Assembly: GCF_014269225.2 (NCBI RefSeq)
Contig: NZ_CP077097.1
Span: 4,103,001 to 4,167,000 of the forward strand
Origin: Pseudomonas anuradhapurensis
Lineage (GTDB): Bacteria > Pseudomonadota > Gammaproteobacteria > Pseudomonadales > Pseudomonadaceae
DNA length: 64,000 nucleotides
Reading direction: 5' to 3'
Below are positions 1 to 64,000 of this stretch, piece by piece. The translations under genes were made by a program, and so were the position numbers. The stretch's first letter is position 1; each line of letters begins with the position of its first letter. The notes under the pieces are model-generated. The model was not told the origin of the DNA. It made no database searches and saw only the letters and a list, made by a program, of their open reading frames with translations.

Positions 1-356
1 ACAATGGCCGCATCGTCAATATCTCCACCGGCCTGGCGCGCTTCGCCCTGCCAGGGTATGCCGCCTATGCCGCGATGAAGGGCGCGATGGAAGTGCTGAC
101 CCGCTACCAGGCCAAGGAACTCGGCACGCGCGGCATTCGGGTGAACATTCTGGCGCCGGGGGCGATCGAGACCGATTTCGGCGGCGGTGTGGTAAGGGAT
201 AACCGCCAGGTGAATGAATACATCGCCGGCAACACGGCATTGGGGCGGGTGGGACTGCCGGATGATATCGGCGCGGCGATTGCGCTGTTGCTCGAAGACG
301 GCAATGGCTGGATCACCGGGCAGCGGCTGGAGGTGTCGGGCGGGATGTTTCTCTGA
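1..356 (+). CDS. SDR-family oxidoreductase, 3' end only
   Basis: This is the C-terminal part of a short-chain dehydrogenase/reductase; the 5' end lies outside the window. The visible protein begins NGRIVNISTG, the usual strand before the catalytic Ser region. It continues with the catalytic YxxxK motif (YAAMK) and the PGAIETDF segment that normally follows the cofactor loop. The end, WITGQRLEVSGGMFL, is the classic SDR C-terminus. These proteins are soluble NAD(P)H-dependent enzymes acting on alcohols, ketones or acyl-ACP. The substrate cannot be told from this fragment, and the nucleotide-binding GxxxGxG motif is not in view. A degraded REP element follows, and the next gene converges on it. 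Confidence 0.9.
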   Translation, partial: NGRIVNISTGLARFALPGYAAYAAMKGAMEVLTRYQAKELGTRGIRVNILAPGAIETDFGGGVVRDNRQVNEYIAGNTALGRVGLPDDIGAAIALLLEDGNGWITGQRLEVSGGMFL

Positions 357-367
357 ACCGCGAATTT

Positions 368-410
368 CCGGGCCGCGTTGCGGCCCATCTCGACACCAGG
401 CCGCTCACAG
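368..410. repeat. Degraded REP element between convergent genes
   Basis: A GC hairpin (GGGCCGCGTTGCGGCCC) is followed by a diverged form of the CATCGCGACACAAGGCCGCTCCTACAG tail seen in the other REP elements of this window. It lies between the stop codons of two convergent genes and may serve as a transcription barrier. Confidence 0.6.
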
Positions 411-442
411 CAATACAAACCGCTGCGCAACGGCCTTGGCAG

Positions 443-1306
443 CTACTTCAAGTCCTCATGCACCTGCACACTCGCCGTCATCCCCGCACTCAGGGCCACC
501 CCCTCCGGCACCTGGTCCAGACGAATGCGTACCGGGATGCGCTGCGCCAGGCGCACCCAGTTGAAGGTCGGTTCCACCTCCGGCAGCAACTGGCTGTCCG
601 GGTTGCTGTTGCGATCGGTGATGCCGCGGCTGATACTCTCCACGTGCCCTTGCATCGGCTCGCCTGCGCCCATCAGCCAGACTTTCACCGTGTCCCCCAC
701 GCGGATGCGCGGCAGCTTGGTTTCCTCGAAATAGGCCTGGATATAGAAGGTCGCATCATCCACCAGCGCCATCACCGATTCCCCGGCGTTGACATAGTTG
801 CCTTCGGCCAACCGCAGGTTGGTGATATGCCCGCTGCGAGGTGCTCGTACCTCACTACGTGCCAGGTTGATCCTGGCAATCTGCAACTGCGCCTCGGCCT
901 CGTGCAATTGGCCACGCGCTATGGCCGCATTGATCTGGGCGTTTTCACGCAGCTCGGCACTGATCGCTTCTGGCCCAAGGGCGGTACGCCGCGCCGCTTC
1001 ACGCTCGCGCAGGCGCAGCTGCTGGGCGCGGGTTTCGGTCACGGCGCTGGCTTGGTCGAACGCCGCCTGGAAGCGCTCGCGGTCGATGCTCATCAACAGG
1101 TCGCCCGCCTTGACCTGTTGGTTGTCACGAACCTTCAGCTCTCGCACCCAGCCCGATACGTCGGGGGCAATCACCACCACGTCGGCGCGCACGCGGGCAT
1201 CGCGCGTCCAGGGGGTGAGCATGTAGTACTGCCACAGCTGGTAGCCGGCGAACACGGCCAGGGCCACCACACACAAGGTCACCAGAATACGTACGGCCGC
1301 ACGCAT
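443..1306 (-). CDS. HlyD/AaeA-type membrane fusion protein of an efflux pump
   Basis: This is the periplasmic adaptor (287 aa) of an aromatic-acid/drug efflux system like AaeAB or EmrA. An N-terminal membrane anchor (about residues 7-25) is followed by the biotinyl-lipoyl-like half-motif (VVIAPDVSGWVRELKVRDNQ), an alpha-helical hairpin rich in Glu, Arg and Ala, and the second lipoyl half (VRAPRSGHITNL). A beta-barrel domain ends the protein. The start has a strong AAGGAG seven bases upstream. It is the third gene of an operon whose first gene encodes the FUSC/AaeB-type pump and whose second is an AaeX-like DUF1656 protein. The substrate is not evident from sequence. Confidence 0.92.
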   Translation of the reverse strand: MRAAVRILVTLCVVALAVFAGYQLWQYYMLTPWTRDARVRADVVVIAPDVSGWVRELKVRDNQQVKAGDLLMSIDRERFQAAFDQASAVTETRAQQLRLREREAARRTALGPEAISAELRENAQINAAIARGQLHEAEAQLQIARINLARSEVRAPRSGHITNLRLAEGNYVNAGESVMALVDDATFYIQAYFEETKLPRIRVGDTVKVWLMGAGEPMQGHVESISRGITDRNSNPDSQLLPEVEPTFNWVRLAQRIPVRIRLDQVPEGVALSAGMTASVQVHEDLK

Positions 1307-1318
1307 CGAAACACTCCT

Positions 1319-1525
1319 TTATAAGGGCCCCAGCAGTCGCACCACCAGGAACAACACACAAACGAACAGTGCCGCGTCGAACAGCGCTTCATGCCAGATC
1401 CAGCGCCCCAACGGCGTGGCCTGCACCACCAGGCGCAACACGCCGGTAAGCACCAGCGCCAGCAACACATAGACCAGGAACGGGCTGAACAGCACACCGC
1501 CCATTTCCCATTCACGCAACCCCAT
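1319..1525 (-). CDS. DUF1656 (AaeX-like) small membrane protein
   Basis: This 68-residue inner-membrane protein has two predicted helices (LVYVLLALVLTGVLRLVV and ALFVCVLFLVVRLLG) separated by the WIWHEALFDAAL segment typical of DUF1656. AaeX of E. coli belongs to this family and is encoded with the AaeAB efflux pump. Here the gene overlaps the end of the pump gene by 14 bases and is followed 12 bases later by the membrane fusion protein, which implies translational coupling. Its exact role is unknown; association with the pump is inferred from the conserved order. Confidence 0.9.
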   Translation of the reverse strand: MGLREWEMGGVLFSPFLVYVLLALVLTGVLRLVVQATPLGRWIWHEALFDAALFVCVLFLVVRLLGPL

Positions 1526-3500
1526 GGGCTTCCTCCTGCCAGCGGCACCACTTGGCCCAGCTTTTCTGTAATTGCAACACCGCCCCTTCGGCCAAGCGCA
1601 GCGGGTCGCTCGACGGCTGCCGGCGCAAGGCCGCTATGAACGCTTCGCTGCTGGCATCCAGGTACTGGCCACGCCCAGGCGCCGGCCCCTTGGCCAGCAC
1701 CGTCTCCAGCTGCTGGAGGTATTCGCGCTCGGCCTGGCCCAGCGGTGCCTGGGCCACTGCCAGGCACATGCGCAGGTGTACCAGTTCATCACCGATATCC
1801 AGCCCGTGCAGGCCGTCATCCCAGCGCTTGCGCTCATTGTCGGGCAGTTCACTGGCATGCCGCGCCAGCTGCATCAGGCGGTCGGCCATACGCCCGCCGA
1901 ACCAGGTGTCGGCCCCGCGCAGGTCACGCCGGGTCAGGCGCACCAGGTCGCTCTGGGTCGCCGCGCGCAGGCGCCGGCCCAGCCAGGCCGGGTGACGGAA
2001 CACCAGCAAGCGGAAGGCCATCACCGCTGCCGACACCCCCACCAGCATGGCCAAGGCACTGTTGAGCAGGGTGGCCACGCCAAACTGCATGGCGTTGAGC
2101 GGCGACACCAGCACGATGAAGTGCAGGCAATACGAGGTGGCCGTGGCCCCGGTGCGTGGGTGCGCCATGCCCAGTGCCCCCAGAAACAGCGGCACGCCCA
2201 TGCCCAGGCAGAGCATGGCGAAGCTGCTCCATTGCGGCAGCAGTATCTGCCCGACCAGAAACGCGGTGGGTACCGCCAGGAAGATCCCCCGCAAGAAGCT
2301 CAGACCGATCTGGGCGCCGTTCTCACGGCTGGCGAACAGGCTGCACACCACACAGGTCAGCACCAGCCCACCCGGTGCCGACGGCCACGCCGTGGCCAAC
2401 CAGAAGCCGCTCATCACCAGAAAGGCCAACGCACTGCGTGAGCCGAACAACAGGGCAAGCGACCAGTCACGATGCACCGCCAGGCCTTGCGACACATCCT
2501 TCGGCGCCCTGCCCGCCTCCACGTCCTCCAGCGCCTGGCCGGCGGCCATGGCGTAATCCAGCAGCAAGGCCATGCGCGCCAGGCAGAAATGTTCCGCCGA
2601 ACTGATCTGCTCCGCGTGCGCGGCATCCCAGATGCGCTGGCGCAGCAACAGCAGGCTGGGCGGGTCGGGCTTGCCCAGCAACGCGCGCACCTGCTCCAGC
2701 CAAGGCGCCAGGTGTTCGGTCTCGTGTTGGTCAAGTTGTCGCCATTGGCGGCGCACCGAGCGGGAAATCCGCAGCAGTACCATCAGCTTCTGGCTCAGGC
2801 CACGAATGGCGCGGGCACGTTGGCGCCCGCGGTTGCCTTCGAACCAGGCGTGTTCGCGCTGGCTATCGATGGCCACGATACGCCCCAGGCTCTCCAGCAG
2901 GCCTTTGCGCGCCTCGTCTTCGCCACCCAGCATGGCACTGGCCGCCTGCAGGCCGTTCTGCCAGGCCTGGCGGGCCTGCCCGCCCAGTTGCTGTTCGACG
3001 CGCATGGGCCACAGCAGCGCACTGCTGGCGGTGGCACAGAAGATCCCCAGGCAGATCTCGGTGCAGCGTGCGACGGCCTGGTCGAACACCTGCAGCGGAT
3101 GGTCGATGGCCGGCAAGGCGATGATCGCGGCGGTGTAGCCGGCCAGCACGAAGGCATAGGCCCAGGCGCTGCGCAATTGGGTGGAAGCGGCAGTGCACAG
3201 GGCCAGCCACAGGGCCAGGGTAAGCAGGAACAGGCCGGGGGCCTGGGCGAACAGGCCGATGAACAGCACCGACATGAGCGTGCCGACCAGCGTCCCGGCC
3301 AGCCGCGCCAGGCCCTTCTGCACCACCATGCCGGACAGCGGCTGGGCAACGATGAAAGCCGTCATCAACGCCCAGGCCGGTTGCTCCAGGCCCCAGCGCA
3401 TCGCCAGCCACAGGGCCAGGCCGCCACCGAGCAGGGTCTTGATGGCGAACTTGACGGCGAGACTGCTGGGGGCGAACAGGGCCTGGAGGGTGATAGGCAC
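1512..3500 (-). CDS. FUSC/AaeB-type efflux transporter
   Basis: This 662-residue inner-membrane protein has the duplicated architecture of AaeB and related fusaric-acid-resistance transporters: a block of N-terminal helices (about residues 15-170), a cytosolic helical region, a second helix block (about 350-510) and a cytosolic C-terminal domain. With the HlyD-type protein it should form an efflux pump for aromatic carboxylic acids or similar toxic compounds. The start chosen is a GTG preceded by AAGG. It is the first gene of the three-gene operon. A 14-base palindrome at 3571-3584 upstream could be an operator. No regulator gene is adjacent in the window. Confidence 0.9.
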   Translation of the reverse strand: MPITLQALFAPSSLAVKFAIKTLLGGGLALWLAMRWGLEQPAWALMTAFIVAQPLSGMVVQKGLARLAGTLVGTLMSVLFIGLFAQAPGLFLLTLALWLALCTAASTQLRSAWAYAFVLAGYTAAIIALPAIDHPLQVFDQAVARCTEICLGIFCATASSALLWPMRVEQQLGGQARQAWQNGLQAASAMLGGEDEARKGLLESLGRIVAIDSQREHAWFEGNRGRQRARAIRGLSQKLMVLLRISRSVRRQWRQLDQHETEHLAPWLEQVRALLGKPDPPSLLLLRQRIWDAAHAEQISSAEHFCLARMALLLDYAMAAGQALEDVEAGRAPKDVSQGLAVHRDWSLALLFGSRSALAFLVMSGFWLATAWPSAPGGLVLTCVVCSLFASRENGAQIGLSFLRGIFLAVPTAFLVGQILLPQWSSFAMLCLGMGVPLFLGALGMAHPRTGATATSYCLHFIVLVSPLNAMQFGVATLLNSALAMLVGVSAAVMAFRLLVFRHPAWLGRRLRAATQSDLVRLTRRDLRGADTWFGGRMADRLMQLARHASELPDNERKRWDDGLHGLDIGDELVHLRMCLAVAQAPLGQAEREYLQQLETVLAKGPAPGRGQYLDASSEAFIAALRRQPSSDPLRLAEGAVLQLQKSWAKWCRWQEEAHGVA

Positions 3501-3570
3501 GAGGCGGACCTTGCGGGGATGACTTGTTCAAAGATAGACAATGGCAGGAAGAATAAAGCGAAACCTATTA

Positions 3571-3584
3571 ATTAGCTAGCTAAT
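3571..3584. promoter_or_regulatory. 14-bp perfect palindrome upstream of the efflux operon
   Basis: ATTAGCTAGCTAAT is a perfect palindrome, 71-84 bases upstream of the pump gene start. The surrounding AT-rich stretch stands out from the GC-rich background. Palindromes of this length and base composition are common operators for MarR or TetR regulators; the regulator is unknown. Confidence 0.4.
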
Positions 3585-3678
3585 CATCTTGATAGCGGCG
3601 AGCATTCCTGCTCCGGCGTTTTCGCGGGCAGCCCCGCTGCCACTCGAACCGCGCCCAGCGCGACACAAAATCGCCGGC

Positions 3679-3705
3679 AAAAAAAATGGGCGACCGAAGT
3701 CGCCC
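3679..3705 (-). terminator. Intrinsic terminator of the ccoM-type gene
   Basis: On the minus strand a 7-bp GGGCGAC/GTCGCCC stem with a TTCG tetraloop is followed after one base by eight T residues. This is a strong rho-independent terminator 33 bases after the ccoM-type stop codon. It closes that gene as a separate transcription unit. Confidence 0.85.
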
Positions 3706-3737
3706 CAAATGCCTTGCGTGCTCGTGTACCCGAAAGG

Positions 3738-3854
3738 TCAGCGCGGCTTGCGCTTGTGCGAGTCCTTCCAGATGAAAATGCCCAGACCGGCAAAGAATGC
3801 AAACATCAACCCGACCGTTACCACCCCGGCGATAACCACATTGTCGAAGAACAT
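3738..3854 (-). CDS. ccoM: CcoM-like small membrane subunit of cbb3 cytochrome oxidase
   Basis: This 38-codon gene encodes MFFDNVVIAGVVTVGL..., a single transmembrane helix followed by IFIWKDSHKRKPR. The pattern FDNVV-AGVVTVGLM-AFF-G-G-FIWKDS-K matches my recollection of CcoM, a roughly 37-residue subunit found with the cbb3-type cytochrome c oxidase of P. stutzeri. It would span the inner membrane with a basic cytosolic tail. GGGGAGG sits six bases before the ATG. Two Anr/FNR-like boxes lie upstream (3922-3935 and 3973-3986) and a strong terminator lies downstream, so it appears to be a single-gene unit induced at low oxygen. No cco structural genes are in the window. The gene is short enough to be missed by many gene callers. 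Confidence 0.8.
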   Translation of the reverse strand: MFFDNVVIAGVVTVGLMFAFFAGLGIFIWKDSHKRKPR

Positions 3855-3921
3855 GCTGGCCTCCCCATTCGTTTGCCGTTGTCCGATGGGTGCACGTTAA
3901 CCAATGTCAGGGGCGGGAAAA

Positions 3922-3935
3922 TTGATCGGGGTCAA
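3922..3935. promoter_or_regulatory. Anr/FNR-like box 1 upstream of ccoM
   Basis: On the minus strand the sequence is TTGACCCCGATCAA, which fits the FNR/Anr consensus TTGAT-N4-ATCAA with one change. Its centre is about 74 bases upstream of the ccoM start. A class II promoter position (-41.5) would place transcription start near 3887, leaving a leader of about 33 bases. Confidence 0.7.
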
Positions 3936-3972
3936 TGGTGCCCGGGGCCGGGCACGCGAGGCGGGTGCAGGG

Positions 3973-3986
3973 TTGACCTGCGTCAA
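3973..3986. promoter_or_regulatory. Anr/FNR-like box 2 upstream of ccoM
   Basis: TTGACCTGCGTCAA is a symmetrical TTGAC-N4-GTCAA site, one change per half from the Anr/FNR consensus. It lies 51 bases upstream of box 1 and immediately after the stop of the small basic protein gene. A tandem arrangement suggests cooperative or modulated oxygen control of ccoM. Confidence 0.55.
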
Positions 3987-3989
3987 GTT

Positions 3990-4151
3990 TCAGCGCTTCT
4001 TCGGCTTGCCCTTGGGCTTCTTTTTCTTGCCGGTATTCAGCGGCAGCGCCTGTTCGAATGCGTTGCGCATTTCGTTCAGGCGCTTTTCCTTGAGGTCGTG
4101 GGCGCGCTTGGCGCGTTCGGCATCGAAATCGATGAGGTTGTCTTGGCTCAT
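3990..4151 (-). CDS. Small lysine-rich hypothetical protein
   Basis: This gene encodes 53 residues: MSQDNLIDFDAERAKRAHDL, a charged helical stretch, then a highly basic tail with GKKKKPKGKPKKR. It starts at an ATG and ends just upstream of the second Anr-like box. The N-terminal acidic/helical half and Lys/Pro-rich tail suggest nucleic-acid or ribosome association, but I do not recognise a functional family. Similar short proteins are, to my recollection, common in Pseudomonas genomes. Codon choice fits a real gene. Confidence 0.65.
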   Translation of the reverse strand: MSQDNLIDFDAERAKRAHDLKEKRLNEMRNAFEQALPLNTGKKKKPKGKPKKR

Positions 4152-4218
4152 GGGTGGGCTCGACGATCAACTGAGACTTGCATGATGAAGCCAGGCGCTG
4201 GCGCTGACCAGCCCCACC

Positions 4219-4545
4219 TCAGACTTCGATGTCCACCAGCAACCCTTGGCGTGCGTGCTCGCCCAACAGCGGCGCCACCGGGACGGTGTTGTCGGCGTTG
4301 ACCTCATCACCCGGCATCGCGCTGTAGCGCTCGTCGTCGTCCTTGCGCCGGCGTTGCTGGCGGCGTTGCTCGTCGCGCAGCAGCAGCGCCTGCTCCTGCG
4401 GGTCACGCTGGCGCTTGAGGTCGATGGCAGTTTCACTGGATGCCGGCTGCGTCGGTACCACCGGCTTGATGTCGGGGGTCGGCTTGACCGGATCCTGTTG
4501 TGAAGTCACCGGTGCGGCACTGAGCGGAATGAGCGGTGGCAACAT
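4219..4545 (-). CDS. Conserved hypothetical protein, Pro-rich N-terminus, charged centre
   Basis: This gene encodes 108 residues. The first 35 or so are Pro/Thr/Val-rich and probably disordered. A very charged Arg/Gln/Asp-rich segment (about residues 44-73, LKRQRDPQEQALLLRDEQRR) follows, then a short C-terminal part. There is no signal peptide or transmembrane helix. AGGAGAA precedes the ATG. I do not recognise a function. It is probably its own unit or read with the lipoprotein gene 62 bases upstream. Confidence 0.6.
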   Translation of the reverse strand: MLPPLIPLSAAPVTSQQDPVKPTPDIKPVVPTQPASSETAIDLKRQRDPQEQALLLRDEQRRQQRRRKDDDERYSAMPGDEVNADNTVPVAPLLGEHARQGLLVDIEV

Positions 4546-4607
4546 GAAGGTTCTCCTATGCCCTCTGTATCGGCAGGTGCAGATTTACCTGAAGGCATGG
4601 TCAAGCT

Positions 4608-5303
4608 TTATTCGGCTTCGTCGTCAGTATCGTCGTCGGCTGGCGGGCTGGCCTCGCTCCAGGGGCGCTTGTAAACCTGCTGCCAGACCGCGTCCATGTG
4701 CTCGCGCAGCACCTGCGGTGCGGATTTGAGCGAGGCACTGTCCTCGCGCTCACCGCCGATCGGCTCTTCACCCGCCGGGGTAATCAGCGACTGGCCGGTG
4801 ATGGTGTAGCTGGCCTGCCCTTCGCGCATCTCGATGGCAATGTCATGCGGGTCGATGCCGCCGCCACAGAAGGCGTGGCTGGCAACCGTCACCTCGGCGA
4901 CACCGTCCTTGTTCAGGTCACTGACGTCGCTGACGTCGTTGTAGAAATCCACATCCAGGTCCAGCCCCGGGCAAGTGGTTTCCTGCTCGATCTGCCAGCG
5001 CGCCTTGAACGCGTCGTTTTCGGCGCTGCGCCCGTACAACGTGGCCTTGAGCACCACCTTGTCCACTTCCTGTTCACTTTCCGGGTCGCTGGCCTGGCCA
5101 TCGCTGCGGCTCAGTACCAGCAGGCCTTCACCGTCGCGGTCACGAAAATGCACGCTCTTGATCGGCGTCTGCACGCCCAGTACTTCGAGCTGCTCCATCG
5201 GGATGGCGGGCAAGGTGGCGAAATTCTTCTGTTCGCAGGCGGCCAGCAGCAACAGGCTGCCCACGGCGATCGAGGTGCTGATCCAGCGGTGCTTGGCAGA
5301 CAT
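4608..5303 (-). CDS. Conserved lipoprotein with acidic calcium-like loop
   Basis: This 231-residue protein has a lipoprotein signal peptide with lipobox LLAAC (Cys about residue 23), so it should be anchored in the envelope. Residues around DLNKDGVAEVTVASHAFCGG resemble the D-x-N-x-D-G loop of FG-GAP or EF-hand-like proteins, followed by a CGGG turn. The C-terminal tail is rich in Asp and Glu. I recall similar proteins annotated as surface-polysaccharide-associated, but cannot confirm this. rapA is divergently transcribed upstream. Confidence 0.65.
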   Translation of the reverse strand: MSAKHRWISTSIAVGSLLLLAACEQKNFATLPAIPMEQLEVLGVQTPIKSVHFRDRDGEGLLVLSRSDGQASDPESEQEVDKVVLKATLYGRSAENDAFKARWQIEQETTCPGLDLDVDFYNDVSDVSDLNKDGVAEVTVASHAFCGGGIDPHDIAIEMREGQASYTITGQSLITPAGEEPIGGEREDSASLKSAPQVLREHMDAVWQQVYKRPWSEASPPADDDTDDEAE

Positions 5304-5479
5304 GGTGATCCGGGGCCCTCTTCAGCAGCACGGTATGAGCGATGAAACGGCTAGACTGTGGCATGGCGTGAGTCGGCCTGTTGCTGCATTTTGCACACCT
5401 TTCGGTACGCACGGCACTTTGGTCCGACCGGCCGATCCGTTAACATAATCGGCTTTTTCATCGCGGGAGTTCAGGCAGT

Positions 5480-8326
5480 ATGGCGCAGCAGTATCAACCG
5501 GGGCAACGCTGGATCAGCGACAGCGAAGCCGAGCTCGGCCTGGGTACCATCCTGGCGCAGGATGGCCGCCTGTTGACCGTGCTCTACCCGGCCACTGGCG
5601 ACACCCGCCAATATTCCCTGCGCAATGCGCCGCTGACCCGCGTGCGCTTCTCGCCGGGCGACCAGATCACCCACTTCGAAGGCTGGAAGCTGACTGTGCG
5701 CGAGGTCGAGGACATCGACGGGCTGATGGTCTATCACGGCCTGGACGGGCAGAACCAGCCACGCACCCTGCCAGAAACCCAGCTGTCGAACTTCATCCAG
5801 TTCCGCCTGGCCAGCGACCGCCTGTTCGCCGGGCAGATCGACCCGCTGTCGTGGTTCAGCCTGCGCTACAACACCCTGCAGCACACCAGCAAACAGATGC
5901 AATCGGCGTTGTGGGGCCTGGGCGGCTGCCGCGCCCAACCCATCGCCCACCAGTTGCACATTGCCCGCGAAGTGGCGGACCGCAGCGCGCCGCGTGTCCT
6001 GCTGGCCGACGAAGTGGGCCTGGGCAAGACCATCGAAGCCGGCCTGGTGATCCACCGTCAGCTGTTGTCGGGCCGCGCCAGCCGCGTGCTGATCCTGGTA
6101 CCGGAAAACCTCCAGCACCAGTGGCTGGTGGAAATGCGCCGGCGCTTCAACCTGCAGGTGGCGCTGTTCGACGCAGAACGCTTCATCGAAAGCGATGCCA
6201 GCAACCCGTTCGAGGATGCCCAGCTGGCGCTGGTGGCCCTGGAGTGGCTGGTCGACGACGAAAAGGCCCAGGACGCACTGTTCGCCGCCGGCTGGGACCT
6301 GATGGTAGTCGACGAAGCCCACCACCTGGTCTGGCACGAAGACCAGGTCAGTGCCGAATATGGCCTGGTCGAACAACTGGCCCAGGTGATCCCGGGCGTA
6401 CTGCTGCTCACCGCCACCCCCGAACAGCTCGGCCAGGACAGCCACTTCGCCCGCCTGCGCCTGCTCGACCCCAACCGTTTCCATGACCTGGCGGCCTTCC
6501 GCGCCGAGAGCGAACACTATCGCCCGGTGGCCGAAGCCGTGCAGGAGCTGCTCGACGAAGGCCGCCTGTCTCCCAAGGCCCACGCTACCATCCAGGGCTT
6601 CCTCGGTGCCGAAGGCGAAGCCCTGCTGGCCGCCGTCAGCGACGGCGATACCCAGGCCAGCGCACGGCTGATCCGCGAGCTGCTCGACCGCCACGGCACC
6701 GGCCGCGTTCTGTTCCGCAACACCCGCGCGGCCATCCAGGGCTTCCCTGAGCGCCAGCTGCACCCCTACCCGCTGGCCACGCCCGAGCAATACCGCGAGC
6801 TGCCAGCCGGCGAGCATGCCGAGCTGTACCCGGAAGTCGCTTTCCAGGCCCAGGGCGAAGTGGCCGACGAGGAGCGCTGGTGGCGTTTCGACCCGCGCGT
6901 CGACTGGCTGATCGACACCCTGAAGATGCTCAAGCGCACCAAGGTACTGGTGATCTGCGCCCATGCCGAAACCGCGATGGACCTGGAGGACGCCCTGCGC
7001 GTGCGCTCCGGCATCCCGGCCTCGGTATTCCATGAGGGCATGAGCATCCTCGAACGCGACCGTGCCGCCGCCTACTTCGCCGATGAAGAATTCGGCGCGC
7101 AGGTGCTGATCTGCTCCGAGATCGGTAGCGAAGGCCGCAACTTCCAGTTTGCCCACCACCTGGTGATGTTCGACCTGCCGGCGCACCCGGACCTGCTTGA
7201 ACAGCGCATCGGCCGCCTCGACCGGATCGGCCAGAAGCACACCATTCAGTTGCACGTCCCGTACCTGCAGGACAGCCCGCAAGAGCGCCTGTTCCAGTGG
7301 TACCACGAAGGCCTCAACGCTTTCCTCAACACCTGCCCGACCGGCAACGCCCTGCAGCACCAGTTCGGCCCGCGCCTGCTGCCGCTGCTCGAAGGGGGCG
7401 AAAGCAAGGCCTGGGAGGCACTGGTGGCCGACGCCCGCAGCGAGCGCGAACGCCTGGAAGCCGAACTGCATACCGGCCGTGACCGCCTGCTGGAACTGAA
7501 CTCCGGCGGCGGCGGTGAAGGCCAGGCGCTGGCCGAGGCAATTCTCGAACAGGACGACCAGTTCGCCCTGCCGATCTACATGGAAACCCTGTTCGACGCA
7601 TTCGGCATCGACAGCGAAGACCATTCGGAAAACGCCCTGATCCTCAAGCCGAGCGAGAAGATGCTCGACGCCAGCTTCCCGCTGGGTGACGACGAAGGCG
7701 TGACCATCACCTACGACCGCGGCCAGGCCCTGTCGCGCGAGGACATGCAGTTCCTCACCTGGGAACACCCGATGGTGCAAGGCGGCATGGACCTGGTGCT
7801 GTCCGGTTCGATGGGCAACACCGCCGTGGCGCTGATCAAGAACAAGGCGCTCAAGCCCGGCACCGTGCTGCTTGAGTTGCTGTTCGTCAGTGAAGTGGTG
7901 GCGCCGCGCAGCCTGCAACTGGGCCGTTACCTGCCACCGGCGGCGCTGCGCTGCCTGCTCGATGCCAACGGCAACGACCTGGCATCACGGGTGGCCTTCG
8001 AAACCCTCAACGACCAGCTCGAGAGCGTACCGCGCGCCAGCGCCAACAAGTTCGTCCAGGCCCAGCGCGACGTGCTGGCCAAGCGCATCAGCAGTGGCGA
8101 GGCCAAAGTCCTGCCGGCCCACGTCGAGCGCGTGGCCGAAGCCCAGCGCCGCCTGGCGGCGGAAGCCGACGAAGAGCTGGCCCGCCTGGTTGCACTGCAA
8201 GCGGTCAACCCGAGCGTGCGCGACAGCGAGATTGAGGCGCTGCGCAAGCAGCGTGAAGAGGGCCTGGCGATGCTGGAAAAAGCAGCCCTGCGCCTGGAAG
8301 CCATCCGCGTGCTGGTGGCAGGCTAG
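5480..8326 (+). CDS. rapA: RNA polymerase-associated ATPase RapA
   Basis: RapA (HepA) is a Swi2/Snf2-family ATPase that binds RNA polymerase and promotes its recycling after transcription. The product is 948 aa (E. coli RapA is 968). The N-terminus [20 protein letters not shown] is the RapA tandem Tudor-like domain. Walker A GLGKT is at residues 180-184 and the DEAHH box at 278-282. The C-terminal helicase lobe carries the [13 protein letters not shown] motif VI, and a long family-specific C-terminal region follows. It is monocistronic, flanked by a divergent lipoprotein gene and a convergent dehydrogenase with a stem-loop between them. Confidence 0.97.
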
Positions 8327-8345
8327 CCGGCCAGGCCACCCGGCG

Positions 8346-8392
8346 CCGCTGTGGTGTTGCAGTTGCCGCAGCGGCTGCAACACCAACAGCGG
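8346..8392. terminator. Stem-loop between convergent rapA and dehydrogenase gene
   Basis: CCGCTGTGGTGTTGCAG pairs with CTGCAACACCAACAGCGG with a single bulge and a 12-base loop. It lies between the stop codons of two convergent genes. There is no T tract, so it may act as a transcript-end stabiliser or factor-dependent terminator. Confidence 0.55.
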
Positions 8393-8397
8393 TGTGA

Positions 8398-9285
8398 TCA
8401 ACCCTTGCTGCGGTACAGTTCGACCAGGGTCGCCGGGTCTTTTTCCAGGTAGCCCTGGCTGGCATGCAAGCGCATCAGTTGTGCGGCGAGGCCACTGAGT
8501 GGCGTCGCCGCGCCTTGCTCGCGGGATAGCTTCACCGCACCATCAAGGTCCTTGAGCAGCGTACGCACATGCCATTTGATCGGCTCGAAGCGGCTTTCGG
8601 CCATTTGCGGCGCGAGGATCTGCAGCGGCCTGGAATCGGCAAAACCGCCCGCCAGTGCTTCGGCGATCAGTGTCGCATCCACCCCCGACTGTTCCGCCAG
8701 CGCCACCACTTCGGCGATTACCAGGGCATTGCAGGCCACGATCATCTGGTTGCAGGCCTTGGTTACCTGCCCTGCCCCCACCGCACCCATGTGCGTCACG
8801 CGCTGGCCAAGTACCTGCAACACCGGGCGCGCGCGCTCCAGGTCCGCCGCCGCGCCACCGACCATGATCGCCAGGGTGCCGGCTTCGGCACCCGGTGTGC
8901 CGCCTGACACCGGGGCATCCAGCCAGGCCATGCCGCACAGGGCCGCCAGCTCGGCAGCCATTTCTCGCGTCGCGGTAGGTTCCAGGCTGGAGAAATCGAC
9001 CAGCAACTGGCCACGGCGCCCACCCTGGGCAATGCCTTGCTCACCGAACACCACTTCGCGCACCACGGCGGTGTCGGCCAGGCACAGCAGCAGCATGTCG
9101 CTGTCGCGGCACAGTTCGGCAGGGCTGCTGGCCAGGCGCGCGCCGGCGGCGAGGAGCGCGGCACACTTGCCCGGGCTGCGGTTCCAAACGGTCAGCGGGT
9201 AGCCTGCGGCCAGCAGGCGTCGGCACATGGGCAGGCCCATCAGACCGATGCCGGCGAATCCAAGCGAAGGTAGTGCAGTACTCAT
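8398..9285 (-). CDS. NAD(P)-dependent oxidoreductase, 3-hydroxyisobutyrate dehydrogenase family
   Basis: This 295-residue beta-hydroxyacid dehydrogenase has an N-terminal Rossmann motif GFAGIGLMG (residues 9-17). The substrate-binding signature DAPVSGGTPGAEAGT is at residues 123-137, and the catalytic Lys176 lies in GQVTKACNQ, with Asn180 behind it. Relatives oxidise 3-hydroxyisobutyrate, tartronate semialdehyde or other 3-hydroxyacids; the substrate is not resolved here. I chose the ATG at 9285 (AGGAG eight bases upstream) over the TTG one codon earlier. No pathway genes are adjacent. Confidence 0.9.
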   Translation of the reverse strand: MSTALPSLGFAGIGLMGLPMCRRLLAAGYPLTVWNRSPGKCAALLAAGARLASSPAELCRDSDMLLLCLADTAVVREVVFGEQGIAQGGRRGQLLVDFSSLEPTATREMAAELAALCGMAWLDAPVSGGTPGAEAGTLAIMVGGAAADLERARPVLQVLGQRVTHMGAVGAGQVTKACNQMIVACNALVIAEVVALAEQSGVDATLIAEALAGGFADSRPLQILAPQMAESRFEPIKWHVRTLLKDLDGAVKLSREQGAATPLSGLAAQLMRLHASQGYLEKDPATLVELYRSKG

Positions 9286-9464
9286 CAATGACTCCTGACT
9301 GGTCGAACATTACCCAGGCTGCCCAGGAACTTGCAGCAACGGTGGGGTATTACGCATCCCGTAAACTGTTACCGCCACGCCGAATTGTTACTTCCCTCCA
9401 CTCGCCCTGAGCGCCACCAAGCACCAGAATGGAGCTGTTGCGCATTTTCGCGCACCAAAAACGA

Positions 9465-9776
9465 TCACGCCTCGGCTGGGCGCTTCACCTGAATCACGAT
9501 GAACGGTGAAACCACCACGGCCCAGATCTCTGGATCGCGGCTTTGCAGCTCTTGGGCCTGCTCGGCGGTCACCGGGCCGACAGTGCCATCACTACGCCAC
9601 TTGGCGAAGATCTCGCTGCGATTCTCGGCCATTGCCTCGGCAACGGTGATCAGGTCCAGGCTCGGGTCGACCCAAATCAGGTCACCCTTGGCCCAGAAAC
9701 GCTCCAACGCTTTCCACTCGATGATTGCCGTCTCGCCAAGCAATTTGGCATAGAGGGTGCTTGTGTGATCAGTCAT
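9465..9776 (-). CDS. DUF2288 family protein
   Basis: This is a 103-residue protein with the DUF2288 signatures LYAKLLGETAIIEWKALERF near the N-terminus and DPEIWAVVVSPFIVIQV near the C-terminus. It has no signal peptide or membrane helix and is probably cytosolic; function is unknown. The ATG at 9776 matches the family N-terminus; the frame stays open upstream, but the added residues do not look coding and the ribosome site is weak. It is divergent from livK. Confidence 0.85.
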   Translation of the reverse strand: MTDHTSTLYAKLLGETAIIEWKALERFWAKGDLIWVDPSLDLITVAEAMAENRSEIFAKWRSDGTVGPVTAEQAQELQSRDPEIWAVVVSPFIVIQVKRPAEA

Positions 9777-10135
9777 GGGTGGTATCCGCAAAAATCGGTC
9801 AATTAAAAAGGCCGGCATTTTTGCAGAAAAACCCGGTTTCAAATATGTAATTTGGTCGATTGATCCCGAACTTGTGGGGCGGGATCGCAGATGCAGGCAG
9901 TTTGATGGCGCTTTTTTGTATCTTTGTGTCGACCAAGCGACAACCCAGGAAACAGGCACTTTTCGAACGCTTTTCAAGCGCTTGGACAGCGCTCTACACT
10001 GTACCGGTACAGTTCCGGGACATGTTCCGGGGGAAGGTGGGCTTGCGCGTTGGCATGGCCACGCCGCAAATCCCGCCCGGTCTGTAGCCCTGGCCGCCAG
10101 GACTATAAGAATTACAACAGAATGAGTGGAGCACT
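9777..10135. promoter_or_regulatory. Intergenic region carrying the livK control sequences
   Basis: This 359-base gap separates the divergent DUF2288 gene and livK. It holds a 16-base perfect palindrome (9998-10013), a smaller CAAGCGCTTG palindrome just before it, and a livK ribosome site (GTGGAGCACT before the ATG). I see no convincing gene in it. Regulation of livK by a leucine-responsive or nitrogen regulator is expected from relatives but no such site is evident. Confidence 0.5.
9998..10013. promoter_or_regulatory. 16-bp perfect palindrome, operator-like, upstream of livK
   Basis: ACTGTACCGGTACAGT is a perfect palindrome 123-138 bases upstream of the livK ATG. It has the size and symmetry of a TetR-family operator. 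Neither neighbouring gene is a regulator, so the protein binding it is unknown. Confidence 0.45.
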
Positions 10136-11251
10136 ATGATCAAGATTTCCAAGCTGTTCGCCGCAATGGTTCTGGCCGGGGTAGCCAGCCATTCGTTTGC
10201 CGCCGATACCATCAAGATCGGGATCGCAGGCCCCAAGACCGGCCCTGTGACCCAGTACGGCGACATGCAGTTCATCGGCGCCAAGCAAGCCATCAAGGAT
10301 ATCAACGCCAAGGGCGGCGTCGATGGCAAGATGCTCGAAGCCAAGGAATACGACGACGCCTGCGACCCTAAACAGGCCGTGGCAGTCGCCAACAAGGTGG
10401 TCAACGACGGCGTCAAGTTCGTCATCGGCCACCTGTGCTCCAGCTCCACCCAACCAGCGTCCGACATCTACGAAGACGAAGGCGTGATCATGATCACCCC
10501 GGCCGCCACCTCGCCGGAAATCACCGCCCGTGGCTACAAGCTGATCTTCCGCACCATCGGCCTGGACAGCGCCCAGGGCCCGGCCGCCGGCAACTACATC
10601 GCCGACCACGTCAAGCCGAAAGTGGTTGCGGTACTCCACGACAAGCAGCAGTACGGTGAAGGCATCGCCACCGCGGTCAAGCAGACCCTCGAGAAGAAAG
10701 GCACCAAGGTCGCCGTGTTCGAAGGCCTGAACGCCGGTGACAAGGACTTCTCCTCGATCATCCAGAAGCTCAAGCAGAACAACGTCGATTTCGTCTACTA
10801 CGGCGGCTACCACCCGGAGCTGGGCCTGATCCTGCGCCAGGCTCAGGAAAAAGGCCTGAAAGCCAAGTTCATGGGCCCGGAAGGCGTGGGTAACGACTCC
10901 ATCTCGCAGATCGCCCAGAACGCCTCCGAAGGCCTGCTGGTGACCCTGCCGAAGTCGTTCGACGCCGACCCTGAGAACAAGGCCATCGTCGATGCCATCA
11001 AGGCTGACGGCAAGGACCCAAGCGGCCCGTTCGTATTCCCGGCCTACTCGGCTGTCGAGCTGATCGCCCAAGGTATCAAGGCAGCCAAGTCCGAAGACAC
11101 CGACAAGGTAGCCGAGGCCATCCACGCCGGCTCCTTCAAGACCCCGACCGGCACCCTGTCCTACGACGAGAAAGGCGACCTGAAAGACTTCAAGTTCGTG
11201 GTCTACGAATGGCACTTCGGCAAGCCGAAGACCGAAGTCTCCCCTCAGTAA
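10136..11251 (+). CDS. livK: Branched-chain amino acid ABC transporter, periplasmic binding protein
   Basis: This is the periplasmic solute receptor for Leu/Ile/Val (and often Ala/Thr), equivalent to BraC of P. aeruginosa. The 371 residues start with a cleavable signal peptide (cleavage after SHSFA, about residue 23). The mature protein begins ADTIKIGIAGPKTGPVTQYG, the type I periplasmic-binding-protein start typical of LivK/LivJ. A terminator just downstream should leave livK transcripts in excess of the permease/ATPase genes, a common stoichiometric device. Confidence 0.96.
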   Translation: MIKISKLFAAMVLAGVASHSFAADTIKIGIAGPKTGPVTQYGDMQFIGAKQAIKDINAKGGVDGKMLEAKEYDDACDPKQAVAVANKVVNDGVKFVIGHLCSSSTQPASDIYEDEGVIMITPAATSPEITARGYKLIFRTIGLDSAQGPAAGNYIADHVKPKVVAVLHDKQQYGEGIATAVKQTLEKKGTKVAVFEGLNAGDKDFSSIIQKLKQNNVDFVYYGGYHPELGLILRQAQEKGLKAKFMGPEGVGNDSISQIAQNASEGLLVTLPKSFDADPENKAIVDAIKADGKDPSGPFVFPAYSAVELIAQGIKAAKSEDTDKVAEAIHAGSFKTPTGTLSYDEKGDLKDFKFVVYEWHFGKPKTEVSPQ

Positions 11252-11276
11252 CTGCGTGACTAATAGCTGACCTAGG

Positions 11277-11307
11277 AGCCCACTGTGCGAGCAGTGGGCT
11301 TTGTTTT
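11277..11307 (+). terminator. Terminator between livK and livH
   Basis: AGCCCACTG and CAGTGGGCT form a perfect 9-bp stem with a 6-base loop, followed by TTGTTTT. Partial read-through would give high livK and lower livHMGF expression. Confidence 0.8.
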
Positions 11308-11436
11308 ACGAGGTTCATGGGCCTGATCCCCGCGATCCGGGGGCGGGTTCACCTGAAAATCTTAAAACCGTCACCCGCGGTTTCCTGGCCGTACCCCCGC
11401 CAGCGAAATGCAAATCAGGTTTTTAGGAGCGCTGTA

Positions 11437-12360
11437 ATGCCTGAGATCTACCATTTCTTCCAACAACTGGTTAATGGATTGACCATTGGCAGCACCTATG
11501 CCTTGATCGCCATCGGCTACACGATGGTGTACGGCATCATTGGCATGATCAACTTCGCCCACGGCGAGGTGTACATGATCGGTTCCTATGTGGCCTTCAT
11601 CGCCCTGGCGGGCCTGGCCATGATGGGTATCCATTCGCTGCCGATCCTGATGACCGTTGCCTTCGTCGCGACGATCTTCGTTACCAGTGCCTATGGCTAC
11701 AGCATCGAACGGGTTGCCTACCGCCCCCTGCGCAACAGCAACCGCCTGATCCCGCTGATTTCCGCCATCGGCATGTCGATCTTCCTGCAGAACACCGTCT
11801 TGCTGTCGCAAGACTCCAAGGACAAGTCCATCCCCAACCTGATCCCCGGAAGCTTCTCGTTCGGGCCGGGCGGTGCGGAAGAAGTTCTGGTTTCCTACAT
11901 GCAGATCCTGGTGTTCGTGGTCACCCTGGTGGCCATGACCTGCCTCACCCTGTTCATCTCCCGTTCCCGCTTGGGCCGTGCCTGCCGCGCCTGTGCCGAG
12001 GACATCAAGATGGCCAACCTGCTGGGCATCAACACCAACAACATCATCGCCCTCACCTTCGTCATCGGTGCCGCCCTGGCGGCGGTGGCGGCCGTGCTGC
12101 TGAGCATGCAGTACGGGGTGATCAACCCCAACGCCGGTTTCCTGGTGGGCCTGAAGGCCTTCACCGCGGCGGTGCTGGGTGGCATCGGCAGCATCCCGGG
12201 CGCCATGCTCGGCGGGCTGGTGCTGGGCGTGGCCGAAGCGTTCGGTGCCGATATCTTCGGCGACCAGTACAAGGACGTGGTGGCATTCGGCTTGTTGGTT
12301 CTTGTCCTGCTATTCCGGCCGACCGGCATCCTGGGCCGCCCGGAGGTTGAAAAAGTATGA
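11437..12360 (+). CDS. livH: Branched-chain amino acid ABC transporter permease LivH
   Basis: This 307-residue integral membrane permease (BraD equivalent) starts [19 protein letters not shown] and contains [19 protein letters not shown], the LivH hallmark, near residues 28-46. The C-terminal part has the permease loop [16 protein letters not shown]. The ATG at 11437 has TAGGAG ten bases upstream; the frame is open further upstream but without family-like sequence. It overlaps livM by four bases (ATGA). It pairs with LivM as the membrane channel. Confidence 0.96.
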
Positions 12361-13613
12361 ACAGAAATCTCAAACAGGCGTTCTTCAGCGCCTTGCTGGT
12401 ATGGGCCGTGGCCTTCCCGGTGCTGGGCCTGAAACTGAGCATCGACGGCATCAGCCTGGCGGTGCACAGCCAAGGGTCGTTCACCATCAGTATCATCGCC
12501 GTGTGTTCGCTGCTGATGTTCCTGCGCGTGCTGTTCGACAGGCAGTGGAGCGCGGTGATGGGCCGCCGCTCGGAGCGCAAGCTGATCCCGCCAGCCGTCA
12601 GCAACTACCTGACCCTGCCGAAAACCCAGCGCTACGTGATCATGGGCCTGATCGTCGCGGCCCTGGTCTGGCCATTCTTTGGCTCGCGCGGTGCGGTGGA
12701 CATCGCCACGCTGATCCTGATCTACGTGCTGCTGGGCCTGGGCCTGAACATCGTGGTCGGCCTGGCCGGCCTGCTCGACCTCGGCTACGTCGGTTTCTAC
12801 GCCGTCGGTGCCTACAGCTACGCGATGCTCTCGCACTACCTGGGCTGGAGCTTCTGGGTATGCCTGCCGATCGCCGGCCTGATGGCCGCCACCTTCGGCT
12901 TCCTGCTCGGCTTCCCGGTGCTGCGCCTGCGCGGTGACTACCTGGCGATCGTGACCCTCGGCTTCGGCGAGATCATCCGCCTGTTCCTGCGCAACCTCAC
13001 CGACTGGACCGGCGGCCCCAACGGCATCAGCAACATCCCCAAGCCGGAGTTCTTCGGCCTGACCTTCGAACGCCGTGCCGCCGAGGGCATGCAGACCTTC
13101 CATGAGTTCTTCGGGCTGGAATACAACTCGATCAACAAGGTCATCTTCCTCTACCTGGTGGCCCTGCTGCTGGCCCTGCTGGCGCTGTTCGTGATCAACC
13201 GCCTGCTGCGCATGCCGATCGGCCGCGCCTGGGAAGCCCTGCGCGAAGACGAGATCGCCTGCCGTGCCCTGGGCCTGAACCCGACCGTGATCAAGCTTTC
13301 GGCCTTCACCCTGGGTGCCTGCTTCGCCGGTTTCGCCGGCAGCTTCTTCGCCGCGCGCCAAGGCCTGGTGACGCCGGAGTCGTTCACCTTCATCGAGTCG
13401 GCGATCATCCTCGCCATCGTCGTGCTCGGCGGCATGGGTTCACAGCTGGGCGTGATTCTCGCGGCCATCGTGATGATCCTGCTGCCAGAGCTGATGCGTG
13501 AGTTCAGCGAATACCGGATGCTGATGTTCGGTGCGCTGATGGTGTTGATGATGATCTGGCGTCCGCAAGGCTTGCTGCCTATGCAACGACCACACATGGA
13601 GCTGCATCGATGA
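12357..13613 (+). CDS. livM: Branched-chain amino acid ABC transporter permease LivM
   Basis: This 418-residue permease (BraE equivalent) has an N-terminal extension of about 100 residues with two helices, typical of proteobacterial LivM. The core helices follow, with [21 protein letters not shown] and the [19 protein letters not shown] loop, and the C-terminal [15 protein letters not shown]. Start and stop codons overlap both neighbours by four bases, indicating coupled translation in livHMGF. Confidence 0.96.
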
Positions 13614-14377
13614 GCCGTGAAATTCTGCAAGTCAGCGGCCTGAGCATGCGCTTCGGCGGCTTGTTGGCGGTCAATGGCGTGGGCCTGACCGTCAAGGAAA
13701 AACAGGTGGTGGCACTGATCGGCCCGAACGGCGCCGGCAAGACCACGGTGTTCAACTGCCTGACCGGCTTCTACAAGCCCAGCGGCGGCACCATCCTGCT
13801 CGACGGCCAGCCGATCCAGGGCCTGGCCGGCCACCAGATCGCCCGCAAGGGCGTGGTGCGGACTTTCCAGAACGTGCGCCTGTTCAAGGAAATGACCGCA
13901 CTGGAAAACCTGCTGATTGCCCAGCACCGTCACCTGAACACCAACTTCTTCGCCGGCCTGTTCAAGACCCCGAGCTTCCGCCGCAGTGAGAAGGAGGCCA
14001 TGGAACGCGCGCAGTACTGGCTGGAAAAGGTCAACCTGACTGAATTCGCCAACCGTACCGCCGGCACCCTCGCCTACGGCCAGCAGCGTCGCCTGGAAAT
14101 CGCCCGCTGCATGATGACCCAACCGCGGATCATCATGCTCGACGAGCCTGCAGCTGGCCTGAACCCCAAGGAAACCGAAGACCTCAAGGCCTTGATCGCG
14201 TACCTGCGTGAGTCTCACAACGTCACCGTGCTGCTGATCGAGCACGACATGAAGCTGGTGATGAGCATTTCCGACCACATCGTCGTGATCAACCAGGGCA
14301 CCCCCCTCGCCCACGGCACCCCGGAGGAAATCCGCGACAACCCTGAAGTGATCAAAGCCTACCTGGGGGAAGCGTAA
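13610..14377 (+). CDS. livG: Branched-chain amino acid ABC transporter ATPase LivG
   Basis: This 255-residue ABC ATPase (BraF equivalent) has Walker A GPNGAGKT near residues 38-45, an LSGGQ-variant signature written [14 protein letters not shown], and Walker [14 protein letters not shown]. The LAYGQQ signature and the C-terminal [20 protein letters not shown] are specific for LivG rather than LivF. It is cytosolic and energises LivHM together with LivF. It follows livM with a four-base overlap and abuts livF directly. Confidence 0.96.
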
Positions 14378-15079
14378 ATGCTGAAGTTCGAGAACGTTTC
14401 TACCTTCTACGGCAAGATCCAGGCGCTGCACAGCGTCAACGTGGAAATCAACCAGGGCGAGATCGTCACCCTGATCGGTGCCAACGGTGCTGGCAAGTCG
14501 ACCTTGCTGATGACCCTGTGCGGCTCACCGCAGGCGCATAGCGGCAGCATCAAGTACCTGGGTGAAGAACTGGTTGGCCAGCCATCCTCGCACATCATGC
14601 GCAAGAGCATCGCGGTGGTGCCGGAAGGCCGCCGTGTGTTCTCGCGCCTGACCGTCGAGGAAAACCTCGCGATGGGTGGCTTCTTCACCGACAAGGGCGA
14701 TTACCAGGAGCAGCTGGACAAGGTGCTGCAGCTGTTCCCGCGCCTGAAGGAGCGTTATATCCAGCGTGGCGGCACCATGTCCGGTGGCGAGCAGCAGATG
14801 CTCGCCATTGGCCGGGCGCTGATGAGCAAGCCCAAGCTGCTGCTGCTCGACGAGCCCTCGCTGGGCCTGGCGCCGATCATCATCCAGCAGATCTTCGACA
14901 TCATCGAACAATTGCGCCGTGATGGCGTGACCGTGTTCCTGGTGGAGCAGAACGCCAACCAGGCGCTGAAGATCGCTGACCGGGCCTATGTGCTGGAGAA
15001 CGGCCGGGTCGTGATGCAAGGCACCGGTGAGGCACTGCTGACAGACCCGAAGGTGCGCGACGCGTATCTGGGGGGTTGA
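14378..15079 (+). CDS. livF: Branched-chain amino acid ABC transporter ATPase LivF
   Basis: This 233-residue ABC ATPase (BraG equivalent) starts MLKFENVSTFYGKIQALH and has Walker A GANGAGKST. The VPEGRRVFSRLTVEENL segment is characteristic of LivF. The signature is MSGGEQQMLAIGRALM and Walker B is LLLLDEPSLGLAP. It is the last gene of the operon, immediately adjacent to livG and followed by an intrinsic terminator. Confidence 0.96.
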   Translation: MLKFENVSTFYGKIQALHSVNVEINQGEIVTLIGANGAGKSTLLMTLCGSPQAHSGSIKYLGEELVGQPSSHIMRKSIAVVPEGRRVFSRLTVEENLAMGGFFTDKGDYQEQLDKVLQLFPRLKERYIQRGGTMSGGEQQMLAIGRALMSKPKLLLLDEPSLGLAPIIIQQIFDIIEQLRRDGVTVFLVEQNANQALKIADRAYVLENGRVVMQGTGEALLTDPKVRDAYLGG

Positions 15080-15082
15080 TCG

Positions 15083-15110
15083 GGAAAAAGGGCCTTCGGA
15101 CCCTTTTTTC
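15083..15110 (+). terminator. Terminator of the liv operon
   Basis: GGGAAAAAGGGCC-TTC-GGACCCTTTTTTC forms a stem with one bulged base and ends in six T residues, just after the livF stop codon. Confidence 0.85.
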
Positions 15111-15131
15111 TGCCTGCCGGATTTTGTATCG

Positions 15132-15179
15132 CCTGTGCCGGCCTCTTCGCGGGCTTACCCGCGAAGAGGCCGGCACAGG
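15132..15179. repeat. REP-type palindrome
   Basis: Two perfectly complementary 22-base arms, CCTGTGCCGGCCTCTTCGCGGG and its complement, flank a CTTA loop. The GCCTCTTCGCGGG core matches the well-known P. putida REP family. It lies between the liv terminator and a lipoprotein gene. Confidence 0.8.
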
Positions 15180-15258
15180 TTTACCAAAGGCTTGTGATCC
15201 ACACCGAGCCTGAGTAACGTGGCCAGCTCTTTGGCAAAGATTCTCCGGAGCCCGCCCC

Positions 15259-15933
15259 ATGCGCCTCACTCCCACCCTGCTACTCACCGCTCTGTTGCCC
15301 TTGTTCGGTGGTTGCCAGCTCATGGCCGACGCCCCCAGCGACCCGAACATCGGCACCACGCGCATGCAGGGCGAACTGCGTGCCGCCGGTGGCCAGCTGC
15401 TGTTCAAGCCATGCAGCGAAAGCCGCACCTTCGTGATCAACGACGTCGCCGCCACTGGCATCCTGCAAGAAGCCGCCAACCTGGCCAAGGACGCCAACGA
15501 CAAACTGTTCGCCGATGTCCGCGGTCGCCTCACCGGCAGCAAGCAGGCCAGCACCGACGGCCAGCTGGAAGTACGCCAGCTGTATCGCCTGGAACCGTCC
15601 ATCCGCGCCTGTGAAGACCCCAACTTCAAACAGTTGACCCTGCGTGCCAACGGCCATGAGCCGGGCTGGGACATCAAGGCCAGCGGCAAGGGCATGGTGC
15701 TCAACCGCATCGGTCAGCCCCCCCTGCCCCTGCCGTTCCTCGAAGAGCAAGTGCCCGGTGGCGGCCTGACCCTGACCAGCGAAGCCAACGGCCAGCACGT
15801 GGAACTCTGGGCCGCGCCGCAACGCTGCGTGGACAGCGCCACCGGCGCCATCTATCACCTGCGCACCGAACTGCGCATCGACGGCAACACCCTGCAGGGC
15901 TGCGGTTACTACGGCGGCGCACGCGACAACTGA
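15259..15933 (+). CDS. COG3650-type lipoprotein
   Basis: This 224-residue protein has a lipoprotein signal (LLPLFGGC, lipid-modified Cys19). The N-terminal domain (about 30-125) carries the C-S-E-S-R-T-F pattern. The C-terminal domain (about 125-220) begins LRANGHEPGWDIKASGKGM, with conserved Cys pairs (CVDSATGAIYHL and LQGCGYY). These features match COG3650 envelope proteins of unknown function. GGAG lies about nine bases before the ATG. It is probably monocistronic. Confidence 0.75.
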   Translation: MRLTPTLLLTALLPLFGGCQLMADAPSDPNIGTTRMQGELRAAGGQLLFKPCSESRTFVINDVAATGILQEAANLAKDANDKLFADVRGRLTGSKQASTDGQLEVRQLYRLEPSIRACEDPNFKQLTLRANGHEPGWDIKASGKGMVLNRIGQPPLPLPFLEEQVPGGGLTLTSEANGQHVELWAAPQRCVDSATGAIYHLRTELRIDGNTLQGCGYYGGARDN

Positions 15934-16036
15934 TCGCCGGGCACTTTTATCCTGCCAGTCGGGGTTGCGAACAGCTTATACTTGGCGGTTTGTGTAAAGC
16001 CGCCGGCCGCCCATGGCCGGGATACTGGACCCTGCC

Positions 16037-17644
16037 ATGCTACGAATCACCGAACTGAAGCTGCCCCTGGACCATCCCGACGAAGCCCTGCGTGAAGCCA
16101 TCGTCCAGCGCCTGGGCATTCGCGACGAGCAACTGCTCAGCTTCAACCTGTTCAAGCGCAGCTACGATGCGCGCAAGAAGAACAGCGAGCTGCTGTTCAT
16201 CTACACCATCGACCTGGAAGCCAGCAACGAAGCCGAGCTGCTCAGCAAGTTCGCCGACGATCGCAACATTGGCCCGGCGCCCGACGTGACCTACAAGTTC
16301 GTCGGCCAGGCCCCGGCCAACCTGCAGGAACGCCCGATCGTGGTCGGCTTCGGCCCGTGCGGCATCTTCGCCGGCCTGCTGCTGGCGCAGATGGGCTTCA
16401 AGCCGATCATCCTCGAACGTGGCAAGGAAGTGCGCCAGCGCACCAAGGACACCTGGGGCCTGTGGCGCAAGAGCGTGCTCAACCCCGAGTCCAACGTGCA
16501 GTTCGGCGAAGGCGGCGCCGGGACCTTCTCCGATGGCAAGCTGTACAGCCAGATCAAGGACCCGCAACACCACGGCCGCAAAGTGCTGGAAGAGTTCGTC
16601 AAGGCCGGTGCGCCGGACGAAATCCTGTACATCAACAAGCCGCACATCGGTACCTTCCGCCTGACCGGCATGGTCGAGCAGATGCGCCAGGACATGATCG
16701 CCCTGGGCGCTGAAGTACGCTTCCAGCAGAAGGTCACCGACCTGCTGATCGACGACGGCCAACTGACCGGCGTGGTGCTGGAGAGCGGTGAGCAACTGCA
16801 CTCGCGCCACGTGGTGTTGGCCCTCGGCCACAGTGCCCGCGACACCTTCCGCATGCTGCACGCCAAGGGCGTATACATGGAAGCCAAGCCGTTCTCGGTG
16901 GGCTTCCGTATCGAGCACCCGCAAACCCTGATCGACAAGGCGCGCCTGGGCAAATACGCCGGCCACCCGAAACTCGGTGCTGCCGATTACAAGCTGGTGT
17001 ACCACGCCAGCAATGGCCGTTCGGTGTACAGCTTCTGCATGTGCCCAGGCGGCACCGTGGTCGCCGCCACCAGCGAACCAGGCCGGGTGGTCACCAACGG
17101 CATGAGCCAGTACTCACGCAACGAGCGCAATGCCAACTCCGGTATCGTCGTCGGCATCGACCCCGAACGCGACTACCCCGGCGGCCCGCTGGCCGGCATC
17201 GAACTGCAGGAACGCCTGGAAGCCCATGCCTATGTGATGGGCGGCAGCAACTACCAGGCCCCGGCACAACTGGTGGGTGACTTCGTCGCCGGCCGGCCCT
17301 CGACCGCGCTGGGCAGTGTCGAGCCGTCCTACAAGCCAGGCGTGACCCTGGGCGACCTGGCGCCGAGCCTGCCAGACTTCGCCATCGAGGCGATCCGCGA
17401 GGCATTGCCGGCGTTCGACCGGCAGATCAAGGGCTACAACCTGCACGATGCGGTGTTGACCGGGATCGAGACACGTACCTCGTCGCCATTGCGCATCACC
17501 CGCGGTGAGGACTTCCAGAGCCTGAACCTCAAGGGGCTGTTCCCGGCGGGTGAAGGGGCTGGGTACGCGGGCGGGATTCTGTCGGCAGGCGTCGATGGTA
17601 TTCGCATTGCCGAGGCGGTGGCGCGGGATATGCTCGGCCTCTGA
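16037..17644 (+). CDS. FAD-dependent oxidoreductase (COG2509-type)
   Basis: This large flavoprotein (535 aa) has an N-terminal domain (about 1-90) beginning MLRITELKLPLDHPDEALR. The dinucleotide fold starts IVVGFGPCGIFAGLLLAQMG near residue 103. A family motif, NVQFGEGGAGTFSDGKLYS, follows, and the FAD-closing segment LKGLFPAGEGAGYAGGILSA is near the C-terminus. Relatives are annotated as NAD(P)/FAD-dependent dehydrogenases of unknown substrate. I chose the ATG at 16037 because the family begins at MLR; the earlier ATG at 16013 adds eight residues and has no better ribosome site. Confidence 0.85.
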   Translation: MLRITELKLPLDHPDEALREAIVQRLGIRDEQLLSFNLFKRSYDARKKNSELLFIYTIDLEASNEAELLSKFADDRNIGPAPDVTYKFVGQAPANLQERPIVVGFGPCGIFAGLLLAQMGFKPIILERGKEVRQRTKDTWGLWRKSVLNPESNVQFGEGGAGTFSDGKLYSQIKDPQHHGRKVLEEFVKAGAPDEILYINKPHIGTFRLTGMVEQMRQDMIALGAEVRFQQKVTDLLIDDGQLTGVVLESGEQLHSRHVVLALGHSARDTFRMLHAKGVYMEAKPFSVGFRIEHPQTLIDKARLGKYAGHPKLGAADYKLVYHASNGRSVYSFCMCPGGTVVAATSEPGRVVTNGMSQYSRNERNANSGIVVGIDPERDYPGGPLAGIELQERLEAHAYVMGGSNYQAPAQLVGDFVAGRPSTALGSVEPSYKPGVTLGDLAPSLPDFAIEAIREALPAFDRQIKGYNLHDAVLTGIETRTSSPLRITRGEDFQSLNLKGLFPAGEGAGYAGGILSAGVDGIRIAEAVARDMLGL

Positions 17645-17660
17645 CGGTTCATGGCCTGTG

Positions 17661-17697
17661 AGGGCGCTTTCGCGGGCAAAACCGCGAAAGCCGCCCT
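17661..17697. repeat. REP-like palindrome
   Basis: AGGGCG-CTTTCGCGG and CCGCGAAAG-CCGCCCT flank a short loop. The CTTTCGCGGGCAAAACCGCGAAAG core is a variant of the P. putida REP hairpin. It lies 17 bases after the oxidoreductase stop and may protect the transcript end. Confidence 0.7.
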
Positions 17698-17894
17698 GTA
17701 GGCGCAAGAAAAATCCGAGAAAACATCAGACTTCCCTTGCCCCCTATTTCCCATTCTGCATCTAGGCTTCCTCCAGCCCAGCCCAGTAACAACATATAAC
17801 AAAAAAGAATATAGTTTTTATTTTAAAGCATATCTTCACAGGCTAGGGTGTACGCCATTTCCATCCGTAACTGCCCATGGAGAGCCTATAGCCC

Positions 17895-19070
17895 GTGCGT
17901 AGCCTGTTAGCCCGTTTCCTCCAGCTCGAAGCCGCCAGCGGCCTGCTGCTGATCGCTGCGGCCATATTGGCCCTGGTCATCAACAATTCGCCGCTGTCAT
18001 ACCTGTACAGCGGCCTGCTCGACGTGCCTGTCGCCGTACAGGTCGGCGCGTTGCACATCGCCAAACCATTGCTGTTGTGGATCAACGACGGCCTGATGGC
18101 GCTGTTTTTCCTGCTGATCGGCCTGGAAGTGAAGCGCGAGGTGGTCGACGGCCACCTGTCGAAACCGTCCCAGGTAATCTTGCCTGCCACCGCTGCCGTG
18201 GGCGGCATGGTGATACCGGCACTGATCTACTGGTTCATCAACCGTGACAACCCCGCAGCCGTGGCTGGTTGGGCAATCCCCACCGCCACCGACATCGCCT
18301 TCGCCCTCGGCGTGCTGGCCCTGCTGGGCAAGCGCGTGCCGGTGTCGCTGAAACTGTTCCTGATGACCCTGGCGATCATCGACGACCTGGGCGCGATCAT
18401 CGTCATTGCCCTGTTCTATTCAGGCACCTTGTCGAGCCTGTCGCTGTTGCTGGCCGCCGCCTGCCTGGTGGTACTGGTGGCGCTGAACCGGCTTGGCGTG
18501 GTCAAGCTTGGGCCTTACATGATCGTTGGCCTGATCCTGTGGGTCTGCGTGCTCAAAAGCGGCGTGCATGCCACCCTGGCTGGCGTTGCCCTGGCGCTGT
18601 GCATCCCGCTGCGTACTCGGCATGCCGAGCGCTCGCCATCGCTTGCCCTGGAACATGCCCTGCACCCGTGGGTCGCCTACGCCATCCTGCCGTTGTTCGC
18701 CTTCGCCAATGCCGGTGTATCGCTGGCAGGCATGAGTGTGGACAGCTTTACCCACCCTGTGCCACTGGGCATTGCCGTCGGGCTGCTGCTGGGCAAGACC
18801 GTGGGCGTCTTCGGCTTGACCTGGGTCGCGGTCAAACTGCGCCTGGCCGCTTTGCCTGCGGGTGCCAGCTGGGGCCAATTGCTGGGCGTGGCGATCCTCT
18901 GTGGTATCGGCTTCACCATGAGCCTGTTCGTTGGCTCACTCGCCTTTGTCCCAGGCAGCAGCGAGTTCGCCGGGATGGACCGCATGGGTATTCTCACCGG
19001 TTCGTTCCTTGCCGCCGTGTTCGGCTACGCCGTAACCGCCATGGCCAGCCGCAAGCCCAGCGCTGGTTGA
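17895..19070 (+). CDS. nhaA: Na+/H+ antiporter NhaA
   Basis: NhaA is an inner-membrane electrogenic antiporter that expels Na+ (or Li+) in exchange for two protons, giving salt and alkaline-pH tolerance. The product is 391 aa (E. coli NhaA 388). The paired ion-binding aspartates are Asp163 and Asp164 in [16 protein letters not shown]. The [21 protein letters not shown] segment of helix IV is present, and about twelve helices are evident. The start is GTG with GGAGA about eleven bases upstream. An AT-rich stretch (17780-17840) upstream probably holds the promoter. Confidence 0.96.
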
Positions 19071-19085
19071 GCTGACCACGGCATG

Positions 19086-19125
19086 AAAAAACCCCGACTG
19101 GCGTGCAGCCATGTCGGGGTTTTTT
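19086..19125. terminator. Terminator between nhaA and the convergent slyB-like gene
   Basis: AAAAAACCCCGAC pairs with GTCGGGGTTTTTT around a 14-base loop. A and T runs on both sides allow it to end transcription from either strand. Confidence 0.85.
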
Positions 19126-19140
19126 CTTGTTGCGCTACGG

Positions 19141-19605
19141 TCAGTGCGAGACGCGGCTGGTACCGTCGACGGTCATGATGCGTACGCGGTCGCCAACGCG
19201 GAAGATCTCGTTCTCCTGCACCGCCTGCACATAGGCGCGCATGCTGCCATCGTCCTCGCGCACGGTGATTTCCACGCCCTGGGTACGGGTCAGGCCTTCT
19301 TCGGCCGCGGAACCGGCCAGGCCACCGGCAACAGCGCCAATCACGGCAGCCACGATGCTGCCACGGCCGCCACCCACGGCGCTGCCGGCCACGCCACCGA
19401 CGATGGCACCGGCGCCGCCGCCGATCGGGGTCTTGGTACCCTCGATCTTGACCGGGCGCAGGGATTCGATGGTGCCCATGCGCACGGTCTGCACGCGGCG
19501 GGCCTCATCACGGGAGTAGCTGTCACCGGTCAGGCTCGAGGCACAGCCACCCAGCAACAACGACATGGTGGTGAAGGTCGCCACCAGCAAAGCGGATTTA
19601 CGCAT
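19141..19605 (-). CDS. SlyB-like glycine-zipper outer membrane lipoprotein
   Basis: This 154-residue protein has a lipoprotein signal peptide (lipobox LLGGC). A central glycine-zipper segment (about residues 60-110, GGGAGAIVGGVAGSAVGGGR) resembles SlyB/Pcp outer membrane lipoproteins and RcnB-type 2TM glycine-zipper proteins. A small C-terminal beta domain (VEITVREDDGSMRAYVQ) follows, as in SlyB. I chose the ATG at 19605 with GGAG ten bases upstream; the longer frame adds implausible residues. In enterobacteria slyB is under PhoPQ control; I cannot see such a box here. Confidence 0.85.
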   Translation of the reverse strand: MRKSALLVATFTTMSLLLGGCASSLTGDSYSRDEARRVQTVRMGTIESLRPVKIEGTKTPIGGGAGAIVGGVAGSAVGGGRGSIVAAVIGAVAGGLAGSAAEEGLTRTQGVEITVREDDGSMRAYVQAVQENEIFRVGDRVRIMTVDGTSRVSH

Positions 19606-19751
19606 GGGTAAAGTCTCCATAAGTCGGGTGCTCATTAGACGCTGCACGTTGACGACTGTCACGGTACAAACGCAATAAAGTTGCTTTCATTCAGCCGAGG
19701 TACAGCCTGCCTGGCTGTATCAGGCCATTTCAAGTGAGACCAAGGATAGCC

Positions 19752-19985
19752 ATGGATTACTTCATCGTCGTGGTTGCCACCGTTGCCGGGCTGTATTTCC
19801 ACGGGTGGTTGTATGTGCGCATGCGCCGCTGGATGGACCGTGACCTGGCGCTGTCGCTAGCCGGGGCGGACCCTGGCAAGCGGGCGTACATGCTGCAAAA
19901 GCTGGAACAGGCGCGGCTGGAGAAGGTGCGGCGCAAACAGTTGGCGGGGTGGCTGGAGCGCGAGGCGGCGGGGTATCCGGGGTAG
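19752..19985 (+). CDS. Small single-helix membrane protein, hypothetical
   Basis: This 77-residue protein has an N-terminal transmembrane helix (YFIVVVATVAGLYFHGWLYV) and a basic, helical cytosolic tail (MRRWMDRDLALSL..., KLEQARLEKVRRKQ). I do not recognise a named family. The start is the ATG at 19752. Codon use resembles that of its neighbours. A REP element follows the stop codon. Confidence 0.65.
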   Translation: MDYFIVVVATVAGLYFHGWLYVRMRRWMDRDLALSLAGADPGKRAYMLQKLEQARLEKVRRKQLAGWLEREAAGYPG

Positions 19986-19998
19986 TCTGATCGATTGT

Positions 19999-20044
19999 CG
20001 GGGCTGCTGCGCAGCCCATCGCGACACAAGGCCGCTCCTACAGG
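19999..20044. repeat. REP element
   Basis: GGGGCTGCTGCGCAGCCC hairpin followed by ATCGCGACACAAGGCCGCTCCTACAGG. The same unit occurs at several places in this window in both orientations. Confidence 0.85.
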
Positions 20045-20049
20045 GAACT

Positions 20050-20099
20050 GAGCTACACCCCAGATATTGGACACCTGTTCATCATCTGGGGCGCAGCTC
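20050..20099. repeat. 50-bp hairpin repeat, family H1, copy 1
   Basis: This unit begins GAGCTACACCCCAGAT and ends ATCTGGGGCGCAGCTC, so its ends can pair over about 21 positions. A second copy lies at 59648-59697 with 39 of 50 bases identical. In both places the unit starts nine or fewer bases after the end of a REP element, so REP and hairpin seem to form one composite. Confidence 0.6.
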
Positions 20100-20168
20100 A
20101 AACGCGTCCGTTGCTGGGGTGCGACCCCGGCCTGTGGTGTGCAAGGGCCGCAAGGCGGCCCCGCAATG

Positions 20169-20816
20169 TCAGGGCGCCAGGCGCTCGCGCAGCCATTGCC
20201 CATCGACCAAGCGGTAGTTCAGCCGGTCATGCAAGCGGCTGGCCCGGCCCTGCCAGAACTCGACCCGCTCCGGCAGCAACCGGTACCCGCCCCAATGCTC
20301 CGGGCAATGCGGCTGGGTATCGGAGAAGCGCGCCTCGGTGGCCTTGACCAGGCTTTCCAGTTCCTCACGGCCGGCAATCACCCGGCTCTGCGGCGAGGCC
20401 CAAGCGCCCAGGCGGCTGCCCAATGGACGCACCTGGTAGTAGGCATCCGATTCCTCGGCCGTGACCTTTTCCACCCGCCCTTCGATGCGCACCTGACGCT
20501 CCAGCGCCGGCCAGAAGAAGGTCATGGCGGCGTAGGGGTTGGCCAGCAGTTGCTGGCCCTTGGCGCTGTCGTAGTTGGTGAAAAAGGTGAAACCACGCTC
20601 ATCGAGCCCCTTGAGCAGCAAAACGCGGCAATGGGGGCGGCCGTCGGCATCGACGGTGGCCAGGGTCATGGCATTGGCTTCTACCGGTACCTGCTCGGTT
20701 TTCACCGCATCGGCGAACCACTGGTGGAACAGGGCGAACGGCTCCGCCGGGGCCTGGGCTTCGGCCAGGCCATCTCGGGTGTAGTCGCGGCGCATATCAG
20801 CCAGGGATTGGGTCAT
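20169..20816 (-). CDS. pdxH: Pyridoxamine 5'-phosphate oxidase
   Basis: PdxH is a cytosolic FMN enzyme that oxidises pyridoxine or pyridoxamine 5'-phosphate to pyridoxal 5'-phosphate, the last step of vitamin B6 synthesis and salvage. The 215-residue length is typical. The FMN-binding strands are recognisable: [37 protein letters not shown] and [17 protein letters not shown]. The C-terminus has the PLP-site segment [17 protein letters not shown]. It lies 18 bases downstream of the OmpA-like gene's stop and could be co-transcribed with it. Confidence 0.96.
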
Positions 20817-20834
20817 TGCTGCGTTCCTTGACGA

Positions 20835-21812
20835 TCAGTTGGTCTTCGCAGGGCTGTTGGCAGCTACTTTCTTGTCAGCGGTAGCTTTCTTGGCCACGGG
20901 CTTGGCCGGGGCGGCTTTTTTCTTGGCCGCAGTCTTGGCTGGCGCCTTGGCCTTGGCTGCAGGCTTCTTCGCCGCAGCCTTGGCCGCCGGCTTGCTGTCG
21001 GCAGCCTTGGCGGCTGGGGCCTTGGTGTCCTGCACCGCCACCATCGAGGCTGGCGCCGGGGCCGGGGCGGCTTGCTGGTACTTGGCCAACAGCGCAACCA
21101 TGGTGTTCTGCGGAGTCAGCAGCATTTCCACGCGACGGTTCAAGGCGCGGCCCTCGGCACTGTCATTGGCCGCGCGCGGCATGACCGAGCCCATGCCCTT
21201 GAGGTTCAGGCGGTCACGCTGCAGGCCGCTGAGGCGGAAGATGGCCGACACCGAAGCGGCGCGCTCCAGGCTGAGCTTCTGGTTCGCCGCAGCGGCACCG
21301 CTGCTGTCGGCATGGCCGAGCACCAGCACGGCAGTCTTGGCATCGCCTTCGACGGTCTTGGCCACGCGGGTAATCGGGCCCAAGGACATCGGCAACAGCA
21401 TGCTCGGGCGGTCAGGGTTGTATGAGCTGTCCACTGGGAGGGTCACGGCCAGCACGTTGTCGCGGCGCTCAAGCTCCAGCTTGCTGCCCTTGATGGCTTC
21501 ACGCAGCTTGGGCTCGTATTCGTCCAGCCAGGCCTGGGTGGCCTTCTCGTCGATCTTGGGCACCACCGGCCCCTTGGCCTGCTTCTGCTCACCACCGAAT
21601 GGCCACCACCAACGGCTGGCGCTCTCGGACTTGGCGTCGGCCTTGGCCACGTTTTCAGTAACGGCTTGCTTCACTTCCTGCTCGGCAACCTTGTCCGAAC
21701 CGAAGGGCCACCAGCTCGAGCCGCTGTCCTTCGAGGCGTCCTGGGGGTGACTGGCGCAGCCGGTAACGGCGGTCAGGCACAGGGCGAGTGCTAAGGTTTT
21801 ATGTGAAGACAT
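20835..21812 (-). CDS. OmpA-family lipoprotein with Lys/Ala-rich C-terminal tail
   Basis: This 325-residue protein has a lipoprotein signal (lipobox VTGC). A Trp-rich linker repeats WWPFG twice (residues about 35-75, SSWWPFGSDK and SRWWWPFGGEQ). The OmpA C-terminal peptidoglycan-binding domain (about 120-235) contains LGHADSSGAAAANQKLSLER and GRALNRRVEM. The last 75 residues are almost entirely Ala, Lys and Pro, resembling histone H1 tails, which is unusual for an envelope lipoprotein. The start at 21812 has only a weak ribosome site. Function is probably cell-wall association. Confidence 0.8.
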   Translation of the reverse strand: MSSHKTLALALCLTAVTGCASHPQDASKDSGSSWWPFGSDKVAEQEVKQAVTENVAKADAKSESASRWWWPFGGEQKQAKGPVVPKIDEKATQAWLDEYEPKLREAIKGSKLELERRDNVLAVTLPVDSSYNPDRPSMLLPMSLGPITRVAKTVEGDAKTAVLVLGHADSSGAAAANQKLSLERAASVSAIFRLSGLQRDRLNLKGMGSVMPRAANDSAEGRALNRRVEMLLTPQNTMVALLAKYQQAAPAPAPASMVAVQDTKAPAAKAADSKPAAKAAAKKPAAKAKAPAKTAAKKKAAPAKPVAKKATADKKVAANSPAKTN

Positions 21813-21911
21813 CAGCGATACACCATGAAATAGAAAGAAATTTTGCCCACACACTTCAGGCATTGGCATTGAGGATAGTCAAAGGGATGCGGCAATACCC
21901 GCATTACCCGA

Positions 21912-23057
21912 TCAAAGGCAGCCTGCGAGCACGCGCACCAGCTTCTGGGCCCGTGGGTCCATGAGCACGTATGGGCCAAGGGTATTGACCACGAAGCCGA
22001 AGGCGACATCGTACTCCGGGTCGGCGAAACCGACCGAACCGCCGGCACCGGGGTGGCCGAAGGCGCGCGCGCCGAGGCCGAAAGTGGCATTGGCCACCTC
22101 GGGCTGGTCGAGCATGCAACCCAGGCCAAAACGGGTCTGGGTGAGCAAGGTGCGGTCCTGGCCGAGGCTGTGCTCACGGGTCAGTTCATCGAGCAGCTCG
22201 GATTCGAGCAGGCTGCCATCCAACAGCCCGGCGTAAAAGCCCGCCAGGCTGCGCGCGTTGCCATGCCCGTTGGCCGCAGGCTGCTGCATGCGCCGCCATT
22301 CCGGCTTGTTGGTGCTGGTAAGGATGGCTGGCGGATTGGTGAAGGCACGGGTCGAAAGCGCCTCTGGCTCGCGCATGGTCACCTGCAGCAGGCGCTGCGC
22401 CGCGGCATCCCCGGGGTTGCCCTTGCCACGGGCGATATGCGCCACGCGGTAAAATTCTTCGTCGGCCAGGCCGACATGGAAATCCAGCCCCAATGGGCGC
22501 GCAGTACGGGCCACGATCGAGTCGCCAGGGCCACGACCATCGGCGCGGCGGATCAGCTCGCCGATCAACCAGCCGTAGGTGATGGCAGCATAGCCGTGCT
22601 CGGTGCCAGGTGCCCACCAGGGCGTCTCGGCGGCCAGGGCAGCGACCATGGCCTGCCAGTCATACAGGGCTTCGGCCGGTAGCAACTCGCGGATGGCCGG
22701 CAGGCCGGCACGATGGCTGAGCAGCTGACGCAGGGTGATAGCCTGTTTGCCGGCCTGGGCGAACTCGGGCCAGTAGTTGGCCACCGGAGCGTCCAGGGCC
22801 AGCTTGCCCTCACCGACCAGTTGCAGGGCAGTAACCGCAGTGAAGGTCTTGGTACAGGAGAACAGGTTGGCGATGGTGTCGCTGTGCCAGGCCTGCTGGC
22901 CATCCTTGTCGGCACTGCCGGCCCACAGGTCGACGACGGTTTCGCCACCGACCTGGATGCACAGCGCGGCGCCACGCTCCTGGGGATCATCGAACAGCGC
23001 GGCGAACGCCTCGCGCACGGCTTCGAACTTCAGCTCATAGTGACCCTGGATCTGCAC
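21912..23057 (-). CDS. Serine hydrolase of the beta-lactamase/EstB family
   Basis: This 381-residue class C beta-lactamase-like enzyme is probably an esterase or carboxylesterase (EstB type). The catalytic SxxK is Ser67-Cys-Thr-Lys70 (LFSCTKTF). The Tyr motif is probably ITYGWLIGELIRR, and the late FGHPGAGGSVGFADP segment matches the C-terminal HxG loop of the family. There is no signal peptide. I chose the GTG at 23057 (MQIQGHYELKFEAV), preceded by GGAGAA eight bases upstream; an ATG at 23099 adds 14 residues without a ribosome site. Confidence 0.85.
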   Translation of the reverse strand: MQIQGHYELKFEAVREAFAALFDDPQERGAALCIQVGGETVVDLWAGSADKDGQQAWHSDTIANLFSCTKTFTAVTALQLVGEGKLALDAPVANYWPEFAQAGKQAITLRQLLSHRAGLPAIRELLPAEALYDWQAMVAALAAETPWWAPGTEHGYAAITYGWLIGELIRRADGRGPGDSIVARTARPLGLDFHVGLADEEFYRVAHIARGKGNPGDAAAQRLLQVTMREPEALSTRAFTNPPAILTSTNKPEWRRMQQPAANGHGNARSLAGFYAGLLDGSLLESELLDELTREHSLGQDRTLLTQTRFGLGCMLDQPEVANATFGLGARAFGHPGAGGSVGFADPEYDVAFGFVVNTLGPYVLMDPRAQKLVRVLAGCL

Positions 23058-23182
23058 CCGCTGTTCTCCGTACGACCATTTCCGAAAAATGGTGTGCATT
23101 GTTTCAGTAGTTTGGCGTTTTGCAAACTGGCTTGGGCTGGGTGGTCGCGACGAATGGTGCCACCAGCCGCGCCACGTCCCCT

Positions 23183-23298
23183 CCAGGAGCAGCGGCCTGG
23201 TGTCGCGATGGGCTGCGTAGCAGCCATGGGTGCCGCGTTGGTGCCGAGATTGCCGGGGCCGCCTTGCGGCCCTTTCGCGACACAAGGCCGCTCCTACA
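23183..23298. repeat. Inverted pair of REP elements
   Basis: One REP in reverse orientation (23183-23225) and one in forward orientation (23253-23298) face each other across about 27 bases. Such pairs can form a large cruciform. They lie between two genes read in the same direction. Confidence 0.75.
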
Positions 23299-23312
23299 CA
23301 GGCCTGTCTGAG

Positions 23313-25547
23313 TTATGGGGCAGGCTTTTCCAGCTCGGCGCGCAGCTGGCCCATGGCCTGCAGGTTGCTCTTGCGCACGGCCTCGACAAACCCCGGATAA
23401 GGCATGTCGGTGATCGCTACCAGCCCGAGATGGCCGTTCTCGCCATCGAGCAACCGCCCGCTGGCCGGCTGATCGAGATACTGGAACCAGTGCGCGCCGA
23501 CGATCATCGGCTGTGCCAGCGCCGCCTTGAGGAAATTGCCGTAGGCCGGGCCACGGTCTTCTTCCCGAGCCAGCTCCAGCGGCCCCGGCCAGAACGGCCC
23601 ACGGTCACGCGAGCCGAACTGGAACTCGGACACCAGCACCGGCTTGTCCAGCTCGGCCAGGCTGGCGAAGTCGTAGCCATCCTGCGGCTTGAGCGTATAG
23701 AAGTTGAAGCTGAGCACATCGCAGAATTCGGCACAGGCCTTGACCGCCTCGGGCGTGCTGACCGCATACCGCCCCCCCAGCAACAGGTGATTCGGCGCAT
23801 GCCACTTCAACGAGTCGGCAATCGTCTTGAAGTAGGTTTCGGCAAACACCTGCTGGAAATACTGGTAGTCACGCTCGATTTCCGGGTGCTCCGGGTTGGG
23901 CAGCGGCGCTTCGAAGCCCGGATCCTCCATCAGTTCCCAGGCGCTCAGTTCGATGCCCCAAGCCTTGGACAGCCCCTCCTGGTTACGGTACTTGTCGCGC
24001 AACTGCTTGAGGAAGGCGCGCTTGGCCGGCACATCGGTGGTCAGGCGCAGCGTGCCGTAGGCCAGGCCGTAGCGTGCCTTGGGGTCACTGCCGGGGGCGG
24101 CCCAGGCCAGTTCATTGTCGGCGAAATAACCGATCAGCCAGGGGTCGTCACGGTGATCGCGGGCGGCAATGGCCACGGCGCGCTCGGTGGCCATGGCAAA
24201 ACGTGGGTCGAACGGGTCGGGCATGCTGCCCCACCAGTCCATGCCGGTGCTGATGCTGGCGTAATCGCCCACGATCGACAGCGGCAAGGTGTACGGCATG
24301 CGCCGGGCCTGGCCCAGGGCCGGCTCGCTCCAGTTGCCGAGCGTGTTGAAACCCCAGGCCTGCAGGCGGTCGAGCGCGTGCGCCTGCCAACGGGCAGCAT
24401 CCAGCGCTGGCGGTGGGCAGTTGGCCGGCTGCCCGCCTGCTGCCGGCGGGCAAGGTTTGCCGTAGGTGCGCTGCAGGTTGGCGGCATAGAAGTCGAACCA
24501 GCGCCCCTGCTTGAAGTGGCGCCCTTGTGACGAGGCATTGCCGTCGTCGTTGTTGCCTTCGCCATAGAAGGCGGCCAGCGCATCACCTTGGCCCGGCAAG
24601 GCCTTGAACATGCCCTCGCGGCCGGTGACGTAGGTGCGCCCGCCATCCGCCGCCACGGCATTCACCCCCAACGAGTAGAACGGGTGCCCTTCCGGTGTCA
24701 CCAGGTACCAGCGGCCATCGCGCTTTTCCGTACGGAAGAAGCCTTTGGCCTCGAACGCCGGCCCGGCCAGCAAGCCACCGTAGGCGTCCAGTTGCTGTTT
24801 GCCACGTTCTGCCAGCCAGCCCTTGAGCTGTTGCTGCTCACGCGTATCGGCTGCCTTGAGCTGTTCGTCGTCAGCCACTTTCTCTGGCCAATGGCCCCGC
24901 GTGGACTGGCCATAGGCATCGATCAGCTCACGATAGGCCGCCTGATAAGCCTGGTCGTCATCCTGAATGCCAACCCGCTCGATCAACAAGCTCTGCGCCA
25001 CCTTGGGGCTGGGGATGCTCAGGCTGACCGAGGCCACCTGCTTGAGGTCTACCGCACCGGCGCTGCTGGCCAGCAACAAGCGCTGGCCATCATGGCTCCA
25101 GGGCATCGGTGGGCCGGCGCGCATGCCCTGGCTGAGCGGCGAGCGGGCCGTCAGCGGTACCATCACGGTCTGGGCAGGGCCGGCTGGCAAGTCGATGCGG
25201 CTGGTCAGCGCGCTGCCATCGCTGCCCTGCACCGTGACATCCACGGTCAGCGCCCAGTCCATTGCGCTTTGCAGGCGCAAGGTCAGGAACTGCCCAGCGG
25301 ACCAGTCCCACACCCCGCTTTGCGGGCTCAGGCGCAGGGTTGGCCGCTGGGCCGGGTTGAACACCACCCGTCGCAACACTTCGCCTTCAGCCGTCTGCTC
25401 CGCATTGTACTGGGGCATGCCGGCATCCTCGGTCAGCACATTGACCACCGAGGCTGGGCGCACGAAGCTGAAGAGCGTCTGTTGCCCCGCCAGCAAGGGC
25501 GAGCTGAACAACAAGGCGAGAACGGCGGGCAAGGTGCGGCGGACCAT
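23313..25547 (-). CDS. Putative secreted glycoside hydrolase (agarase-like)
   Basis: This protein of about 744 residues has a signal peptide (MVRRTLPAVLALLFSSPLLA). An N-terminal beta-rich region (to about residue 215) is followed by a catalytic TIM-barrel. The acid/base Asn-Glu pair of clan GH-A is in YFADNELAWA, and the probable nucleophile Glu is in VLVSEFQFGSRDRG. The sequence resembles proteins annotated as beta-agarase-like in Pseudomonas. Substrate is unknown and agar is unlikely in this host; an exopolysaccharide is possible. An alternative ATG at 25577 would add ten residues before the signal peptide; the ATG at 25547 is preferred because AAGGAG lies upstream. Confidence 0.75.
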   Translation of the reverse strand: MVRRTLPAVLALLFSSPLLAGQQTLFSFVRPASVVNVLTEDAGMPQYNAEQTAEGEVLRRVVFNPAQRPTLRLSPQSGVWDWSAGQFLTLRLQSAMDWALTVDVTVQGSDGSALTSRIDLPAGPAQTVMVPLTARSPLSQGMRAGPPMPWSHDGQRLLLASSAGAVDLKQVASVSLSIPSPKVAQSLLIERVGIQDDDQAYQAAYRELIDAYGQSTRGHWPEKVADDEQLKAADTREQQQLKGWLAERGKQQLDAYGGLLAGPAFEAKGFFRTEKRDGRWYLVTPEGHPFYSLGVNAVAADGGRTYVTGREGMFKALPGQGDALAAFYGEGNNDDGNASSQGRHFKQGRWFDFYAANLQRTYGKPCPPAAGGQPANCPPPALDAARWQAHALDRLQAWGFNTLGNWSEPALGQARRMPYTLPLSIVGDYASISTGMDWWGSMPDPFDPRFAMATERAVAIAARDHRDDPWLIGYFADNELAWAAPGSDPKARYGLAYGTLRLTTDVPAKRAFLKQLRDKYRNQEGLSKAWGIELSAWELMEDPGFEAPLPNPEHPEIERDYQYFQQVFAETYFKTIADSLKWHAPNHLLLGGRYAVSTPEAVKACAEFCDVLSFNFYTLKPQDGYDFASLAELDKPVLVSEFQFGSRDRGPFWPGPLELAREEDRGPAYGNFLKAALAQPMIVGAHWFQYLDQPASGRLLDGENGHLGLVAITDMPYPGFVEAVRKSNLQAMGQLRAELEKPAP

Positions 25548-25626
25548 AAGGCTGAAGCTCTCCTTCAGGGCCTTCATGGCCCACGACTGAGTGATGGACA
25601 ACGCGCCGGAGCAAGTGCTCCGGCAG

Positions 25627-27771
25627 TCAGGCAATCTCCCGCCGGAACGGCGGCAGCGCATTGAGAATAGCCTTGCCATAGCGCTGGGTGACCAGCCGCC
25701 GATCAAGCAAGGTGATAACGCCGCGATCCTGTTCGGTTCGCAGCAGGCGACCACAGGCCTGGATCAGCCGCAGCGAGGCATCGGGCACCGCAATTTCCAT
25801 GAACGGGTTGCCACCACGCGCCTCGATCCACTCCGCCAGTGCCGCTTCGACCGGGTCGTCGGGTACGGCGAAGGGGATCTTGGCAATCACCACGTGTTCG
25901 CAGTACGCCCCCGGCAGATCGACCCCCTCGGCAAAGCTGGCGAGGCCGAACAGCACACTGTGCTGGCCATCGTCGACCCGCGCCTTGTGCTTGTTCAGGG
26001 TTTCCTGCTTGGACAGGTTGCCCTGGATCAGCACCAGTTTGCGCCAGTCCCGGTCGAGGCCATCGAACACATCCTGCATCTGCTTGCGTGAGGAGAACAG
26101 CACCAGCGCACCACGGGCATCCTCGACGATGCTCGGCAACTCGCGGATGATCGCGGCGGTGTGCGCCGTGGCATCGCGCGGGTCGGCCTTGAGGTCGGGG
26201 ACCCGCAGCAAGCCGGCATCGCCATGCACGAACGGGCTGGGCACCACGCAGGTGACCGCATCACGCGGCAGGCCCGAGCGCATGCGGAAGCGGTCGAACT
26301 TGCCCAGCGCGGTCAGTGTCGCGGAGGTCACCAACGCGCCGTGGGCAACGTTCCACAGGCTGCGACGAAGCATATCCGCGGCCAGGATGGGGCTGGCATT
26401 GACCTCGATATCGAACAGTGCACCGCTCTCGGCCAGGGTCAGCCAGCGGGCCATGGGCGGGCTGTCTTCGGGGTCTTCGGCGGTAAACGCCGTCCACAGT
26501 TCCCAGTTGCCCTGGGCGCGGGTGACCAAACTGCCGAACAGCGGATACCACTCCTCGGCCTGGTGGCTGGCGATACCGATGTTGACCTCGCCGTCCATGC
26601 CTTCCTTGAGCAGGTCGGCCAGCCGGGTGAACAGGTCGTTGAGGCGGGCGAAGCCCTTTTTCAGCTCGATGCCCACTTCGCGAATCTGCTCGGGCACCAC
26701 GCCGCCTTCGAAACGGTAGCGCGGGCGCTCACGGCCTTCGTTGTCCTCGCCGGGACGGAAATCGGCCACCTGCTCGCACAGGGTGAACATGAACTGCTGC
26801 TGGGTGCGCACCTCCCGCGCCAGTTCGGGCACCTGCTCGATGTACTTGCCCAGGTCGCCGGGCAACGGGTGCTGGGCCAACAGCTTGGTCAGGTTCTTGG
26901 CAGTCTGCTCCAGCCAGTCGGCGGTGGAGCGCAGGCGCGAGTAATGGGCGAAATGGCCAATGGCCTTGTCTGGCAGGTGGTGGCCTTCGTCGAACACGTA
27001 CATGGTATCGCGCGGGTCGGGCAATACCGCGCCGCCGCCCAGGGCCAGGTCGGCCAGGACCATGTCATGGTTGGTGACGATCACATCGACCTTGCCCATG
27101 CCTTCGCGCGCCTTGTAGAACACGCACTGCTGGAAGTTCGGGCAATGGCGGCCGGTGCACTGGCTATGGTCGGTGGTCAGGCGTGCCCAGTCCTGGTCTT
27201 CCAGGGCTTCTGGCCAGCTGTCGCGGTCGCCGTCCCAGCGGTTGCCGGCAAGCTTCTCGATCATGCTGTTGAACAGCTTCTGGCTGCGCTCGTCGACTTC
27301 GATGCGGAAGCCTTCTTCCTCGAACAGCTGGGCGGTGGCCGACTGGGCGTGCCCTTCCTGCAGCAGGATGTCGAGCTTGGACAGGCACAGGTAGCGGCCG
27401 CGGCCCTTGGCCAGGGCGAAGCTGAAGTTGAGCCCGCTGCTGCGCATCAGGTCGGGCAGGTCCTTGAACACGATCTGCTCCTGCAACGCCACGGTCGCCG
27501 TAGCGATCACCAGGCGCTTGCCGGCGGCCTTGGCAGCCGGAATGGCGGCCAGGCTGTAGGCCACCGTCTTGCCGGTACCGGTGCCTGCCTCCACCGCCAC
27601 CACGGCCGGTTCGCCAGCACGACGGCCTTCGTCGTCGCAGGCGATGTCGCCGAGCACCTTGGCCACTTCGGCGATCATCAGACGCTGGCCATAGCGCGGC
27701 TTGAGGCTCTTGGCTTCGAGAAAACGCGTATAGGCGCCCTGGATGGTGGCTTTGAGTTCGTTGCTGATCAT
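25627..27771 (-). CDS. dinG: ATP-dependent DNA helicase DinG
   Basis: DinG is an XPD-like 5'-3' helicase that resolves R-loops and damaged structures. The product is 714 aa (E. coli 716). Walker A GTGTGKT is at residues 63-69 and the DEGHH box at 261-265. The four iron-sulfur cysteines are Cys129, Cys205, Cys210 and Cys216, with the spacing of E. coli DinG. The C-terminal helicase motif LIQACGRLLRTEQDRG is intact. In E. coli it is LexA-regulated; I did not find a clear LexA box upstream. Confidence 0.96.
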   Translation of the reverse strand: MISNELKATIQGAYTRFLEAKSLKPRYGQRLMIAEVAKVLGDIACDDEGRRAGEPAVVAVEAGTGTGKTVAYSLAAIPAAKAAGKRLVIATATVALQEQIVFKDLPDLMRSSGLNFSFALAKGRGRYLCLSKLDILLQEGHAQSATAQLFEEEGFRIEVDERSQKLFNSMIEKLAGNRWDGDRDSWPEALEDQDWARLTTDHSQCTGRHCPNFQQCVFYKAREGMGKVDVIVTNHDMVLADLALGGGAVLPDPRDTMYVFDEGHHLPDKAIGHFAHYSRLRSTADWLEQTAKNLTKLLAQHPLPGDLGKYIEQVPELAREVRTQQQFMFTLCEQVADFRPGEDNEGRERPRYRFEGGVVPEQIREVGIELKKGFARLNDLFTRLADLLKEGMDGEVNIGIASHQAEEWYPLFGSLVTRAQGNWELWTAFTAEDPEDSPPMARWLTLAESGALFDIEVNASPILAADMLRRSLWNVAHGALVTSATLTALGKFDRFRMRSGLPRDAVTCVVPSPFVHGDAGLLRVPDLKADPRDATAHTAAIIRELPSIVEDARGALVLFSSRKQMQDVFDGLDRDWRKLVLIQGNLSKQETLNKHKARVDDGQHSVLFGLASFAEGVDLPGAYCEHVVIAKIPFAVPDDPVEAALAEWIEARGGNPFMEIAVPDASLRLIQACGRLLRTEQDRGVITLLDRRLVTQRYGKAILNALPPFRREIA

Positions 27772-27869
27772 GGTCTGCAGGCGCCCGCCGGGCTGGATAT
27801 ATTTTCAGTGTTTCGCATGGGGCGGCTATCATACCCCGCTCTTGCCCTTTGTGCCGCATGGAGATCCGG

Positions 27870-28334
27870 ATGCTTGCCTTTGCCCTGCCCTACACATTGC
27901 ATGTATTAGCCGCCCTGGTGTGGGTTGGCGGCATGTTCTTCGCCTGGCTGGTACTGCGCCCGGCAACGGTTGCAGCCCTGGAAGGGCCTGCGCGCTTGCG
28001 TTTGTGGGTGGAAGTGTTCCGACGCTTCTTCGGCTGGGTCTGGCTGGCCGTGGCGATTCTGGCGATAAGTGGTATCGGCATGTTGCACATGCGCTTCAGC
28101 GGCTTCGAGACCGCACCCAAGTACGTGCAGGTGATGATGGGTGGCGGCATCGCCATGTTCGCCCTGTTCATGCGCGTCCAGGCGCTGCTGCTGCCGGAAC
28201 TGAAAGCAGCCGTGCAGGCCGAGGACTGGCCGACGGGTGCAGCGGTACTCGGGCGGATTCGGCGGATGGTGGGGATCAACCTGCTGCTGGGCCTGACGGT
28301 GGTTGCCGTGGCCAGTTCGCGCCTGATGGCCTGA
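27870..28334 (+). CDS. CopD-like integral membrane protein
   Basis: This 154-residue protein has four predicted transmembrane helices, starting MLAFALPYTLHVLAALVWVG. The His in the first helix, the GGMFFAWLVLRP segment and a second His in SGIGMLHMRFSG follow the pattern of the copper-resistance CopD domain family. It may bind haem or copper in the membrane, but this is inferred only from the family. The ATG at 27870 is preceded by TGGAGA. It is divergent from dinG and ends in a REP pair. Confidence 0.75.
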   Translation: MLAFALPYTLHVLAALVWVGGMFFAWLVLRPATVAALEGPARLRLWVEVFRRFFGWVWLAVAILAISGIGMLHMRFSGFETAPKYVQVMMGGGIAMFALFMRVQALLLPELKAAVQAEDWPTGAAVLGRIRRMVGINLLLGLTVVAVASSRLMA

Positions 28335-28350
28335 CGGGTTGCCCCCCTGT

Positions 28351-28460
28351 TAGGAGCGGCCTTGTGTCGCGATGGGCTGCGCAGCAGCCCCATAAATCAA
28401 TGCAAAAACGCTGAAATCGGGGGCTGCTGCGCAGCCCATCGCGACACAAGGCCGCTCCTA
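28351..28460. repeat. REP pair forming a perfect 41-bp inverted repeat
   Basis: Bases 28351-28391 are the exact complement of 28420-28460, with a 28-base AT-richer spacer. Each arm is a complete REP unit. The element lies between the convergent CopD-like and collagen-like genes and should form a very stable hairpin or cruciform. Confidence 0.9.
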
Positions 28461-28481
28461 CAAGGGGATGCAGCAAGGCTT

Positions 28482-29240
28482 CTACAGGCGTTGCAGGATC
28501 AACTCACCGGTCGCCCCCGGCGCCCCTGGCTGACCCGGCTGCCCCGGGCGGCCATTGGCCCCGGCCTCGGTGCTGTACACCAGGCAGCCCTTGCTGGCCC
28601 CGCCCTTACCTGCCTTGCCTGGCGCCCCGGCCTTGCCCGCTGCGCCGCCGTCCAGGCGCACCATGATGCGCTCCTGCGGGAAACCCTGCGGCACGCTCAG
28701 GCGAATGCGCCCACCCGGTGCACCATCCTGGCCGTTGCCGCCGTCGTCGCCATTGGCACCACGGCTGGCCTGGCCCCAGGTACAGCCGCCGGCCTGGCCG
28801 TTGGCGCCATCGAGCCCCACATACCCGGGAGCACCCGTGCCACCACGGGCATCGATCGCCAGCCGCTCGGCATCCAGTTCGGCCAGCTTGAGGTCCAGGC
28901 TACGCCCCGAACGCGCGGCCCGCTGGTACGTGCCCGCCGCGCCTGGCGCACTGAATTCGCTGCCCTCGGCCAGCCGTGCACTGCGCGCCTCGATCAGCAA
29001 CGGGCTGTCAGACGGCGCAATGGCGATACGCGCGTCCCGCCCCAACTGCAGCTGGTCGACCTTCAATTCCGCCAGCGTGGCCGGCAACAACAGGGTGGCG
29101 GCATCGGCCACGCGCAACTGCGCAAGATGCACAGTGGCCGACTTGTTTGGCAGGCGCAGCATGGAGTTGGCTGCCACCTCCAGGCTCTCGGCCTGGGCCA
29201 GGGGAACGGCCAGCATGGCCAGCAACATCAGATTACGCAT
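28482..29240 (-). CDS. Secreted collagen-like Gly-Xaa-Yaa repeat protein
   Basis: This 252-residue protein has a signal peptide (MRNLMLLAMLAVPLAQA). The first 130 residues form an apparently beta-structured domain with repeated LRV-type strands. Collagen-like tracts then follow: GAPGYVGLDGANGQAGG, GANGDDGGNGQDGAPGG, GAPGKAGKGG and GRPGQPGQPGAPGATG. Two Cys residues flank the Gly-rich parts. AGGAGG lies nine bases before the ATG at 29240. It overlaps the upstream DUF1145 gene by eight bases. Bacterial collagen-like proteins often act in adhesion or surface structure; the role here is unknown. Confidence 0.75.
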   Translation of the reverse strand: MRNLMLLAMLAVPLAQAESLEVAANSMLRLPNKSATVHLAQLRVADAATLLLPATLAELKVDQLQLGRDARIAIAPSDSPLLIEARSARLAEGSEFSAPGAAGTYQRAARSGRSLDLKLAELDAERLAIDARGGTGAPGYVGLDGANGQAGGCTWGQASRGANGDDGGNGQDGAPGGRIRLSVPQGFPQERIMVRLDGGAAGKAGAPGKAGKGGASKGCLVYSTEAGANGRPGQPGQPGAPGATGELILQRL

Positions 29241-29508
29241 TTCGCGGCGCCTCCTGCGCACGGGGGATGGACATGACATGGAAGATACCCGTCAGCAGGA
29301 TCTGCAACCGATCGAACCAGCGATGGCTGCGCCCGCGCAGGCTGCCATTGAAGAACAGCACTTCGAGCACGTGCAGGCCGAGCAAGGCGATACCCGCAGC
29401 ATTGATCAGCAGATTGAACGGCAAGGGTTGCGGCATCAATTGATTGAAAAACACCACGCCCCAGAATGCGACCGTCAGGACCTTGCCCAGGCCCAGGATG
29501 AATTTCAT
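29233..29508 (-). CDS. DUF1145 family small membrane protein
   Basis: This 91-residue protein has three hydrophobic segments: ILGLGKVLTVAFWGVVFFN, PFNLLINAAGIALLGLHVLE and LQILLTGIFHVMSI. The pattern MKFILGLGKVLTVAFW and HVLEVLFF fits DUF1145, a family of unknown function. It overlaps the collagen-like gene, so the two are probably translated together. Confidence 0.8.
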   Translation of the reverse strand: MKFILGLGKVLTVAFWGVVFFNQLMPQPLPFNLLINAAGIALLGLHVLEVLFFNGSLRGRSHRWFDRLQILLTGIFHVMSIPRAQEAPRNA

Positions 29509-29688
29509 ATCCCGCCCCCATGGATTGTTGTTATGTCGAGACGCCCGTTCGAGCGGGCCGTGCGAACCACATTAACTGCAATGCCAAGGCAGGCGCCAGC
29601 GCCGCTTGGTGGAGAGGCCGCGCCATCCGTCGCTTGCAGGCGTGCCACTGACGGTGCCGCTGGCCACGAGCGGCTGTCGCCGCGGGAC

Positions 29689-29719
29689 GCGCCCGTGCCA
29701 CTGCTCAAGGCACGGGCGC
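29689..29719 (-). terminator. Stem-loop after the OmpA/TSP3 gene
   Basis: GCGCCCGTGCC and GGCACGGGCGC form a perfect 11-bp stem around a 9-base loop, just past the stop codon of the minus-strand gene. There is no T run. The rest of the 29509-29726 gap has no supported gene. Confidence 0.5.
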
Positions 29720-29726
29720 AGGCGCT

Positions 29727-30419
29727 CTAACGCTGGATCTTGATTTCGGTACGGCGGTTCATGGCACGCCCCTCGGCCGTGGCGTTGTCTGCCACCGGCT
29801 GGGTTTCACCGGCACCGACCACCGACACGAAGCTGCTGCGCGGCACACCGCTCTCGACCAGATAATCGGTCACCGCGTGGGCCCGCCGCTCGGACAGCTT
29901 CTGGTTGTATTGGTCGGAGCCGACGCTGTCGGTGTGACCGCTGACGCTCAGACGGGCGGACGGTGCTTCCTGCTTGAGCCGGGTGGCAACGGTGTTGAGG
30001 CGCTCCTTGTCGCTGGCGGTCAGGCGCGCAGAATCGAATTCGAAGTGCACATCGCGGATGACGATGACTTCTTCCTTCTGCACCACCACTTCCTCGACCA
30101 CCGGTGCCGGCTCAGGCGGGCAACCGTTGGCATCCACCTGCACGCCGCGCGGGGTGCCGGGGCACTTGTCACGGCTGTCCGGCACGCCGTCGCCGTCCTC
30201 GTCGCCATCGCCATGGGCCCAGCAGTAGCCTGCCGCCAGGCTACCGCCCACCAAGGCACCCCAGCCAGCCCAGCTGGAACTCTCGATGGCGCCCAAGGCA
30301 GCGCCGCCTACACCCCCGACGGCAGCACATTTCGGCCAGTCGGTCTTTTGCAAACCTGCACAACCAGTCAACACACTGGTGAGCAGGACCAGGGGTATCG
30401 CTGTGCGTACTATGCTCAT
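29727..30419 (-). CDS. OmpA-family lipoprotein with TSP3 repeat
   Basis: This 230-residue protein has a lipoprotein signal (LTSVLTGC) and a short glycine-rich membrane-associated segment (AAVGGVGGAALGAIESSSWA). A calcium-binding thrombospondin type 3 repeat (DGDEDGDGVPDSRDKCPGTP, then GVQVDANGCP) follows. The C-terminal OmpA peptidoglycan-binding domain has FEFDSARLTASDKERL, SGHTDSVGSDQYNQKLSERR and GRAMNRRTEIKI. AGGAGAAG precedes the ATG. It probably ties the outer membrane to peptidoglycan. It is divergent from the DUF6231 gene. Confidence 0.88.
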   Translation of the reverse strand: MSIVRTAIPLVLLTSVLTGCAGLQKTDWPKCAAVGGVGGAALGAIESSSWAGWGALVGGSLAAGYCWAHGDGDEDGDGVPDSRDKCPGTPRGVQVDANGCPPEPAPVVEEVVVQKEEVIVIRDVHFEFDSARLTASDKERLNTVATRLKQEAPSARLSVSGHTDSVGSDQYNQKLSERRAHAVTDYLVESGVPRSSFVSVVGAGETQPVADNATAEGRAMNRRTEIKIQR

Positions 30420-30577
30420 TTCTTTGCTTCTCCTAGGGGGAATCGGCATAAGGCCGATCTCTCGGAGTAAAGACCGCGCATGCCATCCCTGCCAGCAATA
30501 AGCCACGACGCGGTCACATGCCTCTTTGCCCATACGCTGTGGCCCGCTAGTCTTGGACGACTTGAAGAGGACTTGCA

Positions 30578-31072
30578 ATGAACGACCGCTTTTCCCAGCG
30601 CACCCCGCAGCAGGCCCTGGCTGCCCTGCTCGATCGTTTCACCCCGCAACGCCTGCTGCTGGTGGGCACGCGCTTTCCGGCACTGGACGCCTTCGCCCAG
30701 GCCCACCCGCAAGTGACCATCGCCACCGCAGCCCCCGGCCCGCTGCCGGCCGAACTGGCGGCGCAGCGCTTTGACCTGGCGCTACTGGTGGACTGCCTGG
30801 AGCATCTGCCCAAGCGCACCGGCCTGGAACTGCTCGGCGGGGTGCGCAACCTCAATGCCAGCCGGGTTGCAGTGCTGGCCGACCTGGCCGCCTGCGGCTG
30901 GCAGGACACCGACTTTTTTGCCCTGGCCCTGTCGGCCAGCGAGAAATTCTGCCGGGACGAGCAGGTCCTGAGCCTGTTCACCTATGATCTACATGACTAC
31001 AAGCAGGTACCGGACTGGCTCAATGCCAAGTTCTGGGCCAACCCGGAAAACTTTGGCAAGTACTGGTGGTGA
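30578..31072 (+). CDS. DUF6231 family protein, methyltransferase-like fold
   Basis: This 164-residue cytosolic protein includes [14 protein letters not shown] and [18 protein letters not shown], reminiscent of SAM-dependent methyltransferase strands. The glycine-rich SAM motif is weak, so catalytic activity is uncertain. The C-terminus ends [15 protein letters not shown] associate it with DUF6231 from Pseudomonas. It is followed without a gap by the ychJ-like gene (TGATG junction). Confidence 0.75.
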
Positions 31073-31551
31073 TGATGAGTGTCTCGGTCTGCCCTTGCGG
31101 CAGTGGCAACCTGCTCGACGCCTGCTGCGGGCACTACCATGCCGGCACCCCGGCGCCGGATGCCCAGGCGCTGATGCGCTCACGTTACAGTGCCTATGTG
31201 CTGGGCCTGGTCGACTACCTGGTGGCCACCACCCTGCCGGCCCAGCAAGCCGGCCTGGACCGTGCCGCCATGGCCGCCTGGAGTGCCCAGAGCACCTGGC
31301 TGGGCCTGGAGGTGGAAGCGGCAGAAGTGCTGGGCGGCCAGCCTGAACATGCCTTTGTGACCTTCACCGCACGCTGGCACGACCAGGATGGCGATCACCA
31401 ACACCGCGAACGCTCGGCCTTCGTCCAGCATGCCGGGCATTGGTATTTCATCGATCCGACGGTCGGGCTCAAGGCCGGGCGCAACGATCCCTGCCCCTGC
31501 GCCAGCGGCCAGAAGTTCAAGAAATGCTGCGCCAGCTACGTAGGTAGCTGA
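31072..31551 (+). CDS. YchJ-family protein with two SEC-C motifs
   Basis: This 159-residue protein carries SEC-C zinc-binding motifs at both ends: [13 protein letters not shown] near the N-terminus and [13 protein letters not shown] at the C-terminus. The central NTF2-like region contains [20 protein letters not shown], typical of YchJ (UPF0225). Function is unknown; SEC-C motifs resemble the SecA C-terminus, which binds zinc and SecB. The start overlaps the stop of the preceding gene. It is the second gene of an apparent four-gene set. Confidence 0.88.
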
Positions 31552-31552
31552 G

Positions 31553-32035
31553 ATGATCGCCCCCGCCCGCCTGCTGCTCGCTCCGCTGCTCGCCTGCCTG
31601 GCCCTGCTGGCGGGCTGCAGCAGCTGGGGCGGCGATGACTGGCGCGAACCCGAGGTGCACCTGGTCGAGGTCGAGACGGTCAAGGCCAGGTTGCTGGAAC
31701 AGGAGTTCGTGCTGCACCTGCAGGTCGTCAACCCGAATGACAGCCGCCTGTTCATCCGCAACCTGTCCTATGCCATACGCCTCAACGACCTGCTGCTGGT
31801 GCAGGACGAAACCAGCCTGTGGCGCAGTGTCGGCGGGCATGCCCGGCGTACCTTCAAGATCACCGCGCGAACCAACCTGTGGCAGCACCTGAAACCACTG
31901 GCCAAGCTGCTCAAGAGCGGTGAGCCGCTGCACTACAGCCTGCAGGGCGAACTGGCGACCGGCTTGCTCATGCATCGGGACCTGCACTTGTCGCGCAGTG
32001 GTGAGATAATCCCCGGCGATTACCACCCGGAGTAA
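31553..32035 (+). CDS. LEA14-like lipoprotein
   Basis: This 160-residue protein has a lipoprotein signal (LALLAGC). The body, [20 protein letters not shown] then [20 protein letters not shown], is the LEA type 2 (water-stress/hypersensitive) beta-sandwich pattern with the conserved NPND. Such proteins are envelope or stress-linked; the precise function is unknown. It starts one base after the ychJ-type stop codon, consistent with co-transcription. Confidence 0.8.
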
Positions 32036-32042
32036 CCCTGCA

Positions 32043-32240
32043 ATGTCCCAGCAACCCCACGTTCATGGCCCTGACTGCAACCACGACCATGATCACCACC
32101 ACGATCATGGCCACGTTCACGGCCCGCACTGCAACCACGGCCACCAGGAGCCGGTACGCAACGCCCTGAAAGACGTTGGCCGTAACGACCCATGCCCGTG
32201 CGGTAGCCAGAAAAAGTTCAAGAAGTGCCACGGCGCCTGA
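32043..32240 (+). CDS. His-rich SEC-C zinc-binding small protein
   Basis: This 65-residue protein has two parts. Residues 6-34 contain 13 His, with a tandem 11-residue unit HVHGP-x-CNH-x-H at 6-16 and 24-34 that is also repeated at DNA level (28 of 33 bases identical). Residues 46-63 form a SEC-C motif, [13 protein letters not shown]. The His tract could chelate Ni, Zn, Co or Cu. It is the last gene of the DUF6231-ychJ-LEA14 set, and its final 23 bases overlap the convergent MFS gene. Confidence 0.8.
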
Positions 32241-33438
32241 CCTGAACAGCACGTGCGCGCCCCGCCAGCGGGCCGCGCAGTGCATGGCCACAGGCCAGAA
32301 GCAGCACGATGCACAGTGCCATGCAGATGGCATTGGTACCCTTCCAGCCGACCGAGCCCAGCAACAGCGACGGGCTGAATGCGCCAACGGTGGCGAACAG
32401 GGCGATGGCCAGGTCGTTCTTCCCTTGCATGTGCATGGCCGACGGGCTGTGCTGCAGCGTTTGCGCCAGCAACGCCCCGCCGCCCACGTAGGTCAGGTTC
32501 CAGCCAAGGCCAAGGGCTATCAACGACAAGGTCATCATCGCGTAACTGTGCGACCACAGGTTCATGGCCGTGCAACCGATCAACAGGCCCAGGCCGGCGC
32601 AGAGGGTGGCCCTGATCCCGAGCTTGTGGATGATGGCGCCGGTGAAGAACGACGGGGCGAACATGGCAATCACATGCCATTGAATCGCCAGGCGCACGTC
32701 GGAGAAATCCTCATGCAGGTGTTTCATGTGCATGGAAGCCTGGATCATCAGCAAGTTCATGACCCCGTAACCCAGCGCGGCCACGACCATGGCCACGACC
32801 AGCACCGGGCTGAGCGGTTCGCTGGTTGCAGCAGACGCGTTTCTCGCTGGCACCCGGATCGCCCCTGTGGCCTCGCCGGGCAGGCAGGCGGCAATCAGCA
32901 AGGACATCGCCGCCAGGCCGACAAAAGCGGCGTAACACAGCGAAAACAGCGGGTAGCCGCCAACGTCGCGGAGCCACTCGGTGAGTGCCGGCCCAACCAC
33001 GGCAGCCATCACACCGCCGGCCACAACCAGGGAAAGCGCTTTGGGTTTCAGGCTCTGTGCCAGGTTGTCGGTAGCGGCAAAGCGGTTAAAGTTGGCGAAC
33101 GCAATGTAGATACCCAACGCCGAGTGGCTGATCACCAGGGTCGCGAAGTGCTGTTGCTGCACCGCCAGGTAGCCGGTAATGCCGGACACGGCCAAAGGTA
33201 TCGAGCCCAGCATGAATGCCCGCTTGCGGCCAATACGGCCCATCAGCCTGGAGACCGGGTAAGTGGCCAGCATCATGCACAGGAACTGAAAACCGTAAGG
33301 CACAGTGGACCAGGTGCTGGCAGGCGCCAGCGCCGCCCCGACAGTGGCAGCCATGGTCACCGACATGACCGCTGTCGTCAGGTTGATCGATTGCGCCGTG
33401 AAATACAGGTAGGTGCGCCGCGGAAGTGTGCTCGACAT
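32218..33438 (-). CDS. MFS transporter
   Basis: This 406-residue inner-membrane protein has about twelve helices and the major facilitator layout. The loop [21 protein letters not shown] between helices 2 and 3 is the MFS motif A. It is likely a drug or metabolite exporter; the substrate is unknown. The gene is divergent from a MocR-type regulator, which probably controls it. The C-terminal codons overlap the end of the convergent SEC-C gene. Confidence 0.85.
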
Positions 33439-33554
33439 GGCATGTGCTCAGGTGGGTGGACGGTCACGTATCCGGCACTTGCAACGGCACCGGCGGGGGC
33501 ATGGTGGCAGCTGCCGCGCCCTGAAACGCAAACAGTCGACGCACTTTCCGGTTA

Positions 33555-33580
33555 ACTGTTAGGCTGTTTTTTCTAACAGT
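33555..33580. promoter_or_regulatory. Inverted repeat between MFS and MocR-type genes
   Basis: ACTGTTAG and CTAACAGT are perfect 8-base inverted arms separated by 10 bases, ending 13 bases before the regulator's ATG. This is a likely operator for the MocR/GntR-type regulator and for its divergent transporter gene. Confidence 0.6.
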
Positions 33581-33593
33581 CGGCGGACCCGCC

Positions 33594-34967
33594 ATGCGCC
33601 CGAACAGCCTGCATGACCAATTGAAACAGCGCCTCGAAGCCGGCGAGTGGCTGCCTGGCCAGCGCATGCCATCTATCCGCAAGCTAACCGCGGCGGCTGA
33701 CTGCACTTATCACGATGTCGTCTCCAGCTATGCCCGGCTGGTCAGCGAAGGTGTGCTGACCGCCATCCCAGGCCGCGGCTACTTTGTCGCCTGTAGCAGC
33801 CGGCAGCCAGGTACATCAGATACCGGCCCTGCCGAGCCCCCGGCAGGCATGGCCGACGACCCATTGTTCACGCTGCTGCAAAGTGGCCGGCACTACACCA
33901 AGCTCGGCAGCGGCTGGCTGCCACCGGCCTGGCGTGACACCGAGCTGCTGGCCAAGGCGATACGCCGCACTGCGCGGCTGGAGCAGAGTTCGCTGGCGGA
34001 ATATGGCGACATCCAGGGCTACCTGCCCATGCGCAGGCAACTGTCCATGCACCTGCAGCGCCTGACCCGGATCGAAGCCCGCCCCAGCCAGTTGCTGACC
34101 ACCCTGGGCGCCACGCAGGCACTGGACCTGGTTGCGCGGTTGCTGATCAAGCCCGGCGATCACGTGTTGGTCGACGAGCCCGGCAATGGCAACCTGATCA
34201 AGCTGATCCAGCTGGCCGGTGGCCAGGTACTTGGCGTGCGGCGTACCCAGGACGGGCCGGACGTGGAGGACATCAAAGCCCAGCTGGCCAGGCACAAGGT
34301 CAAGGCGTTCTTCTGCAACAGCAACTTCCATAACCCGACCGGCGGCAACATCAGCCCGCACATTGCCTTCGGCATCCTGCGCCTGGCGACGGAGCACGAC
34401 TTCTTCGTGGTCGAGGACGACGTGTATGGCGACTTCAGCCTGGGCATGCGCCAGACCCTCGCCGAACTGGACAACCTCGAGCGGGTCATCTACATCGGCA
34501 GTTTCTCCAAGTGCCTGTCCGCGTCACTGCGCGTTGGTTACATCGCCTGTTCGGCTTCGCTGATCGAACCGCTGACGCGTCTGAAACTGCTGACCTGCGT
34601 TGCCGTGCCAGCGTTTTGCGAACGTTTCGTCAACACCATCTTGTCCGATGGCACCTATGCCCGGCACATGAAAGACCTGCAGCAGCGCATGATCCGCCAG
34701 CAGGCGCAAACCCAGCAATTGTTGCGAGCGCGTGGCTGGCAGTTCGACGTAAAGCCACAAGGCGGTATGTTCCTGTGGGTCTATCACCCTGAGCTGGCCG
34801 ACCTGCAGCCGTTCATGCAGCGCCTGGAGCAGCACAAGGTGCTCCTGATGCCGGGCTCGGCCTTCGCCGTGAGCCGGGACTATCAACGCCATGCACGCAT
34901 CAATTGCACGCATTTTTCCGATGCCTTGGCCATCCACTTCAAGGTTTGTACCGGCGCTGGCAAATAA
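33594..34967 (+). CDS. MocR-type (GntR/aminotransferase) transcriptional regulator
   Basis: This 457-residue fusion has an N-terminal GntR winged helix-turn-helix (about residues 1-70, with [17 protein letters not shown] and GRGYFV) and a C-terminal fold-type I aminotransferase domain. The expected PLP-binding Lys is Lys306 in [16 protein letters not shown], and the upstream VEDDVYGDF supplies the PLP-contacting Asp. MocR regulators use PLP or an amino compound as effector. It probably regulates the divergent MFS gene through the inverted repeat 33555-33580. Confidence 0.92.
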
Positions 34968-35052
34968 AGCGCCCAAGGACCTTGCATGGCGCCTGCGCGC
35001 TTACTACCTTAGCGCCTTTCCAAAACCGCCACGCCTTGCAGGAGCCCTTGTC

Positions 35053-37494
35053 ATGGCCGCCCCCGCCTTCCCCCCCTTCCGCCCGCGGTTCGTAACCGCC
35101 GCCACGCTGCTCGGCATGCTCGGGCTGGCCGGCTGCCAGACGGGCGGCTACCAGGGCAGCGTGCCACCGGCCAGTGGCGTGCAGCCGCTCAAGGGCCTGG
35201 CGCAGAACGTCTCGGTACGGCGCAATGCCATGGGTGCGCCACTGATCGAAAGCAGCAGCTTCCATGACGCGCTGTTCAGCCTGGGCTACGTGCATGCCGG
35301 CGACCGTATCGAACAGATGGTGGCCATGCGCCTGCTGGCGCAGGGCCGCCTGGCCGAACTGGCCGGCAGCGACGCGCTGGACATCGACCGGCTGATGCGC
35401 GCCGCCAACCTCAAGCAGAGCGCCGCCCAGCAGTACGCCGAAGCATCGCCACGGCTCAAGCGCTTTTTCGAGGTGTATGCACGCGGGGTCAACGCTTACC
35501 TGTTCCGCTACCGCGACAGGCTGCCGGCCGGCCTGGCCAGCAGTGGCTATCGTCCCGAATACTGGAAGCCCGAGGATTCGGCGCTGATCTTCAGCCTGTA
35601 CGCCTTCAGCCAGTCAGTGAACCTGCAGGAAGAACTGAGTGCCCTGGTCCTGGCGCAGAAAGCCGGCAGCGACAAGCTGGCCTGGCTGTTGCCCGGCGCC
35701 CCGGACGAGCCATTGGCCGAAGCAGAAGTAGACAAGCTCAAGGGCCTGAACCTGGCCAGCCAGTTGCCTGGCCTGCCAGCCCTGGCCGCCGCCAGCCAGA
35801 AGCTCGCCGACCTCGACCTGCTGGGCAGCCCCGGTTCGGCCAACCTGGCCCTGGCGCCGCAACGCAGCCGCAGCGGCAAGAGCCTGCTGGCCAGCGACAG
35901 CCGCGCCGCCTGGGCCCTGAGCCCGGTGCAGATCCACACCGGCAAGTACCAGGTCGCCGGGCTGTCGTTGCCCGGCCTGCCCATCGTGCTGGCCGGTTAC
36001 AACGGCAAGCTGGCCTGGAGCAGCAGCGCGGTCATGGCCGACAACCAGGACCTGTACCTGGAACAACTGCGACATCAGGGCAGCCAGGTGAGCTACCTGG
36101 CCGACGGCAAATGGCTGCCGGCTCGCGCCCGTAGCGAAACCTTCTTCGTCCGTGGCCAGCGCCCGTTGCGCGAAGTGATGTATGACACCCGCCACGGTAC
36201 CCTGCTGGCCCAGCCAGGCAATGCCAGCCTGGGCCTGGCGCTGAACCTGCCGCAGGTCAAGGGTGACCGCAGCCTGGATGCGCTGTTCGACCTGACCCGG
36301 GCGCAGAGCGTGGAGCGCGCCTTCGACAGTACCCGTGAAGTGACTGCCGCCGCCCTCAACTTCGTCTTCGCCGAGCCCGAGCACATCGGCTGGCAAGTCA
36401 GTGGCCGCTACCCCAACCGCCGCGACGGCCAGGGCCTGCTGCCATCGCCGGGCTGGGACGGCCGCTACGACTGGGACGGCTTTGCCGACCCGATGCTGCA
36501 CCCTTACGACCAGGACCCGCCTGCCGGCTGGATCGGCCACGCCAACCAGCGCAGCCTGCCGCGCGGCTATGGCATGCAACTGTCCAGCACCTGGTACTAC
36601 CCCGAGCGGGCCGAACGCCAGGCGCAGCTGGCCGCCAATGGCCGTCACGACAGCCGCAGCCTGATGGCCCTGCAGAACGACCAGGTCACCCTGCTGGGCG
36701 ACAAGCTCAAGCAGGTGTTCGACGCCCCTGGCATGGCCCAGCCGCTGCAGCAGGCAATCGACGCCCTGCCCGCCGCCCAGCGTGACAAGGCCCGCGACGC
36801 GCTGGCCCGGCTCAAGGCCTTCGATGGCCGCCTGAGCCCGGTGTCGGCCGATGCCGCCCTGTACCAACTGTTCCTCCAGGAAGTCGCGCGACAAACCTTC
36901 CTCGACGACCTCGGGCCGGAATCCAGCCCGGCCTGGCAGGCTTTCGTCAGCAATGCGCGGTTGTCGTTCTCGGCCCAGGCTGACCACCTGCTGGGGCGCG
37001 ACGACAGCCCGCTCTGGGATGACCGCAACACCCCGCAGAAAGAAGACAAGCCGGCCATCCTGGCGCGCAGCCTGGCTGGCGCCATCGACGCGGGCACCAC
37101 GCAACTGGGGGCCGACCGCCGCGCCTGGCAGTGGGGCAAGCTGCACCAGTACCGCTGGCCGGCACCGGCCTACCACGGCCTGGGCGATGCCATCAGCCGC
37201 TCGCCGCAGGCTGCCGGTGGTGATTTCACCACCCTGGCCTTGACGCCCTACGCCTGGGGCAGCGACTTCGATACCCGCCTGCCAGCCTCGGCACGGATGA
37301 TCGTCGACTTCGGCCAGGCCGAGCCGTTGCAGGTGCTGACCAGCAGTGGACAGTCCGGCAACCCGGCCAGCGCACACTACAGCGACGGGCTGGATGCCTG
37401 GTTCAAGGGGCGCTTCATGAGCCTGCCGCTGCAGCAGCAGAACTTCGGGCGCGCGTATGGCAATCAGCGTTTGACGTTGGTGCCTGGCCGCTAG
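35053..37494 (+). CDS. Penicillin amidase-family lipoprotein acylase
   Basis: This 813-residue Ntn-hydrolase precursor has a lipoprotein-type signal (LGLAGC). The expected alpha/beta autocleavage leaves Ser262 ([11 protein letters not shown]) as N-terminal nucleophile of the beta subunit; the usual SN becomes SAN. A-chain features include [22 protein letters not shown] and the tail of the beta chain has [29 protein letters not shown]. Relatives hydrolyse acyl-homoserine lactones or penicillins; the substrate is unproven. A membrane-anchored form is less common than the soluble periplasmic one. The ATG at 35053 is followed directly by the signal sequence. Confidence 0.9.
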
Positions 37495-37598
37495 TGGACC
37501 GTTTCCTGCTGACCCGCAGCCGGCCAGCTACCTAGCATCCTCGGTGCCGCACTGTTCCCCGACAGCTGCGGCACACTTCCATCAAGAGGATGATGAAC

Positions 37599-37940
37599 AT
37601 GGCTACAGAAACCCTGAAAATTGAAATTTCCTGGCCGGATACGCTCAAAGTTCCAGCTGGCGCTACCGTCAATGCACAACTTTGGGTAGGTACCGCCATC
37701 GCCGACTACCGCATGATCAGCGACGGAGATGCCAGCGCCCCTGCTGTCACTTCACCGGCCAAGCTGGAAATCACTTATGACACCGAGGACCTGCGGCCAA
37801 GCAGCGCCGACACCGTATGGGATCACTTCCGTACCGCTCCCTACCTGATGCATGACGGCAAACGCCTGAACATCTCCCGCGTTGCCAAGATCAGTATCGA
37901 AGACGCCAGAAAGTCGGGCTGGAAGATCGCTATTTCCTGA
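37599..37940 (+). CDS. Hypothetical protein of unknown family
   Basis: This 113-residue protein, MATETLKIEISWPDTLKVPA, appears to be a single beta-sandwich-like domain with no signal peptide or membrane segment. Residues 70-100 hold DTVWDHFRTAPYLMHDGKRL. The start at 37599 is preceded by AAGAGG at eight bases, better placed than the ATGs at 37590 and 37593. It stands alone between the acylase and the ligase-associated exonuclease. I do not recognise it. Confidence 0.65.
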   Translation: MATETLKIEISWPDTLKVPAGATVNAQLWVGTAIADYRMISDGDASAPAVTSPAKLEITYDTEDLRPSSADTVWDHFRTAPYLMHDGKRLNISRVAKISIEDARKSGWKIAIS

Positions 37941-38039
37941 CGCGGTCCGGGCAGCCCTCGAGAGGGCTGCCCTCACACATCGAACTTGCCGCGGCCCTCG
38001 ACACTCTGAGCTAGCAAGCCCTATCCCAGACGTTGAGCC

Positions 38040-39056
38040 ATGGACCTCGTCATCGCCCGCCCCGAAGGCCTGTACTGCCCGCCCGGTGATTTCTATATCG
38101 ACCCGTGGCGGCCCGTGGACCGAGCTGTGATCACCCATGGCCACGGCGACCACGCCCGCATCGGCAATCGCCATTACCTGGCCGCCAGCCCTGGCGCCGG
38201 CATCCTGCGCAGCCGCCTCGGCCAGGACATCAATTTGCAGACCCTGGCCTACGGCGAACGCCTGCTGCACCATGGCGTTACCCTGAGCCTGCACCCGGCC
38301 GGGCATGTCCTGGGCTCGGCGCAGGTGCGCCTGGAGTACCAGGGCGAGGTCTGGGTCGCCTCCGGTGACTACAAGGTGGAGCCGGACGCCACCTGCGCAC
38401 CGTTCGAACCGGTGCCCTGCCACACCTTCATCACCGAATCGACCTTCGGCCTGCCCATCTACCGCTGGCCCAGCCAAGGCGAAATTTTCTCCGGGATCAA
38501 TGCCTGGTGGCGCGCCAACTGCGCACAGGGCAAGGCCAGCGTGCTGTTCTGCTACGCCTTCGGCAAGGCCCAGCGGATCCTCCACGGGCTGGACGCCAGC
38601 ATTGGCCCGATCCTGGTGCATGGCGCCGTCGAGCCGCTCAACCGGGTATATCGGGAAGCTGGCGTGTACTTGCCAGAGACCCGCTACGCCGGTGATATCC
38701 CGCGCAACGACCCGCTGCTGCGCCAGGCATTGGTCCTGGCTCCACCCTCGGCCGCTGGCAGCAGCTGGATGCGCCGTTTCGGCGACTACAGCGATGCCTT
38801 CGCCAGTGGCTGGATGCTGTTGCGTGGCACCCGCCGACGGCGCGGGGTGGACCGTGGCTTCGTGCTCTCGGACCATGCCGATTGGCCGGGGTTGCTCTGG
38901 GCCATCGGCCAGACCGGCGCGGAACGGGTGATGGTCACCCACGGGTCAGTCAATGTGCTGGTGCGCTACCTGAACGAACAAGGCCTCGATGCCCGCGCCT
39001 TCGCGACCGAATACGGCGAGGAAGACGACGCTGTCGCCACGGGGCCAAACGCATGA
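38040..39056 (+). CDS. Ligase-associated DNA exonuclease (metallo-beta-lactamase fold)
   Basis: This 338-residue protein of the ligase-associated DNA damage response has a metallo-beta-lactamase/beta-CASP-like core. The metal-binding HGHGDH motif is at residues 33-38 and later ligands are HPAGHVLGSAQV and SDHADWPG. It is expected to be a 3' exonuclease or phosphatase-type end processor acting before ligation. Its stop codon overlaps the ligase start (ATGA), so the two are coupled. Confidence 0.9.
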   Translation: MDLVIARPEGLYCPPGDFYIDPWRPVDRAVITHGHGDHARIGNRHYLAASPGAGILRSRLGQDINLQTLAYGERLLHHGVTLSLHPAGHVLGSAQVRLEYQGEVWVASGDYKVEPDATCAPFEPVPCHTFITESTFGLPIYRWPSQGEIFSGINAWWRANCAQGKASVLFCYAFGKAQRILHGLDASIGPILVHGAVEPLNRVYREAGVYLPETRYAGDIPRNDPLLRQALVLAPPSAAGSSWMRRFGDYSDAFASGWMLLRGTRRRRGVDRGFVLSDHADWPGLLWAIGQTGAERVMVTHGSVNVLVRYLNEQGLDARAFATEYGEEDDAVATGPNA

Positions 39057-40711
39057 AAGCGTTCGCCGACCTGTACCTGAGGCTGGATGCGACCACCTCC
39101 AGCGTTGCCAAGCTGCAGGCCTTGCGTGACTACTTCAGCACCGCCCCAGCTGCGGATGCCGCCTGGGCCGTGTACTTCTTGGCCGGTGGCCGGCCGCGCC
39201 AACTTGTGCCTACGCGGGTGCTGCGCGAACTGGCCACTGCGTTGGCCGGGCTGCCGGACTGGCTGTTCGAGGAAAGCTACCAGGCCGTTGGCGACCTGGC
39301 CGAGACCATTTCCCTGCTGGTGCCGCAAAGCCATCACGCGAGCGACGATGGCTTGGCCCACTGGGTCGAACACCATCTGCTGCCATTGCGCGGCCTGCCC
39401 GTCGATCAGCTTCAGCAACGCCTGGCGCCATTGTGGGCCCAGCTGGACCGCCCCAGCCTGATGCTGTGCCTGAAGCTTATCACTGGCAGCTTTCGCGTTG
39501 GCGTATCGAAGCTGCTGGTCACCCGTGCCCTGGCGCAACTGGCCGGGCTGGATGCCAAACGCGTGGCCCAGCGCCTGGTCGGCTACACCGACATCAGCCA
39601 CCGCCCCACCGCCGCCAGCTACCAGAGCCTGGTCGCCCCGGCATCAGACGATGAGCATGGCCAGCGTGGCGGCCAGCCCTACCCGTTCTTTCTGGCTCAC
39701 CCTCTGCAAGTGCCGAGCGAACAGTTCGATGCAGTGCTCGGCTCGCCAAACGACTGGCAGATCGAATGGAAGTGGGACGGTATTCGCGCCCAGGTGGTCA
39801 AACGCGACGGCCAGCTGTGGGTCTGGTCGCGCGGCGAGGAACTGGTCACCGAGCGCTTTCCCGAGCTACACAGCCTGGCGCAGACCCTGCCCGACGGGGT
39901 CGTGCTCGATGGCGAGATCCTGGTGTGGAAACCGGGCAGCTCGGCGGAACAGCTGGCGGTACAGCCTTTTGCCCTGTTGCAGCAGCGCCTGGGCCGCAAG
40001 ACCTTGGGCAAGAAGCTGCTGAGCGATGCGCCGGTGGTCCTGCAGGCCTACGACCTGCTGGAATGGCAGGGCGAGGACTGGCGCAGCCGGCCGCAGCACG
40101 CGCGCCGCCGGCAGCTGGAACGGGTGCTCGAGGCACAGCCATTGGCCCCGGTGCTGCTCTCGCCGCTGCTCGAAGGCCCGGACTGGGCCGACCTTGCCCG
40201 CCAGCGCGAACAGTCACGCAGCCTGGGGGTGGAAGGCTTGATGCTGAAGCAGCGCGAGGCCTTGTATGGCGTAGGGCGGACCAAGGACATGGGCACCTGG
40301 TGGAAGTGGAAGATCGACCCGTTCAGCGTCGATGCCGTGCTGATCTATGCCCAGCGCGGCCATGGCCGGCGGGCCAGCCTGTACAGCGACTACACCTTCG
40401 CCGTGTGGGACGCGCCGGCCGGCACCCCGGGGCGGGCGCTGGTACCTTTTGCCAAGGCCTATTCAGGGCTCAGCGACGAAGAGATGCGCAAGGTCGACGC
40501 CATCATCCGCAAGACCACGGTCGAAACCTTCGGCCCGGTACGCAGCGTGGCACCGACGCTGGTATTCGAGTTGGGTTTCGAGGGCATCGCCCTGTCCCGG
40601 AGGCACAAGAGCGGCATTGCCGTGCGCTTTCCGCGGATGCTGCGCTGGCGGCTGGACAAGCCGGTTGAAGAGGCGGACGACCTGGCGACCCTGCAGGCCC
40701 TGCTGGCTTGA
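39053..40711 (+). CDS. ATP-dependent DNA ligase (ligase-associated DNA damage response)
   Basis: This 552-residue ATP-dependent ligase has the N-terminal DNA-binding domain (about 1-200). The adenylation motif KWDG has the AMP-accepting Lys240 (EWKWDGIRAQ). Motif III VVLDGEILVW, motif IV GVEGLMLKQREALYG, motif V WWKWKIDPFSVDAVLI and an OB domain follow. This is the LigB/LIG-type ligase of the LHR-exonuclease-ligase-PdeM cluster, distinct from NAD-dependent LigA. It probably seals repaired strands with its neighbours. Confidence 0.92.
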   Translation: MKAFADLYLRLDATTSSVAKLQALRDYFSTAPAADAAWAVYFLAGGRPRQLVPTRVLRELATALAGLPDWLFEESYQAVGDLAETISLLVPQSHHASDDGLAHWVEHHLLPLRGLPVDQLQQRLAPLWAQLDRPSLMLCLKLITGSFRVGVSKLLVTRALAQLAGLDAKRVAQRLVGYTDISHRPTAASYQSLVAPASDDEHGQRGGQPYPFFLAHPLQVPSEQFDAVLGSPNDWQIEWKWDGIRAQVVKRDGQLWVWSRGEELVTERFPELHSLAQTLPDGVVLDGEILVWKPGSSAEQLAVQPFALLQQRLGRKTLGKKLLSDAPVVLQAYDLLEWQGEDWRSRPQHARRRQLERVLEAQPLAPVLLSPLLEGPDWADLARQREQSRSLGVEGLMLKQREALYGVGRTKDMGTWWKWKIDPFSVDAVLIYAQRGHGRRASLYSDYTFAVWDAPAGTPGRALVPFAKAYSGLSDEEMRKVDAIIRKTTVETFGPVRSVAPTLVFELGFEGIALSRRHKSGIAVRFPRMLRWRLDKPVEEADDLATLQALLA

Positions 40712-40844
40712 GACAATTCGCACCGCGAACCAGACCGCGCGCTGATCCAACTGATAGCGGATGAGGCGCAGTCACGCAATCTATGCTTCTATCTGTGTGC
40801 CGACCCGTGTCGCAGACCGTTTTCGCCACGCCATCAGGACGACC

Positions 40845-41960
40845 ATGCACCATTCAACCCACGACCTGCTGTCCCCCGTTCCGGGCATCACCCGCCAGCT
40901 GCACAGCTTCCACTTCGGCCCCCGCGGTGGCGGCAAGGTGTATATCCAGGCCTCGCTGCATGCCGACGAGTTGCCGGGCATGCTGGTGGCCTGGCATCTC
41001 AAGCGCCGCCTGGCTGAACTGGAACAGCAAGGCCGCCTGCAGCGCGAGATCATCCTGGTACCCGTGGCCAACCCGGTCGGCCTGGAACAGGTGCTGCTGG
41101 ACGCACCGCTGGGGCGTTTCGAACTGCAAAGCGGTGAGAACTTCAACCGCAACTTCGTCGACCTGTCGGACAGCATCGGCGATCAGATCGAAGAACACCT
41201 GACCCAGGACCCGGCGCATAATCTCGCCTTGATCCGCGAGTACCTGCGCCGTGGCCTGGATGCGCACCCTGCACGCACACCGCTGCAAGCCCAGCGCCTG
41301 ATCCTGCAGCGGCTGGCCTGCGATGCCGACATGGTGCTGGACCTGCATTGCGATTTCGAAGCTGTGGAGCACCTGTACACCACCCCGGACGCCTGGGTGC
41401 AGATCGAGCCCCTGGCCCGCTATCTGGGCGCGCAGGCCAGCCTGCTGGCCACCGACTCGGGCGGGCAGTCGTTCGATGAGTGCTTCAGCCTGGTCTGGTG
41501 GCAGTTGCAGCAGCGCTTCGGCAAGCGCTTCCCGATTCCGTTGGGCTGCTGCTCGGTGACTGTCGAGTTGCGCGGGCAGGCCGATGTCAGCCATGACCTG
41601 GCCAGCAAGGACTGCCAGGCGATCCTCGACTTCCTGACCTACAGCGGGGTCATCGAAGGCGCCCACGCCGCCCTGCCCGCGTTGCGCAGCCCCGCTACCC
41701 CACTGGCCGCGGTCGAGCCCGTGGTCGCCCCGTTGGGCGGGCTGCTGGTGTACCACGCCAAGCCTGGGCAAACCCTCGAGGCTGGCCAGCTGATCGCCGA
41801 AGTGATCGACCCGCTCAGCGACCGCGTGACTGCCGTGCGCAACGATCAGCCCGGTCTGCTGTATGCGCGCAGCGTACGGCGCATGGCCACCGCCGGCATG
41901 GTCATCGCCCATGTGGCCGGTGAGCAGGTATGCCGCAGCGGCTACCTGCTGGCCAATTGA
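40845..41960 (+). CDS. Succinylglutamate desuccinylase/aspartoacylase family protein
   Basis: This 371-residue zinc-dependent hydrolase belongs to the M14-like AstE/AspA family. The zinc ligands are expected at SLHADELPG (His, Glu) and DLHCDFEAVEHLY (His), and FNRNFVDL is typical. The C-terminal domain (about 280-371) has GGLLVYHAKPGQTLEAG, a biotinyl-lipoyl-like fold. Substrate is unknown. The gene lies inside the ligase-associated repair cluster in the same orientation. ATG at 40845 has AGGA six bases before. Confidence 0.88.
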   Translation: MHHSTHDLLSPVPGITRQLHSFHFGPRGGGKVYIQASLHADELPGMLVAWHLKRRLAELEQQGRLQREIILVPVANPVGLEQVLLDAPLGRFELQSGENFNRNFVDLSDSIGDQIEEHLTQDPAHNLALIREYLRRGLDAHPARTPLQAQRLILQRLACDADMVLDLHCDFEAVEHLYTTPDAWVQIEPLARYLGAQASLLATDSGGQSFDECFSLVWWQLQQRFGKRFPIPLGCCSVTVELRGQADVSHDLASKDCQAILDFLTYSGVIEGAHAALPALRSPATPLAAVEPVVAPLGGLLVYHAKPGQTLEAGQLIAEVIDPLSDRVTAVRNDQPGLLYARSVRRMATAGMVIAHVAGEQVCRSGYLLAN

Positions 41961-42027
41961 TCAGGTAAAACCATTGCATCTGGCCGGTTGTCTGTAGAAA
42001 CACAGCCCGCCAAGGACGCCATGCCCG

Positions 42028-44481
42028 ATGCCCGCCGCCACCGACCTCGCCAGTGCCTGGTTCGCCAAGCGTGGCTGGAAGCCGTTCGCTTTCCAGCGCC
42101 GTGTCTGGGCCGCCGTGGCACGCGGCGAATCTGGCCTGCTGCATGCCAGTACCGGTGCCGGCAAAACCTACGCGGTATGGCTCGCCGCGCTACGCGCCTT
42201 CAAGGCCGAAGCCCAGGGGCGACAGGCTGCGCCGTTGCAGGTGCTGTGGGTTACGCCGATGCGTGCCCTGGCCGCTGACACCGCCCGCGCCTTGCAGGCG
42301 CCGCTGGACGAGCTCGGCCTGCCCTGGAGCGTGGGCGTGCGCAGCGGCGATACCGGCAGTGCCGAACGTGCCCGCCAAGCGCGACGCCTGCCCAGTGTGC
42401 TGGTCACCACCCCCGAAAGCCTGACCCTGCTGCTGACCCGCGCACAGGCCCGCGACGATTTCGCCACGCTGCGCCTGGTGGTGGTGGACGAATGGCACGA
42501 ACTGCTGGGCAACAAGCGCGGCGTACAACTGCAACTGGCCCTGGCCCGCCTGCGCCGCTGGCACCCTGGCCTGCCGACCTGGGGCCTGTCCGCCACCCTC
42601 GGCAACCTTCAGCACGCGCTGGAGGTGTTGCTGCCGCAGGGTGGCCTGCTGGTGCAAGGCAGGCAAGACAAGCCGCTGCTGGTCGATACCCTGCTGCCGG
42701 CAGCCATCGAGCGCTTCCCCTGGGCCGGGCACATGGGCCTGAAGATGCTTGAACAGGTCTGCCAGGAAATCGACGCCAGTAGCAGCTGCCTGGTGTTCAC
42801 CAACACCCGGGCACAGGCCGAACTGTGGTACCAGGCGCTGCTCGACGCACGCCCCGACTGGGCCGGGTTGATCGCCCTGCACCACGCTTCACTGGCCCGC
42901 GAGACCCGTGACTGGGTGGAGCGCAGCCTCAAGCAGGGCGGCCTGAAAGCGGTGGTCTGCACCTCCAGCCTGGACCTTGGCGTGGACTTTCTCCCAGTGG
43001 AGCGCGTGCTGCAGATTGGCTCGGCCAAGGGTATTGCCCGGCTGATGCAGCGGGCCGGGCGCTCCGGCCACGCGCCAGGGCGGCGCTCGCGGGTTACGTT
43101 GGTGCCCACCCACAGCCTGGAACTGGTCGAGGCAGCTGCCGCCAGGCAGGCCCTGGCCGCCGGGCACATCGAGGCGCGGTATTCGCCACGCCTGTGCATG
43201 GACGTGCTGGTGCAACACCTGGTCAGCATGGCCCTGGGCAGTGGTTTTCACGCCGAACTGTTGCTCGAGGAAGTGCGCAGCACCTGGGCCTTCCGCGAAT
43301 TGCGTGACAGCCAGTGGCAATGGGCGCTGGACTTCGTCTGTCATGGCGGCAGCTCGCTCAGCGCCTACCCCGACTACCAGCGGGTCGAGCGCCAGGCCGA
43401 CGGCATTTACCGGGTCGCCAGCGAACGCTTGGCACGCCGCCACCGCATGAGCATCGGCACCATCGTCAGCGACGCCAGCCTGCAACTCAAGTACTGGAGC
43501 AAGGGCGGTGGGGGCAAAGCGCTGGGCAGCGTCGAAGAAGCCTTCATCGCCCGCTTGCGGCCTGGCGATACCTTGCTGTTCGCCGGGCGCGTGCTGGAAC
43601 TGGTACGCGTGGAAAACATGACCGCCTACGTGCGCCGTAGCAGCGCCCGCAAGGCCGCGGTTGCCCGCTGGAACGGCGGCCGCATGCCGCTCTCCAGCGA
43701 ACTGGCCGAGGCTCTGGTCGGCCAGCTGGATGCAGCAGCACAAGGGCGTTTCGAGGGCCCGGAAATGCGCGTGGCGCGCCCGCTGCTGGCCTTGCAGGCG
43801 CAATGGTCGGCGCTGCCGTCCACCGCCACGTTGCTGGCCGAAACCTTCAAATCCCGCCAGGGCTGGCATCTGTTCCTGTACCCGTTCGCCGGGCGCATGG
43901 CCAACCTTGGCCTGGCCAACCTGATTGCCTGGCGGGTGAGCCGCGTGCAGCCGCTGTCGGTCTCGATCGCTGTCAACGACTATGGCTTCGAACTGCTCAG
44001 CCCCGGCAACGTGGATTGGGCGATCCACCTGCCGCAGGCACTGGCTACAGAGCACCTGCTCGACGACGTGCTGGCCAGCCTCAACGCGGGTGAAATGGCA
44101 TTGCGGCGTTTTCGCGAGATCGCCCAGATTGCCGGGCTGGTGTTTGGCGGCTATCCGGCAGCGCAGAAAAGCCTGCGACAGATTCAGGCGTCCAGTGGCC
44201 TGTTCTACGAGGTCTTTCGCAAGCATGACGCCGACAACTTGCTGCTGGGCCAGGCGCGAGACGAAGTGTTGAATGAGGAACTGGAGATCGAGCGGCTGCA
44301 TCGGCAACTGCTGAAAATGGAGCGCCTGCGGCTCGACCTGCGGCTGCTGCAACGGCCGGGGCCGTTGGCGTTTGCCTTGCTGGTGGAGGGCATGCGCGAA
44401 ACCTTGAGCACCGAGAAACTGGCAGACCGGATTGCACGGATGGTCGCCGAACTGGAAAGCGCAGCGAGTAATACTCAATGA
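42028..44481 (+). CDS. Ligase-associated DEXH-box helicase (Lhr-like)
   Basis: This 817-residue superfamily 2 helicase is of the Lhr type. Walker A STGAGKT is at residues 41-47 and the DEWHE box at 154-158. The GLSATLGN motif III and the motif VI segment [12 protein letters not shown] follow, and then the winged-helix and large beta-barrel domains typical of Lhr-core proteins. It probably acts with the exonuclease, ligase and PdeM in DNA repair. It overlaps pdeM by four bases. Confidence 0.92.
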
Positions 44482-45131
44482 CCGACCTATTGGCCATCGA
44501 ACACTGTGGCCAGCAGCTCTGGCTGCTTTCCGACAAGGCCATCTACTGGCCGGCACGCCGCGCCCTGCTGGTCGCCGACGTGCACATCGGCAAGGCGGCA
44601 AGCTATCGCGCCCTGCACCAGCCGGTACCGCGCGGTACCACTGCCGCGACGCTGGCCCGCCTGGATGCCCTGTTGGCCGCGCATGATTGCGAGCAACTGA
44701 TCGTTCTGGGCGACTTCCTGCATGCACGCGCGGCGCGAGCGCCAGCGACGCTGGCCAGGCTGCAGACCTGGCGCGAACGGCACAAGACCGTGAAGATCGT
44801 GCTGATACGCGGCAATCATGATCGTAGCGCCGGCGATCCACCCACTTCTCTTGGCATCGAGGTACTGGACGAACCCTGGCTTCTGGAACCCTTCGCGCTA
44901 CAGCACGAACCGCATGCTCATCCAACACACCCAGTGCTGGCCGGCCATGTCCACCCGGTCTTCGTCCTGCGCGGCAAGGCGCGACAGCGCCTGCGCCTGC
45001 CGTGCTTCATGGTCGACGGCCAGGTCAGCCTGCTGCCGGCGTTCGGCGAGTTCACCGGGGGTTGGGAAATTACGCCTACGGTTACCAGCCGCGTCTACCT
45101 GGCCGGTGCAGGGCGCGTCTGGGCGCTTTAG
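44478..45131 (+). CDS. pdeM: Ligase-associated DNA damage response endonuclease PdeM
   Basis: This 217-residue calcineurin-like metallophosphoesterase carries the metal motifs ADVHIGK (Asp34, His36), [14 protein letters not shown] and LAGHVHPVF. PdeM is the endonuclease/phosphoesterase of the ligase-associated cluster. Start codon overlaps the end of the helicase gene, so the two are co-translated. It is the last gene of the cluster. Confidence 0.92.
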
Positions 45132-45135
45132 CGGT

Positions 45136-45363
45136 TCAGGCGACAGGCGCCGGAGGCGGTTCGTCAGGCAGAGTCGGCTCGCCCGGTTCCATGGGCGGTG
45201 TTTCGCCCGGCTCCGGCGGCTGTGGCGTATCTGGATCAGGCTGGTGGGGCACGCCCCCCGCCTGCATCGGCAGCGGGTGCGCCAGCAGTGACCAGGACAA
45301 CAACCCCACATGGTTGGGCTGCAGGACTGCCAGCTTGGCACTGATTGCGGGATGGAGTTTCAT
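45136..45363 (-). CDS. Small proline-rich hypothetical protein
   Basis: This 75-residue protein has an N-terminal helix MKLHPAISAKLAVLQPNHVG and a Pro/Glu-rich tail with repeated PPEPGE/PMEPGEP. It lacks a clear signal peptide. AGGAG precedes the ATG. It converges with pdeM, ending four bases from it. Function is unknown; codon use and ribosome site favour a real gene. Confidence 0.6.
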   Translation of the reverse strand: MKLHPAISAKLAVLQPNHVGLLSWSLLAHPLPMQAGGVPHQPDPDTPQPPEPGETPPMEPGEPTLPDEPPPAPVA

Positions 45364-45456
45364 TGGCTGCTCCTGACAAGGCCGCTGCGCATCATGCGCA
45401 TCGGCATTATCCCGTTGGAGTGCCAAAGGCGCGGGTAATTCCCCGCGCTTGTCGGC

Positions 45457-46023
45457 TCAGGTACGCGGCAGGGTGACGCCGCGCTGGCCCTGGTACTTGC
45501 CGCCACGGTCCTTGTACGACACTTCACATTCTTCGTCGGACTGCAGGAACAGCATCTGCGCCACCCCTTCGTTGGCGTAGATCTTGGCCGGCAACGTGGT
45601 GGTGTTGGAGAACTCCAGTGTCACGTGGCCTTCCCATTCGGGTTCGAGCGGGGTGACGTTGACGATGATGCCGCAACGGGCATAGGTGCTCTTGCCCAGG
45701 CAGATGGTCAGCACGTCACGCGGAATGCGGAAGTACTCGACGGTGCGCGCCAGGGCGAAGGAGTTCGGCGGGATGATGCAGACGTCGCTCTTGATGTCGA
45801 CGAAACTACCGGCATCGAAGTTCTTCGGGTCGACGGTGGCCGAGTTGATGTTGGTGAACACCTTGAATTCGTCGGCGCAGCGCACGTCGTAGCCGTAGCT
45901 GGAGACGCCGAAGGAAATTACCCGGTTGTCCTGCTCGCCGCGCACCTGGCGCTCGACGAACGGTTCGATCATGCCGTGTTCCTGCGCCATGCGGCGAATC
46001 CACTTGTCCGATTTGATGCTCAT
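45457..46023 (-). CDS. dcd: dCTP deaminase
   Basis: Dcd deaminates dCTP to dUTP, providing the dUMP precursor for dTTP. The 188-residue length is typical. Recognisable motifs are [14 protein letters not shown], the catalytic loop [11 protein letters not shown] with its Ser/Arg, the Glu in [13 protein letters not shown], and [17 protein letters not shown]. It is monocistronic and separated from csp by about 330 bases. Confidence 0.97.
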
Positions 46024-46351
46024 GGCGGGATGTCCTAGAAGAGTTGCGAGGGGAAAAACCAGACGCGCATCTTACCGGTCCCCGCGCCCAGGTTAAAGTT
46101 CCATGCCTCATCCCGCGCCGGGCGGGGGTTTGCGCCGCCGTCGATCCGAATTCGCCTAAAGCGCCTTCTGACCATTGGCAGGTTGCGGAAAGTGGGGTAA
46201 GGTGACGCCACTGTGCTGCACGTGACACCGAGAATCTCTAGTTTGATGCACGATCCTGATCGGCCCATCGCTGAATTTTCTGCTCTCTTTGCGCTCAGTC
46301 CCGGGCAGGGTTTTTCCTGACCGTTATCAAATTGTCCAAGGAGACAGAAAA
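46024..46351. promoter_or_regulatory. Intergenic region, promoter and leader of the csp gene
   Basis: This 328-base gap separates divergent dcd and csp. It has no supported coding sequence. The last 80 bases are pyrimidine-rich and end in CCAAGGAGACAG before the csp ATG. A long leader would fit the cold-shock mRNA thermosensor of this family, but I see no specific motif. Confidence 0.45.
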
Positions 46352-46561
46352 ATGTCCAACCGTCAATCCGGTGTTGTTAAGTGGTTCAACGATGAGAAAG
46401 GCTACGGCTTCATCACCCCTCAGTCGGGCGATGACCTGTTCGTGCACTTCAAAGCCATCCAAGCTGACGGCTTCAAAACCCTGAAAGAAGGCCAGGCTGT
46501 TACTTTCGTCGCTACCCGCGGCCAGAAAGGCATGCAGGCTGAAGAAGTTCAGATCGCCTAA
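46352..46561 (+). CDS. CspA-family cold-shock protein
   Basis: This 69-residue single cold-shock domain (OB fold) protein has the RNA-binding motifs KGYGFITP and DLFVHFKAI and KWFNDEKG. These proteins bind single-stranded RNA/DNA and act as RNA chaperones. It starts with AAGGAG nine bases upstream and is followed by a strong terminator. Family member is not distinguished (CspA, CapA/CapB or others). Confidence 0.95.
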
Positions 46562-46587
46562 GTCGATCGAGCTTTTTAGCTTTCAGA

Positions 46588-46614
46588 AAAACCCGCCTTC
46601 CGGCGGGTTTTTTT
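46588..46614 (+). terminator. Terminator of the csp gene
   Basis: AAACCCGCC-TTC-GGCGGGTTT stem followed by T residues, 27 bases after the stop codon. Confidence 0.85.
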
Positions 46615-46626
46615 ATGCCTGATGGG

Positions 46627-46700
46627 TTGAGCCTCGTAGCGCCTGGGAGAGCGAGCGCCGCGCGGGCGGCGCTCGCTCTCCCAGGCGCTACGAGGCTCAA
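46627..46700. repeat. Perfect 34-bp inverted repeat, family H2, copy 1
   Basis: Bases 46627-46660 are the exact complement of 46667-46700, with a six-base loop. The central part (GAGCGCCG ... CGGCGCTC) matches a second copy at 56678-56726, 40 of 49 bases identical. It separates the convergent csp and mrp genes. Confidence 0.85.
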
Positions 46701-46707
46701 GCCAACA

Positions 46708-47802
46708 TCAATCCTCGCTGATGGTAATGCTCGGCATTGCCGGTGCAGCCGCTTCCTGCAGCACGATCCGCGCCCCGACCTGGCGCGCCAGCTCCTGATA
46801 GACCATGGCGATCTGGCTTTCCGGCTCGGCGATGGCGGTCGGCTTGCCATTGTCGGCCTGTTCACGGATAAGCATCGACAGCGGCAACGAGGCCAGCAGG
46901 TCGACACCATACTGGCTCGCCAGCTTTTCGCCACCGCCTTCACCGAACAGGTGCTCGGCATGGCCGCAGTTCGAGCAGATGTGCACGGCCATGTTTTCCA
47001 CCACGCCCAGTACCGGGATGTTGACCTTGCGGAACATCTCCACGCCCTTCCTGGCATCCAGCAAGGCCAGGTCCTGCGGCGTAGTGACGATGACCGAGCC
47101 TGCCACCGGCACCTTCTGCGCCAGGGTCAGCTGGATATCACCGGTACCCGGCGGCATGTCGATCACCAGGTAGTCCAGGTCGTCCCAGGCAGTCTGGGTC
47201 ACCAGTTGCAGCAGCGCACCGGAAACCATCGGCCCGCGCCAGACCATCGGCGTGTTGTCGTCGGTGAGAAAGGCCATGGACATCACTTCCACGCCATGCG
47301 CCTTGATCGGCACGAACCACTTCTGGTCACGGATCTGCGGGCGGGTCCCTTCGGCGATACCGAACATCACGCCCTGGCTGGGGCCGTAGATATCGGCATC
47401 GAGAATACCCACCCGAGCACCTTCGCGGGCCAGGGCCAGGGCCAGGTTGGCCGCGGTGGTCGACTTGCCCACCCCGCCCTTGCCCGAGGCCACGGCGATG
47501 ATGTTCTTGACGTTGGCCATGGCCGGCACCTGGGCCTGGGCCTTGTGCGCGGCGACCACGCAATCGATCGACACCTGGACACTGCTGACGCCCGCGAGGT
47601 TGCCGATGGCGGTCTGCAGCACCTGGGCCCAGCCGTTCTTGAACAGCCCTGCGGCATAACCCAGCTGCAACTGCACGCTGACCTGGCCGCCCTGGATATC
47701 GATGGCGCGCACGCAGCCGGCGCTGACCGGATCCTGGTTCAGATAGGGGTCGGTGTACTGGCGAAGCACGCCTTCGACGGCGGCACGGGTGACGGCACTC
47801 AT
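46708..47802 (-). CDS. apbC: Iron-sulfur cluster carrier protein Mrp/ApbC
   Basis: This 364-residue cytosolic P-loop ATPase carries and transfers [4Fe-4S] clusters. An N-terminal MIP18-like domain (about 1-85) is followed by Walker A GKGGVGKS at residues 108-115, the Mrp signature SMAFLTDDNTPMVWRGPM and LDYLVIDMPPGTGD. The CxxC cluster ligands are in HICSNCGHA. The ATG at 47802 is preceded by GGGAG and matches the family N-terminus MSAVTRAAVEG. metG is divergent. Confidence 0.95.
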   Translation of the reverse strand: MSAVTRAAVEGVLRQYTDPYLNQDPVSAGCVRAIDIQGGQVSVQLQLGYAAGLFKNGWAQVLQTAIGNLAGVSSVQVSIDCVVAAHKAQAQVPAMANVKNIIAVASGKGGVGKSTTAANLALALAREGARVGILDADIYGPSQGVMFGIAEGTRPQIRDQKWFVPIKAHGVEVMSMAFLTDDNTPMVWRGPMVSGALLQLVTQTAWDDLDYLVIDMPPGTGDIQLTLAQKVPVAGSVIVTTPQDLALLDARKGVEMFRKVNIPVLGVVENMAVHICSNCGHAEHLFGEGGGEKLASQYGVDLLASLPLSMLIREQADNGKPTAIAEPESQIAMVYQELARQVGARIVLQEAAAPAMPSITISED

Positions 47803-47960
47803 GGAGACTCCCATTGGCAAACTGAATGTAAAACAGGCGCCTATCCTAACCCGTCAATCGTCAGCAGATGTGCATGCGGGGTGAAATATCTTCGCCAGCC
47901 CTTTATAGTGGCCGATCAACCTCATTTTTACTCCGTCGCCAGATAAGTAGCCGAGCCACC

Positions 47961-50000
47961 ATGTCCGAGCCACGTCAGATTCTCGTCACCAGCGCCTTGC
48001 CCTATGCCAACGGATCGATCCACCTTGGCCATATGCTCGAGTACATCCAGACAGACATGTGGGTCCGCTTCCAGAAGCTGCGCGGCAACCAGTGCATCTA
48101 TGTCTGCGCCGACGACGCCCACGGTTCGGCCATCATGCTGCGCGCCGAGAAGGAAGGCATCACCCCGGAGCAGCTAATCGCCAACGTCCAGGCCGAACAC
48201 AGCAGCGACTTTGCCGACTTCCTGGTGGACTTCGATAACTTCCACTCCACCCACAGCGAAGAGAACCGCGAGCTGTCGAGCCTGATCTACACGCGCCTGC
48301 GTGAAGCCGGGCACATCGCCACCCGTTCGGTGACCCAGTACTTCGACCCGGAAAAGGGCATGTTCCTCGCCGACCGGTTCATCAAGGGCACCTGCCCCAA
48401 GTGCGCCGCCGAAGACCAGTACGGCGACAACTGCGAAAAATGCGGCGCCACCTATGCGCCCACCGAACTGAAGAACCCCAAGTCGGCCATTTCCGGTGCC
48501 ACCCCGGTACTGCGTGATTCCCAGCACTTCTTCTTCAAGCTGCCGGACTTCCAGGCCATGCTGCAGCAGTGGACCCGCAGCGGCACGCTGCAGGATGCGG
48601 TGGCCAACAAGCTGGCCGAATGGCTGGACTCGGGCCTGCAGGAGTGGGACATCTCCCGCGATGCGCCGTATTTCGGCTTCGAGATCCCGGGCGAGCCCGG
48701 CAAATACTTTTACGTATGGCTGGATGCACCGATCGGCTACATGGCCAGCTTCAAGAACCTCTGCGCACGCCGCCCGGAGCTGGACTTCGATGCCTTCTGG
48801 AACGAGGGCTCCAAGGCCGAGCTGTACCACTTCATCGGCAAGGACATCGTCAACTTCCACGCCCTGTTCTGGCCGGCCATGCTCGAAGGCGCCGGCTTCC
48901 GCAAGCCGACTGCGGTCAATGTCCACGGCTACCTGACCGTGAACGGCGCCAAGATGTCCAAGTCGCGTGGCACCTTCATCAAGGCCCGCACCTACCTCGA
49001 CCACCTGCAGCCCGAATACCTGCGTTACTACTACGCGGCCAAACTGGGCCGTGGCGTCGATGACCTGGACCTGAACCTGGAAGACTTCGTGCAGAAGGTC
49101 AACTCCGACCTGGTCGGCAAGGTGGTCAACATCGCCAGCCGCTGCGCCGGTTTCATTCACAAGGGCAATGCAGGCGTGATGGTTGCTGGCGATGCCGCAC
49201 CCGAGCTGAGCGAAGCCTTCCTGGCGGCCGCCCCGTCGATCGCCGAGGCCTATGAAGGCCGCGACTTCGGCCGTGCCATGCGCGAGATCATGGCACTGGC
49301 TGACCGCGCCAACGCCTGGATCGCCGACAAGGCGCCGTGGTCGCTGGCCAAACAGGAAGGCAAGCAGGATGAAGTGCAGGCCATCTGCGCCCAGGGCATC
49401 AACCTGTTCCGCCAACTGGTGATCTTCCTCAAGCCGGTGCTGCCAGTGCTGGCTGCCGACGCCGAAGCCTTCCTCAACGTGGCCCCGTTGACCTGGAACG
49501 ACCACCAGTCGCGCCTGGAAAACCACCAGCTGAACCCGTTCAAAGCGCTGATGAGCCGCATCGAGCCAGCCAAGGTCGAAGCCATGGTCGCCGCCAGCAA
49601 GGAAGACCTGTTGGCCGCCGAAGCCAAGGCCCCGGTCGGCAACGGCGAGCTGGCCAAGGACCCACTGTCGGCGGAAATCGAATTCGATACCTTCGCAGCC
49701 GTCGACCTGCGCGTAGCCCTTATCGTCAAGGCCGAAGCCGTACCGGGTGCCGACAAGCTGCTGCAACTGACCCTGGACATCGGCGACGAGCGCCGCAACG
49801 TGTTCTCGGGCATCAAGTCGGCCTACCCTGACCCGTCCAAGCTGGAAGGTCGCCTGACCATGATGGTGGCCAACCTCAAACCGCGGAAGATGCGCTTCGG
49901 CGTCTCCGAGGGCATGGTCATGGCGGCAGGCCCTGGCGGTGAAGAGATCTACCTGCTGAGCCCGGACAGCGGCGCCAAGCCAGGCCAGCGCATCAAGTAA
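47961..50000 (+). CDS. metG: Methionyl-tRNA synthetase
   Basis: MetG charges tRNA-Met in the cytosol. The 679 residues contain HLGH at 21-24, a zinc knuckle with [19 protein letters not shown] and KMSKS at residues 331-335. A C-terminal tRNA-binding (EMAP/Trbp111) domain (about 575-679) contains [15 protein letters not shown]. The ATG at 47961 matches the family start. A REP pair follows. Confidence 0.98.
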
Positions 50001-50012
50001 CCGGACGTGCCG

Positions 50013-50115
50013 GGGGGCTGCTGCGCAGCCCATCGCGACCCAGGGCCGCCCCTCCAGAAGATCACGTGTCCCTGTAGGAGCGGTCTTGTGTCGCAATGGG
50101 CCGCAAGGCGGCCCC
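50013..50115. repeat. Inverted REP pair after metG
   Basis: A forward REP (50013-50055, GGGGCTGCTGCGCAGCCC core) and a reverse REP (50072-50115) face each other across about 17 bases. The forward unit has the diverged tail CGCGACCCAGGGCCGCCCCT. Confidence 0.75.
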
Positions 50116-50168
50116 ACACTCTCTTCCAAACCCGGACAATCGCCGCGATTCCCGGCTATCGTCATGTC

Positions 50169-50702
50169 ATGAGCGATTACCTTCTGGTCCTGATCAGTGC
50201 CGCGCTGGTCAATCACCTATGCTTGTCACCACCGCCGGGCCCCAGGCTGCACCTGCATGTGCATGGCCTTGCCTGCGCGCTATGCATCGCACTGGGAGTG
50301 GTCGGCGCAAGGCTCGCGATGCCCCTGCTGGGCGAAGGTCTTGAGCTGTTCCTGCTGTTGCCCTGGCTGGCACTGCTCGCCTGGGGTGTGCCGTGGCTGC
50401 TGGCACGCTGGCAACCCGCCTGGCCAGTGGCGCAACTGCCCGCGCTACTACTGAGCAACGCGGCGGTGCTCGGGTTGGCCCTGCAACAGGCAAGCGACGA
50501 AGACACCGGGTTCGCCACCTTGCTGCAAGGGCTGCTGGCCGGCGCCAGCTTCTGGCTGGCGCTGGTCTTGTTCGCCGACCTGCGCCAGCGCTGCAGCCAC
50601 GCCGACATCCCTGGCGTTCTGCGCGGCCTGCCGATCGAGTTGCTCGGTGCCGGGGTGATGGCCATGGCATTTTCCGGCTTCAACGGATTGTTCAGCCAAT
50701 GA
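50169..50702 (+). CDS. RnfA-like membrane subunit lacking conserved cysteines
   Basis: This 177-residue inner-membrane protein begins MSDYLLVLISAALVN, as RnfA/RsxA does, and ends ADIPGVLRGLPIELLGAGVM, matching the canonical C-terminus. However the segment that should read NNFVLVKFLGLCPFMG is NHLCLSPPPGP, and the TTNCAVLG loop is SNAAVLG with Ala98 in place of the Cys. Both Cys residues help hold a membrane [2Fe-2S] cluster with RnfE in canonical complexes. It is therefore probably a divergent RnfA that cannot bind that cluster. It overlaps the rnfD gene by four bases. Confidence 0.8.
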   Translation: MSDYLLVLISAALVNHLCLSPPPGPRLHLHVHGLACALCIALGVVGARLAMPLLGEGLELFLLLPWLALLAWGVPWLLARWQPAWPVAQLPALLLSNAAVLGLALQQASDEDTGFATLLQGLLAGASFWLALVLFADLRQRCSHADIPGVLRGLPIELLGAGVMAMAFSGFNGLFSQ

Positions 50703-51673
50703 GCGCCAAGCCCGACCCGCGGCTGCGCACCAGCATGGGCCTGGTGTTGCTGGCCTGCGTACCCGGCTTGCTGGTCTTGTCATGGCTACATGGCTGGGGG
50801 TTGCTGCTGAACCTGTTGCTGTGCGCCAGTGCCGCAATGCTGTGCGAAGCCCTGTTGCTGCGGTTGCGCGGGCAAGCGCCGAGCCCCGCGCTGAACGACG
50901 GCAGCGCCCTGGTAACTGCCGTACTGTTGGCCGCCGCACTGCCCACCCAGGCGCCCTGGTGGCTACCGGTGACCGCCGCCAGCATTGCCATCGGTATCGG
51001 CAAGCAGGCCTTCGGCGGGGTCGGGCGCAACCTGTTCAATCCGGCCATGGTCGGTTATGTCTTCGTGCTGCTGAGCTTCCCGTTGCAAATGAACCATTGG
51101 CCCGAGCCGGCACCCGGCCTGCTCGACAGCCTGCAACAAGTCTTCGCCGGCGGCGAACAGATCGATGCCTGGGCCCGGCCGACACTGCTCGATGGCCTGC
51201 GCCACAATCGCAGCCTGACCATCGATGAGCTGTTCGCCAGCCACCCGGGCTTTGGCAGCATCGGCGGGCGTGGCAGCGAATGGGTGAACCTGGCGTTCCT
51301 GTTCGGCGGCCTGTTCCTGCTGCAGCGCAAGGTAATCAGCTGGCATGCGCCGGCTGGCTTGCTCGCAGGCCTGCTGCTTTTCAGCCTGCTGGGCTGGAAC
51401 GGATCGGGCTCGGACTCCAACGGCTCGCCCTTGCTGCACCTGTTTTCCGGCTCGACCATGATGGCCGCCTTCTTCATCGCCACCGAACCGGTGTCCGGCC
51501 CCCGGCATGAGTGGGCCAGGCTGCTGTTCGGCGTGGGTGCGGGTTTGCTGATCTACCTGATCCGCACCTGGGGCAGCTATCCGGATGGCACGGCGTTCGC
51601 CATCCTGCTGATGAACCTCCTGGCGCCGAGCCTTGAGCGCCTGGCGGCGCAGCGCCAGCAGGTTGCCCGATGA
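50699..51673 (+). CDS. RnfD-like membrane subunit
   Basis: This 324-residue integral membrane protein shows RnfD/NqrB features: LNDGSALVTAVLLAAALP, KQAFGGVGRNLFNPAMVGYV and the C-terminal LFSGSTMMAAFFIATEPVS. The covalent FMN site of RnfD (D-x-x-S-x-A-T) is represented by DAWARPT, so Asp and Thr162 are kept but the middle residues differ. FMN attachment is therefore possible but doubtful. It follows the RnfA-like gene directly; the rnfB and rnfC genes that normally lie between them are absent. Confidence 0.85.
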   Translation: MSAKPDPRLRTSMGLVLLACVPGLLVLSWLHGWGLLLNLLLCASAAMLCEALLLRLRGQAPSPALNDGSALVTAVLLAAALPTQAPWWLPVTAASIAIGIGKQAFGGVGRNLFNPAMVGYVFVLLSFPLQMNHWPEPAPGLLDSLQQVFAGGEQIDAWARPTLLDGLRHNRSLTIDELFASHPGFGSIGGRGSEWVNLAFLFGGLFLLQRKVISWHAPAGLLAGLLLFSLLGWNGSGSDSNGSPLLHLFSGSTMMAAFFIATEPVSGPRHEWARLLFGVGAGLLIYLIRTWGSYPDGTAFAILLMNLLAPSLERLAAQRQQVAR

Positions 51674-52272
51674 ATCGCCTGGTTCGCGATACAGCACTGT
51701 TGCTGGTGATTGCAGCACTGGCCTTGTCGGCCACCCTGGCCTGGCGGCATTGGACAAGTCCGGTCATCGCCGATGCAGCGAAACAGCTGCAAGGTCGTCA
51801 ACGGCTGGCGGTGTTGCCTGACGGCAGCTACGACAACCAGCCACTGGACAATCCACTGTCCAGGCCCGCCGCACAGCGAGCAAACAGCCGCATCCTGGCG
51901 GCTTACCGGGCCACGCTGGCGGGAAAACCGGCCGCCATCATTCTGGTTACCCAGACCCAAGGCTATGCCGGCCCGATCGTGCTGAGCGTCGCTATCAGCA
52001 CAGACGGTCGGCTGATCGGCAGCCAGGTACTCGAACAACAGGAAAGCCCCGGGCTGGGAGCACGCCTGGGGGACCCACAGGTGAACTGGTTAGGGCAATT
52101 TGCCAGTCGACAGCTGGGCGACCATTGGGCGCTGAAACGTGACCAGGGCGACTTCGACCAGTTGGCCGGCGCCACCGTGACCTCACGCGCAGTGATCAGC
52201 GCACTGCAAGAAGCGCTCGGTTATTTCGACGAGCAGCGCAACGTGCTGCTGGAGGGCACCCAGGATGAATAG
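51670..52272 (+). CDS. rnfG: RnfG-like periplasmic flavoprotein subunit
   Basis: This 200-residue protein has an N-terminal membrane anchor (about residues 8-25) and a periplasmic FMN-binding domain. The covalent FMN site is DQLAGATVTS with Thr169; the S/T usually before GAT is Ala. The QGYAGPIVLSVAIS and QQESPGLGARLGD segments are typical RnfG. ApbE attaches FMN to RnfG; no apbE flavin-transferase gene is in the window. It overlaps rnfD by four bases. Confidence 0.85.
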   Translation: MNRLVRDTALLLVIAALALSATLAWRHWTSPVIADAAKQLQGRQRLAVLPDGSYDNQPLDNPLSRPAAQRANSRILAAYRATLAGKPAAIILVTQTQGYAGPIVLSVAISTDGRLIGSQVLEQQESPGLGARLGDPQVNWLGQFASRQLGDHWALKRDQGDFDQLAGATVTSRAVISALQEALGYFDEQRNVLLEGTQDE

Positions 52273-52789
52273 GTTCCATCTGCTTGGCACAAGCCTGGTG
52301 CCGCTGCTGGGCGCCACCCGGACACTGAGCGAAGGCGCTACCATCGGTGTGTGCGCGGTGTTGATGAGCGGCCTGCACCAGTTGCTGCTAGCGCCTCTGC
52401 GCCACAGGCTTGCCGGGTGGGCGCTCATGCTGGCCAGCCTGCTGTTGCTGGCGGCGCTGGCCAGTTGCCTGCAACTGGCGCTGCGTGCCTGGCTGCTACC
52501 GCTGGCACTCGCCCTCGGCCACTACCCCGCGTTGCTGTGCGTGCAATGCCTGGCCACCGACCACTTGCTGCCCATCCAAGGGCGCTGGCGTCTGCTTGCC
52601 AGGTACCTTGCCGCATTGCTTGCCAGCTGCCTGTTGCTCGGTGCCAGCCGGCAATGGCTGGCGGAGATTGCCGGCCTGCACCTGGCCAACCTGGCCCCCG
52701 GCGCCCTGATACTGCTCGGACTGCTGTGGGCCTTGTACAATCGCCTGCATACGGGCCCTGCCCACCCACGTCGTCAAGGAACGCCCTGA
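52265..52789 (+). CDS. RnfE-like membrane subunit, shortened
   Basis: This 174-residue membrane protein (canonical RnfE about 230) aligns with the first RnfE segment as LLGTSLVPLLGATRTL against LLGLCPLLAVTSTA, so the cluster Cys is Val12. The C-terminal LAPGALILLGLLWAL matches PPGAFIGLGLMLA. A Cys-rich stretch LLCVQC stands near the second canonical Cys. It overlaps rnfG by eight bases and is followed by nth, the usual rnf gene order. Confidence 0.7.
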   Translation: MNRFHLLGTSLVPLLGATRTLSEGATIGVCAVLMSGLHQLLLAPLRHRLAGWALMLASLLLLAALASCLQLALRAWLLPLALALGHYPALLCVQCLATDHLLPIQGRWRLLARYLAALLASCLLLGASRQWLAEIAGLHLANLAPGALILLGLLWALYNRLHTGPAHPRRQGTP

Positions 52790-52793
52790 TTTC

Positions 52794-53432
52794 ATGAATG
52801 CCGCCAAACGCCTGGAGATCTTTCGCAGGCTGCACGAAGACAACCCCGAGCCGAAGACCGAACTGGCCTACTCCACCCCGTTCGAACTGCTGGTCGCCGT
52901 GACCCTGTCCGCGCAAGCCACCGACGTGGGCGTCAACAAGGCCACTGCCCGCCTGTTTCCGGTCGCCAACACCCCCGAAGCCATCCATGCCCTGGGCGTC
53001 GAAGGCCTGAGCGAGTACATCAAGACCATCGGCCTGTATAACAGCAAGGCGAAAAACGTCATCGAGGCCTGTCGGCTGCTGATCGAGCGCCATGGCGGCC
53101 AGGTACCGCAGACCCGCGAAGCGCTGGAGGCGTTGCCTGGCGTAGGCCGCAAGACCGCCAACGTGGTGCTGAACACCGCGTTTCGCCAACCGACCATGGC
53201 GGTGGATACCCATATCTTCAGGGTCAGCAACCGCACAGGCATCGCGCCAGGCAAGACGGTGCTGGAAGTGGAGAAAAAGCTGATCAAGTTCGTCCCCAAG
53301 GAGTACCTGCTCGACGCCCACCACTGGTTGATCCTGCACGGGCGCTATGTGTGCCAGGCCCGTAAACCAAGGTGCGGCAGCTGCCGCATCGAAGATCTGT
53401 GCGAGTACAAGCACAAGACTTCAAACGATTGA
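52794..53432 (+). CDS. nth: Endonuclease III
   Basis: Nth is a DNA glycosylase/AP lyase that removes oxidised pyrimidines. The 212 residues show the helix-hairpin-helix LPGVGRKTANVV with catalytic Lys120 and the Asp138 in AVDTH, and the [4Fe-4S] ligands Cys187, Cys194, Cys197 and Cys203. All match E. coli numbering. In P. aeruginosa nth also follows rnfE. Confidence 0.98.
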   Translation: MNAAKRLEIFRRLHEDNPEPKTELAYSTPFELLVAVTLSAQATDVGVNKATARLFPVANTPEAIHALGVEGLSEYIKTIGLYNSKAKNVIEACRLLIERHGGQVPQTREALEALPGVGRKTANVVLNTAFRQPTMAVDTHIFRVSNRTGIAPGKTVLEVEKKLIKFVPKEYLLDAHHWLILHGRYVCQARKPRCGSCRIEDLCEYKHKTSND

Positions 53433-53536
53433 GTCAATAGACAAAAACCACGCGCAGCGATTGAAAAAATCTTTTTTACCAGAGTCTGCTTTCTGGTTAT
53501 AAGGACGGCCAATGGCCCCTTGGCTTGGAGCGACTC

Positions 53537-53713
53537 ATGAGTAGCGATAAAGACGACCTGTCGATCGAAGATGATTTTGTTGCCGCAGAGGATGAAGCGG
53601 AACCCCCGGTGGAAATCGCAAAGACCAACCTCAGCAAACGCCGCACCATTGACAACATGCTGGAAGAAAGGCGCCTGCAGAAACAGCTGGCCGATTTCGA
53701 CTACGACCTGTAG
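53537..53713 (+). CDS. PA3496-type small acidic protein
   Basis: This 58-residue protein is MSSDKDDLSIEDDF, an acidic N-terminal half, then NLSKRRTIDNMLEERRLQKQ. It matches the PA3496-type proteins that follow nth in Pseudomonas, whose function is unclear (an envelope-integrity role has been suggested for the family). No signal peptide is evident. Confidence 0.75.
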   Translation: MSSDKDDLSIEDDFVAAEDEAEPPVEIAKTNLSKRRTIDNMLEERRLQKQLADFDYDL

Positions 53714-53770
53714 GCGCAAGGCCTGCAACGCTGGCAAAGCCTCCGGGCTGGAGGCTTTGCGGCCTGGCGC

Positions 53771-54394
53771 TCAGTTCAGCCCATGACGCTGCGCCAGCTC
53801 GATCAGATCGACCAGCGACCGTGCATTGAGCTTGAGCAACAGGCGTGATTTGTAGGTACTGACCGTCTTGTTGCTGAGGAACATGCTGTCGGCAATCTCC
53901 TTGTTCGAACGCCCTCTCGCCAGCTGTTGCAACACCGTCATCTCGCGTGCCGAGAGGCGGTTGACCATATCCGTCTCGCTCCCTCCTCCCTTGCCACGTG
54001 ACGCATGCAGGGCCTGGTTGGGGAAATAGCTGTAGCCCGACAACACGGCCTTGATGGCGCTCAGCAGTTCGGTGAGCTCCTGCTGCTTGCACACATACCC
54101 TGCAGCCCCTGCCTGCATGCAACGCATCGAGAAATTGCCGGGCGCCTGCGACGTCAGTACCAGCACTTTGCTGCCAGGGCTGAAGGTGGTCATGCGGGCG
54201 ATGACCTCCAGCCCGTCCAGTTTCGGGATGCCGATATCCAGCACCACGATATCCGGCAGGTGCTGGCGAGTCAGCTGCAGCGCAGCCACGCCGTTGTCGG
54301 TCTCCGCCACGACGTCATAACCATGCCGCTCCATCAGCATGCGCACGGCCAGGCGTATGACCGGATGATCATCCACGATGAGCACTTTATTCAT
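53771..54394 (-). CDS. BvgA/EvgA-type LuxR-family response regulator
   Basis: This 207-residue response regulator has a receiver domain (1-120) with acidic Asp8/Asp9 and phosphoacceptor Asp53 (VVLDIGIPKLDGLEVIARM). A C-terminal NarL/LuxR HTH follows, with LSAREMTVLQQLARGRSNKE and VSTYKSRLLLKL. The whole receiver strongly resembles BvgA. There is no sensor kinase adjacent, so the partner is elsewhere. The ATG at 54394 gives the family start MNKVLIVDDHP; its ribosome site is weak. Confidence 0.9.
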   Translation of the reverse strand: MNKVLIVDDHPVIRLAVRMLMERHGYDVVAETDNGVAALQLTRQHLPDIVVLDIGIPKLDGLEVIARMTTFSPGSKVLVLTSQAPGNFSMRCMQAGAAGYVCKQQELTELLSAIKAVLSGYSYFPNQALHASRGKGGGSETDMVNRLSAREMTVLQQLARGRSNKEIADSMFLSNKTVSTYKSRLLLKLNARSLVDLIELAQRHGLN

Positions 54395-54755
54395 GCGATA
54401 TCCATTCATTGTTCTGCTTTGGCACGCCACGATAACCGACAGAACGCGGGATGGCGCGACGATTTGCCGAAGAAACAGATGAACAGATGAAACCTACAAT
54501 ACTTACAGAAATTTCCTACACATAACTACTACGCCTGTAACAACAAACTTCCTGAATAAGGAAGTAAATACTATTCCCCGTCTTTCAACACCCCATTCAA
54601 GGCCACTCTTCCCGTTGAGAAGTTTCAACCCGGGCCATTGAAAAATCCTCGTCGCCGCACCGGACAGCGATGATTCGTCGCCGGGGAAACAGTCCAGTCT
54701 TCAGTTGAGCAGCACAGTAAGGCAACAATGGGTGAAAACGCCGGAGACAGCCCTC
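54395..54755. promoter_or_regulatory. AT-rich divergent control region
   Basis: This 361-base gap lies between the response regulator and the divergent membrane protein gene. It includes the hairpin 54547-54565, a TTTCCTA heptad at 54512-54518 and TTTCAA/TTGAAA inverted hexamers at 54623-54643. I see no gene in it. The AT content exceeds the rest of the window. Confidence 0.5.
54547..54565. promoter_or_regulatory. Inverted repeat, possible response regulator site
   Basis: ACTTCC-TGAATAA-GGAAGT is a 6-bp inverted repeat with a seven-base spacer. BvgA-family sites are inverted TTTCCTA-like heptads, so this and the TTTCCTA at 54512 could bind the adjacent regulator. Confidence 0.35.
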
Positions 54756-55238
54756 ATGCCCGAAAGACAACCTGTCGCCCCGCTGACGATCATTGCCATC
54801 TTCGCGGGCATCATCGAATCCTCCGCACTTGCTACCTTGCCGTTTCTCAGCGAAGCCAGCCAGAATCTCTATACTTGGTTCCTGGTTGGGTTTCCGTTCT
54901 TTCTGACAGCATTGTTTTTTCTGACACTCAACTTCAACTACAAGTCGTTCTACAACCCGTCATCGGATAACACGGCAAGCGACACTCCCCCGACCCCAGG
55001 TACCAAGAGCACGCCAAGCGCGCCCCGCAAGCTCAGCGAGGCCGTACATGGCGAACCTGTCACGATCATGTTTTCCGGGCCCGATGCTTGTCAGTTGATG
55101 GAACAGCAACTCCTGCTGGCACTGGCCCAACCGCTGCAAACGCCCAGGACATGGCGCTTTTGCAACCTGGATAAACGCCAATGTGCACAGTTGTCGGTCA
55201 GCCCGCTGGAAGAAGATGCCGCATCCCGAGGCGGATGA
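54756..55238 (+). CDS. Two-helix membrane protein with C-terminal soluble domain
   Basis: This 160-residue protein has two transmembrane helices (about 10-32, LTIIAIFAGIIESSALATLPFL, and about 41-63, TWFLVGFPFFLTALFFLTLNF), then NYKSFYNPSSD, a Pro/Ser/Thr-rich linker and an apparently soluble domain of about 70 residues. GGAG is nine bases before the ATG. The function is unknown. The TLNFNYKSFY motif after helix 2 recurs, to my recollection, in several Pseudomonas membrane proteins of unknown role. It is divergent from the response regulator and may be its target. Confidence 0.7.
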   Translation: MPERQPVAPLTIIAIFAGIIESSALATLPFLSEASQNLYTWFLVGFPFFLTALFFLTLNFNYKSFYNPSSDNTASDTPPTPGTKSTPSAPRKLSEAVHGEPVTIMFSGPDACQLMEQQLLLALAQPLQTPRTWRFCNLDKRQCAQLSVSPLEEDAASRGG

Positions 55239-55264
55239 GCGCTGCAGGTTTGCAGCAAGCAAAA

Positions 55265-55287
55265 AAAACCCCGGCCGGGCCGGGGTT
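55265..55287 (-). terminator. Terminator of argG
   Basis: AAACCCCGGC pairs with GCCGGGGTTT around a three-base loop, and the minus-strand transcript continues into a run of seven T residues. It lies 20 bases beyond the argG stop. Confidence 0.85.
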
Positions 55288-55307
55288 TCCATGGCATGCG
55301 CCAGCAA

Positions 55308-56525
55308 TCAGAGCAGCGAACGGCCCTTGTTGGCGGCAATGCGCATCCGCAGTGCGTTGAGCTTGATGAAGCCGGCAGCGTCCGCCTGGTTGTAGGCGCC
55401 GCCATCTTCCTCGAAGGTGGCGATGTTGGCGTCGAACAGCGAGTCGTCCGACTTGCGGCCGACCACGGTGACATTGCCTTTGTACAGCTTCAGACGCACC
55501 ACGCCGTTCACGTTGACCTGCGAAGCGTCGATCATCTGCTGCAGCATCAGGCGCTCCGGGCTCCACCAGTAACCGGTGTAGATCAGGCTGGCATACTTCG
55601 GCATCAGCTCATCCTTCAGGTGAGCGACTTCGCGGTCCAGGGTGATCGACTCGATGGCACGGTGAGCCTTGAGCATGATGGTGCCGCCAGGGGTTTCGTA
55701 GCAACCACGCGACTTCATGCCGACGTAACGGTTCTCGACGATGTCGAGACGGCCGATGCCATTGGCACCACCGATACGGTTCAGGTCGGCCAGCACGGTG
55801 GCCGGGGTCTTCTCGACGCCGTCGATGGCAACGATGTCACCGTTGCGGTAGGTCAGCTCGATGTAGGTGGCCTGGTCCGGGGCGTTCTCGGGCGAGACGC
55901 TCCAGCGCCACATGTCTTCTTCGTGCTCGGTCCAGGTATCTTCCAGGACACCGCCTTCGTAGGAGATGTGCAGCAGGTTGGCGTCCATCGAGTATGGCGA
56001 CTTCTTCTTGCCGTGACGCTCGATCGGAATACCATGCTTCTCGGCATAGTCCATCAGCTTTTCGCGGGACAGCAGGTCCCACTCGCGCCATGGAGCGATG
56101 ACCTTGACGCCTGGTTTCAGGGCATACGCACCCAGCTCGAAACGCACCTGGTCGTTACCCTTGCCGGTGGCGCCGTGGGAAATGGCGTCAGCGCCGGTTT
56201 CGTTGGCGATTTCGATCAGGCGCTTGGCGATCAGCGGACGTGCGATGGAGGTACCCAGCAGGTACTCACCTTCGTAGACGGTGTTGGCGCGGAACATCGG
56301 GAACACGAAATCACGCACGAACTCTTCGCGCAGGTCGTCGATGTAGATCTCTTTAACGCCCATTGCCTGGGCCTTGGCGCGGGCCGGCTCGACCTCTTCG
56401 CCCTGCCCGAGGTCAGCGGTGAAGGTCACCACTTCGCAGTTGTAGGTATCCTGCAGCCACTTGAGAATCACCGAAGTATCAAGGCCGCCGGAATACGCCA
56501 GTACGACCTTTTTTACGTCCGCCAT
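55308..56525 (-). CDS. argG: Argininosuccinate synthase
   Basis: ArgG joins citrulline and aspartate with ATP to make argininosuccinate in arginine synthesis. The 405 residues include the PP-loop ATP motif AYSGGLDTS at 10-18, and [32 protein letters not shown] and [13 protein letters not shown]. The ATG at 56525 has GTGGAG upstream. The product is cytosolic. A hairpin repeat (family H2) and motY lie upstream. Confidence 0.98.
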
Positions 56526-56677
56526 GCCATCACTCCACGGGGTTGTACGGAAAGGCGTCGATTCTAACGGCGTTGCAAATAAATTTACAGTGGGGCGACA
56601 GCTTCTGACGACAAAGCGACAGGAACTGTCGGAAGGGCGACGGCGATTGCCAAAGGGCACGCCCTGGCATCTTTGGT

Positions 56678-56726
56678 GCCTATGAGATCGAGCGCCGCCG
56701 GCGCGGCGCTCGATCTGACAGGCGCT
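56678..56726. repeat. Hairpin repeat, family H2, copy 2
   Basis: AGATCGAGCGCCGC and its exact complement (56685-56698, 56703-56716) flank a CGGC loop. The 49-base unit matches 46641-46689 at 40 positions. One difference is compensatory: G-C at 46651/46676 is T-A here. Confidence 0.7.
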
Positions 56727-56789
56727 GAAGGCGTTGTGACGAACAGCGGGTGGCCCTGACGCAATCCCCTGCCATGCGCCCCTCTGGAT

Positions 56790-57740
56790 TCAGGGTGTTT
56801 TCGCCCCCGGCGCAGCAGCAGCCGGACCGGCTGGAGCGGGCGCAGGAGCAACAGCAGGCGCCGGCTGTTCAACCGCCTTCTCCACCACTGCTACCCGGTC
56901 CAGCTCGATATTCACCCGGCGATTCCGCGCCCGATTGGCAGCACTATTGTTCTTCGCCAGCGGGTAACGCTCGCCATGGAAGCGCACCACGATCTGCTCT
57001 TCCGGCACGCCATGAGCCTTCAGATAGTCAGCCACGGCCAGTGCGCGGCGGCGCGACATATCGCGGTTGGTCAGGCGGTTGCCGCTGTTGTCCGAGTGGC
57101 CGTTGAGTTCGACATGGTTCACTGTCGGGTCGGCCTTCATGTAGTCGAGGATGACATCCAGCCGCGCCTTGGCCGACTGATCCAGTTCGAAACCGCCGCC
57201 AGGGAAGCCTACCTGGGTCTGGCGCACCTGGTCATAGTTCATCGGCAGCAGCTTGCCGGCACAGGCCTGGTAGTCGCTGTAGGCCTTGGCAAAGCTGACC
57301 GGCAGCACCCGCACTTCCATCGGCCTGCCCGCCTCGCCGGCATAATTGCGCACTACGGTGCTGCGGCCGTCGAGCAGGCCATTGATCAGCCGGCTGGCCT
57401 GGCCCTGCGACGAGCTGAACAACACGCCAGTGCGGGCCATGCGCACGCTGCCCAGGTTGATGTCGCTGCGCCCGGGTTGCCACGGCGCAGCGGCGGCCAG
57501 CAAGGTCGCGGTGCCGGCACCCAGCGCGTTGCTGTCCGAACGCAGCTGGAACACCGGCTGTTCGCCCGCACGGCGCACGAACTCACCACTGCCAAAGCCG
57601 TCGATCGGCTGCACCAGCCGGCATTCGAACTGGTCACCCTCGACCTTCCAGGCAATGTTCTCCATGCGTGTCTGGAAGGTCAGCGCGCCGGCCGGCAGAC
57701 TGGCGAACAGGGTCATTAGGGCTAGGTAACGCTGGCGCAC
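56790..57740 (-). CDS. motY: MotY-type OmpA-family flagellar stator protein
   Basis: This 316-residue periplasmic protein has a signal-like N-terminus (MRQRYLALMTLFASLPAGAL). The MotY N-terminal domain includes RMENIAWKVEGDQFECRLVQ. The OmpA peptidoglycan-binding domain (about 180-285) has LNGHSDNSGNRLTNRDMSRR and NRARNRRVNIEL. MotY binds the polar flagellar stator (MotAB/PomAB). Position next to argG and pyrC matches P. aeruginosa motY. The start is the GTG at 57740 with GGAG six bases before it; a GTG at 57752 is possible. Confidence 0.88.
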   Translation of the reverse strand: MRQRYLALMTLFASLPAGALTFQTRMENIAWKVEGDQFECRLVQPIDGFGSGEFVRRAGEQPVFQLRSDSNALGAGTATLLAAAAPWQPGRSDINLGSVRMARTGVLFSSSQGQASRLINGLLDGRSTVVRNYAGEAGRPMEVRVLPVSFAKAYSDYQACAGKLLPMNYDQVRQTQVGFPGGGFELDQSAKARLDVILDYMKADPTVNHVELNGHSDNSGNRLTNRDMSRRRALAVADYLKAHGVPEEQIVVRFHGERYPLAKNNSAANRARNRRVNIELDRVAVVEKAVEQPAPAVAPAPAPAGPAAAAPGAKTP

Positions 57741-57870
57741 GGGCGGCTCCACAAATTCTGACGGCTTACCTGCAGGCTATCGGACGTCAGGCGGAAAACT
57801 TGATAGCCGTGCTCGCCCCAGGGTTTTCCGGTAGCATTGGGGCTTGAGTTCGACCCGCCTGGAATCCCCA

Positions 57871-58917
57871 ATGTCCGATCGCCTGACCCTCCTGCGTCCC
57901 GACGACTGGCACATCCATCTGCGCGATGGTGCCGTCCTGCCCCACACCGTTGGCGACGTGGCGCGTACCTTCGCCCGTGCCATCATCATGCCCAACCTGG
58001 TTCCACCGGTTCGCAATGCTGCCGAGGCCGGCGCCTACCGTGAGCGCATCCTCGCCGCCCGGCCGGCCGGCAGCCGCTTCGAGCCGCTGATGGTGCTGTA
58101 CCTCACCGACCGCACCAGCCCCGAGGACATCCGCGCGGCCAAGGCCAGCGGCTTCGTGCATGCCGCCAAGCTGTACCCAGCCGGTGCTACCACCAACTCC
58201 GACTCGGGCGTGACCAGCATCGACAATATCTTCCCGGCCATCGAGGCGCTGGCAGAAGTCGGCATGCCACTGTTGGTGCACGGCGAAGTGACGCGCAGCG
58301 AGATCGACGTGTTCGACCGCGAGAAGCGTTTCATCGATGAGCACATGCGCCGTGTGGTCGAACGCTTCCCGACGCTGAAAGTGGTGTTCGAGCACATCAC
58401 CACCAGCGATGCCGCCCAGTTCGTCAGCGAGGCCCCGGCCAACGTCGGCGCGACCATTACCGCCCAGCATTTGCTGTACAACCGCAACCACATGCTGGTG
58501 GGCGGCATTCGTCCGCACTTCTACTGCCTGCCGATCCTCAAGCGCAACACCCACCAGGTGGCACTGCTGGACGCCGCCACCAGCGGCAACCCGAAGTTCT
58601 TCCTGGGCACCGACTCGGCCCCGCACGCCCGCCACGCCAAGGAAGCTGCCTGCGGCTGCGCCGGGTGCTACACCGCCTACGCAGCCATCGAGATGTACGC
58701 CGAAGCGTTCGAGCAGCGTAACGCGCTGGACAAGCTGGAAGGCTTCGCCAGCCTGCACGGCCCGGCCTTCTATGGCCTGCCGGCGAACACCGACACCATT
58801 ACCCTGGTTCGCGAAGAATGGACCGCCCCGGACAGCCTGCCGTTTGGCGAGCAGACCGTAGTCCCGCTGCGCGCCGGCGAAAAACTGCGCTGGCGCCTGC
58901 TGGAGGAAAACGCGTGA
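57871..58917 (+). CDS. pyrC: Dihydroorotase
   Basis: PyrC catalyses ring closure of carbamoyl-aspartate in pyrimidine synthesis. The 348-residue class II enzyme has metal ligands His14 and His16 ([10 protein letters not shown]), Lys100 that is carboxylated ([17 protein letters not shown]), and the later His in LVHGEV and VFEHITT. The stop overlaps the rnt start. Confidence 0.97.
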
Positions 58918-59588
58918 GCGAAGACCTCTACGAAGACGACCTCGACACCCAGGGCAGCAGCGGTTCGCGTCACCCGATGGCCGAACGCTTCCGTGGCTAC
59001 CTGCCAGTTGTGGTGGACGTTGAAACCGGTGGCTTCAACAGCGCCACCGACGCCCTGCTGGAAATTGCCGCAGTTACCATCGGCATGGACGAAAAGGGTT
59101 TTCTATTCCCCGAGCACACCTACTTCCACCGGGTTGAGCCCTTCGAAGGCGCCAACATCGAGCCGGCCGCACTGGAGTTCACCGGCATCAAGCTGGATCA
59201 CCCGCTGCGCATGGCGGTGAGTGAGGAAAGCGCGCTGACCGACATCTTCCGTGGCGTACGCAAGGCGCTCAAGGCCAATGGCTGCAAGCGGGCGATTCTG
59301 GTAGGCCACAACAGCAGTTTCGACCTTGGCTTCCTCAATGCAGCGGTGATGCGCAACGACCTCAAGCGCAACCCGTTCCACCCGTTCTCCAGCTTCGACA
59401 CCGCTACCCTGGCGGGCCTGGCCTACGGCCAGACCGTACTGGCGCGGGCCTGCCAGAGCGCCGACATCGACTTTGACGGGCGGGAAGCGCACTCGGCCCG
59501 TTACGACACCGAGAAGACTGCCGAGCTGTTCTGCGGCATCGTCAACCGCTGGAAAGAGATGGGCGGCTGGCGCGATTTCAACGACTGA
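58914..59588 (+). CDS. rnt: Ribonuclease T
   Basis: RNase T is a DEDDh 3'-5' exonuclease that matures tRNA, 5S and 23S 3' ends. The 224 residues contain DVETGG (Asp35, Glu37), the central [16 protein letters not shown], and [14 protein letters not shown] with the catalytic His and Asp. It starts with GTG overlapping the pyrC stop. REP and hairpin repeats follow. Confidence 0.96.
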
Positions 59589-59595
59589 TCTGACA

Positions 59596-59639
59596 TCCGG
59601 GGCCGCTTTGCGGCCCATCGCGACACAAGGCCGCTCCTA
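59596..59639. repeat. REP element after rnt
   Basis: GGGGCCGCTTTGCGGCCC hairpin with tail ATCGCGACACAAGGCCGCTCCTA. Confidence 0.8.
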
Positions 59640-59647
59640 AGGAGTTT

Positions 59648-59697
59648 GAGCTGCGCTCCAGATGCTGGATACCTGCCCACCACCTTGGGCGCAGCTC
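59648..59697. repeat. 50-bp hairpin repeat, family H1, copy 2
   Basis: Begins GAGCTGCGCTCCAGAT and ends TTGGGCGCAGCTC. It shares 39 of 50 bases with copy 1 at 20050-20099; ten of the eleven differences are transitions. The arms pair over about 21 positions with few mismatches. Confidence 0.6.
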
Positions 59698-59711
59698 GGT
59701 TCGCATAAAAC

Positions 59712-59757
59712 CTGCAGGAGCGGCCTTGTGTCGCGATAGGCGCGTAAAGCGCTCGCA
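59712..59757. repeat. Reverse REP element
   Basis: CTGCAGGAGCGGCCTTGTGTCGCGAT is the reverse form of the REP tail, followed by a variant hairpin GGCGCGTAAAGCGC. With 59596-59639 it brackets the H1 hairpin. Confidence 0.7.
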
Positions 59758-59770
59758 GAAGCCAGACACA

Positions 59771-59799
59771 AAAAAACCGGCCGAAAGGGCCGGTTTTTT
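59771..59799. terminator. Terminator of the peroxiredoxin gene
   Basis: ACCGGCC-GAAAG-GGCCGGT flanked by A and T runs, 14 bases beyond the peroxiredoxin stop on the minus strand. It can also work on the plus strand. Confidence 0.8.
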
Positions 59800-59813
59800 C
59801 ATGCGCGCGGCAA

Positions 59814-60416
59814 TTACAGCTTGCCAGCGTTCTCGCTCAGGTAGGCAGCAACGCCTTCTGGCGAAGCGTTCATGCCTTTGTCGCCTTTCTTCCAGTTGGC
59901 AGGGCAGACTTCGCCGTGCTCTTCGTGGAACTGCAGGGCGTCGACCAGGCGCAGCAGCTCGTCCATGTTACGGCCCAGTGGCAGGTCGTTGACGATCTGC
60001 GAACGAACCACACCGTTGGTGTCGATCAGGAAGGCACCACGGAAAGCCACGCCGCCTTCGGACTCGACGTCGTAGGCCTTGCAGATTTCGTGGGTCATGT
60101 CGGCAGCCAGGGTGTACTTGACCTGGCCGATACCGCCGTTGTTGACCGGGGTGTTACGCCAGGCGTTGTGGGTGAAGTGCGAGTCGATCGACACACCGAT
60201 CACTTCAACGTTGCGGGCCTGGAAGTCAGGGATGCGGTTGTCCAGGGCGATCAGCTCGGACGGGCAGACGAAGGTGAAGTCCAGCGGGTAGAAGAACACC
60301 AGGCCGTACTTGCCCTTGATGGCCGAAGCCAGGTTGAAGCTGTCGACGATCTCGCCATTGCCCAGCACGGCTGGAACGGTGAAATCGGGGGCTTTCTTAC
60401 CAACGAGTACGCTCAT
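59814..60416 (-). CDS. 2-Cys peroxiredoxin (AhpC/Tsa type)
   Basis: This 200-residue peroxiredoxin reduces hydrogen peroxide and organic hydroperoxides. Peroxidatic Cys51 is in DFTFVCPSE and resolving Cys171 in GEVCPANW, so it is a typical 2-Cys enzyme. It starts at an ATG with CAGGAG. No reductase (AhpF) is adjacent; it may use thioredoxin. The gene is divergent from bfd. Confidence 0.95.
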   Translation of the reverse strand: MSVLVGKKAPDFTVPAVLGNGEIVDSFNLASAIKGKYGLVFFYPLDFTFVCPSELIALDNRIPDFQARNVEVIGVSIDSHFTHNAWRNTPVNNGGIGQVKYTLAADMTHEICKAYDVESEGGVAFRGAFLIDTNGVVRSQIVNDLPLGRNMDELLRLVDALQFHEEHGEVCPANWKKGDKGMNASPEGVAAYLSENAGKL

Positions 60417-60574
60417 TGTAATCTCCTGATGAGGGTGAAGAACCGTTTGCCGGGCCAGACAGGCTGCCCGACATCCAACAAAGGCCAACCATCATACACG
60501 GCTTCTGGTGACAGGCCGACTCCAACGACGAAGCAACCGCCGGTCGCTCAAGCACGGCCCTTCCAGAAAGTCCT

Positions 60575-60603
60575 TTGACAAGCATTCTCATTAACATTAA
60601 GCT
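60575..60603 (+). promoter_or_regulatory. bfd promoter with Fur-like box
   Basis: TTGACA at 60575-60580 forms a perfect -35. Seventeen bases further is a weak -10 (TAAGCT). The spacer AGCATTCTCATTAACATTA resembles a Fur box (inverted AATGAGAATGC). This fits iron repression of bfd, the ferredoxin that mobilises iron from bacterioferritin. Confidence 0.6.
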
Positions 60604-60639
60604 CCACCCCATCGAGCCTAGCAACGATGGTCAGCCTCT

Positions 60640-60858
60640 ATGTATGTGTGTCTTTGTGTCGGCGTTACCGACGGACAGATCCGCGATGCGATCTATGAAG
60701 GATGCTGCAGTTACAAGGAAGTGCGCGCCGCGACCAACGTCGCCAGCCAGTGTGGCAAATGCGCCTGCGTGGCCAAGCAGGTGGTCCGCGAGACCCTGAC
60801 CGAGCTTCAGGTCAGCCAGGCAGCCCTGCCCTACCCGGTAGAATTTACCGCCGCCTGA
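60640..60858 (+). CDS. bfd: Bacterioferritin-associated ferredoxin Bfd
   Basis: This 72-residue [2Fe-2S] protein donates electrons to bacterioferritin to release stored iron. The cluster ligands are Cys4, Cys6, Cys38 and Cys41 (MYVCLCVGVTDG and ASQCGKCACVA). It precedes bfr on the same strand and has its own terminator and a Fur-like promoter, so its expression differs from bfr. Confidence 0.96.
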   Translation: MYVCLCVGVTDGQIRDAIYEGCCSYKEVRAATNVASQCGKCACVAKQVVRETLTELQVSQAALPYPVEFTAA

Positions 60859-60874
60859 AAGCCAGAATTCCAAG

Positions 60875-60901
60875 AACCGGACCTTGCGTCCGGTTTTTTT
60901 A
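60875..60901 (+). terminator. Terminator of bfd
   Basis: AACCGGAC-CTTGC-GTCCGGTT followed by T residues, 17 bases past the bfd stop. Confidence 0.85.
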
Positions 60902-60902
60902 T

Positions 60903-61058
60903 GCCCAGAATTCAATAAGTTAGCGTTCCAACGCGGTTCACAAACATTCTTATTCCTATTAATTTTCATTTATTATTCAATAACTTAGGTTTGACACACC
61001 TAGGTATCGGGCTCAAACTTCGGGGTATTGGCACACTTCTACAGGGCAGGAACCCGAC
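60903..61058. promoter_or_regulatory. AT-rich leader and promoter region of bfr
   Basis: Bases 60940-60985 are notably AT-rich (ACATTCTTATTCCTATTA, then TTTCATTTATTATTCAA). Repeated WWTATT-like hexamers suggest one or more Fur sites, by inference only. The start of bfr is preceded by CAGGA. Confidence 0.4.
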
Positions 61059-61532
61059 ATGAAAGGCGACGTAAGCGTCATCCAGCATCTCAACAAGATC
61101 CTCGGAAACGAGCTGGTCGCAATCAACCAGTACTTCCTGCACGCGCGCATGTACGAAGATTGGGGCCTGAACAAGCTCGGCAAGCACGAGTACAAGGAAT
61201 CCATCGATGAGATGAAGCACGCTGACAAACTGATCAAGCGTATTCTGTTCCTCGAAGGCATCCCCAACGTCCAGGACCTGGGCAAGCTGCTGATCGGCGA
61301 GCACACCAAAGAAATGCTCGAATGCGACCTGAAGATCGAACAGAAAGGCCTGGTCGACCTCAAGGCAGCCATCGCCCACTGCGAGACCGCTGGCGACTTC
61401 GGCTCGCGCGACATCCTCGAAGACATCCTCGAAGCCGAGGAAGAACACATCGACTGGCTGGAAACCCAGCTGGGGCTCATCGACAAGGTCGGTATCGAAA
61501 ACTACCTGCAGTCGCAGATGGGCGAAGAGTAA
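61059..61532 (+). CDS. bfr: Bacterioferritin
   Basis: This 157-residue iron-storage protein assembles into 24-mers with haem between subunits. Met52 is the haem ligand (SIDEMKHAD), and the ferroxidase ligands include Glu18, Glu51 and His54. [12 protein letters not shown] near the C-terminus completes the site. It is the BfrB-type, Bfd-served protein. The neighbours bfd, bfr and grxD link it to iron metabolism. Confidence 0.96.
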
Positions 61533-61542
61533 ATATCCGGCG

Positions 61543-61577
61543 CATGAAAAAACCCGCTCTCAGCGGGTTTTTTCATG
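61543..61577. terminator. Bidirectional terminator between bfr and grxD
   Basis: ATGAAAAAACCCGCT-CTC-AGCGGGTTTTTTCAT is a symmetrical hairpin with A and T runs on both sides. It ends transcripts from both convergent genes. Confidence 0.9.
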
Positions 61578-61589
61578 CTTGCCGGAAAA

Positions 61590-61925
61590 TCAGGCTTCGG
61601 AAGCCTTGGCCTTGGCAGCCGCTTCCTTGATCAGGGTCTGCAGCTCACCCTTCTCGAACATTTCCAACATGATGTCGCTACCGCCAACCAGCTCACCGGC
61701 TACCCACAGCTGCGGGAAAGTCGGCCAGTTGGCATATTTTGGCAGGTTGGCGCGAATTTCCGGGTTCTGCAGGATGTCGACGTAGGCGAACTTCTCGCCA
61801 CAACCCATCACGGCCTGCGATGCACGCGCAGAGAAGCCACACTGCGGGGCATTCGGCGAGCCTTTCATGTAAAGCAGAATGGTGTTGTTGGCAATCTGCT
61901 CTTTGATCGTTTCGATGATATCCAT
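61590..61925 (-). CDS. grxD: Monothiol glutaredoxin GrxD
   Basis: This 111-residue monothiol glutaredoxin has active site CGFS (Cys29-Ser32, in PNAPQCGFSA), which binds a bridging [2Fe-2S] cluster with glutathione. It takes part in iron-sulfur cluster trafficking. The TFPQLWVAGELVGGSDIM segment is conserved. The Ala/Lys-rich C-terminus is slightly extended. Confidence 0.96.
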   Translation of the reverse strand: MDIIETIKEQIANNTILLYMKGSPNAPQCGFSARASQAVMGCGEKFAYVDILQNPEIRANLPKYANWPTFPQLWVAGELVGGSDIMLEMFEKGELQTLIKEAAAKAKASEA

Positions 61926-61984
61926 GTAGCACCTCGGCTGAACTTTCCGACGCGATCGTCGGCACGGTGAGGCATTGTAACGGA

Positions 61985-62007
61985 AAGCCGAGCAGCATGC
62001 TCGGCCT
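61985..62007 (-). terminator. Stem-loop after the molybdopterin oxidoreductase gene
   Basis: GCCGAGC and GCTCGGC flank a five-base loop, and the minus-strand transcript continues TTTCCG. It lies ten bases past the oxidoreductase stop. Confidence 0.6.
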
Positions 62008-62016
62008 TACCGTTCC

Positions 62017-64000
62017 CTACACGGCCTCGATCTGCACGGGTACGCCATTGAGCACTGCATTGCCGGAAACAGGGTCACGCAGGCGCTCGTCGGTGAGGTC
62101 GTTGGCACTTACGCCTGGTTGCGCCCGGGCTACCTGCAGGCGTACCCCATGCCGCGCATGGCCAAAACCATGGGGCAGGCTGACTACACCCGGCATGATG
62201 TCATCACATGCCTGCACTTCGACCTCCAGCGTGCCGGTGCGCGAACGTATGCGCACGCGCTGGCCGTCCTGCAGTTGCCGCTGCTGCAGGTCTTGTGGAT
62301 GCATCAGCAACTGATGGCGCGGCTTGCCCTTTACCAGGCGGTGGAAGTTGTGCATCCACGAGTTGTTGCTGCGCACGTGGCGGCGGCCGATGAGCAACAG
62401 TTCGCCCGCTGCTGGTGCAGGCTGTTGCGCCAGCCGACGCAGGTCATCCAGCAGCACTGGTGGCGCGGCCTCGACCGCCTTGCTGGCGGTCGCCAGGCGC
62501 GCGGCGAGGTTGGCACGCAACGGCCCGAGGTCAAGGCCATGCGGGTGCTGCTCAAGTGTTGCCAGCGAAAGCTGCCAGGGCGTCGCTTCGCCATAAGGCC
62601 CCTTGCGCAACGCCAGGTCAATCATCTGTGCCGGCGCCAGGGTCGGTTTCAATTCAAGCGCGGCGCGCCTGGCAAACGCCTGGGCCAGGCCGACGAAGAT
62701 CTCCCAGTCGTGCAGCGCCCCCTCCGGTTTGGCCAGGATCGCCCGGTTGAAACGGGTCACGTTGCGCACTGCCAGCAGATTGAACGTGGTGTCGTAATGG
62801 TCGTTTTCCAGCGCCGAGGTGGAGGGCAGGATCAGGTCGGCATGGCGGGTTGTCTCATTGATGTACAAGTCGATGCAGAGCATGAATTCCAGCCCTTCAA
62901 GCGCGGCGTCCAGCTGGCGGCCGTTAGGCGTGGACAGCACCGGGTTGCCGGCTACCGTCACCAGTGCCCGTACCTGCCCGTCGCCGGGGGTCAGTATCTC
63001 TTCGGCCAGGGCCGCCACGGGCAGCTCGCCCCCATATTCGGGCAAGCCCGACACGCGGCTTTGCCAGGCATTGAAATGGCCACCGGAGGTGGTCGCCACC
63101 AGGTCGACGGCAGGTACGGTGCACAACGCGCCGCCTTCCCGATCGAGGTTGCCAGTCACCAGGTTGATCAGTTGCACCAGCCAATGGCAGAGGGTGCCGA
63201 ACGCCTGGGTCGAGACGCCCATACGGCCGTAGCACACCGCTTTGTCGGCCGCCGCGAAATCCCGCGCCAGCTGGCGAATGTCTGCTGCGGCAATGCCACA
63301 GTGGGCACTCATCGCCTCGGCATTGAACGGCGCGATCGCTTCGCGCACCTGCTGCAGGCCTGCAACCGACAAGTGCGAGCCGCGCCCCAGGCCTTCTTCG
63401 AACAGGGTGTTGAGCAAGCCGCACAACAGCGCCGCATCTGTGCCAGGGCGGATGAACAAGTGGCTGTCGGCAATTGCCGCTGTTTCGCTGCGGCGCGGGT
63501 CCACCACCACCAGGCGCCCGCCCCGGGCTCGCAGCGCCTTCAGGCGCTTTTCCACGTCCGGCACCGTCATGATGCTGCCATTCGAGGCCAGCGGGTTGCC
63601 GCCGAGGATCAGCATGAAGCCGGTGTGGTCGATGTCCGGGATCGGCAACAGCAGGCCATGGCCATACAGCAGATGGCTGACCAGGTGTTGCAGCAACTGG
63701 TCAACCGAGGTGGCAGAAAAGCGGTTGCGGGTTTTCAGCAAGCCGAGGAAGTAGTTGCTGTGGGTCATCAAACCGTAGTTGTGCACGCTGGGGTTGCCCT
63801 GGTAGACCGCAACGGCATTGCGCCCATGGGCCTGCTGGATCGCCCACAGCCGGTCGGCGGCCAGGGCGAAGGCTTCGTCCCAACCAATGGCCTGCCAACG
63901 CTCACCTACCCGCTTGTGCGGCTGGCGCAGGCGATCGGGGTCGTTCTGGATATCCTGCAGGGCAACTGCCTTGGGGCAGACATGCCCGCGGCTGAACGGG
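62017..64000 (-). CDS. Molybdopterin-dependent oxidoreductase, 5' end outside the window
   Basis: This is a member of the DMSO-reductase superfamily. About 661 residues are visible; the first part, including most of the N-terminal 4Fe-4S ligands, lies beyond the window. The visible start PFSRGHVCPKAVALQDI holds the last cluster Cys. YQGNPSVHNYGLMTHS, LGGNPLASNGS and VVDPRRSETAAIADSHLFIRPGTDAAL are molybdopterin-binding motifs. The C-terminal domain has LPHGFGHARHG. It is annotated generically because the physiological substrate cannot be assigned. The absence of a Cys or Sec in the GNPSVHN region argues against classical formate dehydrogenase. Confidence 0.9.
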   Translation of the reverse strand, partial: PFSRGHVCPKAVALQDIQNDPDRLRQPHKRVGERWQAIGWDEAFALAADRLWAIQQAHGRNAVAVYQGNPSVHNYGLMTHSNYFLGLLKTRNRFSATSVDQLLQHLVSHLLYGHGLLLPIPDIDHTGFMLILGGNPLASNGSIMTVPDVEKRLKALRARGGRLVVVDPRRSETAAIADSHLFIRPGTDAALLCGLLNTLFEEGLGRGSHLSVAGLQQVREAIAPFNAEAMSAHCGIAAADIRQLARDFAAADKAVCYGRMGVSTQAFGTLCHWLVQLINLVTGNLDREGGALCTVPAVDLVATTSGGHFNAWQSRVSGLPEYGGELPVAALAEEILTPGDGQVRALVTVAGNPVLSTPNGRQLDAALEGLEFMLCIDLYINETTRHADLILPSTSALENDHYDTTFNLLAVRNVTRFNRAILAKPEGALHDWEIFVGLAQAFARRAALELKPTLAPAQMIDLALRKGPYGEATPWQLSLATLEQHPHGLDLGPLRANLAARLATASKAVEAAPPVLLDDLRRLAQQPAPAAGELLLIGRRHVRSNNSWMHNFHRLVKGKPRHQLLMHPQDLQQRQLQDGQRVRIRSRTGTLEVEVQACDDIMPGVVSLPHGFGHARHGVRLQVARAQPGVSANDLTDERLRDPVSGNAVLNGVPVQIEAV

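Follow-up and report, generated by a model that had tools for sequence, protein, structure and literature searches.

A probably maintained rnfADGE operon without rnfB and rnfC in Pseudomonas, a candidate ApbE-flavinylated membrane module

RnfABCDGE is a ferredoxin:NAD+ oxidoreductase whose activity is coupled to ion transport, and RsxABCDGE is the SoxR-reducing system of Escherichia coli. Electron input in Rnf is provided by RnfC (NADH/FMN and 4Fe-4S) and by the ferredoxin-type RnfB, and four cysteines in RnfA and RnfE hold a membrane [2Fe-2S] cluster. NqrB, NqrC, NqrD and NqrE are homologues of RnfD, RnfG, RnfE and RnfA, respectively. In a 64,000-nt stretch of DNA from Pseudomonas anuradhapurensis (hereafter, the window), a first, sequence-only reading found homologues of RnfA, RnfD, RnfG and RnfE without rnfB or rnfC, and proposed either a flavin complex repurposed to work independently of RnfB/C or an operon in decay. 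Which of the two is it, and what could such an operon do without its electron input?

The locus lies on the forward strand between metG (47958..50000, in a reading frame that opens at 47868) and nth, encoding endonuclease III (52794..53432; 212 aa; TIGR01083, 284.9 bits). As first described, four coupled genes with open reading frames encode an RnfA-like membrane protein (50169..50702; 177 aa), RnfD (50699..51673; 324 aa), RnfG (51670..52272; 200 aa) and an RnfE-like membrane protein (52265..52789; 174 aa). The ORF coordinates bear out the ATGA overlap between the rnfA stop and the rnfD start, which is repeated at the D/G junction; G and E overlap by 8 bases, and E is separated from nth by 4 bases. 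An artefact of sequencing or assembly was ruled out, as the same set of genes recurs in 22 of the surveyed genomes and in 34 titled loci.

The family assignment of RnfD and RnfG is straightforward, since both exceed the cut-offs of their Pfam/NCBIfam profiles (346 vs. 207 bits for RnfD with TIGR01946, and 173 vs. 102 bits for RnfG with TIGR01947). RnfG also matches PF04205. RnfD matches the solved chain 8ahx_D with an E-value of 8e-59 and has a conserved GxGSDSxGSP segment. The other two proteins are much diverged. The RnfA-like protein is above the PF02508 cut-off (43.7 vs. 23.8 bits) and below that of TIGR01943 for rnfA (62 vs. 229), while the RnfE-like protein is barely above the former (26.4 vs. 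23.8 bits) and below that of TIGR01948 for rnfE (33 vs. 213). When AlphaFold models of the two (pLDDT of 83.8 for A and a moderate 76.5 for E) were compared with Foldseek, solved chains of RnfA/NqrE and of RnfE/NqrD, respectively, ranked first, with TM scores of about 0.66-0.75 by query length. The best match of the E model, itself of moderate confidence, has a TM score of 0.72 and an E-value of 0.0035, with none below 0.001. On the basis of this model and its matches, an identity other than RnfE/NqrD for the RnfE-like protein was rejected. The apparent lack of E or A in four loci (L078, L079, L080 and L094) was due to blastp misses only, the divergent forms being present. Na+-NQR would call for nqrB/nqrC-type subunits and a separate NqrD/NqrE pair; the genome of the window has a single PF02508 pair, and its RnfD and RnfG fall far below the nqrB (123 bits, cut-off 350) and nqrC (29 bits, cut-off 144) cut-offs. 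In three other genomes of the genus (G001, G147 and G164), the neighbourhood of apbE contains matches to the RnfD and RnfA families that resemble nqr genes.

Inspection of the cofactor sites reveals two opposite patterns. As the sequence-only reading had stated, the RnfA-like protein has neither the GLCP nor the TNC motif, RnfE lacks its first cluster cysteine (here Val), and RnfG keeps its flavin threonine, T169, in AGAT. RnfD likewise keeps its own, T253 in SGST, which had gone unmentioned. The second RnfE cysteine, C95, is the only one of the four cluster cysteines left in the window, whereas canonical loci keep all four motifs (3/3). The same holds across distinct proteins from reduced operons, whether or not these contain B' (identical proteins removed, from 81+55 for A, 79+56 for E, and 83+56 for D and G, some titled loci being the same genomes as surveyed loci). 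The cluster cysteines are absent at either RnfA site (0/118) and at the first RnfE site (0/117), with a cysteine within three columns of the lost site in 4/118 A (second site) and 3/117 E (first site), while C95 is kept in 112/117. The flavin-site residue is Thr or Ser in all 121 RnfD (98 Thr) and all 121 RnfG (114 Thr) proteins; by entropy, 135 of 343 RnfD columns are more conserved than the flavin site, which is fully fixed only as Thr/Ser.

Could the missing subunits be encoded elsewhere? The genome is a single 5.39 Mb contig rated 100% complete, and profile searches of the whole of it found no rnfC (best match 56.5 bits, cut-off 246), no rnfB (40.9 bits, cut-off 68.7) and, at E-values up to 10, no PF02508 protein besides the A and E of the locus. 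This rules out intact rnfB, rnfC or a second RnfA/E pair at another site, one of the findings that would have spoken against the earlier reading. Generic ferredoxins are present and appear as sub-cut-off rnfB matches. ApbE, the RnfD family and FMN_bind (PF04205) are each represented once in the whole genome. The apbE site is unlinked to the A-D-G-E locus, and the only FMN_bind candidate client of this ApbE is the RnfG of the locus. With an ApbE in the genome and Thr/Ser sites in both the FMN_bind and the RnfD/NqrB protein, the locus has the composition predicted for an ApbE-flavinylated module.

We then placed the operon within the genus. According to genome-wide family matches in 249 genomes, which are independent of gene order, 31 have rnfB, canonical rnfC and rnfD, 123 have rnfB and rnfD, 22 have rnfD alone, 61 have rnfB alone, and 12 have neither. 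Absence of rnfC here refers to the canonical gene, since five genomes (G021, G057, G072, G093 and G103) carry only a second-type rnfC elsewhere; G022 is counted as full although its rnfC and its B'-type locus lie on separate contigs, and G034 as rnfD-positive with frameshifts in metG, rnfB', rnfD, nth and apbE alike. Gene order was read at metG-nth in 75 classed loci (3 full, 37 with B', 22 with ADGE only and 13 with B' only) and in 11 further loci without any Rnf gene; these include 13 of the 61 genomes with rnfB and no rnfD, picked among those with listed rnfB coordinates, and 11 of the 12 with neither. The homologous genes of the window follow the gene order of the RnfABCDGE/RsxABCDGE systems, and in Pseudomonas the full operon (L090-L092) occupies the same locus. 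Most other sampled Pseudomonas have an A-B'-D-G-E operon, in which B' joins the ferredoxin part of RnfB, here lacking the membrane anchor, to C-terminal repeats from RnfC. It shares with the window operon its location, the lack of canonical rnfC and the absence of the A/E cysteines, and differs in that the window lineage has additionally lost B', which in these relatives sits at the A/D junction (50696..50704). In one locus, L037, the first nine codons of B' are still present at this junction. A-B'-D-G-E is the closest relative of the window operon and evidently its ancestral state. Since B'-bearing genomes show the same replacements of cluster cysteines, these seem to have preceded the loss of rnfB. 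The idea that the operon is peculiar to the window genome had to be dropped, as cysteine replacement and absence of canonical rnfC are common to most of the genus sample. The window belongs to the kind with rnfD alone (22/249), all 22 loci of which read metG-A-D-G-E-nth, and ADGE-only loci make up 34 of the best 80 of 437 titled loci. Three of the 22 (G057, G072 and G103, which do not include the window genome) have their second-type rnfC above the family cut-off at another locus, accompanied by its own rnfD-like gene. Parsimony on the best tree gives a minimum of four changes for B among rnfD-bearing rows, and of seven for D among B-bearing rows.

The strongest competitor to a maintained module is a slowly decaying relic, in which rnfC was lost first, then the cluster ligands, then rnfB, with ADGE now eroding toward complete loss. 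Several observations fit this explanation. With 73 of the 249 genomes lacking the block (61 with B only and 12 with neither), it is dispensable. In one genome, G065, ADGE has been lost while apbE and a B' remnant remain between metG and nth. In the surveyed locus L061 (G245), D, G and E are open and only the C-terminal half of A is in frame as RnfA. However, all four frames are open, with near-constant lengths, in 21/22 surveyed and 34/34 titled ADGE-only loci (the two sets overlap), which, save for the A gene of L061, rules out frameshifted decay.

Selection on the genes also argues against a relic. In codon models, omega of D is 0.067 in canonical operons, 0.115 with B' and 0.100 without it, and the corresponding values are 0.112, 0.171 and 0.133 for G, 0.056, 0.212 and 0.282 for E, and 0.016, 0.193 and 0.215 for A (canonical A from 5 loci, canonical D, G and E from 11; 30 of the 37 B'-bearing loci used, with L073 and rows without a gene call excluded; L061 excluded from A alignments and ADGE codon models). 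D and G are thus constrained without B, and no more relaxed than with it. A and E are relaxed, as a relic would predict, with omegas about 4- to 13-fold above those of the canonical sets, which for A comprise 5 loci only. Fixing omega at 1 in the ADGE-only set (best of four kappas) is nevertheless strongly rejected for every gene, the fit being worse by 313, 1077, 619 and 219 log units for A, D, G and E, respectively. Median pairwise dN/dS values (A 0.35, D 0.20, G 0.31, E 0.42) are above those of the codon models, and single E pairs reach 1.0. The combination of dN/dS near 1 and frameshifts in relatives, which the earlier reading had named as a sign of simple decay, is therefore not what we found. 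For the ferredoxin portion of B', taken as its first 150 residues (the canonical B set has 5 loci), constraint is equally strong in genomes without ADGE (omega 0.070) and with it (0.068).

Next, we considered whether apbE is retained alongside rnfD. When the 31 genomes carrying canonical rnfC are set aside, apbE is found in 145/145 rnfD-positive genomes (G034 included) vs. 17/73 rnfD-negative ones. Of nine independent pairs on the tree, eight agree with this association and none oppose it (p = 0.008), with a median p of 0.016 when distant ApbE paralogues are counted as present. This test leaves out seven rnfD-negative genomes (G051, G056, G066, G086, G094, G192 and G212) in which an sthA-linked apbE is kept, so that RnfD/G cannot be its sole tie; among rnfD-positive genomes, linkage of apbE to sthA was looked at only in that of the window and in G034 and G036. 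Both the retention of apbE with rnfD and the constancy of the flavin sites as Thr/Ser speak against a relic, and decay of ADGE, which we consider unlikely, is disfavoured.

Between the two initial alternatives, gene content, site conservation, selection and co-retention with apbE therefore favour the first. We propose, with a probability of roughly 0.6, that ADGE is maintained as a membrane flavin module which is flavinylated by ApbE and no longer coupled to input from the cytosol. How it may have been repurposed can be suggested from what is known of Rnf and Nqr. ApbE would attach FMN to RnfD (T253) and RnfG (T169), and RnfA and RnfE would persist mainly as a membrane scaffold, their trans-membrane [2Fe-2S] relay presumably no longer being held. 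Loss of this relay would mean that electrons no longer pass to or from cytosolic RnfB/RnfC. The remaining flavin pair would lie on the membrane/periplasmic side and most likely carry electrons between quinones (via RnfD, a relative of NqrB) and an extracytoplasmic partner; both the partner and the direction of transfer are inferred. A pure scaffold role leaves the retention of RnfE C95 unexplained.

That residue is the starting point of an unlikely explanation, in which the full trans-membrane path remains, an unlinked ferredoxin or flavoprotein having replaced RnfB/C and the A/E cluster having been rebuilt on other ligands. Generic ferredoxins are present in the genome, and candidate ligands in the clade of the window are RnfE C68, C92 and C95 with RnfA C18, C36 and C39. 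In addition to C95, C68 is found in 107/117 RnfE. Of 55 ADGE-only loci, 21, including that of the window, have all eight cysteines (these six plus RnfE C30 and C122); RnfA C36 and RnfE C92 occur together in 30 of the 55, with C36 alone in three and C92 alone in none. Within the clade, conservation of the RnfE cysteines (0.99) also exceeds that of randomly drawn hydrophobic positions, only 3.6% of such sets reaching the same value. However, the cysteines change about twice each on the tree, with no supporting independent pair, and two B'-bearing loci (L049 and L070) have E C92 without A C36. Moreover, the RnfA cysteines do not stand out in conservation from other hydrophobic residues, 75% of random sets scoring as high, no RnfA has a cysteine at the old sites, and A and E are relaxed. 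Striking as this clade-specific pattern is, a re-evolved cysteine cluster was rejected for want of independent support. Finally, retention of ADGE merely by its position, for example through translational coupling to nth, agrees with the overlapping genes and the short gap before nth and is very improbable, given that metG adjoins nth without ADGE in 11 fetched genomes (one with a B' remnant), that 13 have only B' between them, and that position explains neither flavin-site nor apbE retention.

Together with the wider distribution, the maintained flavin module suggests, tentatively and at somewhat less than even odds, that Pseudomonas has split Rnf in two: B', a soluble ferredoxin that bears a tail of RnfC, and a membrane module of RnfA/D/G/E plus ApbE with flavins only, independently selected and each surviving alone in different species. 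The second part would be a cytosol-independent quinone/periplasm relay without NADH/ferredoxin input or trans-membrane iron-sulfur cluster. We regard the novelty of the reduced module as provisional. Since family models label these genes "Rnf" or "Rsx," metabolic models could wrongly credit such species with a ferredoxin:NAD+ pump or a SoxR reductase, neither of which is possible in its known form for the reduced operon. If the module works, the flavin part of Rnf/Nqr would have been separated from its iron-sulfur wire, which would offer a minimal and genetically easy system for the role of the RnfD and RnfG flavins alone. In a genome where ApbE, RnfD and RnfG are each single, flavinylation and its purpose could be tested by three deletions.

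The sequence-only reading had described four genes in the order A, D, G and E followed by nth, an arrangement borne out by open reading frames and family profile matches. After metG lie the genes for an RnfA-like protein (A, 50169-50702), RnfD (D, 50699-51673), RnfG (G, 51670-52272) and an RnfE-like protein (E, 52265-52789), and then nth (52794-53432), all on the + strand and tightly overlapped. By curated cut-offs, D and G count as ordinary RnfD and RnfG; A and E belong to PF02508 but are diverged, and fall below the rnfA and rnfE cut-offs. The top structural matches of the AlphaFold models of A and E (mean pLDDT 83.8 and 76.5) are solved RnfA/NqrE and RnfE/NqrD chains, respectively, with TM-scores of ~0.66-0.75 by query length, the best E-value for the E model being just 0.0035. 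Sequence searches against solved structures agree with the Rnf identities. On re-reading the proteins, we also found the motifs as described (both cluster motifs lost in RnfA, the first lost in RnfE, the flavin threonine kept in RnfG), and RnfD retains its own flavin threonine, T253.

The absence of rnfB and rnfC, noted from the window, extends to the whole genome (a single 5.39-Mb contig with a completeness rating of 100%), where neither profile has a match near its cut-off. PF02508 matches genome-wide are just A and E, and the single FMN_bind match is RnfG. The proposed search for apbE returned one ApbE over the cut-off, its gene flanked by what we take, from sequence, to be a glyceraldehyde-3-phosphate-dehydrogenase-like gene and sthA.

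This reduced pattern is genus-wide. In 249 Pseudomonas genomes, the same draw being used for every family search and contents being scored genome-wide rather than by locus, rnfD exceeds the cut-off in 175 (before re-assignment of genome G034), rnfB is found in 215 and rnfC in 36, 31 of the latter being canonical (>550 bits). With G034 re-assigned to the rnfD-positive genomes, 31 have B, canonical C and D, 123 have B and D, 22 have D without B, 61 have B without D, and 12 have neither. Frameshifts interrupt metG, rnfB', rnfD, nth and apbE alike in G034 (loci L163 and L164), apparently through assembly error, and genomes of this kind can distort tallies of presence and absence. The 31 genomes counted as full include G022, which has a B'-type locus and a separate full set. 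Between metG and nth, the fetched loci show A-B-C-D-G-E (3), A-B'-D-G-E (37), A-D-G-E (22), B' alone (13) or no ADGE genes (11), some divergent A or E having been recognised by eye. Among the best 80 of 437 loci titled with strain names, 34 are A-D-G-E and 46 have B'. The former include strains named P. putida, P. monteilii, P. entomophila, P. mosselii, P. plecoglossicida, P. soli and P. japonica. P. putida is also the name of some strains with B'. Going by these neighbours, the organism of the window probably falls with P. putida and its relatives. Pantoea sp. Cy-639 and Ap-967 are the titles of two records (L199 and L205) that carry this Pseudomonas-type locus, with RnfD identities of 76% and 75%; they are probably misnamed Pseudomonas.

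B' (e.g., L081:3346-4554, with the same fusion in other A-B'-D-G-E and B'-only loci) begins immediately ahead of the RnfB cluster motif, the canonical membrane anchor being missing. In a two-sequence comparison of this alanine-rich repeat region, its tail matches the canonical RnfC C-terminal repeats with 43% identity over 249 aa (E 1e-49) without composition correction, and 49% over 186 aa (E 6e-31) with it. Thus rnfC seems to have lost its front, the remaining tail becoming joined to an rnfB without its anchor. In ADGE-only genomes, B' was removed afterwards. Its first nine codons remain between A and D in locus L037, and in G065, where ADGE is gone, a piece matching its tail (42%, 53 bits) adjoins metG. 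In an 81-row tree built from metG and nth, which gives the number of changes without direction, at least four changes are needed for B among rnfD-bearing rows and seven for D among B-bearing rows; counting well-supported branches only, the minimum is three for the ADGE-only group and four for the B'-only group.

A second, different rnfC-type locus occurs in G057 (L110:2589-6200), with genes for RnfC-like and RnfD-like proteins, an ApbE gene in divergent orientation and, at greater distance, histidine kinases; PF02508 and FMN_bind have no match among the 18 ORFs scanned. Such a locus is also marked by an rnfC match of 372-404 bits in nine other genomes. Of the 22 genomes with ADGE only, three (G057, G072 and G103) have this second type at another locus, as do two B-and-D genomes (G021 and G093).

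We counted site residues in distinct reduced proteins, their roles here presumably being those in Rnf/Nqr structures. All four cysteine motifs are kept in 3/3 canonical loci. None of the 118 reduced RnfA proteins keeps a cluster cysteine: the first site is Asp, an acidic residue in the ligand position, in 57/75 proteins with B' and lies in a deleted region in 38/43 without B', while the second is mostly Ala. RnfE keeps the first cysteine in 0/117 and the second in 112/117. The flavin-bearing residue is Thr/Ser in 121/121 RnfD (98 Thr) and 121/121 RnfG (114 Thr). Ranked by entropy, the G site shows good conservation in loci with B' (24/213 columns more conserved) and less in those without (67/213); the D site takes a middle rank, since Thr and Ser replace one another there and D overall is conserved.

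The window's clade may have rebuilt a cysteine site, perhaps a new intramembrane one, from RnfA C18, C36 and C39 (CxxC) and RnfE C30, C68, C92, C95 (CxxC) and C122. All eight occur together in 21/55 ADGE-only loci, and conservation of those in RnfE exceeds chance by a modest margin (3.6% of random sets as high). However, those of RnfA are not above chance in the same comparison, and the whole pattern goes back to one or two events, independent events giving it no support.

The main rival is decay of the ADGE block, which is missing in 73/249 genomes. RnfA is broken in one genome, G245, where only its C-terminal half is in frame (L061:3953-5178), with RnfD, G and E still open. The sequence-only reading had taken dN/dS near 1 with frameshifts in relatives as a sign of simple decay, but without B' the codon-model dN/dS (omega) is 0.100-0.282, and a model with omega fixed at 1 fits worse by 219 to 1077 log units across the genes. 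In canonical loci and those with and without B', respectively, omega is 0.067, 0.115 and 0.100 for D, 0.112, 0.171 and 0.133 for G, 0.016, 0.193 and 0.215 for A, and 0.056, 0.212 and 0.282 for E. The flavin subunits D and G are thus near canonical constraint, their relaxation being no greater without B' than with it, whereas the former cluster subunits A and E are relaxed. For nth, omega is 0.025 with B' and 0.023 without; for B it is 0.039 in canonical loci, 0.068 for B' with ADGE and 0.070 for the ferredoxin part in 13 fetched B'-only genomes (B' values from the first 150 residues). Pairwise medians are above codon-model values (A 0.35, D 0.20, G 0.31, E 0.42), and single pairs of E reach 1.0.

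Outside the canonical-rnfC genomes, apbE is present in 145/145 genomes with rnfD and 17/73 without. These 17 comprise three genomes with nqr-like genes close by, five whose sole ApbE is a distant paralogue (31-35% identical), seven that retain the sthA-linked apbE in the absence of rnfD, G065 (ADGE apparently lost not long ago) and G223 (just 73% complete). Of nine independent pairs on the tree, eight differ one way and none the other (sign test, p 0.008; median p 0.016 with distant paralogues counted as present); these p values are tilted towards the flavin module, since the seven sthA-linked exceptions lie outside the tree.

The simplest account is that the window encodes a maintained RnfD/RnfG module, which ApbE would flavinylate and for which RnfA/E would act as a scaffold, severed from cytosolic electron donors. 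Given where these flavins sit in Rnf/Nqr, the module may link quinone to an extracytoplasmic partner.
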